Shown in pieces: positions 1 to 49,308 of a stretch of 49,308 bases of DNA. The DNA is from Balneola sp. (GTDB taxonomy: Bacteria > Bacteroidota > Rhodothermia > Balneolales > Balneolaceae), in assembly GCA_002720745.1 (NCBI GenBank), contig PBJO01000007.1, positions 1 through 49,308 on the forward strand, given 5' to 3'. Both the position numbers and the translations under genes were made by a program. The notes under the pieces are model-generated. The model ran no database searches and had not been told where the DNA came from. It saw only the letters and a program-made list of their open reading frames with translations. Within the stretch, counting starts at the first letter, position 1. Each line of letters opens with the position of its first letter.

Positions 1-249
1 ATCGAAGCTGCGTCGGATATTTCCCCTAGTATCGTTGCGGGGGGTATTAAAACAGCTTTATTAACAACCGCAGGGGGCTTGATTGCAGGTATAATACTTC
101 AGATTGGATATAACTATTGTGTGTCAAAAATTGATCGTATCATAGCTGAAATGGAAGAAAGTTCTATCACTTTAATTGACTCTATTATTTTACTTCAGGA
201 AGGCAAGCCATTAATTGCAGTTGCTGAACCAACTGAACCAGAAGACTAA
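1..249 (+). CDS. MotA/TolQ/ExbB proton channel protein, C-terminal part only
   Basis: The window opens inside this gene; only the last 82 codons are present, in frame 1, ending at TAA 247-249. The visible part starts IEAASDISPSIVAGGIKTAL and continues into LLTTAGGLIAGI, the last conserved membrane helix of the MotA/TolQ/ExbB family, where small residues and a Thr face the proton path. A short charged cytoplasmic tail rich in Glu and Pro follows. ExbB and TolQ form the pentameric inner-membrane channel that, with ExbD/TolR dimers, uses the proton gradient to drive TonB or Tol work at the outer membrane. Two ExbD-like genes lie directly downstream on the same strand, which supports the call. 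I cannot tell ExbB from TolQ with the N-terminus missing. Confidence 0.85.
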   Translation: MEAASDISPSIVAGGIKTALLTTAGGLIAGIILQIGYNYCVSKIDRIIAEMEESSITLIDSIILLQEGKPLIAVAEPTEPED

Positions 250-278
250 CCTATAACCGTAAGAGGAAATAGATCACA

Positions 279-560
279 ATGACAGGTTCATTAATATCAC
301 AAATTGCTGTAATTGGAACGTTTGTACTTATAGGGTTCGGTATAGTAGCCATGATTGCTTCAGGAGTTAGGGGAATAACTCAAGGAAAGCAAGACTATAA
401 GCGTATAGCGTTGATAGCAACTCCCGCTATTATTTTTATAATTTCTTATGTTGCATTGAACGATGTAACCAAAGCAGGAGTATTTACTACTATGGGTATG
501 ATGTTAATTATGGTTGTTTCCATATTGTTTACTGGGCTACGCAGAACGTTTAAATACTAG
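279..560 (+). CDS. small three-helix membrane protein inside the exbB-exbD cluster
   Basis: This 93-residue protein is not recognised. It has three likely membrane helices: roughly residues 8-30, 43-62 and 67-86. A positively charged loop (RGITQGKQDYKR) separates the first two and a basic end (RRTFKY) follows the third. The start at ATG 279 is preceded by AGAGGAAAT, a good ribosome binding site. It sits 29 bases after the ExbB-like gene and 12 bases before the first ExbD-like gene, so co-transcription with the proton-channel genes is almost certain. It is not an ExbD, which has one helix and a periplasmic domain. An accessory subunit or assembly factor for the channel is an inference from position alone. 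Confidence 0.75.
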   Translation: MTGSLISQIAVIGTFVLIGFGIVAMIASGVRGITQGKQDYKRIALIATPAIIFIISYVALNDVTKAGVFTTMGMMLIMVVSILFTGLRRTFKY

Positions 561-572
561 GAAGTTCTAATT

Positions 573-1115
573 ATGATGTTAAAAAAGAAAAAACGTGAAG
601 GTGCAGATATCAATGGCTCATCAATGGCTGATATAGCTTTTCTTTTACTTATTTTCTTTTTAGTAACAACTACGATAAATGTGGACACGGGAATTGGTAT
701 GGTGTTGCCTCCCCCATTGGATCCAGAACAGGAACCACCTCCCATTCGTGAACGTAACTTGATGAAAATTTTAGTTAACTCCCAGGGACTGGTACTCATG
801 GACGAAGAGCCTGTCTCAGTTTCAGAAGTCAAAGATAAACTCATTGAGTTTATTTCGAATCCTGAGAATAATGTAGAGTTAGCGATATCTCCAGATGCCG
901 CCATTGTATCCTTAAAGACACAAAGAGAAACTCCATACTCCATTTATATCGACATGTTGGATGAAGTAATGGCTGCCTACAAAGACTTACGAGATGCTGC
1001 TTCAAGAGCAAATTATGGTGTACCCTACGATGCACTTGTGGACGATAGTCCTCAACAAGATCAAATCAGAGAAATGTATCCTAAGAAAATTTCAATTGCC
1101 GAACCGGATAGTTAA
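573..1115 (+). CDS. ExbD/TolR family biopolymer transport protein, first copy
   Basis: A 180-residue ExbD/TolR protein. A basic cytoplasmic start (MMLKKKKREG) is followed by one membrane helix. That helix carries the family signature SMADIAFLLLIFFLVTT (about residues 17-33), in which the Asp is the proton-binding residue needed for energy coupling. A proline-rich stretch and a periplasmic alpha/beta domain follow. The protein is longer than a typical ExbD (about 140 residues) because of an insertion and a C-terminal extension after residue 110. It lies between the small membrane protein and the second ExbD gene; the gap to the latter is two bases, so the two are probably translationally coupled. 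ExbD dimers sit inside the ExbB pentamer and pass the proton-driven motion to TonB-like partners. Confidence 0.9.
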   Translation: MMLKKKKREGADINGSSMADIAFLLLIFFLVTTTINVDTGIGMVLPPPLDPEQEPPPIRERNLMKILVNSQGLVLMDEEPVSVSEVKDKLIEFISNPENNVELAISPDAAIVSLKTQRETPYSIYIDMLDEVMAAYKDLRDAASRANYGVPYDALVDDSPQQDQIREMYPKKISIAEPDS

Positions 1116-1117
1116 CA

Positions 1118-1567
1118 ATGGCAAATTTTAAGAAAAAGCAAGCAGGTAGCAAGCAAGAAATACCCACTTCGGCAATGCCAGATGTGGTATTTATGTTGCT
1201 CTTTTTCTTTATGGTTACCACGGTACTCAGAGAAGTCACTCTGAAGGTTAAATTAGATCTCACCCAGGCAAGTAACATAGAGAAAATTGAACAAAAGCGA
1301 CTAGTATCGTACATCTACATGGGACCAGAACGCTTACCTGGTAATCAATTAGGTGATGACAAAGTTCAAATAGATGATGCTATAGTCGACGATTTAGGAG
1401 CGATTAGGAATCTAATGTATGATAAGTTGATTGAGGAACCAAGACTTATTGTTTCTCTGAGGGTAGACCAGAATTCGGAGTTTGGTTTGTTAACAGATGT
1501 TCAAAAGGAACTTCAACAGGCAGGAACTTTTAGAATAAACTACTCAACTAAGCGAGAAGCAGATTAG
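1118..1567 (+). CDS. ExbD/TolR family biopolymer transport protein, second copy
   Basis: A 149-residue ExbD/TolR protein, clearly a paralogue of the preceding one. Its single helix carries SAMPDVVFMLLFFFMVTT, with the essential Asp in the usual position. The 'MPDxVFMLLFFFMV' variant is the form I associate with the second ExbD of FCB-group bacteria. A periplasmic domain of about 110 residues follows. There is no clear ribosome binding site and the start is two bases after the previous stop, which fits coupled translation. Two unequal ExbD proteins per channel suggest a heterodimer, although each could also serve its own TonB. The operon ends here at the terminator at 1589-1623. Confidence 0.9.
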   Translation: MANFKKKQAGSKQEIPTSAMPDVVFMLLFFFMVTTVLREVTLKVKLDLTQASNIEKIEQKRLVSYIYMGPERLPGNQLGDDKVQIDDAIVDDLGAIRNLMYDKLIEEPRLIVSLRVDQNSEFGLLTDVQKELQQAGTFRINYSTKREAD

Positions 1568-1588
1568 ACTATATTTGGTAAAGATTGT

Positions 1589-1623
1589 AAAGGCAACCAT
1601 GTAAAGCATGGCTGCCTTTTTTT
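1589..1623 (+). terminator. Rho-independent terminator after the exbB-exbD cluster
   Basis: The arms AAAGGCAACCATG (1589-1601) and CATGGCTGCCTTT (1607-1619) pair over 13 positions with one A-C mismatch around a five-base loop. A run of seven T follows (1617-1623). It lies 22 bases after the second ExbD stop and reads on the + strand. An ATG within the right arm (1608) is in frame with the next gene, but because it sits in this hairpin it is not a credible start. Confidence 0.9.
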
Positions 1624-1637
1624 GTATATTTAAGTTT

Positions 1638-2687
1638 ATGAAAAATTCTTTTACACCCATATCACAACTAGGGCGCTTGGCTGTCCTTAAAAAACTAGAT
1701 AAATACAAAGGTGATAGCTTTCTACCTATTAACCTGCTGGGGAAAAAGTTAACCGGCCTGTCAGTTTCTAATATTGTTAAACACTATGGAGCCAATACCC
1801 AAATTTGTCAACAATGCATACAATTAATTGAAGGAATACATTTTGATCTAAGCTATACTCCTTTAGAACATGTAGGATATAAGGCAGTCTCGCAATTTTC
1901 AAATGAATGTTATGCAGAAAATGGCAGGCCTATTTCGCTTTCATGTGTTTTATCTATACCTAATAAGGTATCTGTTGAAATGATTCAATTGATTATGTCT
2001 GGGGTTAACAAAGCCTGTATAGCGAATAAAATTGTATTCGATAATAAGCGTTTTCACAGTAACTCTAATCAAATAACCATTCATGTTCACGGGATTGCTA
2101 TCGCCAAAGAAGATAGGCGTAGTTGTATTGACAATGTTCAGACAGATGATGCTATTTGCGTTTCTGGAGATTTAGGAGCTGCTATTGCAGGTTTACGTAT
2201 TCTCATGAGAGAAAAGAAATTTTGGCAGGATAGTGGTGGAGGTGAATTTCAACCAGATTTGGGTGACTATGAATATGTGATTCAAAGACAATTAATGCCA
2301 AAATCTAGAAAGGATATCATCGATTGTTTTGAGGAATTTGATATCCTGCCTACCTTCATAAGCCATATAAATATGGGCGTTATCAATGATGTAGCTCAAC
2401 TGTGCGAAAAAACGGGTCTAGGTGCGCACATTTATCAAGCAACCCTGCCGGTAGCAATCGAAACTAGACAAGTAGCAGATGAAATGGAAGAAGATGTTGA
2501 TAAATACGCATATTTTGGCGGTGAAGATGCTGAATTACTATTCACAATGAGTGAGAAAGATGTAGATCGACTTTTTACTCTTTTTAAAGACTTTACGGTG
2601 ATTGGACGAATGACAGACACAGATTCTGCGTTAACCATACAAACATCCAATGGACAAATCTTAGATTTAGACGATATCAAAAGCTAA
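1638..2687 (+). CDS. ThiL-like (thiamine-monophosphate kinase family) protein lacking key aspartates
   Basis: A 349-residue member of the PurM/ThiL fold. ThiL normally phosphorylates thiamine monophosphate to the diphosphate. Recognisable family blocks, in order, are EGIHFDLSYTPLEHVGYKAV (about 65-84), SGDLGAA (176-182), the QPDL...YVIQRQLMPKSRKDII region (205-228) and GGEDAELLFT (294-303). Most metal-binding aspartates are gone. The usual GDDAA reads GANTQ (51-55), the TTD before EGxHFD reads CQQ, NLSD reads QFSN (86-89) and DISDGL reads HINMGV (243-248); only the Asp of SGDLGAA remains. The fold is supported, but kinase activity is doubtful. I chose ATG 1638 because the upstream in-frame ATG at 1608 is in the terminator hairpin. 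It appears to stand alone between that terminator and the ftsH promoter. Confidence 0.75.
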   Translation: MKNSFTPISQLGRLAVLKKLDKYKGDSFLPINLLGKKLTGLSVSNIVKHYGANTQICQQCIQLIEGIHFDLSYTPLEHVGYKAVSQFSNECYAENGRPISLSCVLSIPNKVSVEMIQLIMSGVNKACIANKIVFDNKRFHSNSNQITIHVHGIAIAKEDRRSCIDNVQTDDAICVSGDLGAAIAGLRILMREKKFWQDSGGGEFQPDLGDYEYVIQRQLMPKSRKDIIDCFEEFDILPTFISHINMGVINDVAQLCEKTGLGAHIYQATLPVAIETRQVADEMEEDVDKYAYFGGEDAELLFTMSEKDVDRLFTLFKDFTVIGRMTDTDSALTIQTSNGQILDLDDIKS

Positions 2688-2713
2688 TGCAACTTTTGTC
2701 AGTAAAATTTATC

Positions 2714-2729
2714 TGGCACATTTTTTGCA
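2714..2729 (+). promoter_or_regulatory. sigma-54-type -24/-12 promoter candidate for ftsH
   Basis: TGGCAC (2714-2719), five bases, then TTGCA (2725-2729). The GG and GC dinucleotides are separated by exactly ten bases, as required for an RpoN promoter. It lies 63 bases before the ftsH ATG, giving a leader of about 50 bases. I cannot see an enhancer-binding-protein site, and a chance match is possible in AT-rich DNA. Confidence 0.4.
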
Positions 2730-2792
2730 AATCAATACATATAATCAAAGACTATTTGTCTTAATCATAAAAATTTACAACTGAACTATCTA

Positions 2793-4940
2793 ATGGCCGA
2801 AAAGAAGCCCCCCTTAAAGAATCCCTTAAAGTCACCGCTAAGTAAAAAAGACGGCACAAATCCCAAATTCCCAACTTGGGGATTTTTAGTAATCATACTG
2901 TTTTTAATTGTTATACAGTTTGTATTCCTAAATCCTAAACCTACTAATGGAATTAAGTATAGTGAATTCTTGGATCAGGTAAAAAAAGGATATGTTGAAG
3001 GTATTATCATTAAGAACCAGGTAAATGTATACGGAAAGTACAATGAATCCGCTTTACGAGATGGCATAATTAGCCCACCCGAGCAAACAGATTCGCCTCT
3101 AAATCTTCCAACTAACGCGGCTGAGCAGTATAGAAGATTTCAAACAACCATTCTACCGAATGACGATATTCGTCCGATACTTGATGAATATGGTGTAGAA
3201 TATGAAGTGCTCGTAGAAGAAGAATGGTTTAGTGGTATATTCATGTGGCTTGTCATGATTAGTATAGCCGTTGGATTCTGGATCTTTATTTTCCGCCGAA
3301 TGAATCCTGGACAACAAGTTCTGAACATTGGAAAGAACAAGGCATCTTTATATGATCAGCAGACTGAAATAAAAGTAACTTTCAAAGATGTTGCTGGATT
3401 AGACGAAGCAAAGGCAGAGGTAGAGGAAGTGGTAGACTTTCTTAAAAGCCCTCAAAAATTCACAAAGCTAGGTGGTACTTTGCCAAAGGGTGTTTTGTTG
3501 GTGGGACCCCCTGGAACGGGCAAGACTTTATTGGCTAAGGCTACCGCTGGGGAAGCAAGTGTGCCATTTTTTAGTTTGAGTGGGTCCGATTTCGTGGAGA
3601 TGTTTGTTGGTGTTGGTGCCGCACGAGTCCGGGATCTTTTTAAACAAGCGAAGGAAAAAGCTCCTTGTATTGTATTTATTGATGAAATAGACTCTATTGG
3701 CCGATCGCGTGGTAAGGGTATGGCGATGGGATCAAATGATGAACGTGAAAATACTTTGAATCAACTCTTAAGTGAAATGGACGGCTTCAACTCCGATAAA
3801 GGGGTAATTCTAATGGCTGCCACAAACCGTCCCGATATTTTAGATTCAGCACTACTTCGTCCAGGGCGTTTTGATCGTCAGGTCTTAATTGATAAACCAG
3901 ATTTAAATGGTCGAGTTGAAGTATTAAAGGTCCATGTAAAAAAATTGAAACTTTCAAGGTCAATTGATTTGCGCGTTCTAGCTTCTCAGACTCCAGGATT
4001 TGCGGGAGCAGAATTAGCCAACTTATGCAATGAAGCAGCATTGATTGCCGCTAGACGAGCGAAAAAATCAATTGGGATGGTTGATTTTCAAGATTCGATT
4101 GAAAAAGTCATAGCGGGACTTGAACGTAAAAACAAGCTTATTAGCCCTGAGGAGCGTAAAATCGTTGCTTACCATGAAGCAGGACATGCCATTGTGGGAT
4201 GGTTTTTAGAGTATACCGACCCGGTACTTAAGGTAAGTATCGTACCAAGAGGATTGGCAGCCTTGGGTTACACTTTACAGACACCGCTAGAAGATCGATT
4301 CCTAATGACTACTGAAGAATTAGATGAAAAAATTTGTGCACTGTTGGGTGGTAGAGTAGCTGAGCAAATAATATTTGGTAAAATATCTACAGGTGCACAG
4401 AACGATCTTGAGCGGATTACTAATATGGCATATGCAATGGTTGCAGAATATGGTATGAGTGAAGAGTTGGGCTATATTTCGCTGCGAGATTCAAGTAACC
4501 CAGAAAATAGTTATGGGTTTAACAGAAAATATTCTCCTGATACATCTAATCGAATTGATGATGCGGTTCAATCTATTATCAAAGATAATTATGACCGAAC
4601 TTATGAATTATTAGTAGAGCATCAAGACAAATTAGAATTACTTGCGAAAACTCTACTCGAAAAAGAAGTTATGAATCATCAAGAGCTTCGAGAATTACTT
4701 GGTGATCGTCCTAAAGGTAAACATGCAGATGGTCTCTTTTCAGAGGCAAATATAGTGGATGAAGTTATCTCAGATGATGAAGCTAATGAAGAATCATCTG
4801 AAGAAGAAATTTTGACTAAAAACAAATTGATGAACACTAATGAGGGTGGGACTACTCTTAAAAATCCCAAGGAAGAGCAGCTAAAGAAAATTGTAAATAA
4901 GCCTAATAATGACACTAAAAAGAAAAATGAAAATAAATAA
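2793..4940 (+). CDS. ftsH: ATP-dependent zinc metalloprotease FtsH
   Basis: A 715-residue membrane-bound AAA+ protease that extracts and degrades misfolded or regulatory membrane and cytosolic proteins. Two membrane helices (about 29-47 and 146-166) flank a periplasmic domain of about 100 residues. The AAA domain follows with Walker A GPPGTGKT (238-245), Walker [10 protein letters not shown], and the arginine-finger segment RPGRFDRQ. The M41 zinc protease domain has HEAGH at 461-465 and the downstream Asp of the [10 protein letters not shown] motif. All catalytic residues are intact. After about residue 645 there is a low-complexity tail of some 70 residues: first acidic (EESSEEE), then Lys/Asn-rich. 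Such tails vary between species. The gene is monocistronic by context, with the sigma-54-like promoter upstream and a Pho-like array downstream. Confidence 0.97.
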
Positions 4941-5084
4941 AGATTTATTCTCTTAGTTTTTAATGTTTGTTAGTATGAAAATTCATTTATAAAGTGTATT
5001 CACTCAGGAATCTTTTTCTGACAGTAAATAATAAAGTAGAAGGATACTTTCTTTTATATTTTGATGCATTCATCCAATAGATAT

Positions 5085-5112
5085 TTAACAATAAATTAAC
5101 AGTATGTTTAAG
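5085..5112 (+). promoter_or_regulatory. 11-bp-periodic TTAACA repeats, Pho-box-like operator
   Basis: TTAACA at 5085-5090 and again at 5096-5101 are separated by five bases, giving an 11-bp period. A weaker third unit, TTTAAG, lies at 5107-5112 in phase. PhoB/PhoP response regulators bind direct repeats of this period (the Bacillus PhoP repeat is close to TTAACA). A possible -10, TATAAG, lies at 5131-5136, 17-18 bases after a -35 position that overlaps the third repeat. The array is 56 bases before the GTG of the PiT-like gene. The rest of the 4941-5167 gap shows nothing else clear. Confidence 0.55.
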
Positions 5113-5167
5113 CTTTGTTAATTTACCGACTATAAGTTCTGTCACATTATTGATTTAATCAGCAAAA

Positions 5168-6271
5168 GTGACAGATAATAGTAATAACTCCACCAGCAAT
5201 CTCGTTGCGCTAATAAAGCAAGAAAAAATCTTTATTGGCCTAGTAGGCATACTCTTTATAATAGCTGGCTTATCCACACCCTATGCAAATATTGCAATGT
5301 GGGTGGGTTTCTTTTTAGCCGGATACTCAGCCATAGCAAATGATAGTATACAGACTATTGGCACATTTATAGCGTCAAATAATGAAAGACCATGGTGGAT
5401 GTTATGGTTGTACATGGGAGGTATATTTTTAGTAACAGTCTCCATTAGTTGGTATTTATTTGACGGAGATGTAAGCTATCAGAGGCTTGCATCCAAAGGA
5501 TTTGATGAGACACCCTCCCAATTCAATTTTTTACAAGTAGCAGCCCCGTTATTCCTTCTTATCTTAACTAGATTAAGAATGCCAGTCTCTACAACATTTC
5601 TATTATTAAGCAGTTTTGCTACTTCTGCTTCAAGTATAACTGGCGTACTTGGTAAAAGCTTGAGTGGATACTTTTTAGCTTTTGCTTTAGGTTTTATAGT
5701 ATGGTTGTTAGTTACTAGGACATTTGAAAAAAAATTTAGTGAAAATAAAGCTAGTAACGTTTGGATACCAATCCAATGGATTACTTCAGGTACACTTTGG
5801 GCTGTTTGGCTCATGCAGGATGCTGCTAATATCGCTGTTTATCTCCCAAGATCTTTAAGTCTCGTACAATTTTTGGTATTTGCAGGTTTTATATTCATTG
5901 GGCTTGGACTTTTATTTTATCTCAGGGGAGATAGAATACAAAAAATTGTCACAGATAAATCGAGAGTAACTGACATACGATCAGCAACAATAATAGATTT
6001 CATTTATTCTATTCTATTAATTTATAAACTAACAATAAGCACTGTTCCCATGAGTACTACATGGGTATTTCTTGGTTTACTTGCTGGCAGAGAAATAGGG
6101 ATGAGTATTATGGGTAAAGGATTTAGTCTTGGTCATCCATTGTCAAAGGTTTTTAAGATGGTATTCAAAGATTTAGGCTCTGCCTTATTTGGTTTATTTA
6201 TATCAATAATTTTAGCTATTTCAATAAATGATGATGTGCGAGTTGAATTATTATCAATTATAGGTTTTTAA
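5168..6271 (+). CDS. divergent PiT-family (inorganic phosphate transporter-like) membrane protein
   Basis: A 367-residue polytopic membrane protein with about nine to ten helices. It shows the two-fold repeat of PiT/PHO4 transporters. In the first half AIANDSIQTIGTFI corresponds to the GANDxxNxxGT motif and RMPVSTTFLL to PVSTTH. In the second half QDAANIAVYLPR and TVPMSTTWVFLGLLAG are the matching pair. These motifs form the phosphate and cation sites in the family, but the substrate here could also be sulfate or another anion. The start is GTG 5168; the next ATG would remove part of the first helix. The Pho-like repeats upstream favour phosphate uptake under starvation. The PhoU-like partner often found beside pit genes is absent; a DUF2490-like gene follows. 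Confidence 0.7.
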   Translation: MTDNSNNSTSNLVALIKQEKIFIGLVGILFIIAGLSTPYANIAMWVGFFLAGYSAIANDSIQTIGTFIASNNERPWWMLWLYMGGIFLVTVSISWYLFDGDVSYQRLASKGFDETPSQFNFLQVAAPLFLLILTRLRMPVSTTFLLLSSFATSASSITGVLGKSLSGYFLAFALGFIVWLLVTRTFEKKFSENKASNVWIPIQWITSGTLWAVWLMQDAANIAVYLPRSLSLVQFLVFAGFIFIGLGLLFYLRGDRIQKIVTDKSRVTDIRSATIIDFIYSILLIYKLTISTVPMSTTWVFLGLLAGREIGMSIMGKGFSLGHPLSKVFKMVFKDLGSALFGLFISIILAISINDDVRVELLSIIGF

Positions 6272-6360
6272 TAATATTCAAATTCTTAAAGTAATTGTTA
6301 AGAAGCTGGTTGTAGCAATACCTGAATAAATATAATTGCATAAGTAATTAAAAGAATATA

Positions 6361-7083
6361 ATGATTAGCAATATGAAAAATAAAAATAGTGGGATTGGTC
6401 TGTTCAATGGCCTCGAGAATAAATCTAATGTAAAATTTATACTCTTTTCTCTATTACTTTTTGGTTTTACATTAAACAGTAATCATATCTATTCGCAAAC
6501 ACTACAAAATATTTATCATCCTTCTATTGCCAAAAAATTTAATTTGGCAGGTAAATCAATTAAATATAAAACTGCAATATTTATAAATTTTGATTCAGAA
6601 GAAAAACCAGATTTTTACCACTTTGAAAATCAAATATCCTTAGATATTTATAAAGGAAATAAATTCAAATTAGAAGGTTCATTCAAATACCGTAGGTATA
6701 ATATTTTTGATGAAAATATAACAAATGAGTTTAGACCAGCCCAAACAATCAAATTTTCAAAAAAATCAAACGGTCTAGTTCTTGATAACAGTTTTAAATT
6801 TGAGCAAAGATTTAGAGAAACATACAGCAATAGATGGCGCTATAAATTTCAAATTGGTGGGTTGAATAGAAAATCTAAAATTTTTCCAGGCAAGCTGAAT
6901 AATGAATTTTTATACACCTTTAATAAAGATAAAACAGGGTATGAGAATAGATTTTTGATAACTTTATCTGATAATATTATGAATCTTCCGGTTTCATTTA
7001 GTATCCAGCATCGTCTCAAGAATATTTTCTCCGAAAAGGATCTAAAACATTTGATTGTTTTTAAAACAGATTTTTCTTTTTAA
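6361..7083 (+). CDS. DUF2490-like outer-membrane beta-barrel protein
   Basis: A 240-residue secreted protein. After a polar start, a hydrophobic segment (about 26-42, FILFSLLLFGFTL) and a likely cleavage site after IYSQ (45) act as a signal peptide. The rest is rich in alternating aromatic and polar strands. The segment DNSFKFEQRFRET...RWRYKFQIG and the closing aromatic residue (FKTDFSF) look like DUF2490 proteins, predicted small outer-membrane barrels of unknown role. The gene follows the PiT-like gene by 89 bases, so it may share its transcript; if so, a role at the outer membrane in anion uptake is possible but is inference. ATG 6373 is an alternative start. Codon use is strongly A/T-ended. 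Confidence 0.6.
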   Translation: MISNMKNKNSGIGLFNGLENKSNVKFILFSLLLFGFTLNSNHIYSQTLQNIYHPSIAKKFNLAGKSIKYKTAIFINFDSEEKPDFYHFENQISLDIYKGNKFKLEGSFKYRRYNIFDENITNEFRPAQTIKFSKKSNGLVLDNSFKFEQRFRETYSNRWRYKFQIGGLNRKSKIFPGKLNNEFLYTFNKDKTGYENRFLITLSDNIMNLPVSFSIQHRLKNIFSEKDLKHLIVFKTDFSF

Positions 7084-7112
7084 GTACAAAATAACTTTAG
7101 TTTGTTTTATTG

Positions 7113-7151
7113 TTAACAATTTGGTAACATTAAGTTAATGATTTATTAACT
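7113..7151 (+). promoter_or_regulatory. four 11-bp-periodic TTAACA-like repeats, second Pho-box-like array
   Basis: TTAACA (7113-7118), GTAACA (7124-7129), TTAATG (7135-7140) and TTAACT (7146-7151) follow one another at exactly 11-bp intervals. This is the same unit and period as the array at 5085-5112. It ends ten bases before the ATG of a small membrane ORF, so the transcript may begin inside that ORF's first codons and translation may use the later ATG at 7201. The two arrays bracket the PiT-like and DUF2490-like genes. Confidence 0.55.
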
Positions 7152-7161
7152 AAGAATAGAC

Positions 7162-7302
7162 ATGTATCAAAAGTACTACAGATTAGGCTTATCTTATTTT
7201 ATGAATAAGAGTTTAATGGGCCTAAAAAAGCCTTCTATAACTACATATTTACTTTATTTTATCTTTATGGGTACAGTAATTGCTATTTCTAGTTTTATCT
7301 AA
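7162..7302 (+). CDS. putative small single-helix membrane protein (46 or 33 residues)
   Basis: A short open frame, ATG 7162 to TAA 7302, coding for 46 residues, with an internal ATG at 7201 that would give 33. The C-terminal half (SITTYLLYFIFMGTVIAISS) is a convincing membrane helix preceded by a basic segment (GLKKP), giving a cytoplasm-in, helix-out layout. I do not recognise it. Its best support is position: it lies immediately after the four-repeat operator array. The DNA after it (7303-7525) holds nothing I can identify. It may be a real phosphate-starvation small protein or a chance ORF in AT-rich DNA. Confidence 0.35.
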   Translation: MYQKYYRLGLSYFMNKSLMGLKKPSITTYLLYFIFMGTVIAISSFI

Positions 7303-7525
7303 AGCCGCATAAATCCATTTACAATAATTAGCTAAAAAATAAATCTTGCTGATGAATAATCTCATTCATTACCAGTGAGTTTGAGTACACATTATTATAC
7401 TGCTTCATTTTCTTCCCTTTTTCCTCGTTCTTAACCATATTTAATTAGGTTCATTCATTTATTTAGTTAAGAGCAGACTCCACTAATGTTATATTAACAT
7501 CTTATGTACGTGCATTTGCTGATAA

Positions 7526-7879
7526 TTACATTGGATTCAGTCTTGGACGGCTCTTGATGCACATGATTATGTTTCTAATGGAGAAGAGAGCATCATTTCA
7601 GTAGATCTGCCTACGGTAGTTCAACTACATAAATACTATCCAAACCCATTTAACCCTAGCACTCAAATAAGCTTCACACTCTCAGCAGCACAATAAGTAA
7701 GCTTGGTAGTGTACGATATGTTAGGTAGAGTAATAGCCGTACTTGCTCGTTAGCATATGATGCCAGCGGGTTCTACTACTTTTAACTTTGATGCATCAGG
7801 ACTTTCAAGTGGTATGTATATTTATCACTTAATTAGCAATACTTTTGTGATTACAAAAAAGATGACCTTAATAAAGTAA
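7526..7879 (+). pseudogene. remnant of a secreted protein: type IX (Por) C-terminal sorting domain with two stop codons
   Basis: In one continuous frame this reads LHWIQSWTALDAHDYVSNG, a linker, LHKYYPNPFNPSTQISFTL, then stop TAA (7694-7696), VSLVVYDMLGRVIAVLAR, stop TAG (7751-7753), HMMPAGSTTFNFDASGLSSG and finally ITKKMTLIK followed by the normal stop TAA (7877-7879). This is a complete sorting domain, closely like the ends of the 876- and 1908-residue secreted proteins in this window. There is no start codon or upstream domain, so only the 3' end of a once larger gene survives. Decay is by nonsense changes with the frame preserved, which suggests recent loss. Confidence 0.8.
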
Positions 7880-7895
7880 TTCCCTACTAAAAATA

Positions 7896-7919
7896 CACCC
7901 CACAGAAATGTGGGATGTG
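7896..7919. other. stable hairpin downstream of the pseudogene
   Basis: CAC-CCCACA, a GAAA tetraloop, TGTGGG, a two-base bulge and GTG form a nine-pair stem 16 bases after the pseudogene stop. On the + strand no T run follows. On the - strand the stem is followed by TATTTTTAG, so it could work as a terminator in that direction. It may be the old terminator of the lost gene. The remaining bases to 8094 show nothing clear. Confidence 0.4.
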
Positions 7920-8094
7920 CTGATCAAAAAGGGGGTGCCAAGGAATTGGGCCTCCTATTTTATGTCAAATAAATTTTAAACGAATCTACATTATACATGA
8001 AATTGTTTGTAAGGAACCGTTTAGTCAGCTTATCCGTTATAATTAGTGTAATATTATTTAAATGGCTTGAAATAGGCATCAAATAAGGATAAGC

Positions 8095-8535
8095 GTGGTA
8101 TTTGTTACTCGAAAAACTCACTTCAATGCAGCACACAGATTAGTTAATTCCAGTAAATCTGACCAATGGAATCAAGAGACTTTTGGGAAATGTAATTATG
8201 CCAATTGGCATGGACACAATTATATATTAGAAGTTACTCTCGCAGGAATACCTGATCCAGAAACCGGCTATGTAATTGATTTGGGACAGTTAAAAAAAAT
8301 CATTGAGCAATACATCTTAGAACCATGCGATCATCGCAATTTGAACATGGATGTACCATTTCTTGCAGGTATAATACCTACTTCTGAAAATTTAGTACAA
8401 GCATTTTACCATCAATTGAAAAAACCAGTCGAATCAGAAGCCAGCCAGGAAAGTGTACTTTATTCGGTAAAATTGTTTGAAACCGAACGAAATAGTGCAG
8501 TATATTGTCCATATAAAGCTATTAAAATTGACTAA
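8095..8535 (+). CDS. 6-pyruvoyl-tetrahydropterin synthase / 6-carboxy-tetrahydropterin synthase family (PTPS/QueD)
   Basis: A 146-residue PTPS-family enzyme. Zinc ligands are His14 (HFNAAHRL), His39 and His41 (WHGHNY). The catalytic Cys is Cys33 in GKCNYANWHGHN, and the later catalytic set is in CDHRNLNMDVPF, TSENLV and the LFETERN glutamates. The arrangement, Cys followed by NYxNxHGHNY and later ETxxNSAVY, resembles the animal-type PTPS that makes 6-pyruvoyl-tetrahydropterin more than the short QueD of queuosine synthesis, though the two activities overlap. It acts on 7,8-dihydroneopterin triphosphate, the product of the GTP cyclohydrolase encoded 32 bases downstream, so the two are consecutive steps in one operon. 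The start is GTG 8095, directly before the conserved FVTRKTHFNAAH. Confidence 0.88.
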   Translation: MVFVTRKTHFNAAHRLVNSSKSDQWNQETFGKCNYANWHGHNYILEVTLAGIPDPETGYVIDLGQLKKIIEQYILEPCDHRNLNMDVPFLAGIIPTSENLVQAFYHQLKKPVESEASQESVLYSVKLFETERNSAVYCPYKAIKID

Positions 8536-8567
8536 ATGAGAGACGCAAATTAATTTAATATCTAAAT

Positions 8568-9467
8568 ATGTTATCACAAGGCCTAAAACGATTTTACGAC
8601 CCTACATTCACTGTCACACCAGAATACAAAGAATCACTTCCTGATTTGCAGAATGGACCTGCTTCCTTGATACATGGAGCGAATATACCTATACAGCAAG
8701 TTGGAATATCAAATTTTAAGCTACCCCTCCATGTAAAGCAAAGAGATGGTAAGACTCAATTACTTGAGGTTTCAGTAGATGGATATGTCAGTCTTGATGC
8801 AAATAAAAAAGGTATAAATATGGGCCGTATTATGCGAACCTTTTACCGTTTTAAAGATGATATCTTCACTCTGGATACACTTGAAAATATATTAAAGGCG
8901 TACAAAAAAGATCTTAACGCACAAGAAGCTTTTTTACGACTTAATTTCTCCTTTCCTATGTTGAAAAATAGTCTACGTAGTGAATTACAGGGATATCAAT
9001 ATTACGATGTATCCTTAGAAGGTCATTTAGATTCCTATGGACGTTTCAATAAATTCATGCATTTAAATTTTGAATACAGTAGCGCTTGCCCATGTTCTTA
9101 TGAACTTGCAGAACATGCACGTGAGGTTCGTAACCTTGCGACTATTCCTCATTCTCAACGTAGTGTTGCAGAAATTACTGTTGCCTTGAAAGATACCTTT
9201 TACGTTGAAGATTTAGTTGAGATATGTCGCGAAGCACTTCAAACGGAAACGCAGGTAATAGTAAAAAGAGAAGATGAGCAAGCTTTTGCAGAATTAAATG
9301 GAGCTTTTCAAAAATTTGTTGAAGATGCTGCACGACTACTATATCAAGAATTAGATAGTTATAACTCTATTCGCGATTTTGTGGTTCGTTGTGCTCACCT
9401 AGAAAGTTTGCACAGTCACGATGCTGTAAGTAGGATCTGCAAAGGACTACCAAACGGACTTAGGTGA
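8568..9467 (+). CDS. folE2: GTP cyclohydrolase FolE2 (type IB)
   Basis: A 299-residue GTP cyclohydrolase IB, which converts GTP to 7,8-dihydroneopterin triphosphate, the first step to folate, tetrahydropterins and preQ0. Family marks are PDLQNGPASLIHGANIPIQ near residues 25-43, the central MGRIMRTFY, and the active-site segment YSSACPCSYELAEH (about 168-181), whose Cys is the conserved metal or catalytic ligand. The RSVAEITV strand follows. Length fits the family. Type IB enzymes are less zinc-dependent than FolE and often take over when zinc is scarce. Immediate pairing with the PTPS-like gene points to tetrahydropterin or preQ0 production. No queC or queE lies nearby. Confidence 0.95.
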   Translation: MLSQGLKRFYDPTFTVTPEYKESLPDLQNGPASLIHGANIPIQQVGISNFKLPLHVKQRDGKTQLLEVSVDGYVSLDANKKGINMGRIMRTFYRFKDDIFTLDTLENILKAYKKDLNAQEAFLRLNFSFPMLKNSLRSELQGYQYYDVSLEGHLDSYGRFNKFMHLNFEYSSACPCSYELAEHAREVRNLATIPHSQRSVAEITVALKDTFYVEDLVEICREALQTETQVIVKREDEQAFAELNGAFQKFVEDAARLLYQELDSYNSIRDFVVRCAHLESLHSHDAVSRICKGLPNGLR

Positions 9468-9535
9468 TAGTAAGTCAGTTGTGTAAGACGGTGAAGATCT
9501 CCTTATATTAACCTTTGAGTAAATCAAAGGAAAAT

Positions 9536-12145
9536 ATGATTAAGCCCTCAAACTCACGCATAGATAGAGCGATTCATTTTCTTATTTTTGCACTGCTTGT
9601 TATATGGACAGTTACTCCTTTACGCGCGCAGTTAACAGAAAATTTCGAAGACGGACAAAAAACATCCTATGCGGGTGCTAATGTCGAGCTATCTTCTGGG
9701 ACTTGGTATTTTAATGATGCACTACTAGGTAGTTTGGGTAATGATAAATTCAATGGCTCACAAGGTGTTCGTATGGATCGTCGAAATGGTAAATCGGGCT
9801 CAATTACCATGTTATTTGATAAGAATGATGGTGCTGATGTAGTTAGTTTTGTTAGCGCAAACTATGGGTCAAACACCGGCAACTCACTGCAATTAGAATA
9901 TTCAATCGATAAGGGTGGTTCATGGACCTCCGTGGGAGAGCCCATTTCACCGGGTGCAAATTTAGAATTATTTGAGGTTGAAGTTGGAGTTTCCGGGCCT
10001 ATTCGTTTTCGGTGGATTCAGGGTGGTGACGGGCGCATTAATCTGGATGATTTAACCATTACTGATTTCCTTGAGGCCAGCGATACTCAAACCATTCAGG
10101 TCAGTGCTAAAGGGATCATACTAACCTCACAAAATGGAATTACCTTTGAATCAACAGTGGAGGGAGGTAGTAAATCCATACCAATTCTGATAACTAATTT
10201 AGGCGAACCCACTTTATTGGTAGAATCAGTAGAAGTGACGGGTGCAGATTTCTTGGTAGACGATCTTCAAGACAGCAGTTTATCGTTTAAAGCTACTACG
10301 GAGCTTTTGCTACATTTTAATCCAACAAGTGTGGGAGATTATTCAGGTGAACTTATAATAAAAAGTAATGATCCTAATCAAGCCACAATCAGTATACCAC
10401 TGACTGCACAAGCCTTTGGGGCTGAAGACGTGCTCCCGATTTTAGACGCACGAACATTGAGTCTAGGGACTCGGGTTCGAATTGCAGGGCGTGTAACTGT
10501 AGCTAATGAATTTGGAGGACCACTTTATCTACAAGATAGAACAGCTGGATTGGCCGTCTATTATGAGCCTTTGCATGCTGAAGCCGTCATTGGAGATTCT
10601 ATTGTTGTAGAGGGACCGCTGAATGTTTTCCGACCCATAGCTGGTGAAGATGAAGATTTTTTATTGCAAATTTCTGCTACTGACACTGATAATTCGATAA
10701 ATTATGAGATACTGGAAGTAGAATCCAGAGTCCCTGAGCCTAAAATGGTCACTTTAACTCAAGTAAATTCAGGTAGCGTGGAAGCACAACTTGTGCAAAT
10801 TCCAAACACAGTTATAGAACATCAGGGAGCCTTTCAAGGTAATACTAATTATACTATATCAGACCCTACATCTACGGCTGAAATGCGGGTCGATAATGAT
10901 AGTGAGTTAGTAGGTGCTATGAGTCCAAGCGAACCCATTCAAATGATTGGTGTAGTAGGTCAATTTGCTGGCATTTATCAAATACTGCCCCGTTTTACTT
11001 CCGATTTAAGTGTGGAGGCGGTTAGCTTCCCTAGTGATTCCATATCAAAAGATCACACATTGGATATAGTGACTTGGAATGTGGAGTGGTTTGGAGATCC
11101 TTCTAATGGACCAGATGATGATAATCTCCAAATGCAGAATGCAAAAACACTTATAGAAACGATAGGCGCAGATTTATATGCCTTACAGGAAATATCTAAT
11201 GCGAATCTTTTCGAGAACTTAGTTGCGAATTTAGATGGCTACAGTGGGATATTGGCTACATTTGATCAATCTCAGCGTACTGCTTTCATATATAAGGATG
11301 AAACTATCAAGGTCTATCAGAGTCAATTGATTTCCAGTGGTATGAATTATTCGGACTGGGCAGCGGGCCGATTCCCCTTGGAATTACTTATTGATGCAAC
11401 AATAAATGGGGAAACTAGAGAAATGTACTTATACAACATACATGCTAAAGCATATGGTGAAGAAAGTGATTATAACCAACGAATCAATGCTTCTAGGCAG
11501 CTTAAAGTCTTTATTGATAATCAGCGAAGAAGTGCTAATGTAATGGTATTGGGTGATTTTAATGATGAAATACTTCAATCTACCTATAATAATCTTACCT
11601 CCCCTTACAGGAATTTTGATGTTGATACAGAATACACCATTCTAACTAAGAGTCTAGAAGAAAACGGCTATACATCTTACTCCCGATTCTCAATGTTAGA
11701 TCATATTCTTATTAGTTCAGAGCTAGAGGACGAGTGGTTAGAGGGAACCGAGCGGGTAGAGAATCCTAATTATATAGGTAACTATCTTAGTGAAACATCA
11801 GATCATTATCCTGTTTGGACTCGATTTCAATATGGAACCCCAACCAATCTAGAATCCGAATTTCAGCTCAATAAAAAAGAAATAGATTTTACTTTGCATC
11901 CTAATTACCCAAACCCATTTAATCCTAGCACTACTATTAGGTTTGAAATACAAACTTCTGCTAGTGTTGAGTTTCAAGTAGTCGATGTGATGGGGCGTGA
12001 GCTGATTAGAATTAATTATGGCCAAAAATTAGCTGGTAGTTACCAATATCAAGTGGATGCGGAAAATTGGGCTTCAGGGGTATATTTTTATACGTTAAGG
12101 GTCAATGACCAGCATCAAACCCGGTCGATGTTATTGATTAAATAG
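9536..12145 (+). CDS. secreted OB-fold plus endonuclease/exonuclease/phosphatase-domain protein with type IX sorting domain
   Basis: An exported protein of 869 residues from ATG 9536, which has AAAGGA four bases upstream; TTG 9515 would add seven residues. The signal peptide ends near PLRAQ (about 32). Domains in order: a lectin-like beta region (35-175), a choice-of-anchor-D Ig-like domain (185-295, with the LLLHFNPTSVGDYSG core), an OB-fold as in extracellular nucleases (300-500, RVRIAGRVTVANEFGG...LYLQDRTAGL), and an EEP nuclease/phosphatase domain (510-760). EEP active-site blocks are visible: TWNVEWFG, the Glu of LYALQEIS, VLGDFND, and SDHYPV at the end. The C-terminus YPNPFNPSTTIRFEI...MLLIK is a type IX sorting domain, so the protein is released or anchored at the cell surface. 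A role in using extracellular DNA is likely. Confidence 0.85.
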   Translation: MIKPSNSRIDRAIHFLIFALLVIWTVTPLRAQLTENFEDGQKTSYAGANVELSSGTWYFNDALLGSLGNDKFNGSQGVRMDRRNGKSGSITMLFDKNDGADVVSFVSANYGSNTGNSLQLEYSIDKGGSWTSVGEPISPGANLELFEVEVGVSGPIRFRWIQGGDGRINLDDLTITDFLEASDTQTIQVSAKGIILTSQNGITFESTVEGGSKSIPILITNLGEPTLLVESVEVTGADFLVDDLQDSSLSFKATTELLLHFNPTSVGDYSGELIIKSNDPNQATISIPLTAQAFGAEDVLPILDARTLSLGTRVRIAGRVTVANEFGGPLYLQDRTAGLAVYYEPLHAEAVIGDSIVVEGPLNVFRPIAGEDEDFLLQISATDTDNSINYEILEVESRVPEPKMVTLTQVNSGSVEAQLVQIPNTVIEHQGAFQGNTNYTISDPTSTAEMRVDNDSELVGAMSPSEPIQMIGVVGQFAGIYQILPRFTSDLSVEAVSFPSDSISKDHTLDIVTWNVEWFGDPSNGPDDDNLQMQNAKTLIETIGADLYALQEISNANLFENLVANLDGYSGILATFDQSQRTAFIYKDETIKVYQSQLISSGMNYSDWAAGRFPLELLIDATINGETREMYLYNIHAKAYGEESDYNQRINASRQLKVFIDNQRRSANVMVLGDFNDEILQSTYNNLTSPYRNFDVDTEYTILTKSLEENGYTSYSRFSMLDHILISSELEDEWLEGTERVENPNYIGNYLSETSDHYPVWTRFQYGTPTNLESEFQLNKKEIDFTLHPNYPNPFNPSTTIRFEIQTSASVEFQVVDVMGRELIRINYGQKLAGSYQYQVDAENWASGVYFYTLRVNDQHQTRSMLLIK

Positions 12146-12198
12146 GGTATAATTAATGGCTCCAATAACATACCGTTCTAAATTAATAATGTAGTTTA

Positions 12199-13935
12199 AT
12201 GCGTGTTAGATTAGCCCAGTTGAATCCTACGGTAGGCGATATTCAAGGAAATATAAGTCGTATTTTAAAAGAAATAGAGTGCGCTCGAGAACAAGGTATC
12301 GAGCTTCTAATCTTACCTGAATTAGCCATTTGTGGATATCCACCCATGGATTTATTAAATCTCCCTGAATTTAGAGAGACTTTATATAAAGCAAACGATA
12401 CGATCATCGATCAAAGCTCTGGGATTGCCCTAATATTTGGGAGTATCAGCCCCAATGAGCAAGCTGGTAGACCTTGTTATAACTCGGCCTTTGTGGTGTC
12501 TAATCATAGACTTCTTGGAATTCAACACAAGTCTCTTCTACCTAATTATGACGTATTTGATGATATGCGGTATTTTGAACCGGCTATATCGGTTGAACCA
12601 ATAGAATTATTTGGGATCAAGTGGGGAATTAGTGTTTGCGAAGATATTTGGCAGAATTATAATTCCTATTTGCAATATAAGGTCAATCCTTTGGAACAGT
12701 TATACCAAAAGGGTGCGGAGATTTTTGTAAACATATCGGCATCTCCATTTACAAAAGGAAAAATAAATGAGCGTGCTGAAATGCTGGCACTACGTTGCAG
12801 AGAATATCAATCCCCGCTGTTATATGTGAATCAGGTAGGAGCGCAAACTGACATTATTTTTGACGGGAATTCATTAGCCATGGATGCCTTGGGCAATGAG
12901 ATCGGACGAGCTACTAGATTTAAGGAAGCCTTTATCGATGTAGAATGTATAAGAGGTACAAAAGGGGTTAACTTAAAACGGATAGAATTAGATTCAAGTG
13001 ATCCTCAAACCCACAAACCCAATACAAATAAACCCCAGAAGTTTAGCGGGGCTGTAGTGTCGGATGAGGCTTATATTTTTGAAGCACTAATTTTAGGGAT
13101 ACGCGACTACTTGATTAAAAGTGGGTTGCCTAAGAAGGTATGTTTGGGTCTTAGTGGAGGGATAGACTCAGCTTTAGTGGCTGCATTAGCTGTAGAAGCA
13201 TTGGGGGCTGAAGCGGTTATTGGACTAACTATGCCGTCCGAATATTCTTCGCAGGGTAGTGTAGCTGATTCAATGCAGTTAGCTATGTCATTGGGCATAA
13301 AATGTCATCAAATTCCAATTAAACCGATGATAAAAGCCTTTGATAGAAGTATGTCAGAACATTTTATGGGTACAGAATTTGGTATTGCTGAAGAAAATAT
13401 TCAAAGTAGGATTCGAGGATCTTTTTTAATGGCTTGGGCTAATAAATTTGGTGCTTTAGTGTTAAATACAGGCAATAAATCTGAATATGCTGTGGGATAT
13501 TGCACTCTCTATGGTGATATGAATGGGGCATTGGGGGTTATTTCGGATTTGTATAAATCCGAAGTCTATGCATTGGCAAAGTGGATGAATGAGCACTATT
13601 ACAATCGAGAAGTTATACCAAAGGCGATTCTGACCAAAGCACCCTCAGCAGAATTACGTCGCGATCAAAAAGACTCTGATAGTTTACCTGATTATGATAT
13701 TTTAGACGTGATTCTAAAGGGATATATCGAAGAGGCCAAAGAATTTTCAGAACTGGTTGATATGGGTTTTGATGCGGAATTAGTGGAAGATATTCTCAGA
13801 AAAGTGGATTTGAGTGAATTTAAACGATATCAATCGGCGCCAGGATTAAAAGTCTCAGACGTAGCTTTTGGGGTAGGGCGGAGGCGACCAATAGTTCAAC
13901 AATGGACAGGCTTCAGGTTGGGTCGTCTTTTTTAA
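12199..13935 (+). CDS. nadE: glutamine-dependent NAD+ synthetase
   Basis: A 578-residue two-domain enzyme that makes NAD+ from nicotinate adenine dinucleotide, with glutamine as the ammonia source. The N-terminal nitrilase-like glutaminase has its Glu in LPELAICGYPPMD, Lys in HKSLLPNYDVFDD, and nucleophile Cys147 in GISVCEDIW. The C-terminal synthetase has the PP-loop LGLSGGIDSAL (about 316-326), NTGNKSEYAVGY and TKAPSAELR. All key residues are present and the length is standard. The C-terminal PIVQQWTGFRLGR is a conserved family ending, and its codons also form the stem of a possible terminator. It lies 53 bases after the nuclease gene and may be transcribed separately. Confidence 0.97.
   Translation: MRVRLAQLNPTVGDIQGNISRILKEIECAREQGIELLILPELAICGYPPMDLLNLPEFRETLYKANDTIIDQSSGIALIFGSISPNEQAGRPCYNSAFVVSNHRLLGIQHKSLLPNYDVFDDMRYFEPAISVEPIELFGIKWGISVCEDIWQNYNSYLQYKVNPLEQLYQKGAEIFVNISASPFTKGKINERAEMLALRCREYQSPLLYVNQVGAQTDIIFDGNSLAMDALGNEIGRATRFKEAFIDVECIRGTKGVNLKRIELDSSDPQTHKPNTNKPQKFSGAVVSDEAYIFEALILGIRDYLIKSGLPKKVCLGLSGGIDSALVAALAVEALGAEAVIGLTMPSEYSSQGSVADSMQLAMSLGIKCHQIPIKPMIKAFDRSMSEHFMGTEFGIAEENIQSRIRGSFLMAWANKFGALVLNTGNKSEYAVGYCTLYGDMNGALGVISDLYKSEVYALAKWMNEHYYNREVIPKAILTKAPSAELRRDQKDSDSLPDYDILDVILKGYIEEAKEFSELVDMGFDAELVEDILRKVDLSEFKRYQSAPGLKVSDVAFGVGRRRPIVQQWTGFRLGRLF
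13882..13933 (+). terminator. possible terminator overlapping the 3' end of nadE
   Basis: AGGCGACC (13882-13889) can pair with GGTCGTCT (13921-13928) with one G-T pair. Six T follow (13928-13933) and run into the stop codon. The loop is long (31 bases) but an inner CAAC/GTTG pair shortens it. The whole structure lies within coding sequence. Confidence 0.4.
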
Positions 13936-14001
13936 GAATTTTATTATATTCTAGTAATACGTTTACCGAACGTTATAATATCATCTAATTAATTGCACAT
14001 C

Positions 14002-16071
14002 ATGCGTCTATATTCCCTGGATATACATTCAACAGATATGCATGGAATGTTGAAATCTACTCTATTCAAGCCAACATTCAATACTCTTGCTATATCAATC
14101 ATTATTTCGGTGTTCATATTATTATGGGGTATTACACCCGTTCTATTTGCTCAAGAAGCTCCCCCAACAATTGAATACCAAGAGATAAAAACCAAATATC
14201 TGCCATATAACAACCCTATGCAAGCTTGGGCTTCCTACACTGACCCTAGTGTGAATGACACTACAGATTTGATACCGATAGAGCTGCAATTGGACAGTTT
14301 TGAGCGTGATATGATGCTTCGAATTGCCAATATATATGGCACTCATGTTCAAGCTCTAAAAGCACAAGTAAATAATGAGCCGGTGGAGGCAGAACGTCTG
14401 ATTAACGAATCGTTAACAGCTTCACAGGAGTTATTGGATGAATACCCTGAAATCAGGAGTAATGCACGATTTACGCAACTTTCTAGAGCTGTAGTTGCTG
14501 AGTATAGGACTTTTTATGGGATTAGTGAAGAAGAAGATCAGGCTCAAGGAGAAATATTTGCTATTCAAGAAGACTTTCTAGAGGATGAAAATACCCTAGC
14601 AGAGGATTTTAATTTTCCAAAAGATACCGAAAGCTTTAAAACAACCGTGCCTCTTCTGCAAAATACGCAGGTCAATCGTCACCTTGTTTACTATACGCTT
14701 CGTAGGCCGGATGTAATGGAAAAATGGAGAGAGAGAGCAGAGGTGTATAAGCCCATGATGCTTAATATTTTCAGAGAGGAAGGATTGCCCGAAGAATTAG
14801 TTTATTTAGCTTTTATTGAAAGTGGTCTTAACCCTACTGCTAGAAGTTGGGCATCGGCAGTGGGAATGTGGCAGTTTATTTCAGCTACAGCCCGAATTTA
14901 TGGAATTGAAATAAATTGGTGGGTAGATGAACGAAGAGACCCTGAAAAAGCTACCAGAGCCGCAGCTCGACACCTTAAGGACTTATACAATGTATGGGGT
15001 GATTGGCACCTAGCTATGGCCAACTACAACATTAGTCCACGTGGTTTAAATAGAGCCATTACCCGTGCGGGTGGAGTGAAAGATTATTGGGCGGCCTATC
15101 CTTATCTTCCCCGCGAGACTAGAGGTTATGTGCCAGGTTTTATTGCCACAACCATGATTAATTTGAGCCCAGAGGACTTTGGCTTTCAAACTAACTACGA
15201 ACAAGAACCATATTCCTATGAGACTGTGGAGGTTGATGGCCTTATTTCATTAGAGCTTCTGGCAGAAGCTATGGGTTTATCAACAGAACTACTAAAAGAA
15301 TACAATCCAGAACTCTTACGCTGGGCAACCCCTCCTGGTTCGAAGTATTCGCTAAAAGTACCGGTCGGTAAAGCGAATTATTTATTAGCTATTTATGACA
15401 GTTTACCTATAGAAACTCAAAATCAAAGCATCACCATGCATACTGTACGAAGAGGGGAATCTATCGGACTGATTGCGCGTAAATATGGTACAACGGTTAG
15501 TGGTATTTATGCAAGTAATGATAATCTCTCTAATATTATTTATCCGGGACAGGTGATTGCGGTACCATTACCTTCAGGATCTATTAATCAACTATCCGTT
15601 AATCGTCCCAGTAATCAACGAAGCGGAACAGTGACTACCCGATCGAGTTCACCGAGCAGCTCTATTCCACCCAATTCAGTCAAGTTATTGTATAAAGTAA
15701 AAACAGGTGATACAATTGGTCATATTGCCGAATGGCATGACGTTCGTGCATGGGAAATAAGAAGCTGGAATGGGATAGGGAATACTATTAGGGTAGGACA
15801 AAACTTAACCATGTATGTAGCAAATAATCGTGAAGAATATTACAAAACTATAAATCGACTTAGCTTTAACGATAAACAAGATTTAGAACGTCGCCAAAAA
15901 GGGGGTGAAAATATTTTCGGGGGACAAGATATCTTTACTTATGTTGTTAAGCGAAATGATACCCTATCCGCGATTGCTCGTAATTTTAGAATGTCAACAA
16001 CTCAATTACGTGAACTTAATGATTTATCAGGGTCCACAATATATATCGGACAAATACTTAAGGTTCGATAA
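14002..16071 (+). CDS. membrane-bound lytic transglycosylase with three LysM domains (MltD-like)
   Basis: A 689-residue exported peptidoglycan lyase. A hydrophobic segment near 28-48 ending at LFAQ is the signal. The SLT domain (about 255-400) has catalytic Glu273 in AFIESGLNPTARS, followed by SAVGMWQFISATA, the AMANYNISP segment and the PRETRGYVPGF end typical of the MltD group. Three LysM repeats follow at about 480-523, 563-605 and 647-689; each has the xVxxGDT/ES...IA..Y/F pattern and binds glycan chains. The start is uncertain: ATG 14002, 14038 and 14047 are all in frame, as is TTG 13993, and none has a strong ribosome binding site. It opens a tight run of genes (gap of two bases to the protease gene). 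Confidence 0.92.
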   Translation: MRLYSLDIHSTDMHGMLKSTLFKPTFNTLAISIIISVFILLWGITPVLFAQEAPPTIEYQEIKTKYLPYNNPMQAWASYTDPSVNDTTDLIPIELQLDSFERDMMLRIANIYGTHVQALKAQVNNEPVEAERLINESLTASQELLDEYPEIRSNARFTQLSRAVVAEYRTFYGISEEEDQAQGEIFAIQEDFLEDENTLAEDFNFPKDTESFKTTVPLLQNTQVNRHLVYYTLRRPDVMEKWRERAEVYKPMMLNIFREEGLPEELVYLAFIESGLNPTARSWASAVGMWQFISATARIYGIEINWWVDERRDPEKATRAAARHLKDLYNVWGDWHLAMANYNISPRGLNRAITRAGGVKDYWAAYPYLPRETRGYVPGFIATTMINLSPEDFGFQTNYEQEPYSYETVEVDGLISLELLAEAMGLSTELLKEYNPELLRWATPPGSKYSLKVPVGKANYLLAIYDSLPIETQNQSITMHTVRRGESIGLIARKYGTTVSGIYASNDNLSNIIYPGQVIAVPLPSGSINQLSVNRPSNQRSGTVTTRSSSPSSSIPPNSVKLLYKVKTGDTIGHIAEWHDVRAWEIRSWNGIGNTIRVGQNLTMYVANNREEYYKTINRLSFNDKQDLERRQKGGENIFGGQDIFTYVVKRNDTLSAIARNFRMSTTQLRELNDLSGSTIYIGQILKVR

Positions 16072-16073
16072 TA

Positions 16074-17807
16074 ATGTCCAAAATACCTTTCAATCTTTTA
16101 CGAAATGTTCGTAAATCGCTATTTTTTGGACTTATTATTCTCCTAGCTATCTCATCTATAGCTTACCAACAAAAGGATCTTTTTTTCCGAATAAAACAAA
16201 GTTTAGAAATCTTTTCTGAGGCATTTAGTTTAATTGTGGTTGAATTTGTTGATAAAATAGATCCTCTAGAGCTAATGGGGACAGGATTAAACGCGATGTT
16301 CGAAAGTTTAGATCCTTATACTAATTATTTCGATGCAAGTAGCAATGAGCAAGCGGAAATTTTAAATCGAAGTAATTTTTCCAGTATAGGAATTCAGGTT
16401 GATATTAAAGAAAATAGTGCGGTTGTAGTTCGTGTGATTGATGGGAGTCCAGCCCAAAGATCAGGTATTCGTACGGGTGACATCATACTATCGATTGACG
16501 GTCTATCCACTGAAACTCTTGTACCCGAGGAAATAGAAAATTTGTTAATGGGTGAAATTGGTTCCAAGGTTACCCTTACCGTAGAAACACAAAACGCTAC
16601 GATAGACCAGCTCCGACTATCTCGCGCTAAATTTGAGCCGAAAAGCTTAGGTTATGCGGCCTACCTTAATTTAAGTGGACAACCTGTCATTGAGTTGAAT
16701 ATGGATACCCAAGAATTAGAGTACATAGATTCCAGCAAAACCGAATTAAATCAGGGTGTAGCGTATCTCCAAATAAATGAATTTGGCCTAGGTGTAAATA
16801 CTGAATTTAGGCAAGCTTTACAGGCTATGATTGAAAAGTCTGAGCCATATGGACTTATCCTGGATTTAAGGGGAAACCCTGGTGGACTTTTACAGGAATC
16901 AATTCAGATGTTAGATTTTATGGTTGAACCAAACATCACCGTGGCTGAAACTAAAGGCCGTTTAGATGAATATAATACTCGATATATAACAAGAGAAGTT
17001 CCTAGGTACACCGGCCCTCTAGTCGTATTAATTGACCAAGGAAGTGCGAGTGCAAGTGAAATTTTATCGGGAGTCGTGCAGGATCTAGATAGAGGAGTTG
17101 TGGTAGGGGAGCGTAGTTTTGGAAAAGGTTTAGTTCAAATAATCAAACCTTTACCATACAACAACTCAATGAAATTCACTATATCAAGGTACTACATTCC
17201 TTCTGGAAGGAGTATTCAAAGCCTAGAGTATACTCATGATACAAATAACACAGCCTTTCAGCGAGCAGATGATAATGTATACAAAACCAAAAATGGTAGA
17301 GTCGTGCATGGAGGCAGGGGCATTGAGCCAGATCTTCAGACTAATACAGAATTACTCAGTCCATTCCAGTTGGAGCTACTACGTTTGGGTTTAGTTGGTG
17401 AATTTGTTCAGCAATTAGAGCTACCCATAGCTGCCATAATTGATGATGAGCTTATTCAAGTGATGACTAAACGATTTATGGATAATTTTGAACCCACTCG
17501 TTTACAGATATGGAATAAGATGATAACATTGACGGATTCGCTAGATTATTTCTTAAATGATAAGAATGTATTGAATGCTAATACAAAGGAGTCTATATTG
17601 CAAATTAATGATCATATCACTGAATTGGCTAATGATTACTTAATCGAAAAACATGGAGAAATAGAGATGGTATTAGGTTTGGAATTAATACGGTTTTATA
17701 GAGGGAACCAGGCCTGGAAGAGAGCTAGCCTAGCTATTGATCCAGCAGTAATTTCAGGGATACAGCTGTTGAACGAATTGCAAGATTATTATTCAATAGT
17801 ACAATAA
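16074..17807 (+). CDS. carboxy-terminal processing protease, S41 family (CtpA/Prc-like)
   Basis: A 577-residue periplasmic or membrane-anchored serine protease. An N-terminal helix (about 14-28) anchors it. The CTP N-terminal region contains SLDPYTNYFD. A PDZ domain (about 100-190) includes SIGIQVDIKEN and SPAQRSGIRTGDIILSIDG. The catalytic domain has GSASASE at 323-329 (nucleophile most likely Ser326) and ERSFGKG with Lys351, the Ser-Lys dyad of the family. These enzymes trim exported proteins and control peptidoglycan hydrolases. Encoding two bases after a lytic transglycosylase suggests a functional link, as known for Prc-MepS, but that is inference. Confidence 0.93.
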   Translation: MSKIPFNLLRNVRKSLFFGLIILLAISSIAYQQKDLFFRIKQSLEIFSEAFSLIVVEFVDKIDPLELMGTGLNAMFESLDPYTNYFDASSNEQAEILNRSNFSSIGIQVDIKENSAVVVRVIDGSPAQRSGIRTGDIILSIDGLSTETLVPEEIENLLMGEIGSKVTLTVETQNATIDQLRLSRAKFEPKSLGYAAYLNLSGQPVIELNMDTQELEYIDSSKTELNQGVAYLQINEFGLGVNTEFRQALQAMIEKSEPYGLILDLRGNPGGLLQESIQMLDFMVEPNITVAETKGRLDEYNTRYITREVPRYTGPLVVLIDQGSASASEILSGVVQDLDRGVVVGERSFGKGLVQIIKPLPYNNSMKFTISRYYIPSGRSIQSLEYTHDTNNTAFQRADDNVYKTKNGRVVHGGRGIEPDLQTNTELLSPFQLELLRLGLVGEFVQQLELPIAAIIDDELIQVMTKRFMDNFEPTRLQIWNKMITLTDSLDYFLNDKNVLNANTKESILQINDHITELANDYLIEKHGEIEMVLGLELIRFYRGNQAWKRASLAIDPAVISGIQLLNELQDYYSIVQ

Positions 17808-17810
17808 GTT

Positions 17811-18665
17811 ATGGCTGCAAAAGCCGATTTGCATATTCATACCACCTATTCTGATGGAAAAAAAAGCCCTCTAGAGGTTCTTAATTTGGCAGCGTCTAAA
17901 GGATTAAAGGCCATTTCATTTACCGATCATGACACTGTAAAGGGCTATTTAAAGGGAGTAGAAGTATTAAAATCGGAACAATTACCAATTGAATTAATAT
18001 CAGGCGCAGAATTTACGGCTTCCTTTAAAGATAAGGATATTCATTTACTAGGCTATTATTTTGATCCTTATCATAAAGAACTATCGGAGTACTTAACAGC
18101 ATGTTCGGTACAACGTAGACGCCGAATGAAATCTATGATAGAATGGCTTAATAACAATAATGTTAACGTTAATTTTCAAGAAGTTCTAGCTATATCCAAA
18201 CAAGCCACTCTAGCTCGACCTCATTTAGCTAGATTATTAGTAGAAAAAAACTATGTAGCCAATCAGCAAGAGGCCTTTCAAAGATACTTGGTTGTAGCTC
18301 ATGAGGAAACACGCCAGCCCTATTTCTTAGATGCCAGTTCTCTTATAGCATTGGTGAGAAGAGCGGGAGGAGCCATTGTATTGGCACACCCTGGGAAGTT
18401 ATTTACTCAGCCAGAGCTCGAAGAAATTCGAATGCTAGGTATAGATGGGATTGAATGCATTCATCCTAGTCATACATATCAGCAACATAATTACTTTGTA
18501 AGATGGGCTCAAAAATATCTTCTACTTCAAACAGGTGGAAGTGATTATCATGGGCATCTAGATTTTGGTTATACTCCCATCGGTACGGTAACGACTTCCT
18601 ATAATAACGTTATTAAGATGAAGACAATGATTCAACAAAGAAGAGCTTTGATACCCAATAATTAA
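17811..18665 (+). CDS. PHP-domain metal-dependent phosphoesterase (TrpH/RNase AM-like)
   Basis: A 284-residue PHP-domain protein. Metal-ligand motifs are DLHIHTTYSDG (residues 6-16), SFTDHDTV (about 41-48), a Glu in SGAEFTA, the central ARPHLARLLV (RPH), VLAHPGK and GSDYHG near the C-terminus. The set matches the stand-alone group that includes E. coli RNase AM (TrpH), which removes 5' nucleotides from RNA and hydrolyses 3',5'-bisphosphonucleotides. That specific activity is inferred from family. It begins three bases after the protease gene and is followed at nine bases by ribH, so all are probably in one transcript without an obvious shared pathway. Confidence 0.88.
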   Translation: MAAKADLHIHTTYSDGKKSPLEVLNLAASKGLKAISFTDHDTVKGYLKGVEVLKSEQLPIELISGAEFTASFKDKDIHLLGYYFDPYHKELSEYLTACSVQRRRRMKSMIEWLNNNNVNVNFQEVLAISKQATLARPHLARLLVEKNYVANQQEAFQRYLVVAHEETRQPYFLDASSLIALVRRAGGAIVLAHPGKLFTQPELEEIRMLGIDGIECIHPSHTYQQHNYFVRWAQKYLLLQTGGSDYHGHLDFGYTPIGTVTTSYNNVIKMKTMIQQRRALIPNN

Positions 18666-18674
18666 ATGTAAATC

Positions 18675-19154
18675 ATGAGTAAAAAACCAGGGATTCAAGA
18701 GGTTTTAACAAGTATAGAAATTGAAAATGCTACTGTGGGGATTGTTGTTTCAAGGTGGAATTCTATGATTACTGAAGCAATGTTAGAAGGTGCTTTATCT
18801 ACCTTAAAGGCACATAGTGTAAATAAAGATTCTATTACGATAGTACGTTGTCCAGGGAGTTATGAGATTCCACTTACCGCACAGTGGTTATTGGAAGCTA
18901 AACGCTATGATGGTGTTATTGCTCTAGGTGTAGTAATTCGAGGAGGCACTCCACATTTCAAATATGTATGTAATGCAGTAAATCGAGGGGTAATTGATTT
19001 AAATCTCCGTTTTTCAACTCCCGTTGCATTTGGCGTACTTACAACTGATAATGTACAACAGGCTTTAGATAGAGTAGGGGATAAAGGAAATAAAGGGTCA
19101 GAGGCAGCCCTAGCCCTTTTAGAAATGATAGCAATACGACGAAATCTAAAGTAG
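18675..19154 (+). CDS. ribH: 6,7-dimethyl-8-ribityllumazine synthase
   Basis: A 159-residue lumazine synthase, the penultimate enzyme of riboflavin synthesis. It joins 5-amino-6-ribitylaminouracil with 3,4-dihydroxy-2-butanone 4-phosphate. Motifs include VSRWNSMITEAMLEGA, the PGSYEIPLTAQ substrate loop (about 57-67), and GVVIRGGTPHFKYV with the catalytic His. The C-terminal GVLTTDNVQQALDR and GNKGSEAAL are also standard. The residue after RG is Gly where Glu or Asp is common. The other rib genes are not in the window, so the pathway is scattered. No FMN riboswitch is visible upstream; the gene follows the PHP gene directly. Confidence 0.96.
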   Translation: MSKKPGIQEVLTSIEIENATVGIVVSRWNSMITEAMLEGALSTLKAHSVNKDSITIVRCPGSYEIPLTAQWLLEAKRYDGVIALGVVIRGGTPHFKYVCNAVNRGVIDLNLRFSTPVAFGVLTTDNVQQALDRVGDKGNKGSEAALALLEMIAIRRNLK

Positions 19155-19286
19155 CTGTATGATGACAAAATGAATTTATGCAGACGTCTTAAGAAATTGC
19201 TTTCAAAAATAGTTGCTTGTTATAGCTTGTTAGAAATAAGCAGTTTAGCCTAAAATATTAGCCCTTTAAGATGAGTATAATTTAGG

Positions 19287-19312
19287 TGCTTTTTTCTTGA
19301 ATAAGCATTTTT
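19287..19312 (+). terminator. weak terminator-like hairpin between ribH and uppS
   Basis: TGCTT (19287-19291) pairs with AAGCA (19303-19307) over an 11-base loop, followed by TTTTT. The stem is short. It is the only structured element in the 203-base gap between ribH and uppS and would separate the two transcripts. Confidence 0.3.
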
Positions 19313-19357
19313 AAAGCTATAATTTGATAAATTAAAGAAAATCAATAACTACCCCCT

Positions 19358-20161
19358 TTGAAAGAGCTAAGTCTCACTAAAATTAAACAGACTCAGGAAG
19401 ACAAGAATCGACAGATAGAGTTAACGGATTCAGGTGTCATACCAGTGCATATTGCTATTATTATGGATGGTAATGGGCGATGGGCTCAAAGTAAAGGTAA
19501 TATAAGGCTTTTTGGACACAAGATAGGTGTAGATTCTGTTAGAGATATTACTGAGGCGTGTGCTCAGCTCGGTGTTAAATTTCTCACCTTATATGCTTTT
19601 TCGACAGAAAACTGGGGTAGACCAAGTGCTGAAGTTCGAGGGTTAATGCGATTGCTAGTATCCTCTCTTAGGAAAGAGGCGGATAATCTGCACCGAAACA
19701 ACATTCGTTTGGTCACCATTGGCCAGATGGATCGATTCCCTGACGATTGTATTAAAGAATTAGATGAGGCTATATCATTAACAGAGGATAATACAGGATT
19801 AGAGCTGTGTCTTGCGCTTAGTTATTCAGGTCGATGGGATATAACTGAGGCTGTGAAAAAAATTGCTAAACACGTAGAGAAAGGTAGATTAGCTCCTAAT
19901 TTAATTAATGACCAAATGATTGGTGATCATCTTTCAACCGCTAGTATACCAGATCCTGATTTAATTATTAGAACTAGCGGTGAATATCGTATTAGTAATT
20001 TCTTATTATGGCAATTGGCTTATTCCGAGTTGTATATATCTGAATTATATTGGCCTGATTTTAGACGTAACGAATTGTATGAAGCTATTCATTCATTTCA
20101 AAAAAGAGATCGAAGATTTGGGAAAGTGTACAAAAATAAAAAAGACGAAATAAGTGACTAG
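19358..20161 (+). CDS. uppS: undecaprenyl diphosphate synthase (cis-prenyltransferase)
   Basis: A 267-residue cis-prenyltransferase that extends farnesyl diphosphate with eight isopentenyl units to give the C55 carrier lipid for cell-wall synthesis. The catalytic Asp is in AIIMDGNGRWA (about 33-43). Other blocks are GHKIGVDSVRDI, LYAFSTENWGRP, the LALSYSGRWDI segment, and DLIIRTSGEYRISNFLLWQLAYSE at the C-terminal side. The start is TTG 19358, since the next Met is already in the active-site motif. It begins an envelope-biogenesis run with bamA and three skp genes. cdsA and the isoprenoid genes that often sit here are absent. Confidence 0.96.
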   Translation: MKELSLTKIKQTQEDKNRQIELTDSGVIPVHIAIIMDGNGRWAQSKGNIRLFGHKIGVDSVRDITEACAQLGVKFLTLYAFSTENWGRPSAEVRGLMRLLVSSLRKEADNLHRNNIRLVTIGQMDRFPDDCIKELDEAISLTEDNTGLELCLALSYSGRWDITEAVKKIAKHVEKGRLAPNLINDQMIGDHLSTASIPDPDLIIRTSGEYRISNFLLWQLAYSELYISELYWPDFRRNELYEAIHSFQKRDRRFGKVYKNKKDEISD

Positions 20162-20200
20162 TTCGTTACAATAATAGTTATTAGTTTGAAGGATTAAATA

Positions 20201-22690
20201 TTGTTTATCAAGATAATACAGACTCTAAATACTGCATCAATGCATTCGCTAAGGAATGTATTGATGCTTGCTGTATTGGTGCTTTTTAGCAGTATTTCTA
20301 CTGTTTACGCCCAACAAATACAAATAACAGATCCCACTTTGGAGACTCCCGAAGAGTATCGTATTTCCAATGTTCGAGTTCAGGGTAATCAAAGCACACG
20401 CACTCAATTCATTATCAATACCAGTGGATTGGTAGAAGGGAAAGTAATAAATTATCCAGGAGATGATATACCAAATGCTATAAACCGTCTATTTCAAGTT
20501 GGCTTATTTTCTGATGTAAAAGTATTTATCGAGAATCAAACCTTAACAAGCCTAGGTATACTCATTCAAGTGGTTGAACAACCTCGAATGCTTGAATATA
20601 GGATAGAAGGAGTTAAGAAATCAGAGGCTGATGACTTGGAGGATCTAATTAGTTTAGTTCAAGGTGCAGCAATTACGAATGCAAATCTTGTACAGGCCAA
20701 GCGCACCATTATTCGGTTTTTTAAAGAAAAAGGATTATGGGGAACTGAAGTGGTTACTCGAATAGAAGTATCGGAGGAAATAGAAAACCGATCTATCTTA
20801 TATTTTGACGTTAATAAAGGGAAGAAATTAGAAATTAAGGACATTCAATTTATTGGATTAGATCGGTTCACTGAAAAAGATTTATTGAAGGTAATTAAGC
20901 CTATAAAAAAAGATGCTTGGTGGAAATTTTTTTCAAAAAAACTCTACAAACAAGAAGAATTTGATGAGGGCGTGGTTAATCTTATTACCCACTTTCAAGA
21001 AGAAGGGCATGTCGACGCTAGAATTGTTTCTGATAGTTTGTGGGTAGATGATTTTGGGAATGCAGAACAAGCACTAATTTTGGCCTTTACCATCTATGAG
21101 GGTCCTCAGTATAAAGTCCGAAATATAAGTTGGGACGGTAATACTGTATACACTGATGGCCAATTGACACAGTCTTTAGGTTTTGAAGTGGGGGATATTT
21201 TTAATCAAACACTCTACGATGAAAATTTAAACTTCAACAAAACCTCTACAGACATAAATAGTTTATATCAAAATATTGGCTATTTATTTTTTCAGGCCAT
21301 CCCTACTATCTCTAAAGCTGGTAAAGATTCGTTAGATATTCACTTTGATATTTACGAGGATGAAATTGCGACTATCCGAAAAGTCACCTTTAGTGGGAAT
21401 ACGCAAACCCATGATGACGTAGTTAGAAGGACCTTACGTACAGTGCCCGGCGCCACCTATAGCCGTGAAGCTATTGTTCGTTCGGTTCGTGAACTCAGTA
21501 CCTTAGGTTTTTTTGATCCGCAAAACATCACCCCTGATGTGCAACCCATTCCCCAAGACAAAGAAGTAGACGTATCCTTTTTGGTGGATGAATCTACTAG
21601 TACTTCAAATTTTGAGTTTTCTGGGGGCTATGGTGGACGTGCAATTGGTGCATTAATATCTACTCGTCTAAACTTTAATAACTTTTCGTTACAGAGGGCC
21701 TTAGCGGGTGACTTTACACCATTTCCTTCAGGTGACGGACAAAATCTTTCATTGGGTGTTCAGGTGACAGGCACAGGTTTCCAAAGCTATAGTTTTGGAT
21801 TTGTAGAACCTTGGCTAAATGGAAAGCCTACTTCATTTGGCGTGAATCTTTCCTACAATTTTATTCAGTACCGTGGCTTTTCTGAAAAAAATCGACTCTT
21901 TTCGTCTTCAGTGTCTCTTGGAAAGCGATTACGATGGCCCGATGATTACTTTTCTAGCAGAACTGCGCTAGGGTATCAACTGTACGATATTCAAGGAACA
22001 ACATCCTTTTTATCAGCTGGTACCTCTTCCATTATTTCAGTTAATCAGACCTTTGAACGGAATTCACTGGACAACTTCATATCGCCAAATACAGGATCGA
22101 AATTAGGATTGTCCTTTGAGATAGCACCTCCATTACCAGGCCTTTCCGAATACTATAAAATCAAGACAGACTATCAATACCACATTCCTATTGTAGAGAA
22201 ATTAGTATTGACTAGTCAGGTGAACTTTGGATTTATTGGTTTTTTCACTAAAGACAGGCGGTCTAATTTCCAGCGATTCTTAGTCGGAGGAACACAACTT
22301 CAGCAACGGCAAAGCTTTTTATATGATAATATTGACTTACGAGGGTATCCTGGTGGTAATGATGGTAGCATAGCACCAATAATAGATGGACGACAAGTAG
22401 GCGGGCGTGTGTACAACAAGTATTCTTTTGAATTACGGTATCCAGCGGTTAGTAATGAGCAACTACAACTAATACCCTATGCTTTTTATGATGCAGCCAA
22501 TGCATTTAATGAGTTTGCAACTTTTGATCCATTTAATGTCAAGCGCGCAATTGGGTTTGGAACCCGTTTATATCTACCAGTATTAGGACTAGTAGATTTG
22601 AGTTATGGATACCGATTAGATAAGATAGAAGGGACTAACACACTTGCAGGAGAATGGGAATTTTTGTTTAATATTGGTGCACCATTTTAG
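20201..22690 (+). CDS. bamA: outer membrane protein assembly factor BamA
   Basis: An 829-residue Omp85 protein, the core of the BAM machine that inserts beta-barrels in the outer membrane. A signal peptide ends at VYAQQ (about 38). Five POTRA domains follow, about 50-440, each with the GN/GL...F/VVEQ pattern (for example FEVGDIFNQ and KVTFSGNTQTHDDVVRRTL). The barrel (about 455-829) has the FSGGYGGRA first-strand region, the RGYPG loop motif (LRGYPGG, near 712), and a C-terminal aromatic residue (FLFNIGAPF). GAAGGA at 20188-20194 lies seven bases before TTG 20201 and favours that start over ATG 20240. The next gene, an skp, begins nine bases after the stop. Confidence 0.95.
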   Translation: MFIKIIQTLNTASMHSLRNVLMLAVLVLFSSISTVYAQQIQITDPTLETPEEYRISNVRVQGNQSTRTQFIINTSGLVEGKVINYPGDDIPNAINRLFQVGLFSDVKVFIENQTLTSLGILIQVVEQPRMLEYRIEGVKKSEADDLEDLISLVQGAAITNANLVQAKRTIIRFFKEKGLWGTEVVTRIEVSEEIENRSILYFDVNKGKKLEIKDIQFIGLDRFTEKDLLKVIKPIKKDAWWKFFSKKLYKQEEFDEGVVNLITHFQEEGHVDARIVSDSLWVDDFGNAEQALILAFTIYEGPQYKVRNISWDGNTVYTDGQLTQSLGFEVGDIFNQTLYDENLNFNKTSTDINSLYQNIGYLFFQAIPTISKAGKDSLDIHFDIYEDEIATIRKVTFSGNTQTHDDVVRRTLRTVPGATYSREAIVRSVRELSTLGFFDPQNITPDVQPIPQDKEVDVSFLVDESTSTSNFEFSGGYGGRAIGALISTRLNFNNFSLQRALAGDFTPFPSGDGQNLSLGVQVTGTGFQSYSFGFVEPWLNGKPTSFGVNLSYNFIQYRGFSEKNRLFSSSVSLGKRLRWPDDYFSSRTALGYQLYDIQGTTSFLSAGTSSIISVNQTFERNSLDNFISPNTGSKLGLSFEIAPPLPGLSEYYKIKTDYQYHIPIVEKLVLTSQVNFGFIGFFTKDRRSNFQRFLVGGTQLQQRQSFLYDNIDLRGYPGGNDGSIAPIIDGRQVGGRVYNKYSFELRYPAVSNEQLQLIPYAFYDAANAFNEFATFDPFNVKRAIGFGTRLYLPVLGLVDLSYGYRLDKIEGTNTLAGEWEFLFNIGAPF

Positions 22691-22698
22691 TTTATTTT

Positions 22699-23265
22699 AT
22701 GAAAAAAATCTACCTAAGTAATGTACTAATTTCCTGCAGAATTTTACTTTTAATTAGTAGTGCGATAGTCATACTAGATAGTACAGAGATAAGAGCTCAG
22801 GATCAAAAGATAGGCTATTTTGAGTCTGATTTAGTCGTTGCACAATTACCCGAATATGCTGGTATCGAACAGCGGTTACAATTATTGAGCAGTGGGTGGC
22901 AGCAAGAAGCACAAGAAATGTTAGACAAGGTAAATGCTCTAAAAGAAGACTATCAGGCTAAAGAAATTTTATATACTGAAGAGATTCGCAATCAAAAAAG
23001 AGTGGAAATTGAACAAAAGAAAAAACAGCATCAAACTTTTCTCCAGCAAAAGTTTGGCCCTACCGGTGAATATTTTCAGCAACAAAGTGATTTACTAGAG
23101 CCAATACAAAGAAAAGTATTTAGTGCTGCACGGACTGTTGCTCTCGAGAAAGGATATGATTATATCTTTGATAGAAGTGGTGATATTTATATGATATATG
23201 CTAGGGCTGAATTTGATATTACTGCAGATATCCTGTTCGAGTTAGGAATTGATTTGGATAATTAA
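22699..23265 (+). CDS. OmpH/Skp-family periplasmic chaperone, copy 1
   Basis: A 188-residue Skp/OmpH protein with a signal peptide ending near IRAQ (34). The mature chain starts with the family strand KIGYFESDLVVAQLPEY. A long coiled coil follows (about 60-130), rich in Gln, Glu and Lys (EQKKKQHQTFLQQK), and then a short closing strand YDYIFDRSGDIYMIYA. Skp trimers hold unfolded outer-membrane proteins in their helical tentacles and deliver them to BamA, which is encoded just upstream. It is the most divergent of the three copies here and carries additional C-terminal residues. Confidence 0.9.
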   Translation: MKKIYLSNVLISCRILLLISSAIVILDSTEIRAQDQKIGYFESDLVVAQLPEYAGIEQRLQLLSSGWQQEAQEMLDKVNALKEDYQAKEILYTEEIRNQKRVEIEQKKKQHQTFLQQKFGPTGEYFQQQSDLLEPIQRKVFSAARTVALEKGYDYIFDRSGDIYMIYARAEFDITADILFELGIDLDN

Positions 23266-23331
23266 AGCACAAATTATGATAGGTAATTAAGTAAAAATTA
23301 CGGTATTTTTTGATTCATAATTAAAACAACT

Positions 23332-23871
23332 ATGTTCCGAACTTATTTATTTTTCGCGTCAGTCTGGGTTCTTCTGTGTACGGCAGGAGTTCAGGCCCAA
23401 GTAAAAATTGGATATATGAATCCAACTGTGATATTAGCGCAGTTAGATGAAGTAGCCGTTGTAGATCAAGTAATCGAGCAACTTGTCCAAGAGAGAGATT
23501 CAGAATTAATGTCTAAAGCCAATCAACTTCAAAAAGATTTTGTAGCTTATGAAGAAGCTAGAAGCATGCTTAACGAAGAAGCACGATTAACAAGAGAAAA
23601 AGATCTATTAGCTCGAGATCAGCAACTTCAAGAAGAAAGGGAAAATTATCTTAATGAAATTACCCAGAAACGAGCGCAATTACTTCAACCTATAATTGAA
23701 AGAATAGATCAGATAATGGCGAAAGTAGCACAAGAAAAAGGGCTAGATTTAATACTTAATGAAGCAACTTCTTATGGCGATGTAATAGTATTTTTTAGTT
23801 CTGAAGAATTTAACATCACCCAGGAAGTACTCTCTAGAATGATTGTTTCTGGAAATAATGATAAAAATTAA
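23332..23871 (+). CDS. OmpH/Skp-family periplasmic chaperone, copy 2
   Basis: A 179-residue Skp/OmpH protein. The signal peptide is about 1-22 (ending VQAQ); the body strand is VKIGYMNPTVILAQLDEV. A coiled coil covers about 45-125 with many Glu and Arg heptads (EARLTREKDLLARDQQLQEE), and the closing strand region LDLILNEATSYGDVIVFFSSEEFNITQEV completes the trimerisation domain. It follows copy 1 after 66 bases and precedes copy 3 by 24. It is closer in its ends to copy 3 (shared GYxNPxxILA and GDxIVxxxSEDF patterns), so these two probably arose from a later duplication. Confidence 0.92.
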   Translation: MFRTYLFFASVWVLLCTAGVQAQVKIGYMNPTVILAQLDEVAVVDQVIEQLVQERDSELMSKANQLQKDFVAYEEARSMLNEEARLTREKDLLARDQQLQEERENYLNEITQKRAQLLQPIIERIDQIMAKVAQEKGLDLILNEATSYGDVIVFFSSEEFNITQEVLSRMIVSGNNDKN

Positions 23872-23895
23872 TATCAACTCAATCAAACTATCAAT

Positions 23896-24447
23896 ATGCG
23901 AAAGTCACGTGTTGCAATTACTTTATTTCTGAGCATTATATTAAACATCCAAGCTCAAGCTCAGTCAACCAATTCAGAATTGAAAATTGGATATGTCAAT
24001 CCGCAGTCAATCCTAGCTAACATGCCTGAAATGCGTGCAGTACAACAAAGATTGCAAAATTTCACTGCCCGTAAGCAACAAGAGTTATCGACTTTGGAAC
24101 AGGAATTTCAAACTCAAGTTGCAGAATATCAACAAAAGATAGCAGTTATTTCAGCGGAAGCACAGCAGCAAGAAGAAGCTCGCTTAGGGCAACTACAACA
24201 AGAGCTTTTACAAGCTCAACAAATTGCTGAACAAGAGCTTGCGCAACGCAGGGACGAATTAATAGGACCACTACTGGAACAAATAGGCTCAGCCATTGAA
24301 ACAGTTGCGAAAAAACAGGATTTATCCTACGTATTAAATACCACTACTAGCTCGGGTGACATGATTGTTTTGTATGCATCAGAGGACTTCAGAGCTAAGT
24401 TTGATATAACGCAATCGGTGATGGAAGAACTTGGAATGTTTAATTAA
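23896..24447 (+). CDS. OmpH/Skp-family periplasmic chaperone, copy 3
   Basis: A 183-residue Skp/OmpH protein. The signal peptide ends at AQAQ (about 22), the body begins LKIGYVNPQSILANMPEM, and a very Gln-rich coiled coil follows (about 50-125, EAQQQEEARLGQLQQELLQ). The closing YVLNTTTSSGDMIVLYASEDF matches copy 2. It is the last gene of the uppS-bamA-skp run and is followed by an inverted repeat. Having three different subunits raises the possibility of mixed trimers or of client-specific homotrimers; neither can be decided here. Confidence 0.92.
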   Translation: MRKSRVAITLFLSIILNIQAQAQSTNSELKIGYVNPQSILANMPEMRAVQQRLQNFTARKQQELSTLEQEFQTQVAEYQQKIAVISAEAQQQEEARLGQLQQELLQAQQIAEQELAQRRDELIGPLLEQIGSAIETVAKKQDLSYVLNTTTSSGDMIVLYASEDFRAKFDITQSVMEELGMFN

Positions 24448-24456
24448 CTTCTAATG

Positions 24457-24487
24457 AACCAGTATTATTGAAAAGCCAATACTGGTT
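24457..24487. terminator. bidirectional hairpin between convergent skp and VWA genes
   Basis: AACCAGTATT (24457-24466) and AATACTGGTT (24478-24487) are perfect ten-base inverted repeats around an 11-base loop. They lie ten bases after the third skp stop and about 60 bases before the end of the convergent VWA gene. No good T run follows on either side, so a classical intrinsic terminator is not assured. Confidence 0.5.
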
Positions 24488-24548
24488 ATCGCCATATAAA
24501 TCTTTAATATTTGTTTTAGGTGAGAAGAAAAGTTCATAGGTAATTTAG

Positions 24549-25706
24549 TTAATGCACCCGACGTTTTCTATTTTTGATGTAATCCTCGAAAATAAATCCA
24601 CCCAAATTGTCCAAGCTTGAAAAATAAGCTTTTCCTTTATTTGCTTCGGTCATTTCACGGACAAAATCTTGCAAATATGGATCCGATGCAATCATAAAGG
24701 TGGTAATGGTTATTTTTTCTCTTCTGCATTTAACTGCTTCGTCTAATACTTTATTCACAATTTTTCTATCTAATCCGAAGCTGTTTTTGTAAAGTTTACC
24801 GTTTTCAAACATACAAGATGGTTTCCCGTCGGTAATCATGAAAATTTGCTTATTCGCAAACTTTTTGCGTAACAGAATATGACGTGCTACTTCTAATCCC
24901 TGTTTTGTATTAGTGTGATATGGACCCACTTTTAAGTATGGTAAATCTTTCACTGAAATATGCCATGCCTCATTGCCAAAAGCCACAATGTCTAATGTAT
25001 CTTTTGAATAACTACGCATGATTAATTCAGACAAAGCCATTGCAACTTTTTTTGCTGGAGTGATTCGATCCTCACCGTATAGAATCATGGAATGGCTTAG
25101 ATCAATTAAGAGTACTGTAGAAACTTGTGTGTGATAATCTGTTTCATATACCTGTAGATCGTCTTCTGATAAATTCAATGCATCAATACTACTATGTTTA
25201 AGCATATTGATCATGGTACCGGTATTATCAAGATTAACAAGCTCTTCGTGACCATTCCACGGACGTGTTTCTGATTGCCGCTCTATACCGGCTCCATAAA
25301 AATTAGTTTTATGGTCACCTTGTCCACCTTTTCGTAAACTACTAAATATTTCATTTAATGAGCGTTCACGAAGACTCTTTTCAGTCTTGGGAGTAATGAT
25401 CATAGTATTAGTATCATCATCCTGATTTATATACCCCTTATCGATTAAATCTTGAATAAAATCTGCTAAGCTGTAGGTTTCCTCAAAACTTTCGGTTATT
25501 TCATACTCCTTATCAATATTTGTTAACCATTTAAGTGACTGGGAAACATCTCCGCTAGCAATGGTTAACAGTTGCTGAAATAAATCCAACAATGTATCAA
25601 ATGGATTCTTACCTGAGACAGGTTTTACATGTTTCCAATGAGTATACTTATATTCCATATTAGGACAACCATTTATGGATTCTAACTCGTTCCTCACAGA
25701 GTTCAT
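24549..25706 (-). CDS. von Willebrand factor A domain protein
   Basis: A 385-residue cytoplasmic protein with no signal or membrane segment. The C-terminal VWA domain (about 195-375) begins STVLLIDLSHSM, the DxSxS metal-ion (MIDAS) motif. The Asp of FMITDGKPS supplies the usual later ligand. The N-terminal half is helical and unassigned, with an Arg/Gly-containing linker (SLRKGGQGDHKTN). It resembles VWA proteins that work with MoxR-type or chelatase-like AAA ATPases. No such ATPase is within the window, so this copy is an orphan. It ends convergent to the skp genes and starts 41 bases from the divergent rnhB, so the short gap must hold both promoters. Confidence 0.85.
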   Translation of the reverse strand: MNSVRNELESINGCPNMEYKYTHWKHVKPVSGKNPFDTLLDLFQQLLTIASGDVSQSLKWLTNIDKEYEITESFEETYSLADFIQDLIDKGYINQDDDTNTMIITPKTEKSLRERSLNEIFSSLRKGGQGDHKTNFYGAGIERQSETRPWNGHEELVNLDNTGTMINMLKHSSIDALNLSEDDLQVYETDYHTQVSTVLLIDLSHSMILYGEDRITPAKKVAMALSELIMRSYSKDTLDIVAFGNEAWHISVKDLPYLKVGPYHTNTKQGLEVARHILLRKKFANKQIFMITDGKPSCMFENGKLYKNSFGLDRKIVNKVLDEAVKCRREKITITTFMIASDPYLQDFVREMTEANKGKAYFSSLDNLGGFIFEDYIKNRKRRVH

Positions 25707-25747
25707 TTAAATAATATTTTTAGCTTAATTTTGAAACTAGTAGTCGT

Positions 25748-26365
25748 ATGAGTAGACTGGATATTGAACAAAAACTATGGGATGAAGGCTTTGACCGTAT
25801 TATGGGACTAGATGAAGTTGGAAGAGGCTGCTTGGCAGGTCCAGTAGTGGCAGCTGGGGTTATTTTAGACCCAAACAATATTATAGAAGGGATACAGGAT
25901 AGTAAAAAATTATGTTTGTCTGAACGCAGGCGACTATCTAGAGAAATAAAAAAAAAGGCACTCTATTGGACTATTCAAGAGGGTGATTTAGCAATGATAG
26001 ACCGACTTAACATACTTTGGGCTAGTTTAGAAACCATGGATATGTGTGCTACTTTTGAAGGTGCTAATCCCGATTATTTATTAGTAGATGGCAATCGCTA
26101 TGTGCCAACAGTTATTGCTCATCAATGTGTTGCAAAGGGGGACAGTAAGAGTGCTTCAATAGGTGCTGCTTCTATTATTGCTAAAGAATACCGAGACGAA
26201 CTTATGGCTAGTTATCATCTAGAATATCCAGAGTATGAATGGAATCAAAATGTTGGATATCCAACCAATACCCATAAAAAAGCCTTAAAAAATTTTGGTT
26301 ATAGTCCTCACCATCGAATTAGTTTTAGTTTAGGAACCACTAAGGTCCGCCCACCTAAACCATAA
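25748..26365 (+). CDS. rnhB: ribonuclease HII
   Basis: A 205-residue RNase HII, which cuts RNA in RNA-DNA hybrids and starts removal of single ribonucleotides from DNA. The DEDD active site is seen in GLDEVGRGCLAGPVVAA (Asp and Glu near residues 21-22), the Asp of YLLVDGNRY (about 112), and the later Asp in KEYRDELM. GRG and SIGAASIIAKEYRD are hallmark blocks. Length and ends are normal. It is the only + strand gene between 24,549 and 37,243, flanked by the divergent VWA gene and the convergent rodA. Confidence 0.96.
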   Translation: MSRLDIEQKLWDEGFDRIMGLDEVGRGCLAGPVVAAGVILDPNNIIEGIQDSKKLCLSERRRLSREIKKKALYWTIQEGDLAMIDRLNILWASLETMDMCATFEGANPDYLLVDGNRYVPTVIAHQCVAKGDSKSASIGAASIIAKEYRDELMASYHLEYPEYEWNQNVGYPTNTHKKALKNFGYSPHHRISFSLGTTKVRPPKP

Positions 26366-26474
26366 GTGATTTAAGACTTTCAAAAATTATTCTTAAAGGA
26401 TTTATTGTTAAAAGCCTCGATTCGGGACTTGTTTCTAACCCATAAGTAGAGTCATAAAAATTAGTACAACTTTA

Positions 26475-27728
26475 TTAACTGTAGATGCTGAGCTCTCTTT
26501 TATACAAATCCATGTTTAAACAGATTGCAAGCATAAGCGTATTTGCTATAAATGCAGAGCCACCATAACTAATAAAAGGTAAGGGAATACCTATAACGGG
26601 TAGTAGTGCCGTTGCGCTTCCAACATTGATAAAAAAGTGCACAAAATAAACCGCGGCTATACTCAGTGTGACCAATTGAGCAAAGGGATTTTTGTGGTTA
26701 ATCGATAATTGTAATAAACGGAGTAAGAAAAGCATGAAAACTAAGATTAGTATAGAAGCACCTAAGAAACCAAACTCTTCTCCGACTACGCAAAATATAA
26801 AATCTGTCCACTGCTCAGGTAAAAAGCGTAATTGAGTTTGGGTACCTTCAAGAAAACCTTTGCCAGTCCATCCACCAGAACCAATAGCTGTTTTAGCCTG
26901 TATGACATTCCATCCAGCTCCTGTTGGATCATACGAAGGATTAGTAAAAGCAATTACGCGAGCAACTTGATGTGGTTGAAGTATTTTTGTTAATGCCAAT
27001 TGTACTACGACCACTGTTGCAGATCCCATAATTACAGAAACAATGGTAAGCCATTTTGATCGTTGTAATAAAAATACTCCAGCGGTAATGATAAACATTG
27101 CAATGAGACCATATATCCAGCTAAATACACTCAGATAGAGAATAATTGCGGGACTAATCATTAATAAAGCTACACCATAGGGAAGCCCTGACCAAAATAA
27201 AATGACTGGAATCAGAGCCATAAATATGATAGCAGTACCAAAATCATTTTGTGCAATTACTAAAAGTGTTGGTGTAAAGATGATTAGAAAACTAGCTAAA
27301 GCATAGCGAATCTGTTCTAAACCTATATTACGTCTAGAGGTTAGAAAATTTGCAGCTGCTAATATAGTAGTGATTTTCATAAATTCACTTGATTGCAATC
27401 CAAAATTACCAAATCGTAACCAACTTTTTGCCCCATTAATTTCTTGACCAAAAAATAAGGTACAGACCATTAAAAGTAGGGAAGCGGCATAGGCTAAATA
27501 TGAGAAATTCTTAAAGATAGTAGGGTTGATGAATTGAATATAAAAGAGCAAAATTAATGAAAATCCAACAAATAAAAGTTGCTTCCAGAAGTTATTTTGA
27601 ATGAATCTAGGTAGAAACTCAGAAACTGGACCTTGAGTAGCGCTATAGACAGCTATAAGTCCTATGATACTTAATCCAACCCATAGCAAGACACTCATCC
27701 AATCTAAATCTTTTTGTATTGAAGCCAT
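26475..27728 (-). CDS. rodA: rod-shape SEDS peptidoglycan glycosyltransferase RodA
   Basis: A 417-residue SEDS-family polymerase with about ten membrane helices. With PBP2 it builds the lateral wall in the elongasome. Signature blocks are INGAKSWLRFG in the N-terminal half, NDFGTAIIF, then WNVIQAKTAIGSGGWTGKGFLEGTQTQLRFLPEQWTDFIF split over the large periplasmic loop with the catalytic-region Glu/Asp, and PVIGIPLPFISYGGS near the C-terminus. It is the last gene of the mre operon, three bases after the PBP2 gene. Its end is convergent with rnhB, across a 109-base gap with no convincing terminator. Confidence 0.96.
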   Translation of the reverse strand: MASIQKDLDWMSVLLWVGLSIIGLIAVYSATQGPVSEFLPRFIQNNFWKQLLFVGFSLILLFYIQFINPTIFKNFSYLAYAASLLLMVCTLFFGQEINGAKSWLRFGNFGLQSSEFMKITTILAAANFLTSRRNIGLEQIRYALASFLIIFTPTLLVIAQNDFGTAIIFMALIPVILFWSGLPYGVALLMISPAIILYLSVFSWIYGLIAMFIITAGVFLLQRSKWLTIVSVIMGSATVVVVQLALTKILQPHQVARVIAFTNPSYDPTGAGWNVIQAKTAIGSGGWTGKGFLEGTQTQLRFLPEQWTDFIFCVVGEEFGFLGASILILVFMLFLLRLLQLSINHKNPFAQLVTLSIAAVYFVHFFINVGSATALLPVIGIPLPFISYGGSAFIANTLMLAICLNMDLYKRELSIYS

Positions 27729-27731
27729 AGA

Positions 27732-29570
27732 TTATTCAGCAGTTTGGTTAGAATTGTCATCTCGAGGTTTCCAATTTTTCACATAATTATAAACATTATT
27801 ACTATAGCTGCCTCGTAAATAATATTCATGTAATAACCGGGCAATTGGTGCGGCCGAAATAGAAGCAAAACCCGCATTTTCTAAAAAAACCGTAACAACA
27901 ATTTCAGGATATTCAAAAGGAGCGAAAGAGGTGAACCAGCCATGGGAGTATCCATGTGGATTTTGAGCAGTTCCTGTTTTTCCTGCAATGGCTAGGAAAT
28001 CGTTTTTCACGTAGAATCTACCGTTTCCTCGTTGTACTACACCTCGCATTCCATTTTTTATTAAATCTAAATATTCTTTTTGGACCCATTCAATCTTCGA
28101 TGGGTCTTTTTTATTTGGAAAAATAGTTAAATAAGGGGTTCTAAGCTGTTCTACAAGGTATGGGGTAATTCTATATCCTCCATTTGATATTGCACTTGTC
28201 ATAGTAGCAATTTGAAGAGGTGATACGGCCATAACCCCTTGCCCAATCCCTAGGTTAATTAAGTCACCTAGGCCCCATTTATTAACACCAAACCAACGAT
28301 CTAAAAACGCACTATCTGGAATAATACCTGTAGTTGCACTGGGTAAATCAATTTCCAGATCCATACCAAGGCCGAAATCTTTTACTCGTTCACTCCAAAT
28401 ATTTAATCTTCCTGAACTTGCAAAATCATCCATTAACTTATAGAAGTAAGTATTAGACGAATAAGTTATTGCTTTTTCTAAATCATAATCTCCTTTAGGT
28501 GCTAAATCGCGATACAATCGACCACGTTGATACCCTCCTGTATTTGGAATATTTGTTGTGGGTGTTATCAGTCCCTCCTCTAAGCCAATTAACCCCATAA
28601 GAGGTTTAAAAGTAGAGCCAGGTGGTTGCCGGCTTGATACGGCTCTGTTGAAGAGTGGCCGAGTTGAATCACTGTTTATTTGAGCCCAATAGGCTCTATC
28701 GAGCCGACCTGCGAGTCTATCAACTTGATAGTTGGGGGAGCTTACCATAGCTAATATGGCCCCAGTATTGGGATTCATAACAATAATTGCTCCTGTTTTA
28801 TCAATCATTAAGTCCTCTGCAAAAGCCTGTAAATCAGCATCAATAGTAGTGATTATATTAGCTCCTTCAATGGGATTAGTACCTTCATTTTCAACCATAA
28901 ACGAACCTAGTACTTGTCCATAGGCATTTACTCGTTTAAACTCTATGCCAGACTCACCCCTGAGACTGTCTTCATAGATTAATTCAAGGCCACTCTTTCC
29001 AATTTTATCTCCTAAAAATAATGATCTATTTGTTTCAAAATCTTTAGCGTCAGCTTCGCGCAAATATCCAAATATATGTGAGGCATTAATTTTATCCGTG
29101 TAGGTTCGTTTACTTTTGAGTTGATGACCAATACCGGGTAATTGCCACAAATTCTGTTGAATAATTGAGAATTGCGTGAAATCAATATCCGATAAAAGGG
29201 GTGAACTTCTATACCAAGAATACCGCTGTGCTATATTAATCTGATCCCTTACTTGAGTTACATCTACATCTAATAGTTCAGCCAGTAATTGATTATTGGT
29301 GGTATCATAGGTTGCAGGATTTACAGTCAAAGTGAAAATGGGTTCATTGGATACTAATAGTTCCCCCTTTCTATCATATATGAGTCCTCGGGCCGATGGG
29401 ATAATTTCTTGACGGATGGAATTTCGTTCTCCTTGCAAAGAATATTTTTCATACTCAATAACCTGCAAATAAAAAACTCGCCCTAATACTATTAAACATA
29501 CCGTAGCAAACATTACTTGCATTACACGCAGTGATACTTGAGTTCTATGGTGGTTTTTAAAGTCGTTCAC
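27732..29570 (-). CDS. mrdA: penicillin-binding protein 2 (rod-shape transpeptidase)
   Basis: A 612-residue class B PBP. One N-terminal helix (about 13-30) anchors it; the pedestal region (about 55-250) includes RGLIYDRKGELLVSN. The transpeptidase domain has the nucleophile in QPPGSTFKP (SxxK), SSN in TYSSNTYFYK, and KTGTAQNP. All three motifs are intact, so it should be catalytically active and beta-lactam sensitive. It is placed between mreD and rodA, in the common mreBCD-mrdA-rodA order. mrdA begins four bases after mreD ends, which implies coupled translation and a fixed stoichiometry in the elongasome. Confidence 0.96.
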   Translation of the reverse strand: MNDFKNHHRTQVSLRVMQVMFATVCLIVLGRVFYLQVIEYEKYSLQGERNSIRQEIIPSARGLIYDRKGELLVSNEPIFTLTVNPATYDTTNNQLLAELLDVDVTQVRDQINIAQRYSWYRSSPLLSDIDFTQFSIIQQNLWQLPGIGHQLKSKRTYTDKINASHIFGYLREADAKDFETNRSLFLGDKIGKSGLELIYEDSLRGESGIEFKRVNAYGQVLGSFMVENEGTNPIEGANIITTIDADLQAFAEDLMIDKTGAIIVMNPNTGAILAMVSSPNYQVDRLAGRLDRAYWAQINSDSTRPLFNRAVSSRQPPGSTFKPLMGLIGLEEGLITPTTNIPNTGGYQRGRLYRDLAPKGDYDLEKAITYSSNTYFYKLMDDFASSGRLNIWSERVKDFGLGMDLEIDLPSATTGIIPDSAFLDRWFGVNKWGLGDLINLGIGQGVMAVSPLQIATMTSAISNGGYRITPYLVEQLRTPYLTIFPNKKDPSKIEWVQKEYLDLIKNGMRGVVQRGNGRFYVKNDFLAIAGKTGTAQNPHGYSHGWFTSFAPFEYPEIVVTVFLENAGFASISAAPIARLLHEYYLRGSYSNNVYNYVKNWKPRDDNSNQTAE

Positions 29571-29574
29571 TGCA

Positions 29575-30045
29575 TCAGGATTTAATTATTTTGTGAAGAA
29601 TAAAAGACAAAAGAGTGGTGTAGAGAGATCCAAGTAGTAGTACTGTATAAGGCCATAAACCGCTTGCGTAGCCACCCGTTATCAAAGACAATAGGTAATA
29701 AATAGTATTATGAGTCAAAGCAATAGCTAAGGTAAGAACTGCAAATTGAGAAGAAAATATTATACCTTGATTACGATTCACTAAATAAGTACGAAATAAG
29801 ACTATAACTAAGGTCTTACTAAATAGCATAAGCCCCCAAGAATCATAGAGAGCATCTTGAAGAAATGCTAGTGAGCCATAAATGTAGAGAGCTTCAGTTT
29901 TTTTTAGTAAAGGCAAGTTCCATATTAAAATGAGTAGTACTGCATCGAATTGTATTCCCCAAAGAGATAGATGTTGCAGAAGAATTTGATCCAAAAAAAT
30001 GATAAAAAGACCACCAAGTAAATATTTGGTCCAATCAAGATTCAT
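29575..30045 (-). CDS. mreD: rod-shape-determining protein MreD
   Basis: A 156-residue integral membrane protein with about five helices, very hydrophobic and with few conserved residues, as usual for MreD. The pattern LLKKTEALYIYGSLAFLQDALYDS gives the conserved cytoplasmic loop and G-xxx-D helix start. Identification rests on topology, size and position between mreC and mrdA. Its start codon overlaps the end of mreC by four bases (30042-30045). MreD stabilises the MreC/RodA-PBP2 complex in the inner membrane. Confidence 0.9.
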   Translation of the reverse strand: MNLDWTKYLLGGLFIIFLDQILLQHLSLWGIQFDAVLLILIWNLPLLKKTEALYIYGSLAFLQDALYDSWGLMLFSKTLVIVLFRTYLVNRNQGIIFSSQFAVLTLAIALTHNTIYYLLSLITGGYASGLWPYTVLLLGSLYTTLLSFILHKIIKS

Positions 30046-30884
30046 TGAAAAAGCTGGTTAAATTCGTTGTTTAGTTGGACTAAATTTGTGTCTGAATTAA
30101 ATAGAACTATAAATCCTTCAGAGACTTCATTCAATTGACTAAGAGGCCTAATTTTCAATTGTTGGGTATTTGTTCCCTCCTGGGATCGGAAATCGACTAC
30201 CTGTCCAATAGGTATTCCAGCTGGAAATTCATTACCGAGTCCAGAGGTCTGAACCACCATCCCAGTATCAACTGGCACCGTTTTAGGGACATAATCCATA
30301 ATCAGGTAGCTAGGACTCGATATGTCCCAGGTAATAATACCATTAGCTTTGCTTTCTTGTAATTGGGCACTAACACGGAAGAGTGGGTGAGATAATGGCA
30401 TTATTTGTGAATAATTATTCGCGACCAATATTACTTTGCCTATTAGTCCGTCAGAATTTATCAATGGCATCCCACGTTGAATGCCATCAAAACTTCCCAA
30501 ATTAACACTCAAGCTATTATTTAGTGTGTTGAGTTGTTTAGTAACAACCCGTGCAATCTGCAAAGGATAGGTGTAGGACTTATTTAAGCTTAATAATGAT
30601 TTTAGTTCCTCATTTTCTTTCTCTATTGATCGGATTCTGCTTAATTCGTCCTGTAAAAGTATATTTTGTTGTTGTAGATAGGCATTAGTTTTTAAAGCAT
30701 TTCTGTAGACACGCAGATTTGAAACAGGCTCTTCTAAGACACTAGCAGCGGTTACTGTAACGGCACGCAAGTTATTTAATCCATCTTGGCTACGAGTGAA
30801 CGCTAAGATAAGCGCGATAAATATCACCAATAAAACATGAAAATAATGAGAGATACCATCCGTGTCGAACTGCAAAAATCTCAT
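30042..30884 (-). CDS. mreC: rod-shape-determining protein MreC
   Basis: A 280-residue bitopic protein. A short cytoplasmic start and one helix (about 14-30) are followed by a coiled coil (about 60-95, LQQQNILLQDELSRIRSIEK) and the double-barrel periplasmic domain. That domain contains the typical NSLSVNLGSFDGIQRGMPLI and GLIGKVILVANNYSQIMPL blocks, and TSGLGNEFPAGIPIGQV at about 220. MreC links MreB inside the cell to PBP2 outside and activates the transpeptidase. It lies 12 bases after mreB. Confidence 0.96.
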   Translation of the reverse strand: MRFLQFDTDGISHYFHVLLVIFIALILAFTRSQDGLNNLRAVTVTAASVLEEPVSNLRVYRNALKTNAYLQQQNILLQDELSRIRSIEKENEELKSLLSLNKSYTYPLQIARVVTKQLNTLNNSLSVNLGSFDGIQRGMPLINSDGLIGKVILVANNYSQIMPLSHPLFRVSAQLQESKANGIITWDISSPSYLIMDYVPKTVPVDTGMVVQTSGLGNEFPAGIPIGQVVDFRSQEGTNTQQLKIRPLSQLNEVSEGFIVLFNSDTNLVQLNNEFNQLFQ

Positions 30885-30896
30885 TGTAGAACATGT

Positions 30897-31961
30897 TTAA
30901 GAGATTACGGGACGATAGTAATCTAGATTCTCTAATATAAACCCAGTACCTCTTACCACGGCAGTCAAAGGATCTTCGGCTATGTGAACAGGTAGATCAG
31001 TGGTTTCCATGATCAATTTGTCTAAATTTTTTAAAAGTCCTCCACCACCAGTTAACATAATACCTCGATCAAGTATATCAGCGGACAATTCAGGAGGAGT
31101 CTGTTCAAGTGATTTGGTTACTGAATCCACAATGGTATTTATAGATTCCGCCATAGCTTCTCTAGCATCTCTTGATGTGATATGGCGTGTTCTAGGAACG
31201 CCATTAACCAGATCACGCCCTTTTGTAATCATTTCAAGTTCGTCATCGAGAGGAGCCGCTGAGCCAATTTCACATTTAATTTTTTCAGCAGTTCTTTCAC
31301 CAATAAGTAAATTATTTTTTCTTCGGAAATAATTGATGATATCATCGTTCAATTTATCACCACCTAAGCGTACAGATTGGGCGTACACAATACCAGATAG
31401 AGAAATAACTGCTATTTCAGTAGTACCACCTCCGATATCTACAATCATATTACCAACGGGTTCATGGACGTCGAGGCCAATACCTATAGCTGCAGCCATA
31501 GGTTCATCAACCAGATATACTTCCTTTGCACCCGCATGTTCAGCACTATCTCGTACAGCTCTTCGTTCTACCTCAGTAATTCCACTAGGGACACAAATAA
31601 CCATTTGCCGGGTAGTTGAAAACCACTTGACCTTAACCTTCTTTATCATACCACGAATCATTTGTTCTGCAACCTCGAAATCTGCAATAACTCCATCTCT
31701 AAGAGGTCTGATAGTACGGATTTTTTTATGCGTACGTTCGTGCATTAATCTAGCTTCATGACCGGTGGCGACGGGAACGTCTTGTTGATTTAAGGCTACG
31801 ATACTTGGTTCATTCAAAACTATGCCTTCATTGCGCGAGTAAATTAGAGTGTTGGCGGTACCTAAGTCAATAGCTATATCGGTATATAAAAAATCAAAAA
31901 AGCCCTTTTTACTTTGTTTTGTATTGTTTGAGGCCTGATTTTCAGTATCTGGTTGGTTCAT
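30897..31961 (-). CDS. mreB: rod-shape-determining actin homologue MreB
   Basis: A 354-residue bacterial actin. The N-terminal phosphate-binding loop is IDLGTANTLIYSRNEG (about 31-46), followed by the family blocks VATGHEARLMHERT, RPLRDGVIADFEVAE and VCVPSGITEVERRA. The second nucleotide loop is VDIGGGTTEIAVISL and the adenosine motif is LTGGGGLLKNLDKLI near the C-terminus. It has an N-terminal Asn/Gln-rich extension of about 20 residues. It leads the operon mreB-mreC-mreD-mrdA-rodA on the - strand. The 94 bases between it and purH should contain the operon promoter. Confidence 0.97.
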   Translation of the reverse strand: MNQPDTENQASNNTKQSKKGFFDFLYTDIAIDLGTANTLIYSRNEGIVLNEPSIVALNQQDVPVATGHEARLMHERTHKKIRTIRPLRDGVIADFEVAEQMIRGMIKKVKVKWFSTTRQMVICVPSGITEVERRAVRDSAEHAGAKEVYLVDEPMAAAIGIGLDVHEPVGNMIVDIGGGTTEIAVISLSGIVYAQSVRLGGDKLNDDIINYFRRKNNLLIGERTAEKIKCEIGSAAPLDDELEMITKGRDLVNGVPRTRHITSRDAREAMAESINTIVDSVTKSLEQTPPELSADILDRGIMLTGGGGLLKNLDKLIMETTDLPVHIAEDPLTAVVRGTGFILENLDYYRPVIS

Positions 31962-32055
31962 TATTGTTGCAAAAGATATAAATGTTCATTACTTAAACAA
32001 TATCAAGCATTTTGGGCAAATTTGAAACTTTTTTCTGTGTCTTAGCTCATTTATT

Positions 32056-33684
32056 TTAATGTCTAAAATGACGGATGGATGTAAAAACCATGGCTAAATC
32101 TAGTTCATTCGCTTTGTCGATAACTTCCTGATCTCGAACACTACCCCCAGGCTGAATTACAGCAGTAGTTCCAGCATCTGCAGCAGCTTCAATACCGTCG
32201 GAAAAAGGAAAGAATGCATCTGAAGCGATAGCCGATCCTACAAGACTGTGCTGCTCTTTGGCTGCTTTTGAAACCGCTATTTCAGATGAGTCTACCCGTG
32301 ATGTTTGTCCTGAACCTATACCAAGTGTTTGTTCATCTTTTGCAAACACAATTGCATTGGACTTTACATGTCTAACAATTTTCCAAGCAAATAACATATC
32401 CTGCATTTCTCTTGGAGTGGGTTGTCTATTTGTTACCACTTTGAAGGAGGCTGTATCAGTGGCTATATTATTTAGTTCTTGTACTAGCACACCCCCAAAA
32501 ATAGAGCGATATTGTTTTTGAATGCCAAGTTTTTGTTTGGCTAAAATTTGAATTAAACGTCGATTTTTCTTTTGAGTCAACAATTCTAAGGTTTCATCTG
32601 AATACTTAGGTGCAATAATTATTTCAGTAAAGATGGAGTCGATGGCTTTTGCTGTATCTATATCCAAAAGGGTATTACAAAGTACAACTCCTCCAAAGGG
32701 GGAAACTTTATCAGTAGAAAAAGCTTTCTTGTATGCTTCATTTAAAGTAGAAGCACTTGCTACTCCGCAGGGTATGGTATGTTTGAAGATGGCGCAAGTA
32801 GGATTGGTTTCGGAGAAGTCTTCATACAATCTTAATGCTGAATCAATATCTAAATAATTGTTGTAACTAAGTTCTTTGCCATGCAAACAATCGATAAATT
32901 TGTCTGGTTCTCCATATATAGACGCATTTTGATGCGGATTTTCTCCATATCTTAGATAATTATGAAGTGGCGAATTTACATGAAAATTAGTTTTCATGAC
33001 TATATGCTCTTTTTTTGTATTTCCAGCCTCATCTTTTAAGGGTTGGTTGGGTTCAGTATGGATAATGGAGTTAAAATAATTGGAAATACCACGTTCATAT
33101 TCAAATGTATGTTTGAAGGCTTGCTGAGCTAAACGTAGTCTAGTTTGAAACGATATCGAAGAATGTGAGTCGAACTCGGATAAAAAGGTGTAATATTGGT
33201 TTGGATTACTCAATATAGTTACGTGAGCAAAGTTTTTTGCTGCTGCACGTACCATTGTGGGTCCCCCTATATCTATATATTCTGTAGCTTCTTCAATCGC
33301 TACATCGCTTCTTGCTGTAATGCTGTCAAAGGGGTATAAATTTACAACGACTAATTCTATGGGTTCAATCTGAAGCCGTCTTAATTCGTTATTGTCAGGT
33401 CCAAAAGATGTACGAGCAAGTATACCCCCATGAATTATGGGATGTAGTGTTTTAACTCGTCCATCTAGGCACTCAGGGAAGCCAGTCAGGCTTGCAACTT
33501 CGGTTACGGGTATACCTGCCTCTTGTAAAGTCTTATATGTACCACCGGTAGATAAAAGAGTAACATTAGCAGCATGCAATGACTCTGCTAATGGAAGTAT
33601 GTTTGTCTTGTCAGAAACTGACAATAAAGCTCTTTTAATGGTAAGAGGGGTCTTTGGTAGCTGCTCTAATGGCTTAAGAATCAT
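32056..33684 (-). CDS. purH: bifunctional AICAR formyltransferase / IMP cyclohydrolase
   Basis: A 542-residue bifunctional enzyme for the last two steps of IMP synthesis. The N-terminal MGS-fold cyclohydrolase (about 15-215) has ALLSVSDKTNI, LLSTGGTYKTL, GRVKTLHPIIHGGIL and GGPTMVRAAAKN. The formyltransferase domain shows LRYGENPHQNA, and IFKHTIPCGVA, where the catalytic Lys-His pair is present while the usual Asn-Pro is Ile-Pro. It ends with DAFFPFSDGIEAAADAGTTA and the IQPGGSVRDQEVI block. It follows purN by 62 bases on the - strand, so two folate-dependent purine steps are encoded together. Confidence 0.97.
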   Translation of the reverse strand: MILKPLEQLPKTPLTIKRALLSVSDKTNILPLAESLHAANVTLLSTGGTYKTLQEAGIPVTEVASLTGFPECLDGRVKTLHPIIHGGILARTSFGPDNNELRRLQIEPIELVVVNLYPFDSITARSDVAIEEATEYIDIGGPTMVRAAAKNFAHVTILSNPNQYYTFLSEFDSHSSISFQTRLRLAQQAFKHTFEYERGISNYFNSIIHTEPNQPLKDEAGNTKKEHIVMKTNFHVNSPLHNYLRYGENPHQNASIYGEPDKFIDCLHGKELSYNNYLDIDSALRLYEDFSETNPTCAIFKHTIPCGVASASTLNEAYKKAFSTDKVSPFGGVVLCNTLLDIDTAKAIDSIFTEIIIAPKYSDETLELLTQKKNRRLIQILAKQKLGIQKQYRSIFGGVLVQELNNIATDTASFKVVTNRQPTPREMQDMLFAWKIVRHVKSNAIVFAKDEQTLGIGSGQTSRVDSSEIAVSKAAKEQHSLVGSAIASDAFFPFSDGIEAAADAGTTAVIQPGGSVRDQEVIDKANELDLAMVFTSIRHFRH

Positions 33685-33746
33685 AGATAAATGAAAAAAA
33701 GTGATTAGTTAGTCAATTTTTTATTTAATTAAAATTAGCTGTTTTT

Positions 33747-34346
33747 TTATTCACCAGGACTATTCAACTGCTTCAAATAGGATGCTATAGTTTTTGGATA
33801 AAGTTGATGTTCAACCTTTAAAACGCGTTTAGCAAGTTGCTCAGCAGATTCATATTTATTAACAATTATCTGTTTTTGAGCTAGTATAGGACCTTTGTCA
33901 TATTCTTCTGTAACTAGATGGATGGTACAACCGGTATATGTTTCATTACGTTCTAATACACTTTTGTGAATATGTATGCCATAATAACCATGTCCACCAA
34001 ATTTGGGAAGTAAAGATGGGTGAATATTGAGAATTCTATTTTGAAATGAACGGATCAGTTTTGGCGGGATTTTCCTTAGGTAGCCAGCACATATAATTAA
34101 ACGTGGGTTCAATTCTAAACACTGATTCAAAATGGCTAATTCATACGCTTCATAGCTGTCAAATTGTTTAGCTGAAATAACATAGAAAGGGATTCCGTAT
34201 TGTTTGGCGATATCAATAGCCCCGATTTCAGGTTTATTCGTAATTAAACCAAGTACTTTAGCATTAAGATATCCATTCTTAATGTGATTAATAATTGACT
34301 GGAAATTAGAACCTGATCCGGATGCAAAAATTACCAATTCATTCAA
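33747..34346 (-). CDS. purN: phosphoribosylglycinamide formyltransferase
   Basis: A 199-residue GAR transformylase, which uses 10-formyl-tetrahydrofolate to formylate glycinamide ribonucleotide in purine synthesis. Motifs are VIFASGSGSNFQSI (residues 4-17, phosphate binding), AGYLRKIPP, and the active-site ILNIHPSLLPKFGG (Asn, His) with the completing Asp in EEYDKGPILAQ. The stretch GGHGYYGIHIH replaces the commoner GGKGMYGxxVH and should not affect catalysis. Downstream is purH, upstream an AI-2E family permease (36 bases), all co-oriented. Confidence 0.95.
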   Translation of the reverse strand: MNELVIFASGSGSNFQSIINHIKNGYLNAKVLGLITNKPEIGAIDIAKQYGIPFYVISAKQFDSYEAYELAILNQCLELNPRLIICAGYLRKIPPKLIRSFQNRILNIHPSLLPKFGGHGYYGIHIHKSVLERNETYTGCTIHLVTEEYDKGPILAQKQIIVNKYESAEQLAKRVLKVEHQLYPKTIASYLKQLNSPGE

Positions 34347-34382
34347 GGGTCTATGTGTAGATTTTTGATTTCTACAATATAC

Positions 34383-35459
34383 TCAAATTTGTTTCGATTG
34401 GTCTAGTCGAAATATCTGATAATTATTAAAACTCCAAATAATCTGCTTAATAGTTATTCGAATGGTTGTGGCTAAAGGTATCGCAATTAGCATGCCTAAA
34501 ATTCCAGCAGTTTCGGCTCCGATTAAAATAATGAATAATATACCTACAGGGTGCATATCAGCTGATTTAGAAAATAAATAGGGCTGAAAAATTAAATTAT
34601 CAATCATTTGAACAATAAGTATGGCTACCATACAATATAGTACTAAACTGAAATCACCTGTCTCAACGATTGAAATAATTATTGAAAGAAGATAACCAAT
34701 TATAGGCCCAAAGTAGGGGATGGTATTTGCTATACCGACAGATATGCCTACAGAAAGCGAATTTTCAAGTCCTGCAATACTTAATGTTGTCCATGATAAA
34801 AGAGTAACTAGGGAACTTTGTACTAGCACACTTCTAAAATATAATCCCAATCGCTTCTCAACTAGATCGAGTATCGTTAGTATAGTTTCGAAGTATTTAT
34901 TAGGAATTGCTCGTAACACATCTCTTCTTATCCTACTGCCATCTTTTAGAAAGAAAAAAGCTGCAAATGGGACTACAATTACGGCAGAAAATATATTGGT
35001 AAAAAGTCCAACAACATTGCTAAGTACATTCGATAGTTTGCCCAGATCAAAAAGTTCTTCGCTAATCTTTGTGATGTTGTCTCTAAGGAAACCTTCTGGT
35101 ATAAAACTGTATTCTGAAACTAAGCGTGTTTCGATTCGAGCGGCAATAAGCTCAATAGTTTCAATGTTCAGGTTGTTTGTTAGTATAAGCATTTCTTCAA
35201 CAAATATAGGAACAACATTCGTTGAGAAGAATATAATGGCCAAAACTATGACTGAGAGTGTTAACGTGATACCTAGAGTCCTATACACACCCATACGTTG
35301 TAATCTATTCACTGTTGGGTCAAGCACATAACTAAGGATCATAGCTAAAATCAGAAAAGCGACCAATGTAATGTAATTATAAATTATAATTATGATAACG
35401 CCGGTCGTTAAGACGGCCAATAATGTTCGGACAACACGTTCTAATGTGATGTTTTTCAT
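34383..35459 (-). CDS. AI-2E family permease
   Basis: A 358-residue membrane protein of the PF01594 family, with an N-terminal pair of helices (about 10-45), a third helix at 60-80, a long soluble loop (about 80-150) and four or five helices to the end. The marks are FLILAMILSYVLDPTVNRLQ near the start, PFAAFFFLKDGSRIRRD in the middle, and IPYFGPIIGYLLSI and the PVGILFIILIGAETAGILGMLIAIP block near the end. Family members transport autoinducer-2, indole, sodium ions or are unassigned, so the substrate is unknown here. It lies between recX (20 bases) and purN, with no apparent functional link. Confidence 0.9.
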   Translation of the reverse strand: MKNITLERVVRTLLAVLTTGVIIIIIYNYITLVAFLILAMILSYVLDPTVNRLQRMGVYRTLGITLTLSVIVLAIIFFSTNVVPIFVEEMLILTNNLNIETIELIAARIETRLVSEYSFIPEGFLRDNITKISEELFDLGKLSNVLSNVVGLFTNIFSAVIVVPFAAFFFLKDGSRIRRDVLRAIPNKYFETILTILDLVEKRLGLYFRSVLVQSSLVTLLSWTTLSIAGLENSLSVGISVGIANTIPYFGPIIGYLLSIIISIVETGDFSLVLYCMVAILIVQMIDNLIFQPYLFSKSADMHPVGILFIILIGAETAGILGMLIAIPLATTIRITIKQIIWSFNNYQIFRLDQSKQI

Positions 35460-35479
35460 GAACTTTTAATTAGGACTTT

Positions 35480-36166
35480 TTAATCATTTTCAATTAACAA
35501 TAAAAGATTATTCATCTCACTCCAAATTAAAGTTGGAGTATAACCTTTACGAGCTAAATAATCATATAGTTTCTTTTTTCGCTTTTTTGGATCTACTCGT
35601 TTGAACTTCACTTTATTTTTACGGATAAGGGCAAACAATTGTTTCTTCCAAATTGAATTATCTAAGTCAGAAAGCAATTCATTAATAATAGACTTAATGA
35701 CACCTTTTTTCTGTAGTTCAAATTTGATTTTATTAAGGCTCCATGTTCTGAATTTAATAGCGTCATGTATGAAATTTGATGCAAATCGGTGATCATCGAG
35801 GTATCTATTCTCTTGTAGTTCGAACGTGATACTCTCAAGAATTTGTTTGTTAAATCCTTTTTTATTTCCCTTTAAAATCAGTTCTTTGACTGTGTGATCT
35901 CTACGCGACAATAAAGCTAAGCAATATTCTTTGGCTTTGTTGTATTGTTCAGCGTTGATAATAGTTTCTAATAACTCATTCGTTAGTATAGTTCCTTTTG
36001 TTAATGAACAAAAGACAAGAGTTTGGCTTGTTATACCTAATAAAAAACGATCTTCATGATATAAGGAAAATCGTTCTTTATTATTTTTCTGTATCTGAAT
36101 TTTAGTAATTGTAAGGGGTACTAATGAAGTTAATTCATCATACCCATTACTATCTGAATTCTTCAT
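35480..36166 (-). CDS. recX: RecA regulator RecX
   Basis: A 228-residue RecX protein made of small three-helix repeats (about 85-215), for example AKEYCLALLSRRDHTVKELILKG and YLDDHRFASNFIHDAIKF. RecX binds RecA filaments and limits their growth. The N-terminal 70 residues carry the IQIQKNNKERFSLYHEDRFLL beta segment found in longer RecX forms. The very basic C-terminus (KRVDPKKRKKKLYDYLARKG) is the third repeat. It starts 15 bases after the recA stop, the usual recA-recX arrangement, which keeps the inhibitor co-transcribed at a lower level. Confidence 0.92.
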   Translation of the reverse strand: MKNSDSNGYDELTSLVPLTITKIQIQKNNKERFSLYHEDRFLLGITSQTLVFCSLTKGTILTNELLETIINAEQYNKAKEYCLALLSRRDHTVKELILKGNKKGFNKQILESITFELQENRYLDDHRFASNFIHDAIKFRTWSLNKIKFELQKKGVIKSIINELLSDLDNSIWKKQLFALIRKNKVKFKRVDPKKRKKKLYDYLARKGYTPTLIWSEMNNLLLLIEND

Positions 36167-36181
36167 AATGAAGAGATAGAT

Positions 36182-37243
36182 TTACATTTCAACTTTCTCT
36201 GAAGATTGTTCTGCATCTGCTAATTCGGTTGTTGCTCCTTGTATTTCAACATCAAGGCCATTGAGTTGGACGTGAACCATTTTTTCGATTTTGTTTAATA
36301 ATTCTGGATCTTCCTCTAAGAATTGCATAGCAGAATCGGCTCCCTGACCAATGGGTTCTCCGTCATAGCGAAACCAACTACCTCGTTTTTGAATAATATC
36401 ATATTCAATAGCTAAATCTAGGATCTCGGCTATTCGTGAGACCCCTTTGCCATACATGATATTGAATTCTACAACTTTAAAAGGTGGTGCAACCTTATTT
36501 TTGGCTACTTTTACTTTTGTTCGGTTGCCAATTACTTCATCAGCTTTCTTGATACTACCTATTCGACGTATATCCAGGCGAACTGATGAGTAAAATTTAA
36601 GAGCTCGTCCACCGGTAGTAGTCTCAGGATTACCAAACATAACCCCTATTTTCTCACGCACCTGGTTTATGAAAATGCAAGAGGTTTGAGTTTTGTTTAC
36701 TATACCGGTTATTTTACGAAGTGCTTGTGACATAAGTCTAGCTTGTAAGCCCATATGTGAATCACCCATTTCCCCTTCGATTTCAGCTCTAGGTACTAAG
36801 GCAGCAACAGAATCAACCACGATCACATCCAATGCACCTGATCGAATTAAAGTCTCGGTTATTTCTAATGCTTGCTCGCCGCTATCAGGTTGTGAAACTA
36901 AAAGTTCTTCAGTATTAATACCAAGAGCACGAGCATAACGTGGATCAAAAGCATGTTCTGCATCTATGAAAGCAGCATATCCACCTTTTTTTTGTGCCTG
37001 TGCAATAACCTGTAGTGCCAAGGTGGTTTTACCACTAGCTTCTGGGCCATAAATTTCGGTGATTCTTCCCCTTGGCACTCCTTGAACTCCGAGCGCATAG
37101 TCCACCAATATAGAGCCTGTTGATATTACTTCAACATCTTGTGTGGCACTATCCCCAAGTTTCATGATAGTCCCTTTTCCGTGCTGTTTTTCGATTTGCC
37201 CAACAGCTATATCGAGTGCTTTAATTTTTTGATTGTCTGCCAT
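36182..37243 (-). CDS. recA: recombinase RecA
   Basis: A 353-residue RecA. The Walker A loop is GPEASGKTT (66-74), preceded by [11 protein letters not shown]. Other blocks include the catalytic-Glu segment [11 protein letters not shown], the Walker B strand [13 protein letters not shown], the L1 loop [43 protein letters not shown] with L2, and [15 protein letters not shown]. It ends with an acidic C-terminus. It catalyses strand exchange and induces the SOS response. A perfect inverted repeat lies 48-62 bases before its start and may be its operator. Confidence 0.98.
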
Positions 37244-37290
37244 ATGTGTTAGATAAATTTAAAAATTTAACAAAAGGTAATTCAAAAGGG

Positions 37291-37305
37291 TGACATATCA
37301 TGTCA
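37291..37305. promoter_or_regulatory. palindrome upstream of recA, candidate SOS-type operator
   Basis: TGACAT-ATC-ATGTCA is a perfect inverted repeat of six-base arms with a three-base centre, 47 bases upstream of the recA ATG on the - strand. It does not match the known LexA boxes of E. coli or Bacillus. The rest of the 328-base gap (37244-37571) is A/T-rich with short near-palindromes such as TATATGTATATATAC; I see no gene in it. Confidence 0.35.
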
Positions 37306-37571
37306 TTATATTTTTTTTTAATTAAGTATATGTTCAATATATGTATATATACTGTAAATACCATAATTATTTTTAGTTAGTTTGTATATGAATCTGTTTG
37401 TACTATCTGCTAATTTATGACTTACTCAAATATGTGAAAAAGCATTCTAATCAATAAAATAGTACAGTGATTCTAGTAAAACAGATTTATCTCAGTAGAA
37501 CGTACAAAAAATAGAAAATACGTAGATGTACTTATAGATAAAGAGTTATGACTTACACATTACATAGATAT

Positions 37572-38768
37572 TTAAATCTTCATTTCTCTAACAGTTTCTG
37601 AAAGTATTTCAATTACATCATTAATTTGCTTGGAGGTGGTATAGGGTGCAGGACCCAATCGGAGAATTGTATCCCGGGCATCCGTAAAAACTTCTTTTTC
37701 AAGCAATCGTTTTCGGATAGCAACCGCATATGGAGAGTGTAGAGAAAGAAAGCCACCATTTAAACGAATGTCTTCATTATGGGTAAGTCGCAGAATTGAT
37801 GGGTCAATATCTTTTTCAAGGAATAAGTTTCTTAACAGACCAATTTGTTCTTGATACCCAGTTCGTAATATGTTAGAGTCCAAAAACTGCTTCTTGAAAA
37901 ACTGTGCGACTTTTGCTGCTCTAAATTGAGAACTCGGATCATATGTTCCGCTTGCAAATCGTTGATCTCCAGGGTCAAATTCAACCGGTTTGCTAAAGTC
38001 TTGTTTCTTCTGGAGAGAGTCGAATGAAGCAAACCAACCCGTAATTACCGGGCGAAGAGTGCAGTCTTTAGGAAAGCGTAGAAAGCAGTTTGCTTCACCC
38101 CATTGTAGATATTTATACCCCCCAATTAAAATAAAAGTATCTTCAAGCCCCTCATCACGAATAGACAATGGCACAACATTAGTTCCATGATAATCATCTA
38201 TAACCAGTGGTACTCCATATTCTCTACAAATCTTTGCAATTTCATATAGGTGTGGGTTGATAAGACCACTTTGGAAATATATTCTTGAAATCATAACAGC
38301 AGCGGTTTTATTATCTAAGTTATTTTTGATATTTACCACAAAATTCTCGTCTATACTAGCGGGTACTTTGACAACATCGAGACCTACTTCGGAGAATCGT
38401 GCCAATTGTCTGGCAAGAGAATAGAATTCACCCTCACTGGTGATTATTTTTGGCTTGTTTACTAGATCCCAAGCACTCATTAAACTAATAAATAGGAAAT
38501 GGGTACTTTCCTCGCGGCAATATAAGCCAGTTGGGTCGTCGTAGTATGTTCTAAGATATTCTCTGAGTAGTTCAGTTTTTCTGAATGCAAGATCCCATTT
38601 TTTATCGATTAAATTTGCAGATGCATGGAAATATTCAATTTGGCCTTCTAGCGCGCAGTCAGGCCATGCTTGATGTGAGTGACCTGTAAATAGAAGTCGG
38701 TTAGCCACGTTAAAGTGCGTATAGTAAGGAAGTAGTTCATGGGCTTTTTTATCAAAAGATAATTGCAT
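37572..38768 (-). CDS. kynureninase-like / aminotransferase class V PLP enzyme
   Basis: A 398-residue fold-type I PLP protein of the class V group, most like kynureninase relatives. The N-terminal segment LLFTGHSHQAWPD (about 25-37) is the variant of the kynureninase NSLG.Q..... loop used in this subgroup. The PLP Lys is in LIGGYKYLQWGEANCFLRFP (about 205-224), and the preceding strand VPLVIDDYHGTN carries the Asp that contacts the pyridine nitrogen. RFASGTYDPSSQFRAAKVA completes the fold. Whether it is a kynureninase, a desulfurase-like or an aminotransferase is open; no other tryptophan-catabolism gene is nearby. It is divergent from the NAGK-like gene across 190 bases, which contain a TTTCAATTGAAA palindrome (38834-38845). 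Confidence 0.8.
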   Translation of the reverse strand: MQLSFDKKAHELLPYYTHFNVANRLLFTGHSHQAWPDCALEGQIEYFHASANLIDKKWDLAFRKTELLREYLRTYYDDPTGLYCREESTHFLFISLMSAWDLVNKPKIITSEGEFYSLARQLARFSEVGLDVVKVPASIDENFVVNIKNNLDNKTAAVMISRIYFQSGLINPHLYEIAKICREYGVPLVIDDYHGTNVVPLSIRDEGLEDTFILIGGYKYLQWGEANCFLRFPKDCTLRPVITGWFASFDSLQKKQDFSKPVEFDPGDQRFASGTYDPSSQFRAAKVAQFFKKQFLDSNILRTGYQEQIGLLRNLFLEKDIDPSILRLTHNEDIRLNGGFLSLHSPYAVAIRKRLLEKEVFTDARDTILRLGPAPYTTSKQINDVIEILSETVREMKI

Positions 38769-38958
38769 AAATATTGATAAAGTTAAGTTGGTATTTAAAA
38801 CAAAATTAATGACAATGTATCTTGGAGTTGTGTTTTCAATTGAAAGTATAAAATTGTTAGAAATTCCATGATTTCCAACTACTTAGTTAGTGAATAAATA
38901 ATTCTCTTCACTACTATTCTTAACTTTATTTAATATAACAATCGTTCATATAACAGGT

Positions 38959-39804
38959 ATGAGACAACTAGTTGCAGAGAGTGGTTCCACAAAAACGTTG
39001 TGGAGTTTATTAGAAGGTAATAGATTAATATGGTCAGGTCGTACTTTGGGCATGAATCCCTATTTTGTTGATTTAAAAAAGTTGTGTGAGATATTGTGGA
39101 GTTTACGTAATGACTTACCTGATAACTCATTTGAGCAGATATATTTTTATGGATCAGGATGCTCCAACGAAGCAATGAAAAATCTAATTTTAGAAGCTTT
39201 TTCGACTGTATTTCCCAATTTTAAGACTGAAGTAGATACTGATTTAATGGCTGCTGCTCGAGCTTTATTTGGATCAAATTGTGGGATTGTTGCGATTTTA
39301 GGGACAGGGTCATCTTGTGGTTTATTTAATGGAGAGTATTTTAGCGATTACGTCCCATCACTTGGGTTTAGTTTAGGAGATGAGGGAAGTGCAGGTTATT
39401 TTGGAAAATATATAGTTCGTGATTATTACTATAAAATATTGCCTGCTGAAATATCAAGCTATATTGAAAAACATTTTGACATGGATATTGATAATACTTT
39501 GAATCGACTATATAAAGAAGGACAGGGTAATACCTACATAGCATCGTTTGCTTCCGTTTTAGCAGAATTTAGTACACATATTTACTCAAAACATTTGATA
39601 GAGGAAGGCATAAAATCATTTGTAAAGTTACAGCTTAAATATTTTGATAACATTGAATTAAAGAAAATTGGAATAGTAGGAACTGTTGCTGCAATTCATC
39701 AAAAAACAATAAATAACATTTTATCTAGAGAGGGATGGGAGTTAATAAAAGTAATAAAAGAGCCTATGGATTTACTTATTACATATCACATGCAAACCAG
39801 ATAG
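38959..39804 (+). CDS. BadF/BadG/NAGK-family ATPase (N-acetylglucosamine kinase-like)
   Basis: A 281-residue member of the ASKHA fold family. The N-terminal phosphate loop reads VAESGSTKTLWSLL (5-18); relatives normally have ADSGSTKTDW, so the first Asp is Glu and the later Asp is Leu. The second loop is AILGTGSSCGLFNG (about 112-125), with SLGFSLGDEGSAGYFGK following, and the last block GIVGTVAAIHQ near 240. Family members phosphorylate N-acetylglucosamine or a related amino sugar. The first-loop substitutions may alter metal binding, though the Gly-Ser-Thr core is intact. It ends ten bases before the convergent 1908-residue gene and is the only + strand gene in this part of the window. Confidence 0.82.
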   Translation: MRQLVAESGSTKTLWSLLEGNRLIWSGRTLGMNPYFVDLKKLCEILWSLRNDLPDNSFEQIYFYGSGCSNEAMKNLILEAFSTVFPNFKTEVDTDLMAAARALFGSNCGIVAILGTGSSCGLFNGEYFSDYVPSLGFSLGDEGSAGYFGKYIVRDYYYKILPAEISSYIEKHFDMDIDNTLNRLYKEGQGNTYIASFASVLAEFSTHIYSKHLIEEGIKSFVKLQLKYFDNIELKKIGIVGTVAAIHQKTINNILSREGWELIKVIKEPMDLLITYHMQTR

Positions 39805-39814
39805 CAAACTAATA

Positions 39815-42800
39815 TCACTTAATAAGCGTCATTTTTTTTGTTCTAACTGCTTTTGATGTTTTAAGTTGATAAACATACGTCCCGCTTGATAAACTAGTGG
39901 CATTAATTGCTATGGTGTGTTTGCCAGCTGTAAAATTACCTTCAACAACGTTCATGACTTTTTGTCCAGATAAATTGAATAAACTAATATTGATATATTC
40001 TGTTTGGGGTAATGAAAATTCAATATTTGTTGTTGGATTAAATGGATTTGGATAGTTTTGATAAAGTGTTATTTCAGTTGGAATTATATTTTCAATATCA
40101 GAACTAACATTGATGACATCTATACTAACTTCAAATGGTATCAAAATTGTTGTATCATTTTTCTCATCATACCAAAGTCTAGTTTCTAAATTATCATTAA
40201 TAACTAAAGATGAATTAATATTTGGCACAAAGAATTCTATTGGGATGATCAAACTATCAGATAAAGTGCCGCTAAGTTTAGTCGTGTTATTTTGATTAAA
40301 TGGAATATTAATTTCCCAATTTATATCAGTTTGGCTGAGATTTTTGATGGTTAATTTTTCTTCAATAAATAGAGTATCATTCAAATTAATCTCTTTTTGC
40401 AATACATAACTACTTGGTTCAATAATAACATTAATTTTAGTTTCTTCAATTACATCAATATTGATTTGAAATGGTACTATTACAGTCGTATCGTTGTTTT
40501 CATTATACCAAAATCTAGTTTCTAAATTGTCTTCTATAATAAGAGATGAATTAATATTTGGCACAAAAAATTCTATTGGAATAGTCAAGCTGTCAGCTAT
40601 AGTTCCGCTGATTTTTGTAGTATTATTTTGATCAAATGGAATATTGACTTCCCAATTTATTTCAGACTCACTATAATTACGTAAGGTTAACTGCTCTTTG
40701 ATGAATAGAGTATCATTAATTTTTATTTCTTTTTGCAAATTAAAACTACTCGGCTCAACTGCTATGTTTATATTTGGTTCTTCTGGTTGATATAAAATAT
40801 CTAGTGTTAAAGGAATAGTAATTAATGTGTCATTGCTATCTTCGTACCAAAATCGAGTAACAATATCTTCTCTAATTGTCTTAGACTCATTTATATCACT
40901 GAAGATTATTTCAAAAGGTAATACCAAGCTATCAGATAATATACCACTAATGGCTTTTTTCCCTTGGACTTGATCAGGTAATAAAACACTCCAATTAACT
41001 CCTGGTTGGCCACTATTTTTTAAAACTATTTCTTGTTTATATGAATAACTATCATTGGATTTAATTTCAATAGTGTCGGAAATACTATCTGGTTTTACTT
41101 CCACTAAAATAGTTTGTGGGGATTGATCTCCTTCTATATTTATATCAATAACAATTGGGATTTCTAGTGTAATCATTTCTTCTTTTGGATAGAAAAATTT
41201 ATACGATAGCACTGTATCCATGTAAATTTTTTCTTGTACTTCTGCAAAACTCAATTTTATTCTGACGTCCTGTTTTGTATTGAATTGACCATTAAATGGA
41301 TTCGATTGTGCAAATGAACTCAGCGATTGAACATACTGAAAATTTACTCCTGGGGTCCCAAGATTATTAAATGTGATATCGATAAATTCCTCAAAGCTTT
41401 CACCTATTGCTAATGTATCTGTTACAAATAGTTGTGAAGGAGAAATATCGATTTTAGGTAATGGGTCTGTGTCTTCTCCTGTTATGATTAGACGAACAGG
41501 AAGTTCAGCTTGTGTTTGTTCCTCAGAATCATCAAAAAAAGCAGCTGTGGTTATTTTTGCATTTTTAAATCCAATTTGATCATTTGGTCTTAGTCTGAAG
41601 CTTACAGTTACTTCTACTGAATCTTTAATCTTTCCACCAGCTGGTTCTAAACCTGTTATCCAGCCTTGATTTTTAAAAGCCATCCAATTTATAGAGTCTC
41701 TACTTTGATTGTATAATACAAATGTAGCTGTTCCAGTGGAGTTTTCATTTGGCCTTTGAAAAGTTGCCTTTAGTGTATCAACATTAAAGCTAATAACGGG
41801 ATTATTGGGTGTTATATTTATTACAATTGGTATTTCGTATGGTGTTTCTTGCCCGCCTTCATATCCAGTATAAACTGTCAATAAACCACTTTTTGGTCCT
41901 ATGGGATCAGTGCTATTAACGTGGAGGATGATTTGAACTTCTTTAGTACCAGAGTTTATTATTCCACTTTCATTCACGGGTGCAATCCATGGCTGATTAT
42001 CATGTATCCGCCACTGAAGATTTGGATCGCCAAAATTTGTTATACTAATACTAGTGGTTATTTCAATATTTGTAGAAGGTTGTCTTGTAGTTACTTCAAT
42101 TGAGTCTGGACTAACTATAACATCATTTACATTTTTTGGTACCATATTTATTACAAATGGTATTTCCGTAGCAGTTTCATTCTCAGGAACTGTACCTGCG
42201 AATAAAACCAACGTAGCTCTTTTACTACCTTCTGGATCATTAGCTTTCAATACAAAGGTAATAATTATATCGGTTGAAGAACCTGATTGTACTGTTCCAG
42301 ACTTAGGAGATAATCCCATGATCCAGCCTTGATTTTTTGACATTCTCCAGTTTACTGCATCACTATTATTGTTAGTTAGTGTTAGTGTTTTAGTTATTGT
42401 GGAATCTTGATTTGGTATTTTATAAACAAGACTTACTGAATCTTCTGAAAGTGTTAACCACTCAGTCTCACCCGTATCGAATGTAATTTCAACGGGTAGA
42501 CTTCTAAGAGTTGGTCTAATTTCATTGCTGTTGATGGTTATAATGCCCGTATGCGAGCTAATTTCATCGGATAGATCTCTAGAATCAAAATAGATTGTAA
42601 GATTTTTAGTTTCTCCACTCGCAATACTGAATGAAACATATTTACCATCTTGATCTAAATTAAGATCTAAGTTTACCCATCCTAGATCTTCCTCTAAATG
42701 TAGTACTAGATCACTGGATCCATTATTTGTGATTTCTAAAGTATGTTCGCTGTACCAATTGCTCGTATGATCAGCACTCAATGATGAAAAACTATATGAA

Positions 42801-45541
42801 GCACTAGGTGAAGAAGATTCGGGAAGAAGTTGAACTACATTTGAAAATTCAGAGGTGACTAGCCTATCATCCGTAAAAGTAGTCGAAATGAATACATTTG
42901 AGGAGCCAGTATAGGGTAATGCTAATGTTTTAGTAGAAAGATTATCTGAAGTAAGAGATAGTTTCGATTTAATAATATTTTCACCTTGTGGTATAGAAGG
43001 GGAACTTGAATTAGAAAATATATCTACTAAGAAAGTCTCTGAAGATGTCTCAGGAATACCTGAATGATTAATAATTAGGCTATCATTAGTACTATTGACA
43101 TAGGCAGAATATAGAGTAGGTGAGGCTAATTTTTGTATGTTAGAATATTGTCCGATTGATCCATTAGGATTATCATATATTTTATTGCCAATAACAGGAT
43201 TACCAGTTTCTGTATTTACTAAAAAACTCACTCCATAGCCATTACTATTGATAGTATTACCTTTATCTGAATCACCCACAAAATTCCCTTTACTAGCTCC
43301 TGACACGTGTATTCCTATTCCAGAGTTATATGAAATTACATTTGAATAGATTTTGTTATTATCTGCACCATTCAAAAAGAGCGCTGCTTCACCTTGATCA
43401 CTATTTGTGAATTTTATTGTGTTACCTTCAATATGATTATTTGAGGCACTGGTAAGTTTTATACCTGCACCTTGGTTAGCCAAAGAAGATTCTAACCATG
43501 GCAAATATCCTACATGATTATTTAGAACTTTATTGTCATTACTTGTAATATTAATGAGTATTCCGTTGTCAGCGCCTACAATAATATTTGACTCTAAAGT
43601 ATTGGTGTAACCCATATTAACACCATATGTGTTCATTAATGTATTTCCATTATGCCCTATCAGATTACCTCTTACGATGTTACCAGCACCAGCAAATACA
43701 ACATTTCCTATAATATTTGCAGAATCAGCTGAAAAGCCACCTACTTGAACACCGCTGGTATGAGCATTGTTTAGTGTGAGCGTATTTATCTTTGATTGAG
43801 TAATAGAAACAGATGATGTTTGTGATCCATCTTCACCTCCCCCTACGTCTACACTTTGGACATCAATTCCTTTTAACTTATGTCCTTCTCCGCTTTCAAA
43901 AACAAAACCTGGCTTGATATGGACTCCATACGTTCCATTCCAACCGTCCTCAATATTTAATGAGTTCACGGTAAAGTCTTGGTGGGCTGTACCATCGATT
44001 ATCGTTCGTTTTTTTATTCTTGCTAAATAATCTTCAGTCAATGAATCTGGAGCTGAGTCTCCAATTGTAATTGTTAGTGGAACGGATGAATCCACCCACC
44101 ATGGCCTACTTTCTGATTCAGTGACAGAAGTAATTAACGAGCATTTACCAAATCCATTATCACAATAACCATCGCCAGGATTTGCATCTTCGGGTATTTT
44201 TAAATTAGTATGTGTAATCTCGAAACTACTAACCTCATGATTCGAAAAACTCAAAGGGAGATAGTTAATGTCACGTTTTGCATTAAGTGCTGGATCATAT
44301 TCACCATTATTTAGTTCTGGTTGGACATAAACTAAATAAGCATTTTGACCAATATCACCGCCTACGTTATTTTGATCAAAAATAGAGACATAAGCAACAG
44401 GCCAGTAAGGTTCATCGTCCCCAGGGAAATCAAAAGAACTAAAATTATCTTCAAAGGGTAGAAGCATAGCATTACCACTCCAATTGAAGCCGTCTTCAGA
44501 TAAGTAATAATATACTCCTGGTTCAATTTCTGGTGCAAAACTAAAACTTCTGGTTCTTAATTTAATATATTTATTAAAATAAGAGCTATACGCGAGCCCT
44601 TCGACTGGCTCATTATTTGAATTTATTTTGAGAGGATAGTAATTGTCAATAGGGGGAGGGAGATGACTTGCTGGATCAGAGATATCTTCCAAGTAAGGGT
44701 TTACATTTGGGATTGTAAAGTCTTCTCCATCAAAATATCTCCAACTACTCGCATCTGAAATGTCATTAGTTCGTGCTATAGAACCAATTTTAAAATCTTC
44801 TCCCCAAAATTCAACTTCTATATAAAAATAATCTCCAACTTTTTTTAATCCGTAGTCGGCACCGTTAGCCCAAGTGAATGCGCCATGTCTACCTGAATTA
44901 TTTTGTTCTCGGTACTTATAAGGTGAACTTGCGACTACATATTCGCTTGGATGATCACCAGCCTTGTCCCATGTTAGACCACCATCAATAGATTTAACAA
45001 GTATGGCAGCACTCATCCAACATTCTTGTGCAAGTGCTCCAACATTATTTGATGGACAACCGGTGGAATTATAACCATAGACTGTCCAACCAGTGAATTC
45101 TAAGTAGGCAATTGAATACAAGTTACCATCATTACCTTCAAAAGAGTCATATATTGGCCAGATAAGATAATCATATTTTCCAGGATCTGGATCTCTTGTA
45201 CCTTTATAATGTCCAGTATTTTCATCAGTATTGACTTGAAAATTAACTTTGGTAAGATCACTCATTTCTAAGAAACTGGGGGCTTTAGCAGTGACATTTA
45301 TATCACTATGCCCAAATACAGCTACTACGCTGTCTCCCGTGGTATACATATGTATACTAGCATCAGGGCCAAAGGTATAATTTGGGAATGCAGCTTGAAA
45401 TATGTCAAAATCGATTAGTGTTGCATTGTTAGAAAAATCATAAGTTGCTTTGTCAGGATAGACTATTTGGGCAATTGAATGATTATATGCAAGTAGCACC
45501 AAAAATAAGGAAAGAAGGAGGAGGGGTATTTTTTTAAACAT
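39815..45541 (-). CDS. giant secreted beta-rich protein with parallel beta-helix, repeated Ig/BACON-like domains and type IX sorting domain
   Basis: A 1908-residue exported protein. The signal peptide is 1-24 (ending HSIAQ). Residues about 30-460 look like a sialidase-type propeller, with one Asp-box-like SIDGGLTWDK. Residues about 500-800 are a right-handed parallel beta-helix: short Asn/Gly-rich turns such as ITSNDNKVLNNHVG and SASNNHIEGNTIKF repeat about every 22 residues. From about 920 to 1820 there are serial Ig-like or BACON-like domains, for example VNWRMSKNQGWIMGLSPKSG. The last three are near copies of about 112 residues. The C-terminus YQNYPNPFNPTTNIEFSL...KKMTLIK is a type IX sorting domain. 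A surface adhesin or a glycan-binding or lyase-type protein is likely; no catalytic site is certain. Confidence 0.85.
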   Translation of the reverse strand: MFKKIPLLLLSLFLVLLAYNHSIAQIVYPDKATYDFSNNATLIDFDIFQAAFPNYTFGPDASIHMYTTGDSVVAVFGHSDINVTAKAPSFLEMSDLTKVNFQVNTDENTGHYKGTRDPDPGKYDYLIWPIYDSFEGNDGNLYSIAYLEFTGWTVYGYNSTGCPSNNVGALAQECWMSAAILVKSIDGGLTWDKAGDHPSEYVVASSPYKYREQNNSGRHGAFTWANGADYGLKKVGDYFYIEVEFWGEDFKIGSIARTNDISDASSWRYFDGEDFTIPNVNPYLEDISDPASHLPPPIDNYYPLKINSNNEPVEGLAYSSYFNKYIKLRTRSFSFAPEIEPGVYYYLSEDGFNWSGNAMLLPFEDNFSSFDFPGDDEPYWPVAYVSIFDQNNVGGDIGQNAYLVYVQPELNNGEYDPALNAKRDINYLPLSFSNHEVSSFEITHTNLKIPEDANPGDGYCDNGFGKCSLITSVTESESRPWWVDSSVPLTITIGDSAPDSLTEDYLARIKKRTIIDGTAHQDFTVNSLNIEDGWNGTYGVHIKPGFVFESGEGHKLKGIDVQSVDVGGGEDGSQTSSVSITQSKINTLTLNNAHTSGVQVGGFSADSANIIGNVVFAGAGNIVRGNLIGHNGNTLMNTYGVNMGYTNTLESNIIVGADNGILINITSNDNKVLNNHVGYLPWLESSLANQGAGIKLTSASNNHIEGNTIKFTNSDQGEAALFLNGADNNKIYSNVISYNSGIGIHVSGASKGNFVGDSDKGNTINSNGYGVSFLVNTETGNPVIGNKIYDNPNGSIGQYSNIQKLASPTLYSAYVNSTNDSLIINHSGIPETSSETFLVDIFSNSSSPSIPQGENIIKSKLSLTSDNLSTKTLALPYTGSSNVFISTTFTDDRLVTSEFSNVVQLLPESSSPSASYSFSSLSADHTSNWYSEHTLEITNNGSSDLVLHLEEDLGWVNLDLNLDQDGKYVSFSIASGETKNLTIYFDSRDLSDEISSHTGIITINSNEIRPTLRSLPVEITFDTGETEWLTLSEDSVSLVYKIPNQDSTITKTLTLTNNNSDAVNWRMSKNQGWIMGLSPKSGTVQSGSSTDIIITFVLKANDPEGSKRATLVLFAGTVPENETATEIPFVINMVPKNVNDVIVSPDSIEVTTRQPSTNIEITTSISITNFGDPNLQWRIHDNQPWIAPVNESGIINSGTKEVQIILHVNSTDPIGPKSGLLTVYTGYEGGQETPYEIPIVINITPNNPVISFNVDTLKATFQRPNENSTGTATFVLYNQSRDSINWMAFKNQGWITGLEPAGGKIKDSVEVTVSFRLRPNDQIGFKNAKITTAAFFDDSEEQTQAELPVRLIITGEDTDPLPKIDISPSQLFVTDTLAIGESFEEFIDITFNNLGTPGVNFQYVQSLSSFAQSNPFNGQFNTKQDVRIKLSFAEVQEKIYMDTVLSYKFFYPKEEMITLEIPIVIDINIEGDQSPQTILVEVKPDSISDTIEIKSNDSYSYKQEIVLKNSGQPGVNWSVLLPDQVQGKKAISGILSDSLVLPFEIIFSDINESKTIREDIVTRFWYEDSNDTLITIPLTLDILYQPEEPNINIAVEPSSFNLQKEIKINDTLFIKEQLTLRNYSESEINWEVNIPFDQNNTTKISGTIADSLTIPIEFFVPNINSSLIIEDNLETRFWYNENNDTTVIVPFQINIDVIEETKINVIIEPSSYVLQKEINLNDTLFIEEKLTIKNLSQTDINWEINIPFNQNNTTKLSGTLSDSLIIPIEFFVPNINSSLVINDNLETRLWYDEKNDTTILIPFEVSIDVINVSSDIENIIPTEITLYQNYPNPFNPTTNIEFSLPQTEYINISLFNLSGQKVMNVVEGNFTAGKHTIAINATSLSSGTYVYQLKTSKAVRTKKMTLIK
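40103..40774 (-). repeat. 336-bp tandem duplication inside the giant gene
   Basis: Two adjacent units, about 40103-40438 and 40439-40774, match closely on the DNA level. For example GGCACAAAGAATTCTATTGG at 40224 recurs as GGCACAAAAAATTCTATTGG at 40560, exactly 336 bases away. Each unit codes for a 112-residue domain beginning near LQKEIxxNDTLFI and containing FFVPNINSSLxIxDNLETR. A third, more diverged unit lies beyond about 40775. The similarity indicates recent duplication or ongoing recombination within this gene. Confidence 0.85.
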
Positions 45542-45613
45542 AACTTTAGGGACTTATTATAAGTATCCTCAAAGTATATAAGTAGACAGTAAAAATCTAA
45601 CAGTTATTACTAA

Positions 45614-46213
45614 CTATAAAGACCAAATCCTACCGCCTGTAGCTTCATCTAAATCTATACATCCAATATGACGTCCAGGAATTGGATCATATGCAAGAAA
45701 TTGCTCCCCAACTAATTCGCTACCACGGTAAGCTCTTATCATAAGTGATTTTAAGTTTGTAAGGAGTGCAAAAATGGCTATTTCATCAGATATTTCAGCT
45801 TTTAGACCTTGTCTAATTGAAGTTTCAAAATTATTGATCTCATCATGCCATTGATCTCTAGTATCCCAATCAGCTTTAAATGTATTTTCTACCCAGTATT
45901 CAATGGGTTTCTCAGCATTTATTGCGCCCATATATTGTTGCATAAATGACTTTATATTATTTTGTTCATCATCCTCAACAATATCAGCAACATAGTGGTC
46001 AATATATTCTGCGACTCCAACTGCAGATGCTTTGGGTAACTCATTGGTTCCAGGAATTATAATATCGGAGGTCTCTATAAGTAACTGAAGTTCAAGTTCA
46101 TTAAAAAAGTAAGTAGTAGATTTTTTTGAGCAGGACGCGTGAAATAACACTGGACTAGCAATGACTACTCCAAAACTGAGACCTAATTTTTTCAAAGCTT
46201 CTTTTCTATTCAT
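45614..46213 (-). CDS. gluconate 2-dehydrogenase subunit 3 family protein (GMC small subunit)
   Basis: A 199-residue exported small subunit. The N-terminus NRKEALKKLGLSFGVVIASP resembles a Tat signal, but the second Arg is Lys; the signal ends in FHASC, a lipobox with Cys28, so it may be a lipoprotein. The rest is the helical Gluconate_2-dh3 domain: ELELQLLIETSDIIIPGTNELP with the usual PGT turn, AVGVAEYIDHYVAD, and AYRGSELVGEQF near the C-terminus. The family subunit is the export partner of a FAD-containing GMC dehydrogenase, which often lacks its own signal. The GMC gene lies nine bases upstream on the same strand, which supports the pairing. Confidence 0.9.
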   Translation of the reverse strand: MNRKEALKKLGLSFGVVIASPVLFHASCSKKSTTYFFNELELQLLIETSDIIIPGTNELPKASAVGVAEYIDHYVADIVEDDEQNNIKSFMQQYMGAINAEKPIEYWVENTFKADWDTRDQWHDEINNFETSIRQGLKAEISDEIAIFALLTNLKSLMIRAYRGSELVGEQFLAYDPIPGRHIGCIDLDEATGGRIWSL

Positions 46214-46222
46214 AGTTAATGC

Positions 46223-47917
46223 CTATAAATTCATTTTTTTAAGTTCTTTAACTGCGTATGACACAGCTCTGGCAGTGAAAGCCATATAAGTTAGAGAAGG
46301 ATTCTGGCATCCTGAGGAAGTCATAAATGAGCCATCTGTTACAAATACATTGGGTACGGAGTGAATTTGATTGTATTTATTTAAAACACTGGTCTTAGGA
46401 TCTTTGCCCATTCTTGCTGTGCCCATTTCATGAATACCTAGACCTACTCCACCTGGGTTATCAAATGTAGAAATATTCTTAAAACCAGCTCTATCCAGCA
46501 TTTCAGCGGCTTGATTCATCATATCCTTACGCATATTAAGTTCATTTTCTCTAAGAACAGCGTCAAAGGTGACCGTGGGGAGTGCCCATTTATCAAGTTT
46601 TTCATAGTTCAAGGTCATTTTGTTATCATGATAAGGCAAAATCTCTCCAAATCCGCCCATTCCTATAGACCATCCTCCAGGTTCAATAAGGGCTTCATTA
46701 AAAGCTTGACCATATTGATATTCTCCAATATTTTCAGACCAGTTGCTTCTTGAGCCCCCACCTTGGTACCCATACCCGCGAATATACTCAGAAACGTTGG
46801 TATCTTCACCCAAGTTTCTGAAACGAGGTATGTAATAACCATTAGGTCGGCGCCCCACATAATATTTATCTCTAAATAAATCAGTAGTACCAGATGCTCC
46901 TACCCCTAAGTGGTGATCCATAATATTATGGCCAAGCTCACCAGAATCATTACCCAATCCATTAGGAAAACGAGCAGAAGTCGATTGCATAAGTATACTG
47001 GATGATGCGATTGCAGACGCACATAAAAAGATAACCTTTGCTCGGTATTCATAGTGTTTCATGGTTTCGGTATCAATAACCCGGACTCCAGTGGCTCGTT
47101 GGGTAGTTTCGTTATAAATAACTTTATGAACAATGGAATTAGGCACCAAGGTCATATTGCCGGTCTTATCAGCCGCGGGGAGGGTAGAGGAATTACTGCT
47201 AAAATAGGCACCATAAGGACATCCACGCATACACCGGTTGCGATATTGGCAACTCACTCGTCCTAAGCCTTCTTTCGTTCCTTCCGTGATATGGGCGGCA
47301 CGGCCTATAGTGAGCAGACGATCCGAATACTGTTTATTTAATTGTTCTTTAAGTACTTCCTCTACACAATTAAGTTCCATAGGCTTCAGGAACAAACCAT
47401 CTGGTAATTGTCTTAACCCCAAATTCTCCCCACTTACTCCTATATACTCTTCTACGTAATCATACCAAGGTTTAATCTCAGCATATCTTATGGGCCAGTC
47501 AACACCGATGCCATCTTTTGCATTAGCTTCAAAGTCAATTTCACTGAGTCTGTAGGTCTGGCGACCCCACATTAATGACCGTCCACCTACGTGATATCCT
47601 CGTATCCAATCGAATCGTTTTTTTTCATTGTAAGGATGTTCAGTATCATCAACAAAAAAACGACTGTGAGCTCGATCAGTCGTGTATCCTGTCCTATTTT
47701 GTTTAAATTGTCTCTTTAAATCTTCTTTTGTGGGACGCCCGCCATGATCCATATCCCAAGGATCTAAATGAGCTGTATGATAATCAGTCACATGCTCTAT
47801 CATCCTACCTCGTTCAAGAACTAATGTCTTTAGCCCACTTTCAGTTAGTTCTTTTGCTGCCCAACCTCCGCTTATTCCAGTTCCTACAACTATAGCATCA
47901 TACTCATTTGTTTTCAT
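46223..47917 (-). CDS. FAD-dependent GMC oxidoreductase with Fe-S-type cysteine motif
   Basis: A 564-residue GMC (glucose-methanol-choline) family dehydrogenase. FAD binding is in DAIVVGTGISGGWAAKELTE (about 6-25) with LVLERG, and HVGGRSLMWGRQTYR is the second FAD block. Cys223, Cys229 and Cys233 (SCQYRNRCMRGCPYGA) have the C-x5-C-x3-C spacing that I recall for the 3Fe-4S ligands of FAD glucose dehydrogenase. The C-terminal half has the active-site GIHEMGTARMG (His) and DGSFMTSSGCQNPSLTYMA blocks. It lacks a signal peptide; co-export with the small subunit encoded downstream is expected. Substrate is probably a sugar or polyol. No cytochrome c subunit is encoded nearby, so the electron acceptor is unknown. 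Confidence 0.92.
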   Translation of the reverse strand: MKTNEYDAIVVGTGISGGWAAKELTESGLKTLVLERGRMIEHVTDYHTAHLDPWDMDHGGRPTKEDLKRQFKQNRTGYTTDRAHSRFFVDDTEHPYNEKKRFDWIRGYHVGGRSLMWGRQTYRLSEIDFEANAKDGIGVDWPIRYAEIKPWYDYVEEYIGVSGENLGLRQLPDGLFLKPMELNCVEEVLKEQLNKQYSDRLLTIGRAAHITEGTKEGLGRVSCQYRNRCMRGCPYGAYFSSNSSTLPAADKTGNMTLVPNSIVHKVIYNETTQRATGVRVIDTETMKHYEYRAKVIFLCASAIASSSILMQSTSARFPNGLGNDSGELGHNIMDHHLGVGASGTTDLFRDKYYVGRRPNGYYIPRFRNLGEDTNVSEYIRGYGYQGGGSRSNWSENIGEYQYGQAFNEALIEPGGWSIGMGGFGEILPYHDNKMTLNYEKLDKWALPTVTFDAVLRENELNMRKDMMNQAAEMLDRAGFKNISTFDNPGGVGLGIHEMGTARMGKDPKTSVLNKYNQIHSVPNVFVTDGSFMTSSGCQNPSLTYMAFTARAVSYAVKELKKMNL

Positions 47918-47959
47918 TGTGTTAGAATTAGATTAATTATAACTTTTGAATAATAGAAC

Positions 47960-47971
47960 CCTCAGCTGAGG
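47960..47971. promoter_or_regulatory. perfect 12-bp palindrome upstream of the GMC gene
   Basis: CCTCAGCTGAGG is fully self-complementary and lies 43 bases before the GMC start, in the 85-base gap after the alpha/beta hydrolase gene. With no loop bases it suits a dimeric regulator more than a terminator. A 12-bp palindrome can occur by chance, so the assignment is weak. Confidence 0.25.
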
Positions 47972-48002
47972 TATGCAAGCCCTTTTAACTAAATAATACT
48001 AA

Positions 48003-48956
48003 TTACCAAAATTTACCATTTAGCTCTGCTGTTTTTTCCCATTCGCTAATAGGTTGGGTTAGAGTAGCGGCTAATTGATCAAATAGGAGCTTAGATTCTG
48101 GTAAATCATAATAATACCAGTTATGAACCATTTTTTTATACTCATAATAATTAAATATAACAGGTTGTGAGGCTGCTTTTTTGCGTAGTTTTTCTGCATC
48201 TGCTTTGAAAATATCATATTCAGCAGTATAAACCCGGGTTGGCGGCATCTTTCTAAGATCAAAATAAACAGGAGCTAATGGGGTGATCGTCTCTTTATCG
48301 TCACCTTTTGCAGTGGCAATCTGTCTTTGCCATGTTACTCCAAGACGAGTCCATTCAGCACGATTATTAATGGGGTCAATATCTTCTATCTTATCAATCC
48401 AAGGATTGCTTAATGTGTAATCCAGCCAAGGGCAAAGCAGAATTAGTTCATTAACCGAAGGTTGCTTTTTATTGGCAAAATTATGAAGTAAATAGTAGGC
48501 TAGCCATGCACCTGAACCTTCCCCTATTACCTTAAATTGAGCAACTTTATCTACTTTATTATTTACTATCTCGGTTGTAACTTTTAAACTCCATTCTAAT
48601 GTGTAGGATACTTTAAAAGAGGGGAAAAGTGGGGTTTCAACCAGAATAATTCTTGGAACGCCTCTTTGCAATAACTGTTCGATAAATTTCCAATGTTGTT
48701 TTCTGGGGCCTCGAATAAGTCCACTTCCATAAAAGTAAAGTAAAGTAGGATCATCTCCTTTGACAGATTTTGTTTCACATGTCCATACCGCACCCTCTTT
48801 TATTGAGTTTGATTTAATGCTATAATTTGAGTGTAAACTTTTAGGCGGATATAATGAAATATTTTCTCTAACAGGATCAATAGGTTTTTTATAAGTAGCG
48901 TCGGTGTGCTTAAGAAAATAATAGAGCATACGGCTGGCCAAGCTAGTTTTTGACAT
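48003..48956 (-). CDS. alpha/beta-hydrolase-fold protein (HSL-like) without nucleophile serine
   Basis: A 317-residue protein of the hormone-sensitive-lipase-like alpha/beta hydrolase group. The oxyanion segment, normally HGGG, reads LLYFYGSGLIRG (72-83). The nucleophile elbow, normally GDSAG, reads VIGEGSGAWLAYYLL (143-157), so the nucleophile position is Gly147 and the next residue is Ser148. The acid, Asp in VYTAEYDIF, and the base, His in KKMVHNW, are both retained. The family is therefore clear, but ordinary esterase activity is doubtful unless Ser148 substitutes. It precedes the GMC and small-subunit genes on the same strand with an 85-base gap. No signal peptide is evident. Confidence 0.85.
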   Translation of the reverse strand: MSKTSLASRMLYYFLKHTDATYKKPIDPVRENISLYPPKSLHSNYSIKSNSIKEGAVWTCETKSVKGDDPTLLYFYGSGLIRGPRKQHWKFIEQLLQRGVPRIILVETPLFPSFKVSYTLEWSLKVTTEIVNNKVDKVAQFKVIGEGSGAWLAYYLLHNFANKKQPSVNELILLCPWLDYTLSNPWIDKIEDIDPINNRAEWTRLGVTWQRQIATAKGDDKETITPLAPVYFDLRKMPPTRVYTAEYDIFKADAEKLRKKAASQPVIFNYYEYKKMVHNWYYYDLPESKLLFDQLAATLTQPISEWEKTAELNGKFW

Positions 48957-49033
48957 AAATATGAAGAATAAAATATTGTCTGAATAAGAACAAAAAGAGA
49001 ATCCTCGCTATTTTCATTAAAAAGATTTTCCCT

Positions 49034-49308
49034 TTATTCTACTATGTCAAATTGTTCTTTTGTGGCGCTTCGTTCCATTGCATCAAAGTGCCACCATTCT
49101 GCAGATAAGCTCACAAAACCAGCTTTATTCATGACCTCATGAAGTAATTTTCTATTTTAAACTTGTGCAGGTTTTAAGGTGCCAATACTCAGTAATGAAT
49201 CTTTCGCAGTAATGTGCGAACGCGCTGAAAAATCATCAAAATTGGTACCTCTATCAAGTAATCCTACCCCATCGACTCAAATTCCGAGATCAACTGCCAT
49301 GCCATAGT
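49034..49308 (-). pseudogene. VanX/DdpX-type D-Ala-D-Ala dipeptidase (M15D) remnant with two stop codons
   Basis: Read on the - strand from the window edge, one frame gives YGMAVDLGI, stop TGA, VDGVGLLDRGTNFDDFSARSH, a linker ending LKPAQV, stop TAA, NRKLLHEVMNKAGF and LSAEWWHFDAMER to the final TAA at 49034-49036. These are the M15D zinc-site motifs: the first His/Asp region (GMAVDL), FDDFSxRSH and EWWHFD. The frame is preserved, so decay is by nonsense changes only. The 5' part lies beyond the window. Such enzymes cleave D-alanyl-D-alanine for wall recycling. Confidence 0.8.

Follow-up and report, generated by a model that had tools for sequence, protein, structure and literature searches.

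How can a gene for a thiamine-phosphate kinase (ThiL) be kept when the aspartates of its active site have been replaced, and what might its product do? ThiL is usually classed as a thiamine enzyme and has been studied as a drug target. The question is raised by a gene of a Balneola sp., here called thiL', in contig PBJO01000007.1; "the window" denotes the whole stretch of 49,308 nucleotides that was analysed. A sequence-only reading had taken the product for a ThiL relative with intact fold and altered metal site, and had proposed a pseudokinase or a new activity, not random decay.

Identity of the gene

1638..2687, + strand: thiL', degenerate ThiL/AIRS-fold protein of 349 aa, assigned by its TIGR01379 match and predicted structure

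The frame is indeed full-length and open, with 349 aa and no internal stop. A second in-frame ATG at 1608 lies within a terminator hairpin, and 1638 is therefore preferred as the start. The ThiL family model TIGR01379 matches the protein with an E-value of 6.8e-35 and 120.6 bits, below its cut-off of 184.15 bits; the Pfam AIRS model for the N domain scores above its cut-off, and that for the C domain slightly below. The protein is not closer to PurM, HypE or SelD than to ThiL: ThiL is the best match in the NCBIfam search, HypE (E 1.4e-4) and SelD (0.015) score far worse, and PurM is encoded elsewhere in this genome, by a gene of its own. The nearest PDB sequences are also those of ThiL.

An AlphaFold model, built with an alignment of 30 orthologues, has a pLDDT of 87.7 and a pTM of 0.87, with low confidence for residues 30-40, which immediately precede the loop that formerly held GDD. 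The predicted structure has the two-domain ThiL fold, as had been anticipated from the sequence, and matches ThiL over its full length. In the structure search AaThiL (3C9R-3C9U), AbThiL (5CC8/5DD7) and PaThiL (8YKS/8YKU) rank first, with a best E-value of 4.9e-28 and a TM score of up to 0.72 by query length. In the tree, thiL' groups inside the vertical Bacteroidota ThiL clade (support 100/99). By this phylogeny it is a vertically inherited orthologue of Bacteroidota ThiL, and its C domain still has the glycine-rich motif and GGED.

Loss of the active site residues

In the PaThiL structures, the metal ligands are Asp30, Asp47, Asp75, Asp122 and Asp211, Asp214 is assigned to the TMP phosphate, and His54 and Tyr189 are reported as TMP contacts (PMC13254938). 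We aligned ThiL' with 109 canonical Bacteroidota ThiL proteins and with E. coli ThiL, and transferred the PaThiL numbering by motif via the E. coli sequence. In the 109 canonical proteins, the metal and TMP-phosphate columns are 99-100% Asp. In ThiL' all five metal ligand columns have been replaced, by Ser, Ile, Glu, Arg and His:

1764..1769, + strand: Val43-Ser44 replacing the Asp pair of GDD (PaThiL Asp29, Asp30); GIGDD changed to GLSVS
1818..1820, + strand: Ile61 replacing the Asp of TTD (PaThiL Asp47); STDT changed to QQCIQ
1905..1907, + strand: Glu90 replacing the Asp of NLSD (PaThiL Asp75); NLSD changed to FSNE, the sole acidic replacement
2049..2051, + strand: Arg138 replacing the Asp of GGD (PaThiL Asp122); GGDTT changed to NKRFH
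2364..2375, + strand: His243-Ile-Asn-Met246 replacing D-I-S-D (PaThiL Asp211, metal, and Asp214, TMP phosphate); DISDGL changed to HINMGV

The losses named in the sequence-only reading (GDDAA, TTD, NLSD and DISDGL) are all found in the alignment, as Val43/Ser44, Ile61, Glu90 and His243/Met246, but its list was incomplete and lacked the exchange of the GGD Asp for Arg138. That reading had also singled out the Asp of SGDLGAA as the only one kept. The Asp is retained, but it does not correspond to any PaThiL ligand, and E. coli ThiL has Thr at this position (VTGTPGD).

The same losses are found in five relatives from the genus (56-92% identity), except that two of the six genus members retain Asp in the Glu90 column, where the change is a conservative one. 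As the pattern is common to the genus and the predicted structure matches ThiL over its length, it goes beyond chance.

Thiamine biosynthesis in the genome and its relatives

The thiamine genes searched for, family by family, were those for ThiL, ThiE, ThiC and thiamine pyrophosphokinase. The source genome (98.6% complete) contains no second ThiL, canonical or otherwise, the only other AIRS match being PurM, and family searches gave no match for ThiE or ThiC. Thiamine pyrophosphokinase (TPK) is present, so that a TMP kinase would be without an evident substrate in this genome. No TPP riboswitch was detected in the window, near thiL' or around the TPK gene.

The situation is similar in the order. 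None of the 38 genomes in the Balneolales sample has ThiC, and ThiE is above cut-off in four. These four genomes, and only these, have an extra canonical ThiL encoded beside thiE, which falls into a separate clade from ThiL' in the tree. In the phylum sample (198 genomes), 45 of the 51 genomes outside Balneolales with TPK and without ThiE have no ThiL above cut-off, and thiL' is kept in 25/25 Balneolales genomes; the genomes are related and clustered by family, and the counts are therefore not counts of independent events. Among the 45 genomes, four (G038, G051, G103, G128) do show weaker matches, with E-values from 1e-37 to 1e-50, and these could likewise be degenerate ThiL. In 34 genomes of the phylum sample, ThiL is above cut-off, and neither ThiE nor TPK is above the thresholds used.

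Staged loss in Balneolales

The equivalent of Asp214 is lost in all 31 Balneolales ThiL' proteins examined, and in members outside the source genus this acceptor-side Asp is replaced by Lys or Gln. The C-terminal GW motif is present in 94/109 canonical ThiL proteins (the remainder mostly show GF or GY) versus 0/31 in Balneolales; the aromatic residue of this motif presumably stacks on TMP in AaThiL. The other Balneolales ThiL' proteins (L009-L032) are orthologous to thiL' and share these losses, and their genes occupy the same site upstream of ftsH. They differ in that most of them still have the aspartates of GDD, SD and GGD as well as the leading Asp of DISDGL, whereas in the source genus and its sister group (G009/G015/G019) few or none of the ATP/metal aspartates are left. 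The clade of the order has a support of 100/99, and that of the degenerate subclade is 98/93. By the comparison of these sequences, the change was staged: the Asp facing the TMP phosphate disappeared first, together with the aromatic motif at the C terminus, in the whole order, and the subclade then lost the ATP/metal site. Since most Balneolales keep the ATP/metal aspartates, the order may still use ATP, and only the subclade may be inactive.

The two domains have fared differently. The genus and the rest of the order share 28% identity over the N domain and 49% over the C domain; the corresponding figures within canonical ThiL are 58% and 52%. In ThiL', the N domain has been relaxed and constraint has shifted to the C domain. 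The stretch ETRQVADEMEEDVDKYA is close to invariant across Balneolales and variable in canonical ThiL.

2460..2528, + strand: C-domain stretch ETRQVADEMEEDVDKYAYFGGED, near-invariant in Balneolales ThiL'; in the canonical proteins it varies up to GGED

For pairs with unsaturated dS, pairwise dN/dS is about 0.1-0.2, and the thiL' frames are full-length in the sampled genomes that have the locus. Three members of the genus have no thiL' match, and we considered whether thiL' is dispensable. This was rejected, because exbD2 is missing from the same three genomes as well, so that the whole locus is absent from these incomplete assemblies.

Degenerate ThiL homologues also occur elsewhere. In two genomes of the same class and another family (G055 and G106), the only ThiL (L214 and L215) is without the equivalents of Asp47, Asp75, Asp122 and Asp214. 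Both genomes carry ThiE and TPK despite the degenerate ThiL, and in both the gene is close to ftsH (with one gene between in L214). This is an independent, parallel case. Also outside Balneolales, the ThiL homologue of Anaerophaga thermohalophila (L186) is degenerate in most catalytic motifs, with GIEND, TAQTM, GFRPS and ILIREGL at the motif positions. At L223:602-2566 (G010:C71), a divergent AIRS-family protein of 357 aa adjoins a ThiE-like protein of 211 aa, and the neighbours are possibly an uncharacterised pair. Several Balneolales have more ThiL-like matches about as long as this AIRS-family protein (open frames of about 355-370 aa, scores of 62-88 bits).

Genomic neighbourhood

279..560, + strand: conserved small protein of 93 aa with hydrophobic stretches, encoded in the exb cluster between exbB and exbD; no Pfam or NCBIfam family
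573..1115, + strand: first exbD/tolR family gene, a conserved 5' neighbour, with the terminator between it and thiL'
1118..1567, + strand: second exbD/tolR family gene (exbD2)
1589..1623, + strand: intrinsic terminator in the gap between exbD2 and thiL', with an equivalent hairpin upstream of thiL' in 27/28 Balneolales loci
2793..4940, + strand: ftsH, the next gene downstream of thiL', after a gap of 105 nt in which no terminator was seen

The order exbB, small membrane protein, exbD, exbD, thiL', ftsH is kept in Balneolales, with few exceptions on the upstream side. The position of thiL' directly upstream of ftsH has no exceptions among the Balneolales loci whose contig extends that far, and no terminator was seen in the gap between the two genes in nearly all loci, L198 and L115 being the exceptions. 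The synteny had raised the possibility that thiL' belongs to an operon with exbB-exbD-exbD. The synteny was not accepted as proof of co-transcription, because the hairpin that precedes thiL' in 27/28 loci marks the exb genes as a separate unit. Upstream of exbB, L189:9747-13424 (- strand) and its relatives in Balneolales encode a protein of 1150-1225 aa without Pfam or NCBIfam family, which by eye resembles a large outer-membrane barrel.

Possible roles of ThiL'

In our view, thiL' is probably a vertically inherited ThiL that has been repurposed as a non-catalytic binding protein. A pseudokinase, one of the two options of the sequence-only reading, is supported by residues and context: the metal ligands are lost, ThiE, ThiC and any second ThiL are missing from the genome, and TPK is present. 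Loss of catalytic residues combined with purifying selection would place the protein among the pseudoenzymes. The objection to random decay has likewise been borne out, since the losses are genus-wide, dN/dS is low and the gene is retained beside ftsH throughout the order.

The sequences show the following course of events. Balneolales lack ThiC, mostly lack ThiE and have TPK, so that the TMP-kinase step became unnecessary. ThiL was retained nonetheless; the whole order first lost the Asp at the TMP phosphate along with the aromatic motif of the C terminus, and the ATP/metal ligands went next, in the subclade with the source genus. The function now under selection would be independent of Mg-ATP chemistry, and a protein that does not need this chemistry would act by binding, as a scaffold or regulator of the pseudoenzyme type; here the binding would presumably involve the C-terminal domain, which is conserved.

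FtsH is the first candidate for a partner, because thiL' lies directly upstream of ftsH without a terminator between them. FtsH could be served by an adaptor or be a co-regulated partner, but this is a weak positional guess that may well prove wrong, and gene order alone is no demonstration of an interaction between the two proteins. A wider proposal assigns the ThiL-derived pseudoenzyme to the FtsH membrane protease, or to a neighbouring envelope system, as a partner or regulator that is non-catalytic and conserved in all Balneolales, with an ATP site that was already dispensable and was lost in one subclade; this is speculative and on balance unlikely. The literature covered by our search held nothing relevant on ThiL paralogues or pseudoenzymes, on ThiL in connection with FtsH or ExbD, or on the thiamine genetics of Balneolaceae. 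Human SEPHS1 (selenophosphate synthetase 1), another member of the PurM/AIRS superfamily, is reported to be in a protein complex, Zincore, together with QRICH1 (PDB 9HJT), which lies outside the enzyme role of its ancestors. It belongs to another family and has another partner, and is a precedent only, with no shared function shown.

The binding protein might still be a sensor or carrier of thiamine phosphates, which has lost catalysis, binds through the TMP/TPP side of the pocket, and controls a partner such as FtsH. His68 and Tyr213, the equivalents of the PaThiL TMP contacts His54 and Tyr189, are kept in 6/6 genus members, so that ligand binding may survive (position 68 is mostly Asp or Glu in the other Balneolales), and the conserved half of the protein, the C domain, carries part of the TMP pocket. 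However, the Asp214 equivalent and the C-terminal aromatic motif have been lost and the riboswitch search was negative, and we regard this role as improbable.

It is also quite improbable that ThiL' has remained an enzyme that acts on a new substrate with an active site rebuilt, for example, from Glu90, His243 and other residues. The fold is intact, with one acidic residue left at a metal position, and in the other Balneolales the retention of most ATP/metal residues together with the exchange of the acceptor-side Asp for Lys or Gln looks like a change of acceptor. As to a shifted but complete metal site, the alignment shows no displaced group of acidic residues at the ATP site; the model has low confidence at residues 30-40, and of the two domains the N domain is the less conserved.

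A decaying thiL relic in a thiamine auxotroph, with a frame not yet disrupted, would fit the disappearance of the pathway that it once served and the fast evolution of the N domain, but is very hard to reconcile with full-length frames under purifying selection, with synteny and specific C-domain conservation across the order, and with an absence from three genus members that extends to exbD2. Equally implausible is a TMP kinase with an unusual active site: ThiL' is the sole ThiL homologue of the genome and has the ThiL fold, but no TMP source (ThiE, ThiC) was found, TPK is present, all metal ligands and, order-wide, the substrate-side motifs are lost, and the relatives with ThiE have an additional canonical ThiL.

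Implications

Compared with the known ThiL enzymes, ThiL' scores below the curated cut-off, has replacements for the metal and TMP-phosphate aspartates, is without the C-terminal aromatic motif, and comes from a host with TPK and without ThiE and ThiC. The TMP-kinase role has almost certainly been lost, and automated annotation is likely to call the protein "thiamine-phosphate kinase". ThiL' is probably a repurposed ThiL, kept throughout Balneolales and stripped of its catalytic site in the source genus, and its new job is probably non-catalytic. With canonical ThiL, the proteins that have lost the substrate side and those that have lost the ATP side as well, the family would offer a stage series from a metabolic kinase to a binding protein. 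For genome-based predictions of vitamin synthesis, the case is a caution that ThiL alone is unsafe evidence for TPP synthesis.
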